A stretch of DNA of 7,140 nt, from the NCBI GenBank assembly GCA_016928495.1, contig JAFGKQ010000274.1, forward strand, positions 1-7,140, read 5' to 3'. The stretch comes from Candidatus Fermentibacterales bacterium. GTDB taxonomy: Bacteria > Fermentibacterota > Fermentibacteria > Fermentibacterales > JAFGKQ01. Below, piece by piece: positions 1-7,140 of this stretch (the stretch's first letter is position 1; every line of letters starts with the position of its first letter). The position numbers and the translations under genes are program-made. Below the pieces are notes generated by a model. The model saw only the letters and a program-made list of their open reading frames with translations. It was not told where the DNA came from and did not search any database.

Positions 1-58
1 CTGCGTTATCTTTGAAACCCCTCCCCGGTCAGGTTCGGCTCCGGCGGAAGGAAGAGAG
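1..58 (+). other. Left-edge leader before acpS
   Basis: No promoter can be recognised in these 58 bases. Frame 1 stops at 13-15 (reading LRYL then TGA), frame 3 stops at 72-74, and frame 2 is open into acpS. Either stop could end an upstream gene of the same operon, but too little is visible to choose. Confidence 0.3.
46..58 (+). promoter_or_regulatory. Ribosome binding site of acpS
   Basis: An unbroken purine run (GGAAGGAAGAGAG) ends directly before the GTG at 59. Its GGAAGG and AAGGAA cores sit at acceptable spacing from that codon. It supports GTG 59 over the more distant TTG at 71, though the run is long enough that TTG cannot be ruled out. Confidence 0.6.
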
Positions 59-448
59 GTGCTTCCCGTCTTGAGCGCTGCAGCGGGTATAGACATCATC
101 GAGAACGACCGCTTCGACTCCACGGCCGAGAGGCTGGGTCCGGGCTTGCTCGAGCGGCTGTTCACGGAGACAGAGAGGCAGTGGGCCGCGGGTCTTCCGG
201 CGTCTCGGCTCGCGGCGAACTTCGCAGCCAAGGAGGCTTTCCTGAAGGCGCTGGGCACCGGCCTGTCCAACGGCATGCGCTGGCGGGAGATCGAGCTTGT
301 CGAGCAGCAGCATGGCCCCCCTTCGCTGAGGGTGTCGGGCCGAGCGGCGGAGCTGCTTGCGGGAAGGCGAGTCAGCGTGTCGGTGTCCCGGACCTCCGAC
401 CTGTCGGTTGCCCTGGTCACCATCGGCTCGCCCGGAGGCGAATCGTGA
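59..448 (+). CDS. acpS: Holo-[acyl-carrier-protein] synthase (4'-phosphopantetheinyl transferase, AcpS type)
   Basis: Transfers the 4'-phosphopantetheine arm from CoA to a serine of apo-acyl carrier protein, activating it for fatty-acid synthesis in the cytoplasm. The 129-residue product has the usual AcpS length. It carries both family signatures: GIDIIENDRF at residues 10-19, whose Asp12 is the expected Mg-binding residue, and FAAKEAFLKALGTGL at 55-69, with Glu59 as the second metal ligand. The C-terminal strand (VSVSRTSDLSVALV, about 107-120) is also typical. GTG at 59 was chosen because a purine-rich Shine-Dalgarno stretch (46-58) lies directly before it. TTG at 71 would leave a more usual five residues before the GID motif and is the main alternative. 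The reading frame stays open to the left edge, so a start outside the window cannot be strictly excluded. The stop overlaps the nnr start by four bases, indicating translational coupling. Family assignment is firm; only the start is uncertain. Confidence 0.95.
   Translation: MLPVLSAAAGIDIIENDRFDSTAERLGPGLLERLFTETERQWAAGLPASRLAANFAAKEAFLKALGTGLSNGMRWREIELVEQQHGPPSLRVSGRAAELLAGRRVSVSVSRTSDLSVALVTIGSPGGES
434..438 (+). promoter_or_regulatory. Ribosome binding site of nnr
   Basis: A perfect GGAGG sits six bases before GTG 445, inside the end of acpS. It fixes the nnr start although the same frame is open for another 264 bases upstream. Confidence 0.8.
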
Positions 449-2001
449 GCTATTGGGTCACCCCGTCGGAGATGGCGGGGCTGGACAGGGTGACCATCGC
501 CAAGGGTGTCCCGGGCGAGGTGCTCATGGAGCGCGCGGGCGAGGCAATCGCAGCAGTGGCCGCCAGGATGATCCGCCCCGGCGAGGGTCCCGTGGAGGTA
601 TGGGCGGGTCCGGGCAACAATGGCGGAGATGGCTTCGTGGTCGCGCGACTGCTGCTGGAGCGGGGGTTCGGAGTCAGGGTGATAGCCGCCTTCGACAGGG
701 ACAGGCAGCTCCCCGAGGAGTCGGAGCAGAACAGGAGGCGCTTCGAGGACCTCGGGGGAGAGCTGTCCTACCAGTCCGACCACCGTCCGCTCCCGGGAGC
801 TCCCCCGGCGCTCATGGTCGACGCGCTCCTCGGCACCGGCTTCCGCGGCTACCTGAGGGACGACGCAGCCGAGGCGGCCGGCGTCATGAGGGGTCGCAGG
901 TGTCCCGTCCTGGCGGTGGACACTCCCTCAGGGCTCAACGGGGAGACAGGCGATGCCGACCCCGGCGCTGTAAGGGCGGACGTTACCGTCACCCTGGCCT
1001 GCCCGAAGATAGGGCTTCTGCTGCCTCCCGGATGCGCCCTCGTCGGGACGCTGATACTCGCCGACATCGGCATCGCTCCTCCCTCGAACGCCGACAGGCT
1101 GGTCATGGATGTCGACCTTGCGAGGGGTCTGCTGCCCAGAAGGCCCGTAGACGCTCACAAGGGCATCTTCGGCCGCGTGCTCCTGCTCGGCGGATGCGAG
1201 GAGATGCCCGGAGCCCCGATGCTCATGACTATGGGTGCGCTCAGAGCAGGGGCGGGGCTCGTAGAGCTCTGCGTCCCCCTTCCCGCTGCGCCCGCGGTGG
1301 CCGGACGGATTCCCGAAGCCCTGTTCAGCTACTTCCTCCCGGGCGACGTCACCTCGATGCCCGATCCCGAGTCGTTCACCTGCGCCGCTATCGGCCCGGG
1401 CATGGGGGACAGCGTCTCCACCAGGAAGGTCATGAGGCACATACTGACGAACTGGTCACTGCCCCTCGTCCTCGACGCCGACGCGCTCAACAGCCTGTCT
1501 GGCGATCTTGGCCTGCTCTCCGGCTACGGAAGCCCGCTCATCCTCACCCCACACCCCGGAGAGCTCCGACGCCTGACCGGAGAGGACAGCAAGGGGCTGA
1601 AAACGCGCTGGGAAGCCGCTTCAAGACTCGCGGAGGGCACGGGATCGGTCGTCGTCCTCAAGGGAAGGCCCTCCGCGGTGTTCCACCCTTCGGGAGGCAG
1701 GATCCTGATACCCTCTGGGAACAACGGGCTGGCGACCGGCGGAAGCGGGGATGTCCTCACGGGGATGATTGTCTCCCTGCTGGGCCAGGGGATGGACGCC
1801 GGCGACGCGGCAGCTCTCGGGGCCTACCTGCATGGCCTCGCTGCCGACATAGCGGTTTCCCGCACCTCCAGGCGATCGCTGATCCCCACGGATGTCGTCG
1901 CTGCGGTCGGAGCCGCCTACGCGCTGATCGAGGACACCCGCAACAACAGCCTGTTGCACGTGGAAGGGAGTTTCAATGGCCGGCTGTGGCATCACCCGTG
2001 A
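445..2001 (+). CDS. nnr: Bifunctional NAD(P)H-hydrate epimerase / ADP-dependent NAD(P)H-hydrate dehydratase
   Basis: Repairs NADHX and NADPHX, the damaged hydrated forms of NAD(P)H. The N-terminal YjeF/NnrE domain (about residues 1-215) interconverts R and S epimers; the C-terminal YjeF/NnrD domain (about 238-500) dehydrates the S form with ADP or ATP. The epimerase half shows GPGNNGGDGFVVAR (55-68), catalytic-type Asp126 in VDALLGTG, and DTPSGLNGETG (159-169). The dehydratase half starts with HKGIFGRVLLLGG (238-250), then has DADALN (344-349), LTPHPGEL (367-374), VLKG (404-407) and the nucleotide/active-site loop NNGLATGGSGDVLTGM (426-441), with Asp436 the expected catalytic base. At 518 residues it matches the fused bacterial form (about 500-515). 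The open frame extends back to 181, but GTG 445 is the right start: it has GGAGG six bases upstream, overlaps the acpS stop as GTGA, and begins the conserved domain. The last 26 bases overlap the HD gene. Confidence 0.96.
   Translation: MSYWVTPSEMAGLDRVTIAKGVPGEVLMERAGEAIAAVAARMIRPGEGPVEVWAGPGNNGGDGFVVARLLLERGFGVRVIAAFDRDRQLPEESEQNRRRFEDLGGELSYQSDHRPLPGAPPALMVDALLGTGFRGYLRDDAAEAAGVMRGRRCPVLAVDTPSGLNGETGDADPGAVRADVTVTLACPKIGLLLPPGCALVGTLILADIGIAPPSNADRLVMDVDLARGLLPRRPVDAHKGIFGRVLLLGGCEEMPGAPMLMTMGALRAGAGLVELCVPLPAAPAVAGRIPEALFSYFLPGDVTSMPDPESFTCAAIGPGMGDSVSTRKVMRHILTNWSLPLVLDADALNSLSGDLGLLSGYGSPLILTPHPGELRRLTGEDSKGLKTRWEAASRLAEGTGSVVVLKGRPSAVFHPSGGRILIPSGNNGLATGGSGDVLTGMIVSLLGQGMDAGDAAALGAYLHGLAADIAVSRTSRRSLIPTDVVAAVGAAYALIEDTRNNSLLHVEGSFNGRLWHHP
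1962..1970 (+). promoter_or_regulatory. Ribosome binding site of the HD-domain gene
   Basis: GGAAGGGAG lies five bases before ATG 1976, within the coding end of nnr. It supports the overlapping start rather than a later internal one. Confidence 0.75.
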
Positions 2002-2548
2002 GAGAGCCCTGACCTGGCTGTCCGAGTGCATCTCGAATACCAACCTCATCAAGCACTGTCTCGCCACCGAGGCCATAATGAGGAAGCTCGCCCTGGATCA
2101 GGAAAGGCCGGGGGAAGAAGAGGTCTGGGCGATGACCGGCCTTCTGCACGATCTGGACTACGAGAAGACCGAGAACGACTTCTCGAGGCACGGAGTGGAG
2201 ACTGCCGGCATGCTCGAGGGTCTGCTCCCCGACGAAGCCATTCGGGCCATCAGGTCACACAACGCCGAGAACAACGGATTTGCTAGGAGCACGGTTTTTG
2301 ACCATCTTCTCGCTGCCAGCGAGAACCTGACCGGGCTCATCACGGCCACCGCCCTCGTTCAGTCAGACAGGAAGCTCTCGGGGGTCGAGCCGGCTTCGGT
2401 GATCCGGAAGATGGGCAAGTCGGGGTTCGCGAGGTCGGTATCCAGGGACTGCATACGAGAGTGCGAGAAGGCTGGCTACAGCCTCGAGGACTTCGTGGCC
2501 ATCTCGCTGGAAGCCATGAAGGAGATATCGGACGAGCTCGGGCTCTGA
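1976..2548 (+). CDS. HD-superfamily predicted hydrolase (COG2316-like)
   Basis: A complete 190-residue HD-domain protein, probably a cytoplasmic metal-dependent phosphohydrolase with unknown substrate. Visible features are NLIKHCLATEAIMRKLA (23-39, His27), the HD doublet in GLLHDLDYEKT (55-65, His58-Asp59), RHGVETAGML (71-80) and AIRSHN (91-96, His95). These are followed by LAASENLTGLI (112-122) and an acidic C-terminus ending EAMKEISDELGL. This motif order and length match, from memory, the small uncharacterised group often annotated as HDIG-domain or predicted HD hydrolases. Where that group usually has an Asp before LTGL, this protein has Glu116, a conservative change at the likely last metal ligand. 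ATG 1976 has GGAAGGGAG five bases upstream and overlaps nnr by 26 bases, so the two are probably co-translated. Nothing here links its substrate to NAD(P)HX repair. It lacks the GGDEF, EAL or RelA domains that would suggest a signalling nucleotide. Confidence 0.9.
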   Translation: MAGCGITRERALTWLSECISNTNLIKHCLATEAIMRKLALDQERPGEEEVWAMTGLLHDLDYEKTENDFSRHGVETAGMLEGLLPDEAIRAIRSHNAENNGFARSTVFDHLLAASENLTGLITATALVQSDRKLSGVEPASVIRKMGKSGFARSVSRDCIRECEKAGYSLEDFVAISLEAMKEISDELGL

Positions 2549-2572
2549 GCTCCCGTGCGGGAATGAGGCGGT

Positions 2573-2577
2573 GAGGG
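2573..2577 (+). promoter_or_regulatory. Ribosome binding site of the isomerase-like gene
   Basis: GAGGG lies three bases before TTG 2581 and six before TTG 2584. The second TTG therefore has more normal spacing, which would shorten the protein by one residue. No ATG start is available in this frame near the 5' end. Confidence 0.5.
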
Positions 2578-2580
2578 CCC

Positions 2581-3723
2581 TTGTTGAAAGTGCATGAGAG
2601 ACTGGATGAGCTCCGCCTGGAGACCTCCAGCCTGTCCTTCCGCAGAGGCAGGAGCCGTCTGGCGGAGTTCTCCTCGAGCTCCGATCCCGTGGAGGCCAGA
2701 GACCGCCTCCGGCTGGCGGGGCAGCTGCATCGCCTGACGGGAAGGTGCGGCAGGGTCTCGGTGCATTTCCCGGCTGACGCCAAGGACAAGAAGAGGCTCG
2801 AGGTCCTCGCCCAGGCCGTGCGGGACAACGGCCTCACGGTCTCCGCAGCCTATCCGGATCTGCTGATGCCCAGGCCAGGGAGCCATCTGGACCACAGGCT
2901 CGCTTTCGGCAGCCTGACCTCTCCCTACTCGGACGTGAGAGTGGCCTCCATCAACTTCGTAGACACGTGCCTGGGCATGATGCGGGTCCTCAAGTGCCGG
3001 CAGATAGTGCTATGCGTGCCGGACGGCGCCGACTCGCCGGGCGAGAAGAACCTCGTGGACATGCTCGACAGGATCCTGAACGGTCTCCGGCAGGTCAGCT
3101 TCAAGCTCCGCAAGAGCGAGTCCCTGCTTTTGGAGTACCGCCCCTTCGATCCCTCCTTCTATGCCTCCGCGGTGCCCGACTGGGGAACGGCATCCTGGTT
3201 GTGCAGGGAGACCGATCCTCTCTTCAGGGTCTCTCTCGACCTGGAGAGCCTGCTTCCGGGATCCAGCTTCGAGAGCAGTCTGGTGACGGCCGTGAGGTCG
3301 GGAATGGCCGGCAGGGTACGCCTGGCGGACTCCGTGCTCATGGGAGGGGGCCTGCCGGCGGGCAGCATCAACTCGGACACGCTGTTCCGGGTCTTCCTGT
3401 GCTGCCTGCAACTCGAGCGGGCCGGGCACATGAAGCTATCCGGAATGCCCTTCTCCGTCGCGGTCAACGCGATGGTGGGGGACGTGCTGGAGGTGAACCT
3501 GCAGGCGGTGGAGAACGTCGAGCTGGCGCTCGCGCGTGCGCTCCTGGTAGATCTCGAGGAGCTCGAGAAGGCTCAGAACAAGCCTGACCCGGCGATGGCG
3601 TCCAGGATCATGCGCGACGCCTTCATGACCGACGTCCGCCCCATAGTCAGGCGCTACAGAGAGACCAAGGGGCTTCCCCCGGATCCCCTCGAAGCATACA
3701 GGTCAGGCCAGGCACAGGCCTAG
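2581..3723 (+). CDS. L-rhamnose isomerase-like TIM-barrel protein, active site degenerate (probable pseudoenzyme)
   Basis: A 380-residue protein resembling Pseudomonas stutzeri-type L-rhamnose isomerase (xylose-isomerase-like TIM barrel, COG4952) over most of its length. Recognisable segments are RVSVHFPAD (58-66), FGSLTSP (109-115), VPDGADSPG (146-154), LLLEYRPFDPSFY (182-194), VPDWGTA (198-204) and a very family-like end: ALLVDLEELEKAQ (320-332), DAFMTDVRPI (346-355), PPDPLEAYR (366-374). Compared with the enzyme as I recall it, two metal ligands remain (Glu185, Asp220). The others are changed: catalytic His257 becomes Ser223, His281 becomes Arg247, the Asp289-291 run becomes Gly255-257, Lys221 becomes Arg187 and Asp327 aligns near Ala294/Asn296. 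The open frame and retained scaffold argue against decay, so a non-catalytic or altered role is inferred. The N-terminus is about 40 residues shorter than the enzyme's. An in-frame TGA at 2572 limits the start to TTG 2581, TTG 2584 or GTG 2590; TTG 2584 has the best spacing. Confidence 0.8.
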   Translation: MLKVHERLDELRLETSSLSFRRGRSRLAEFSSSSDPVEARDRLRLAGQLHRLTGRCGRVSVHFPADAKDKKRLEVLAQAVRDNGLTVSAAYPDLLMPRPGSHLDHRLAFGSLTSPYSDVRVASINFVDTCLGMMRVLKCRQIVLCVPDGADSPGEKNLVDMLDRILNGLRQVSFKLRKSESLLLEYRPFDPSFYASAVPDWGTASWLCRETDPLFRVSLDLESLLPGSSFESSLVTAVRSGMAGRVRLADSVLMGGGLPAGSINSDTLFRVFLCCLQLERAGHMKLSGMPFSVAVNAMVGDVLEVNLQAVENVELALARALLVDLEELEKAQNKPDPAMASRIMRDAFMTDVRPIVRRYRETKGLPPDPLEAYRSGQAQA

Positions 3724-3737
3724 AGGCAGGCCTTGCC
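3711..3737. terminator. Hairpin at the convergent gene junction, possible bidirectional terminator
   Basis: GGCA (3711-3714) and AGGCCT (3716-3721) pair with AGGCCT (3728-3733) and TGCC (3734-3737). This gives a ten-pair, mostly G+C stem with one bulged C (3715) and a six-base loop. It spans the overlapping stop codons of the isomerase-like gene and iorB, where a terminator serving both operons would be expected. No run of T follows on either strand, so it is not a classical intrinsic terminator. It may pause polymerase, block read-through between convergent transcripts or protect 3' ends. Confidence 0.45.
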
Positions 3738-4307
3738 CCTCTCGAAAGCCTCCATGTTGACCCCCAGCGCCTTTGCCGGTACCCTGCGCTCTATCGCAGT
3801 CATCCAGCTCTGCTCGCCGATCATCGGCATCAGCGTCGATGCTGCGCCCAGCATCACCAGGTTCACTACTCTTGTGTTACCCAGCTCGCGCGCTATGGCG
3901 AGGGCCGGGATCACCCGGTAGGGGGCGTTGCGCGAGGCCAGCCCGGCCTCGACGTCCGGATACCGGGCGGCCCCGATGTTGACGGTCACCGGGTTGATCC
4001 TGATGTCCGGGATCAGAAGCGTTCCGTCCACCCGCATGTAGTGCAGCCAGCGGAGCCCCTCCATCTGCTCCATGCCCAGAACGACATCGGCGGTCCCTTC
4101 CTCTATGAGGGGGCTGAAGACCCTGCTGCCGAACCGGACATGGCTGGTCACGCTTCCGCCGCGCTGGGCCATTCCATGGACCTCGCTCTTCTTGATGTCC
4201 ATCCCCGACGCCCGCGCCGCCCCGCTGAGCACCTCGCTCGCGAGAAGGATGCCCTGACCGCCGGTGCCGCAGATCAGAACGTTGGTCACCTCGGCGGCCG
4301 TCTTCAT
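3720..4307 (-). CDS. iorB: Indolepyruvate:ferredoxin oxidoreductase, beta subunit
   Basis: The small (gamma-domain type) subunit of indolepyruvate:ferredoxin oxidoreductase, working with IorA to decarboxylate aryl-pyruvates oxidatively to aryl-acetyl-CoA while reducing ferredoxin. The 195-residue product has the family's usual length. It shows GTGGQGILLASEVL (14-27) and SEVHGMAQRGGSVTSHVRFG (41-60), the two hallmark segments of this 2-oxoacid:acceptor oxidoreductase domain. It also has LGAASTLMP (153-161) and the C-terminal VPAKALGVNMEAFERG (176-191). The frame extends 18 codons further upstream, but ATG 4307 is preferred. It forms an ATGA overlap with the iorA stop, has GGAGGG six bases ahead, and the residues after it begin the conserved domain. 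Its stop codon overlaps that of the convergent isomerase-like gene. No expected residue is missing, so it should be functional. Confidence 0.95.
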   Translation of the reverse strand: MKTAAEVTNVLICGTGGQGILLASEVLSGAARASGMDIKKSEVHGMAQRGGSVTSHVRFGSRVFSPLIEEGTADVVLGMEQMEGLRWLHYMRVDGTLLIPDIRINPVTVNIGAARYPDVEAGLASRNAPYRVIPALAIARELGNTRVVNLVMLGAASTLMPMIGEQSWMTAIERRVPAKALGVNMEAFERGKACL

Positions 4308-6088
4308 CGGGCACCCTCCATGTCCTTGCTGAGCGCCCCGGTCGGGCACACCTGCACGCACAGATTGCAGTCGGGATAGCAGAGGAGCCCGCTTATCTCG
4401 GGCTTCTCGTCAACGAAGCTGATAGCCGGACATCCCACCCGCATGCATGCCCTGCAGCTCACGCACTTCTCCGGATCGAGCCGGGCCACGGCCCTGCCGG
4501 ACGGTTTCCCGATCATTATGCACGGCCTGCGGGTGATTATCACCGAGGGCTCTTCCCTCGACAGCTCCTCCCTGAGGGCCTTCTCCATCTCCTGCAGGTC
4601 GTGTGGGTCCACGGTTCGAACATGCTTCACGCCGCAAGCTCTGCAGAGTTGCTCGAAATCGACCCTGGGCGCTGGCTCGCCCCGAAGGTCGAACCCCGTG
4701 GCGGGATGCTGCTGCCCTCCCGTCATAGCCGTGATGCCGTTGTCCATGATCATCACGGTCCCGGTCCCGCCGTTGTAGACCATGTCTATGAGGCCGGTGA
4801 TGCCCGAGTGTATGAAGGTCGAGTCGCCTATGGCGGCGACCAGCTTGCCGGTTGCCTCCCGGCCCACAGCCTTCTCCAGCCCGTTGAGGACCGTGACCGC
4901 CCCGCCCATGCAGATCACGGTCTCCAGGGCCTCGTGAGGCGGCATCAGTCCAAGCGTGTAGCACCCGATGTCTCCGGTGGAGCTGGCCTTTATCTTGCTG
5001 AGGGCGTAGAAAGCGCCTCTGTGCGGGCAGCCGGGGCAGAGAGCGGGGGGCCGCGCAGGGACCTCCGCCCTGACGAAGGGGGTCTGTGCCGGATCGCCTT
5101 CTCCGAGCCCCCTCCTCACGATGCCGGGCTCCAGCTCGCCCTCGATCGGTATGCGCTCCTTGCCCTCCACGGGAATCAGGAACCTGGCCCTTATCTGCTC
5201 CTGCAGGTAGGGATCCCCTTCCTCGACCACGACCAGCTTCTCGACGCTCTCGATGAACCGCTCGATCAGCTTCCAGGGCAGCGGATTGGTCATGCCGAGC
5301 TTCAGAACGCTGGCTGAGGGGAGAACCTCCTTCACGTACTGGTAGGATATCCCGCTTGTGACGATGCCGAGCGATGGGTCTCCCTTCTCGATCCTGTTGA
5401 AGGGAGAGCCGTCGCCGTATTCCTCGAGCTCGAGCATCCTCTTCTCCACCCTGGAGTGGAGCTTCCTTGCATGAGCCGGAATAGGAACCCTCTTCTGGAT
5501 GTTCCTCTCGTAGCCCTTGACCTCGACGGCTCTGCGGGGACCCAGCTCCACAAGGCTCTTGGAGTGGCTGATCCGAGTCGTGAGCCTCAGCATGACAGGG
5601 GCGTCGAAGCGCTCCGAGATCTCCAGAGCCTCCCCCACCATCAGCTTCGCCTCGTTGCTGTCAGCCGGCTCGAGCATCGGCACCTTGGCGGCCCTGGCGA
5701 TGTTCCTGTTGTCCTGCTCGTTCTGCGACGAGTGCATCCCGGGATCATCGGCGGACACTATCACAACGCCCCCCGTGGCGCCGATGTAGCTGAGAGTGAA
5801 CAGGGGGTCCGCCGCTACGTTGAGCCCGACGTGCTTCATGGCGGTAAGGGCCCTGGCGCCCCCGAACGACGCCCCGGCGACGGTTTCCAGGGCCACCTTC
5901 TCGTTCGGCGCCCACTGGCTGCCGATCTCCGGGTAGCTCTCTCCGATGGCCTCGAGTATCTCGGTCGAGGGCGTGCCCGGGTAGGCGGAGGCGAAATGCA
6001 CTCCGTACTCCCAGGCGCCGCGCGCCACCGCCTCGTTTCCCGACAGGAACTCGACTCCGGATTCGGGAATGCGTTTTGCTCTGTCCAT
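4304..6088 (-). CDS. iorA: Indolepyruvate:ferredoxin oxidoreductase, alpha subunit
   Basis: The large, thiamine-diphosphate and iron-sulfur subunit of indolepyruvate:ferredoxin oxidoreductase. It converts indolepyruvate, phenylpyruvate and related 2-oxoacids plus CoA to acyl-CoA, CO2 and reduced ferredoxin. The 594-residue product has the full family architecture. The N-terminal pyrimidine-binding domain has LSGNEAVARGAWEYGV (15-30) and YPGTPSTEILEAIG (36-49). A middle domain follows, then CPGCPHRGAFYAL (351-363) and GDIGCYTLG (372-380). The diphosphate-binding region starts GDSTFIHSGITGLIDM (421-436) and continues to MDNGITAMTGG (448-458). The C-terminus is a two-cluster ferredoxin domain. 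Its first cluster has Cys542, 545, 548 and 553, and its second has Cys570, 574, 577 and 581, so all eight ligands are present. ATG 6088 has AAGGGA seven bases ahead. The gene starts 19 bases after the kinase stop and overlaps iorB by four bases, so the three are one transcription unit. Confidence 0.97.
   Translation of the reverse strand: MDRAKRIPESGVEFLSGNEAVARGAWEYGVHFASAYPGTPSTEILEAIGESYPEIGSQWAPNEKVALETVAGASFGGARALTAMKHVGLNVAADPLFTLSYIGATGGVVIVSADDPGMHSSQNEQDNRNIARAAKVPMLEPADSNEAKLMVGEALEISERFDAPVMLRLTTRISHSKSLVELGPRRAVEVKGYERNIQKRVPIPAHARKLHSRVEKRMLELEEYGDGSPFNRIEKGDPSLGIVTSGISYQYVKEVLPSASVLKLGMTNPLPWKLIERFIESVEKLVVVEEGDPYLQEQIRARFLIPVEGKERIPIEGELEPGIVRRGLGEGDPAQTPFVRAEVPARPPALCPGCPHRGAFYALSKIKASSTGDIGCYTLGLMPPHEALETVICMGGAVTVLNGLEKAVGREATGKLVAAIGDSTFIHSGITGLIDMVYNGGTGTVMIMDNGITAMTGGQQHPATGFDLRGEPAPRVDFEQLCRACGVKHVRTVDPHDLQEMEKALREELSREEPSVIITRRPCIMIGKPSGRAVARLDPEKCVSCRACMRVGCPAISFVDEKPEISGLLCYPDCNLCVQVCPTGALSKDMEGAR
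4314..4319 (-). promoter_or_regulatory. Ribosome binding site of iorB
   Basis: GGAGGG on the minus strand is six bases before the ATG at 4307-4305, inside the 3' end of iorA. It decides the start in favour of the short form beginning MKTAAEV. Confidence 0.8.
4346..4465 (-). other. Two [4Fe-4S] ferredoxin motifs in IorA
   Basis: Within iorA, the first motif is CxxCxxCxxxxCP (CVSCRACMRVGCP) and the second is CxxxCxxCxxxCP (CYPDCNLCVQVCP). Both are complete, so the electron path from thiamine diphosphate to ferredoxin looks intact. Confidence 0.9.
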
Positions 6089-6095
6089 CCGCAGG

Positions 6096-6101
6096 TCCCT
6101 T
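6096..6101 (-). promoter_or_regulatory. Ribosome binding site of iorA
   Basis: AAGGGA on the minus strand lies seven bases before ATG 6088, in the 19-base gap after the kinase stop. The gap is too short for a promoter, so iorA depends on upstream transcription. Confidence 0.65.
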
Positions 6102-6107
6102 CAGCGC

Positions 6108-7140
6108 TCAGGAATAGACTCCGGGCTGCTCCAGCCCGTCCATCACCCGGAGAACACCCCTCACCAGAGCCTCCAGCTCGCACTCACCGGGGAACGCATG
6201 CACCGGGGCTATGAAGGAGAGGCTGTCATCCAGTCGTTCGACTATCCAGTCGTTGTAGGCCATCCCTCCGGTCACCGCGATGGCGTCCACCTTCCCCTTC
6301 AGCGCCGCAGCCATGCCTCCGGCCTCCTTTGCGAACTGGTAGACCATCGCCCGCATGACGAGATCTGCCTTCAGGTCTCCCTCTTCCTGCGCTCTGCGCA
6401 GGGCCTCCGCAGCATCATCCGTTCCCAGGTAGGCCATGAGGCCGCCCTTCTTGAGCAGCATCTTCTTCAGGTCGGCATGGGTGTGCTCCCCGGACGTGCA
6501 GAGCCTGACCAGCCCGGTCGTGGGTAGGGAGCCGACGCGCTGCGCGCTGAAAGGTCCACCGTCGTTCGCGTTGTTCGTGTCTATCATCCTGCCTGCCCTG
6601 ATGGCGTTCACGGAGACTCCGCTGCCGAGGTGCAGCACGATCAGGTTCAGCTCCGGCAGGGGCCTTCCGAGCTTGGAGGCAAGCTTGTAGGCGACCATCC
6701 GTATGTTCAGCGCATGGCTGAGGCTCAGCCTCGGCAGGAGAGGGTGCCCGGAGAGCCTGGCCTCATCGATCATCTCGTCGACGCAGACCGGGTCCACGAA
6801 GTAGCTCGGTATGCCCAGGGGCCCTGCAATGGACCAGGCCAGAGGAGCGCCGAGGTTGGAGGGGTGGTCGGCCTGCAGCGTGGATCCCTCCCGGATGTCA
6901 TCGAGCAGCTTGTCGTTCACCTCGTAGGTCCCGCTCTCGAGGGACTTGAAGGTGCCTCCGCGTCCCACAGTCGCGGCCAGAGCGGAGAGCTCGACCTGCC
7001 GCTCCGAGAGGGCTTCCAGGACGAGGCTCTTCCTGTAGTCGAGCTGAGCGAAGGTCGACCCGAAGGAGGCCAGATCCTCCGGGGCATGCACGACCGAGGT
7101 CTCGAACACGGGCTCGTCGTTGCTGTACAGACCGAACTTC
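6108..7140 (-). CDS. buk: Butyrate kinase family (butyrate / branched-chain or aryl-acyl phosphate kinase), 5' end missing
   Basis: An acetokinase-superfamily carboxylate kinase that makes ATP from an acyl-phosphate and ADP in fermentation. The frame runs off the right edge: codons at 7139-7110 read KFGLYSNDEP, continuing the family's N-terminal phosphate-binding NPGSTSTK motif, most of which lies outside. The GTG at 7109 is therefore an internal valine. About 343 residues are visible and the family has about 355-360, so roughly 13-15 are missing. Visible signatures are DPVCVDEM, SHALNIRMVAYKLASKLG, HLGSGVSVNA (bases 6603-6632), DTNNANDGGPFSAQRVGSLP, VTGGMAYN (bases 6252-6275) and a C-terminal PGECELEALVRGVLRV. 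The motifs match butyrate kinase better than acetate kinase, which is longer with different signatures. Co-transcription with iorAB suggests that the real substrate could be arylacetyl-phosphate or a branched acyl-phosphate; this is inference from neighbours. Confidence 0.93.
   Translation of the reverse strand, partial: KFGLYSNDEPVFETSVVHAPEDLASFGSTFAQLDYRKSLVLEALSERQVELSALAATVGRGGTFKSLESGTYEVNDKLLDDIREGSTLQADHPSNLGAPLAWSIAGPLGIPSYFVDPVCVDEMIDEARLSGHPLLPRLSLSHALNIRMVAYKLASKLGRPLPELNLIVLHLGSGVSVNAIRAGRMIDTNNANDGGPFSAQRVGSLPTTGLVRLCTSGEHTHADLKKMLLKKGGLMAYLGTDDAAEALRRAQEEGDLKADLVMRAMVYQFAKEAGGMAAALKGKVDAIAVTGGMAYNDWIVERLDDSLSFIAPVHAFPGECELEALVRGVLRVMDGLEQPGVYS

Follow-up and report, generated by a model that had tools for sequence, protein, structure and literature searches.

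Why is a protein homologous to a sugar isomerase, with most of the expected active-site residues replaced, encoded at the end of a housekeeping operon? The question is raised by a gene of Candidatus Fermentibacterota, a bacterial phylum with little study so far. The DNA stretch that we analyzed, hereafter the window, is an entire 7140-base contig (G000:C36) of a 2.3-Mb genome that is 81% complete, and the relatives of this genome that bear the gene are Candidatus Fermentibacterota/Sabulitectum assemblies. The encoded protein resembles the P. stutzeri-type L-rhamnose isomerase (RhaI) and is called RhaI-like below.

Gene context and rhamnose genes

The following genes were placed in the window:

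59-448, plus strand: holo-ACP synthase (acpS)
445-2001, plus strand: bifunctional NAD(P)HX epimerase/dehydratase (nnr)
1976-2548, plus strand: HD-domain (HDIG) phosphohydrolase gene, overlapping nnr and just upstream of the RhaI-like gene
2581-3723, plus strand: RhaI-like pseudoenzyme gene (380 amino acids, TTG start, TAG stop), assigned from profile and structure matches, orthologues and a model
3720-4361, minus strand: indolepyruvate oxidoreductase beta (iorB), convergent, at the right-hand syntenic border

The RhaI-like frame is coding from 2581 to 3720, with its TAG stop at 3721-3723. The sequence GGTGAGGG lies just before the TTG start, which is consistent with the starts of the orthologues. 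Promoter and terminator scans gave no result. The stop codons of the convergent RhaI-like and iorB genes share one CTAG (3720-3723), and the start of the HD gene overlaps the 3′ end of nnr (1976-2001), which suggests translational coupling.

Wherever the contig suffices, the RhaI-like gene is the last gene of an operon ordered rpsF-ssb-(rpsR)-membrane protein-rplI-tsaD-acpS-nnr-(HD), in which rpsR and the membrane protein were named by eye. The gene thus stands in a housekeeping and not a rhamnose context, at the end of an operon and away from rhamnose genes as had been proposed from the window alone, and the operon, running from rpsF to the RhaI-like gene, extends beyond what the window shows. 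The suggestion that the HD gene might be a conserved neighbor held in part: it is a usual but not an obligate one. The operon of Sabulitectum (genus g8) does without it, and many genomes of genus g2 retain it while lacking the RhaI-like gene, so that an obligate partnership is not supported. In Sabulitectum (L031, L027, L026, and other g8 loci), the nearest HD homolog shares 29-36% identity and lies on another contig.

Rhamnose chemistry is encoded elsewhere in the same genome. Contig C3 (L147 2670-7702) carries a complete L-rhamnose operon with a sodium:solute symporter, a rhamnulokinase (rhaB), an E. coli-type rhaA, and rhaD. Its RhaA (G000:C3 3476-4753) scored 622 bits against NF002203 (cut-off 572), matched 3p14 with an E-value of 9e-152, and possesses all of the LDTGH, WDSDH, and LDFFDA motifs, while the rhamnulose-1-phosphate aldolase scored 232 bits against NF002963 (cut-off 170). 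A recognized rhamnulokinase is missing in most of the other genomes with the RhaI-like gene. Hence, neither the location nor the distribution of the RhaI-like gene ties it to rhamnose use. Two genus g8 genomes (G013:C52:4730-6094 and G017:C131:14547-15914) encode a rhamnulokinase-like gene, with no match to RhaA or to an intact RhaI.

Homology, predicted fold, and metal-site residues

The RhaI profile TIGR02635 matched the RhaI-like protein over its full length with 196.8 bits, far below the curated NCBIfam cut-off of 531, which was exceeded in none of the 42 phylum genomes; TIGR02629 gave 127 bits. The best solved match found with phmmer was P. stutzeri RhaI (3itl/2hcv, E-value of 8e-34, residues 17-376). 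Structure prediction agreed with this assignment, as the AlphaFold model of the window protein (pTM 0.85) was closest to P. stutzeri RhaI (Z 41.5, rmsd 2.7, 367 residues), as was that of the Sabulitectum orthologue (pTM 0.88; Z 44.0, rmsd 2.2, 365 residues), whose input alignment contained RhaI sequences. Both models scored lower against RhaA (Z 31-34) and xylose isomerase (Z 29-33), and the predicted fold is that of the RhaI barrel. The RhaI-like protein shares with P. stutzeri-type RhaI (TIGR02635/TIGR02629; 2hcv, 3itl) full-length homology, a (beta/alpha)8 barrel with C-terminal helices, the structural motifs DG..PG and DWG, and Asp254. In contrast, E. coli-type RhaA (TIGR01748; 1d8w, 3p14) has the same superfamily fold but is a separate family, with 10-16% identity in the structural alignment, and unlike the RhaI-like protein it sits in a rhaB-rhaA-rhaD operon and keeps its site motifs intact.

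From the alignment and general knowledge, we take the structural metal, in P. stutzeri numbering, to be bound by Glu219, Asp254, His281, and Asp327 and the catalytic metal by His257, Asp289, and Asp291, with Lys221 and His101 contacting the sugar. In the solved L. rhamnosus L-RhI, one metal is held by Glu, Asp, His, and Asp, the second by His, Asp, and Asp, and a Lys and a His touch the sugar (PMC10908623); the assignment of the structural metal site was carried over from this structure. The corresponding codons, all on the plus strand, are:

3133-3135: codon 185, Glu at the RhaI Glu219 position; E, D, G, T, or N in the orthologues
3238-3240: codon 220, Asp at the RhaI Asp254 position, the sole invariant relic of the metal site
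3247-3249: codon 223, Ser replacing His257 (RhaI alignment, orthologue table)
3319-3321: codon 247, Arg replacing His281 (RhaI alignment, orthologue table)
3343-3351: codons 255-257, Gly-Gly-Gly replacing Asp289-291 (alignment; loop pLDDT below 50 in both models)
3460-3462: codon 294, Ala replacing Asp327 (RhaI alignment, orthologue table)

In addition, R187 takes the place of Lys221, and N296 lies two residues beyond A294. The alignment to P. stutzeri RhaI, a match far above chance, thus reproduced the residue map that the earlier note had drawn by eye.

The seven metal ligands and Lys221 were intact in 41 of 43 RhaI homologs sampled in other lineages (26 of 28 in one set and all 15 in another, where L164 repeats the gene of L022). 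The two exceptions, both in the set of 28, were a His281-to-Asp replacement and a distant, partly aligned sequence. Among the Fermentibacterota, Asp254 was the only metal ligand kept throughout the 20 full-length orthologues: position 221 is R, K, S, or H; 257 is S, A, or C; 281 is R, A, T, V, or I; 289 is M, Q, or G; 327 is A, G, R, or K; and the Asp289-291 run reads M or Q, then G, then a variable residue. Neither the structural site nor the catalytic site with its lysine is therefore retained. Trp104 is also lacking, and Glu219 and Phe131 are gone in most members.

These data split the earlier claims about the site. Both Glu185 and Asp220 remain in the window protein, as had been stated, but only the latter is invariant, and the Ser/Arg/Gly-Gly-Gly set, whose conservation had been an open point, is peculiar to the window sequence. 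A site rebuilt from these residues is not supported, because the named positions vary among orthologues. The mean rate rank of the catalytic columns (changes on the tree) rose from 0.08 in RhaI, within the slowest tenth, to 0.66 in the Fermentibacterota family, above the average rate, which argues for relaxed constraint at these columns; the replacements are drift and not a new conserved set. Judged from these residues, the RhaI-like protein very probably no longer isomerizes sugars.

Descent and maintenance of the family

Orthologues were found as a single copy in 21 of the 42 phylum genomes, in every genus except g2 and g9; outside genus g2, 21 of 23 genomes carry one intact copy. The gene is absent from all 19 g2 genomes, from the single g9 genome, whose contig stops inside nnr, and from one genome that is 68% complete. 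As orthologues occur in many separate assemblies, an assembly artefact was rejected. No frameshift or internal stop was found in any full-length orthologue, dN/dS in close pairs was 0.01-0.09, similar to the values for tsaD, acpS, and nnr from these genomes, and 76 columns are invariant among orthologues just 44-51% identical to the window protein.

In a tree built without the catalytic columns, the Fermentibacterota family formed one clade (support 100/98) on a stem of 1.41 changes per site, and the order within the clade agreed with the genome families; the program warned about this tree, in which long branches join two distant outgroup rows. A scan of 84,980 species with window peptides, a method that detects close relatives only, returned Fermentibacterota alone. 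Several hundred other genomes (343 plus overlapping G322 relatives) yielded only RhaI homologs, and among those checked the site was intact in nearly all. More distant family members outside the phylum may exist, since the peptide scan reaches close relatives only. Going by these sequences, selection maintains the protein overall, and the family has a single origin.

The absence from genus g2 is a clean secondary loss: a tblastn search with E-values up to 1 for a decayed remnant gave nothing above chance-level fragments. The RhaI-like gene is therefore dispensable in this genus and not essential phylum-wide.

Work on pseudoenzymes has gone furthest with kinases and phosphatases. In general, pseudoenzymes lack conserved catalytic motifs while fold and selection are maintained (PMC10211241), and the RhaI-like protein is alike in each respect: it is an enzyme homolog without the catalytic motifs, it keeps its predicted fold, and it is upheld by selection. 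No RhaI-family pseudoenzyme was found in the literature searched. The earlier note is thus borne out where it read a maintained pseudoenzyme and not a decaying gene (intact orthologues in 21 genomes, low dN/dS without frameshifts, kept position, and RhaI fold) and is unsupported where it allowed for a rebuilt site of the named residues. The locus offers a clean pseudoenzyme case in a sugar-isomerase barrel, where genomes suffice to read that the site was lost, that the family arose once, that it has been maintained, and that one genus secondarily lost it.

Shifted conservation and candidate functions

Relative to RhaI, the largest gains of constraint in the family fell within one region:

3052-3225, plus strand: codons 158-215, comprising helix alpha4, the RKSE loop, beta5, helix alpha5 (WGTAxWLCRET), and the following loop

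The newly conserved segments are 158-180 and 201-215. Helix alpha5 showed 0.27 changes per site in the family vs. 8.36 in RhaI, the RKSE loop (176-180) 1.2 vs. 10.2, and helix alpha4 2.2 vs. 9.1. The rank shift of the two segments, a region chosen after seeing the data, was equaled by 2 of 362 circular shifts. In a TIM barrel, such helices and alpha-to-beta loops are on the outside, opposite the catalytic mouth. Conservation has thus moved to alpha4/alpha5, which secondary-structure topology, the sole basis for judging surface patches, places outside the pocket, and we propose this segment as a candidate interaction surface.

Our preferred explanation, to which we give a probability of about 60%, is that the RhaI-like protein is a phylum-specific pseudoenzyme derived from a P. 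stutzeri-type RhaI whose retained function is most likely the binding of a partner. Before the sampled Fermentibacterota split, an ancestral RhaI would have become fixed in a single event as the last gene of the rpsF-ssb-rplI-tsaD-acpS-nnr-HD operon. Sequences and models show that both metal sites and the catalytic lysine disappeared, with the barrel and C-terminal helices retained; with these residues, the protein would be unable to carry out the metal-mediated hydride shift. Docking of a partner protein or nucleic acid would take place on the outer surface formed by helix alpha4, the RKSE loop, and helix alpha5 and might be tuned by a ligand lodged in what is left of the catalytic-face loops, and the gene order suggests that the protein would be made in step with a growth-linked operon. 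A partner-binding or regulatory role is probable, and the alpha4/alpha5 region could serve self-assembly instead of a foreign partner. The broader scenario, the recruitment of a sugar isomerase to a ribosomal/tRNA-modification housekeeping operon and its conversion to either a growth-linked binding protein with a new, conserved outer docking surface or an enzyme of entirely different, metal-free chemistry, we put at slightly below an even chance.

The invariant polar residues of the catalytic face, which might mark a ligand site or an active site that has moved, give some weight to another reading, that of an enzyme with different chemistry on the RhaI barrel, metal-independent or with a moved site (D220, D148/D151, D250, R106, R22). 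The catalytic-face loops are conserved above the family average (rank 0.44) and hold both old (D148, D200, D220) and family-specific (R22, R106, D151, D250) invariant residues, with E155/K156/N157 nearly invariant. However, the barrel-strand positions once responsible for the chemistry are relaxed (strand rank 0.58 vs. 0.33 in RhaI), the former ligand positions are free to vary, the catalytic-face loops, including the beta7 loop (site of Asp289-291 in RhaI; pLDDT below 50 in both models), were modeled with low confidence, and R298, family-specific and found in all other members, is Met in the window protein. We consider such an enzyme unlikely, though it is the leading alternative.

A sensor in which the old pocket binds a sugar or sugar-phosphate and signals by conformational change appears improbable: of the RhaI substrate contacts, His101 persists in 13 and Trp179 in 15 of the 18 members compared, but both are lost in several orthologues, Trp179 is Cys in the window protein, Trp104, Phe131, Lys221, and His257 are mostly gone, and the operon context offers no sugar genes.

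An active, divergent L-rhamnose isomerase would fit the full-length homology and fold, but we rejected it as barely credible on the residue table, where one Asp is all that is conserved of the metal-ligand set, on the separate rhamnose operon of the window genome, with rhaB, an intact E. coli-type rhaA, and rhaD, which weakens this obvious alternative, and on the lack of a recognized rhamnulokinase in most genomes bearing the gene. A decaying relic without function, compatible with the loss in g2 and the drifting active-site positions, is equally hard to credit and was rejected as contradicted by dN/dS, the intact frames, and the 76 invariant columns.

The assignment matters for genome annotation, as homology-based pipelines could label this gene L-rhamnose isomerase in over 20 Fermentibacterota genomes, which would then be falsely credited with rhamnose metabolism.

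In genus g2, HD or nnr either joins iorB-iorA-buk directly (L116, L119) or is separated from this block by unrelated genes, which gives the junction the look of a hot spot of gene replacement. The replacement genes (L113 12395-13290, L114 3305-4180, L115 4710-5220, and L120 3130-4590) were recognized by eye from motifs as SAM-methyltransferase-like, a BrnT/BrnA-like toxin-antitoxin-like pair, or radical-SAM-like. The iorB-iorA-butyrate kinase block (3720-7140, minus strand), which forms the right-hand syntenic border and adjoins the operon in g2 as well, is compatible with amino-acid fermentation.
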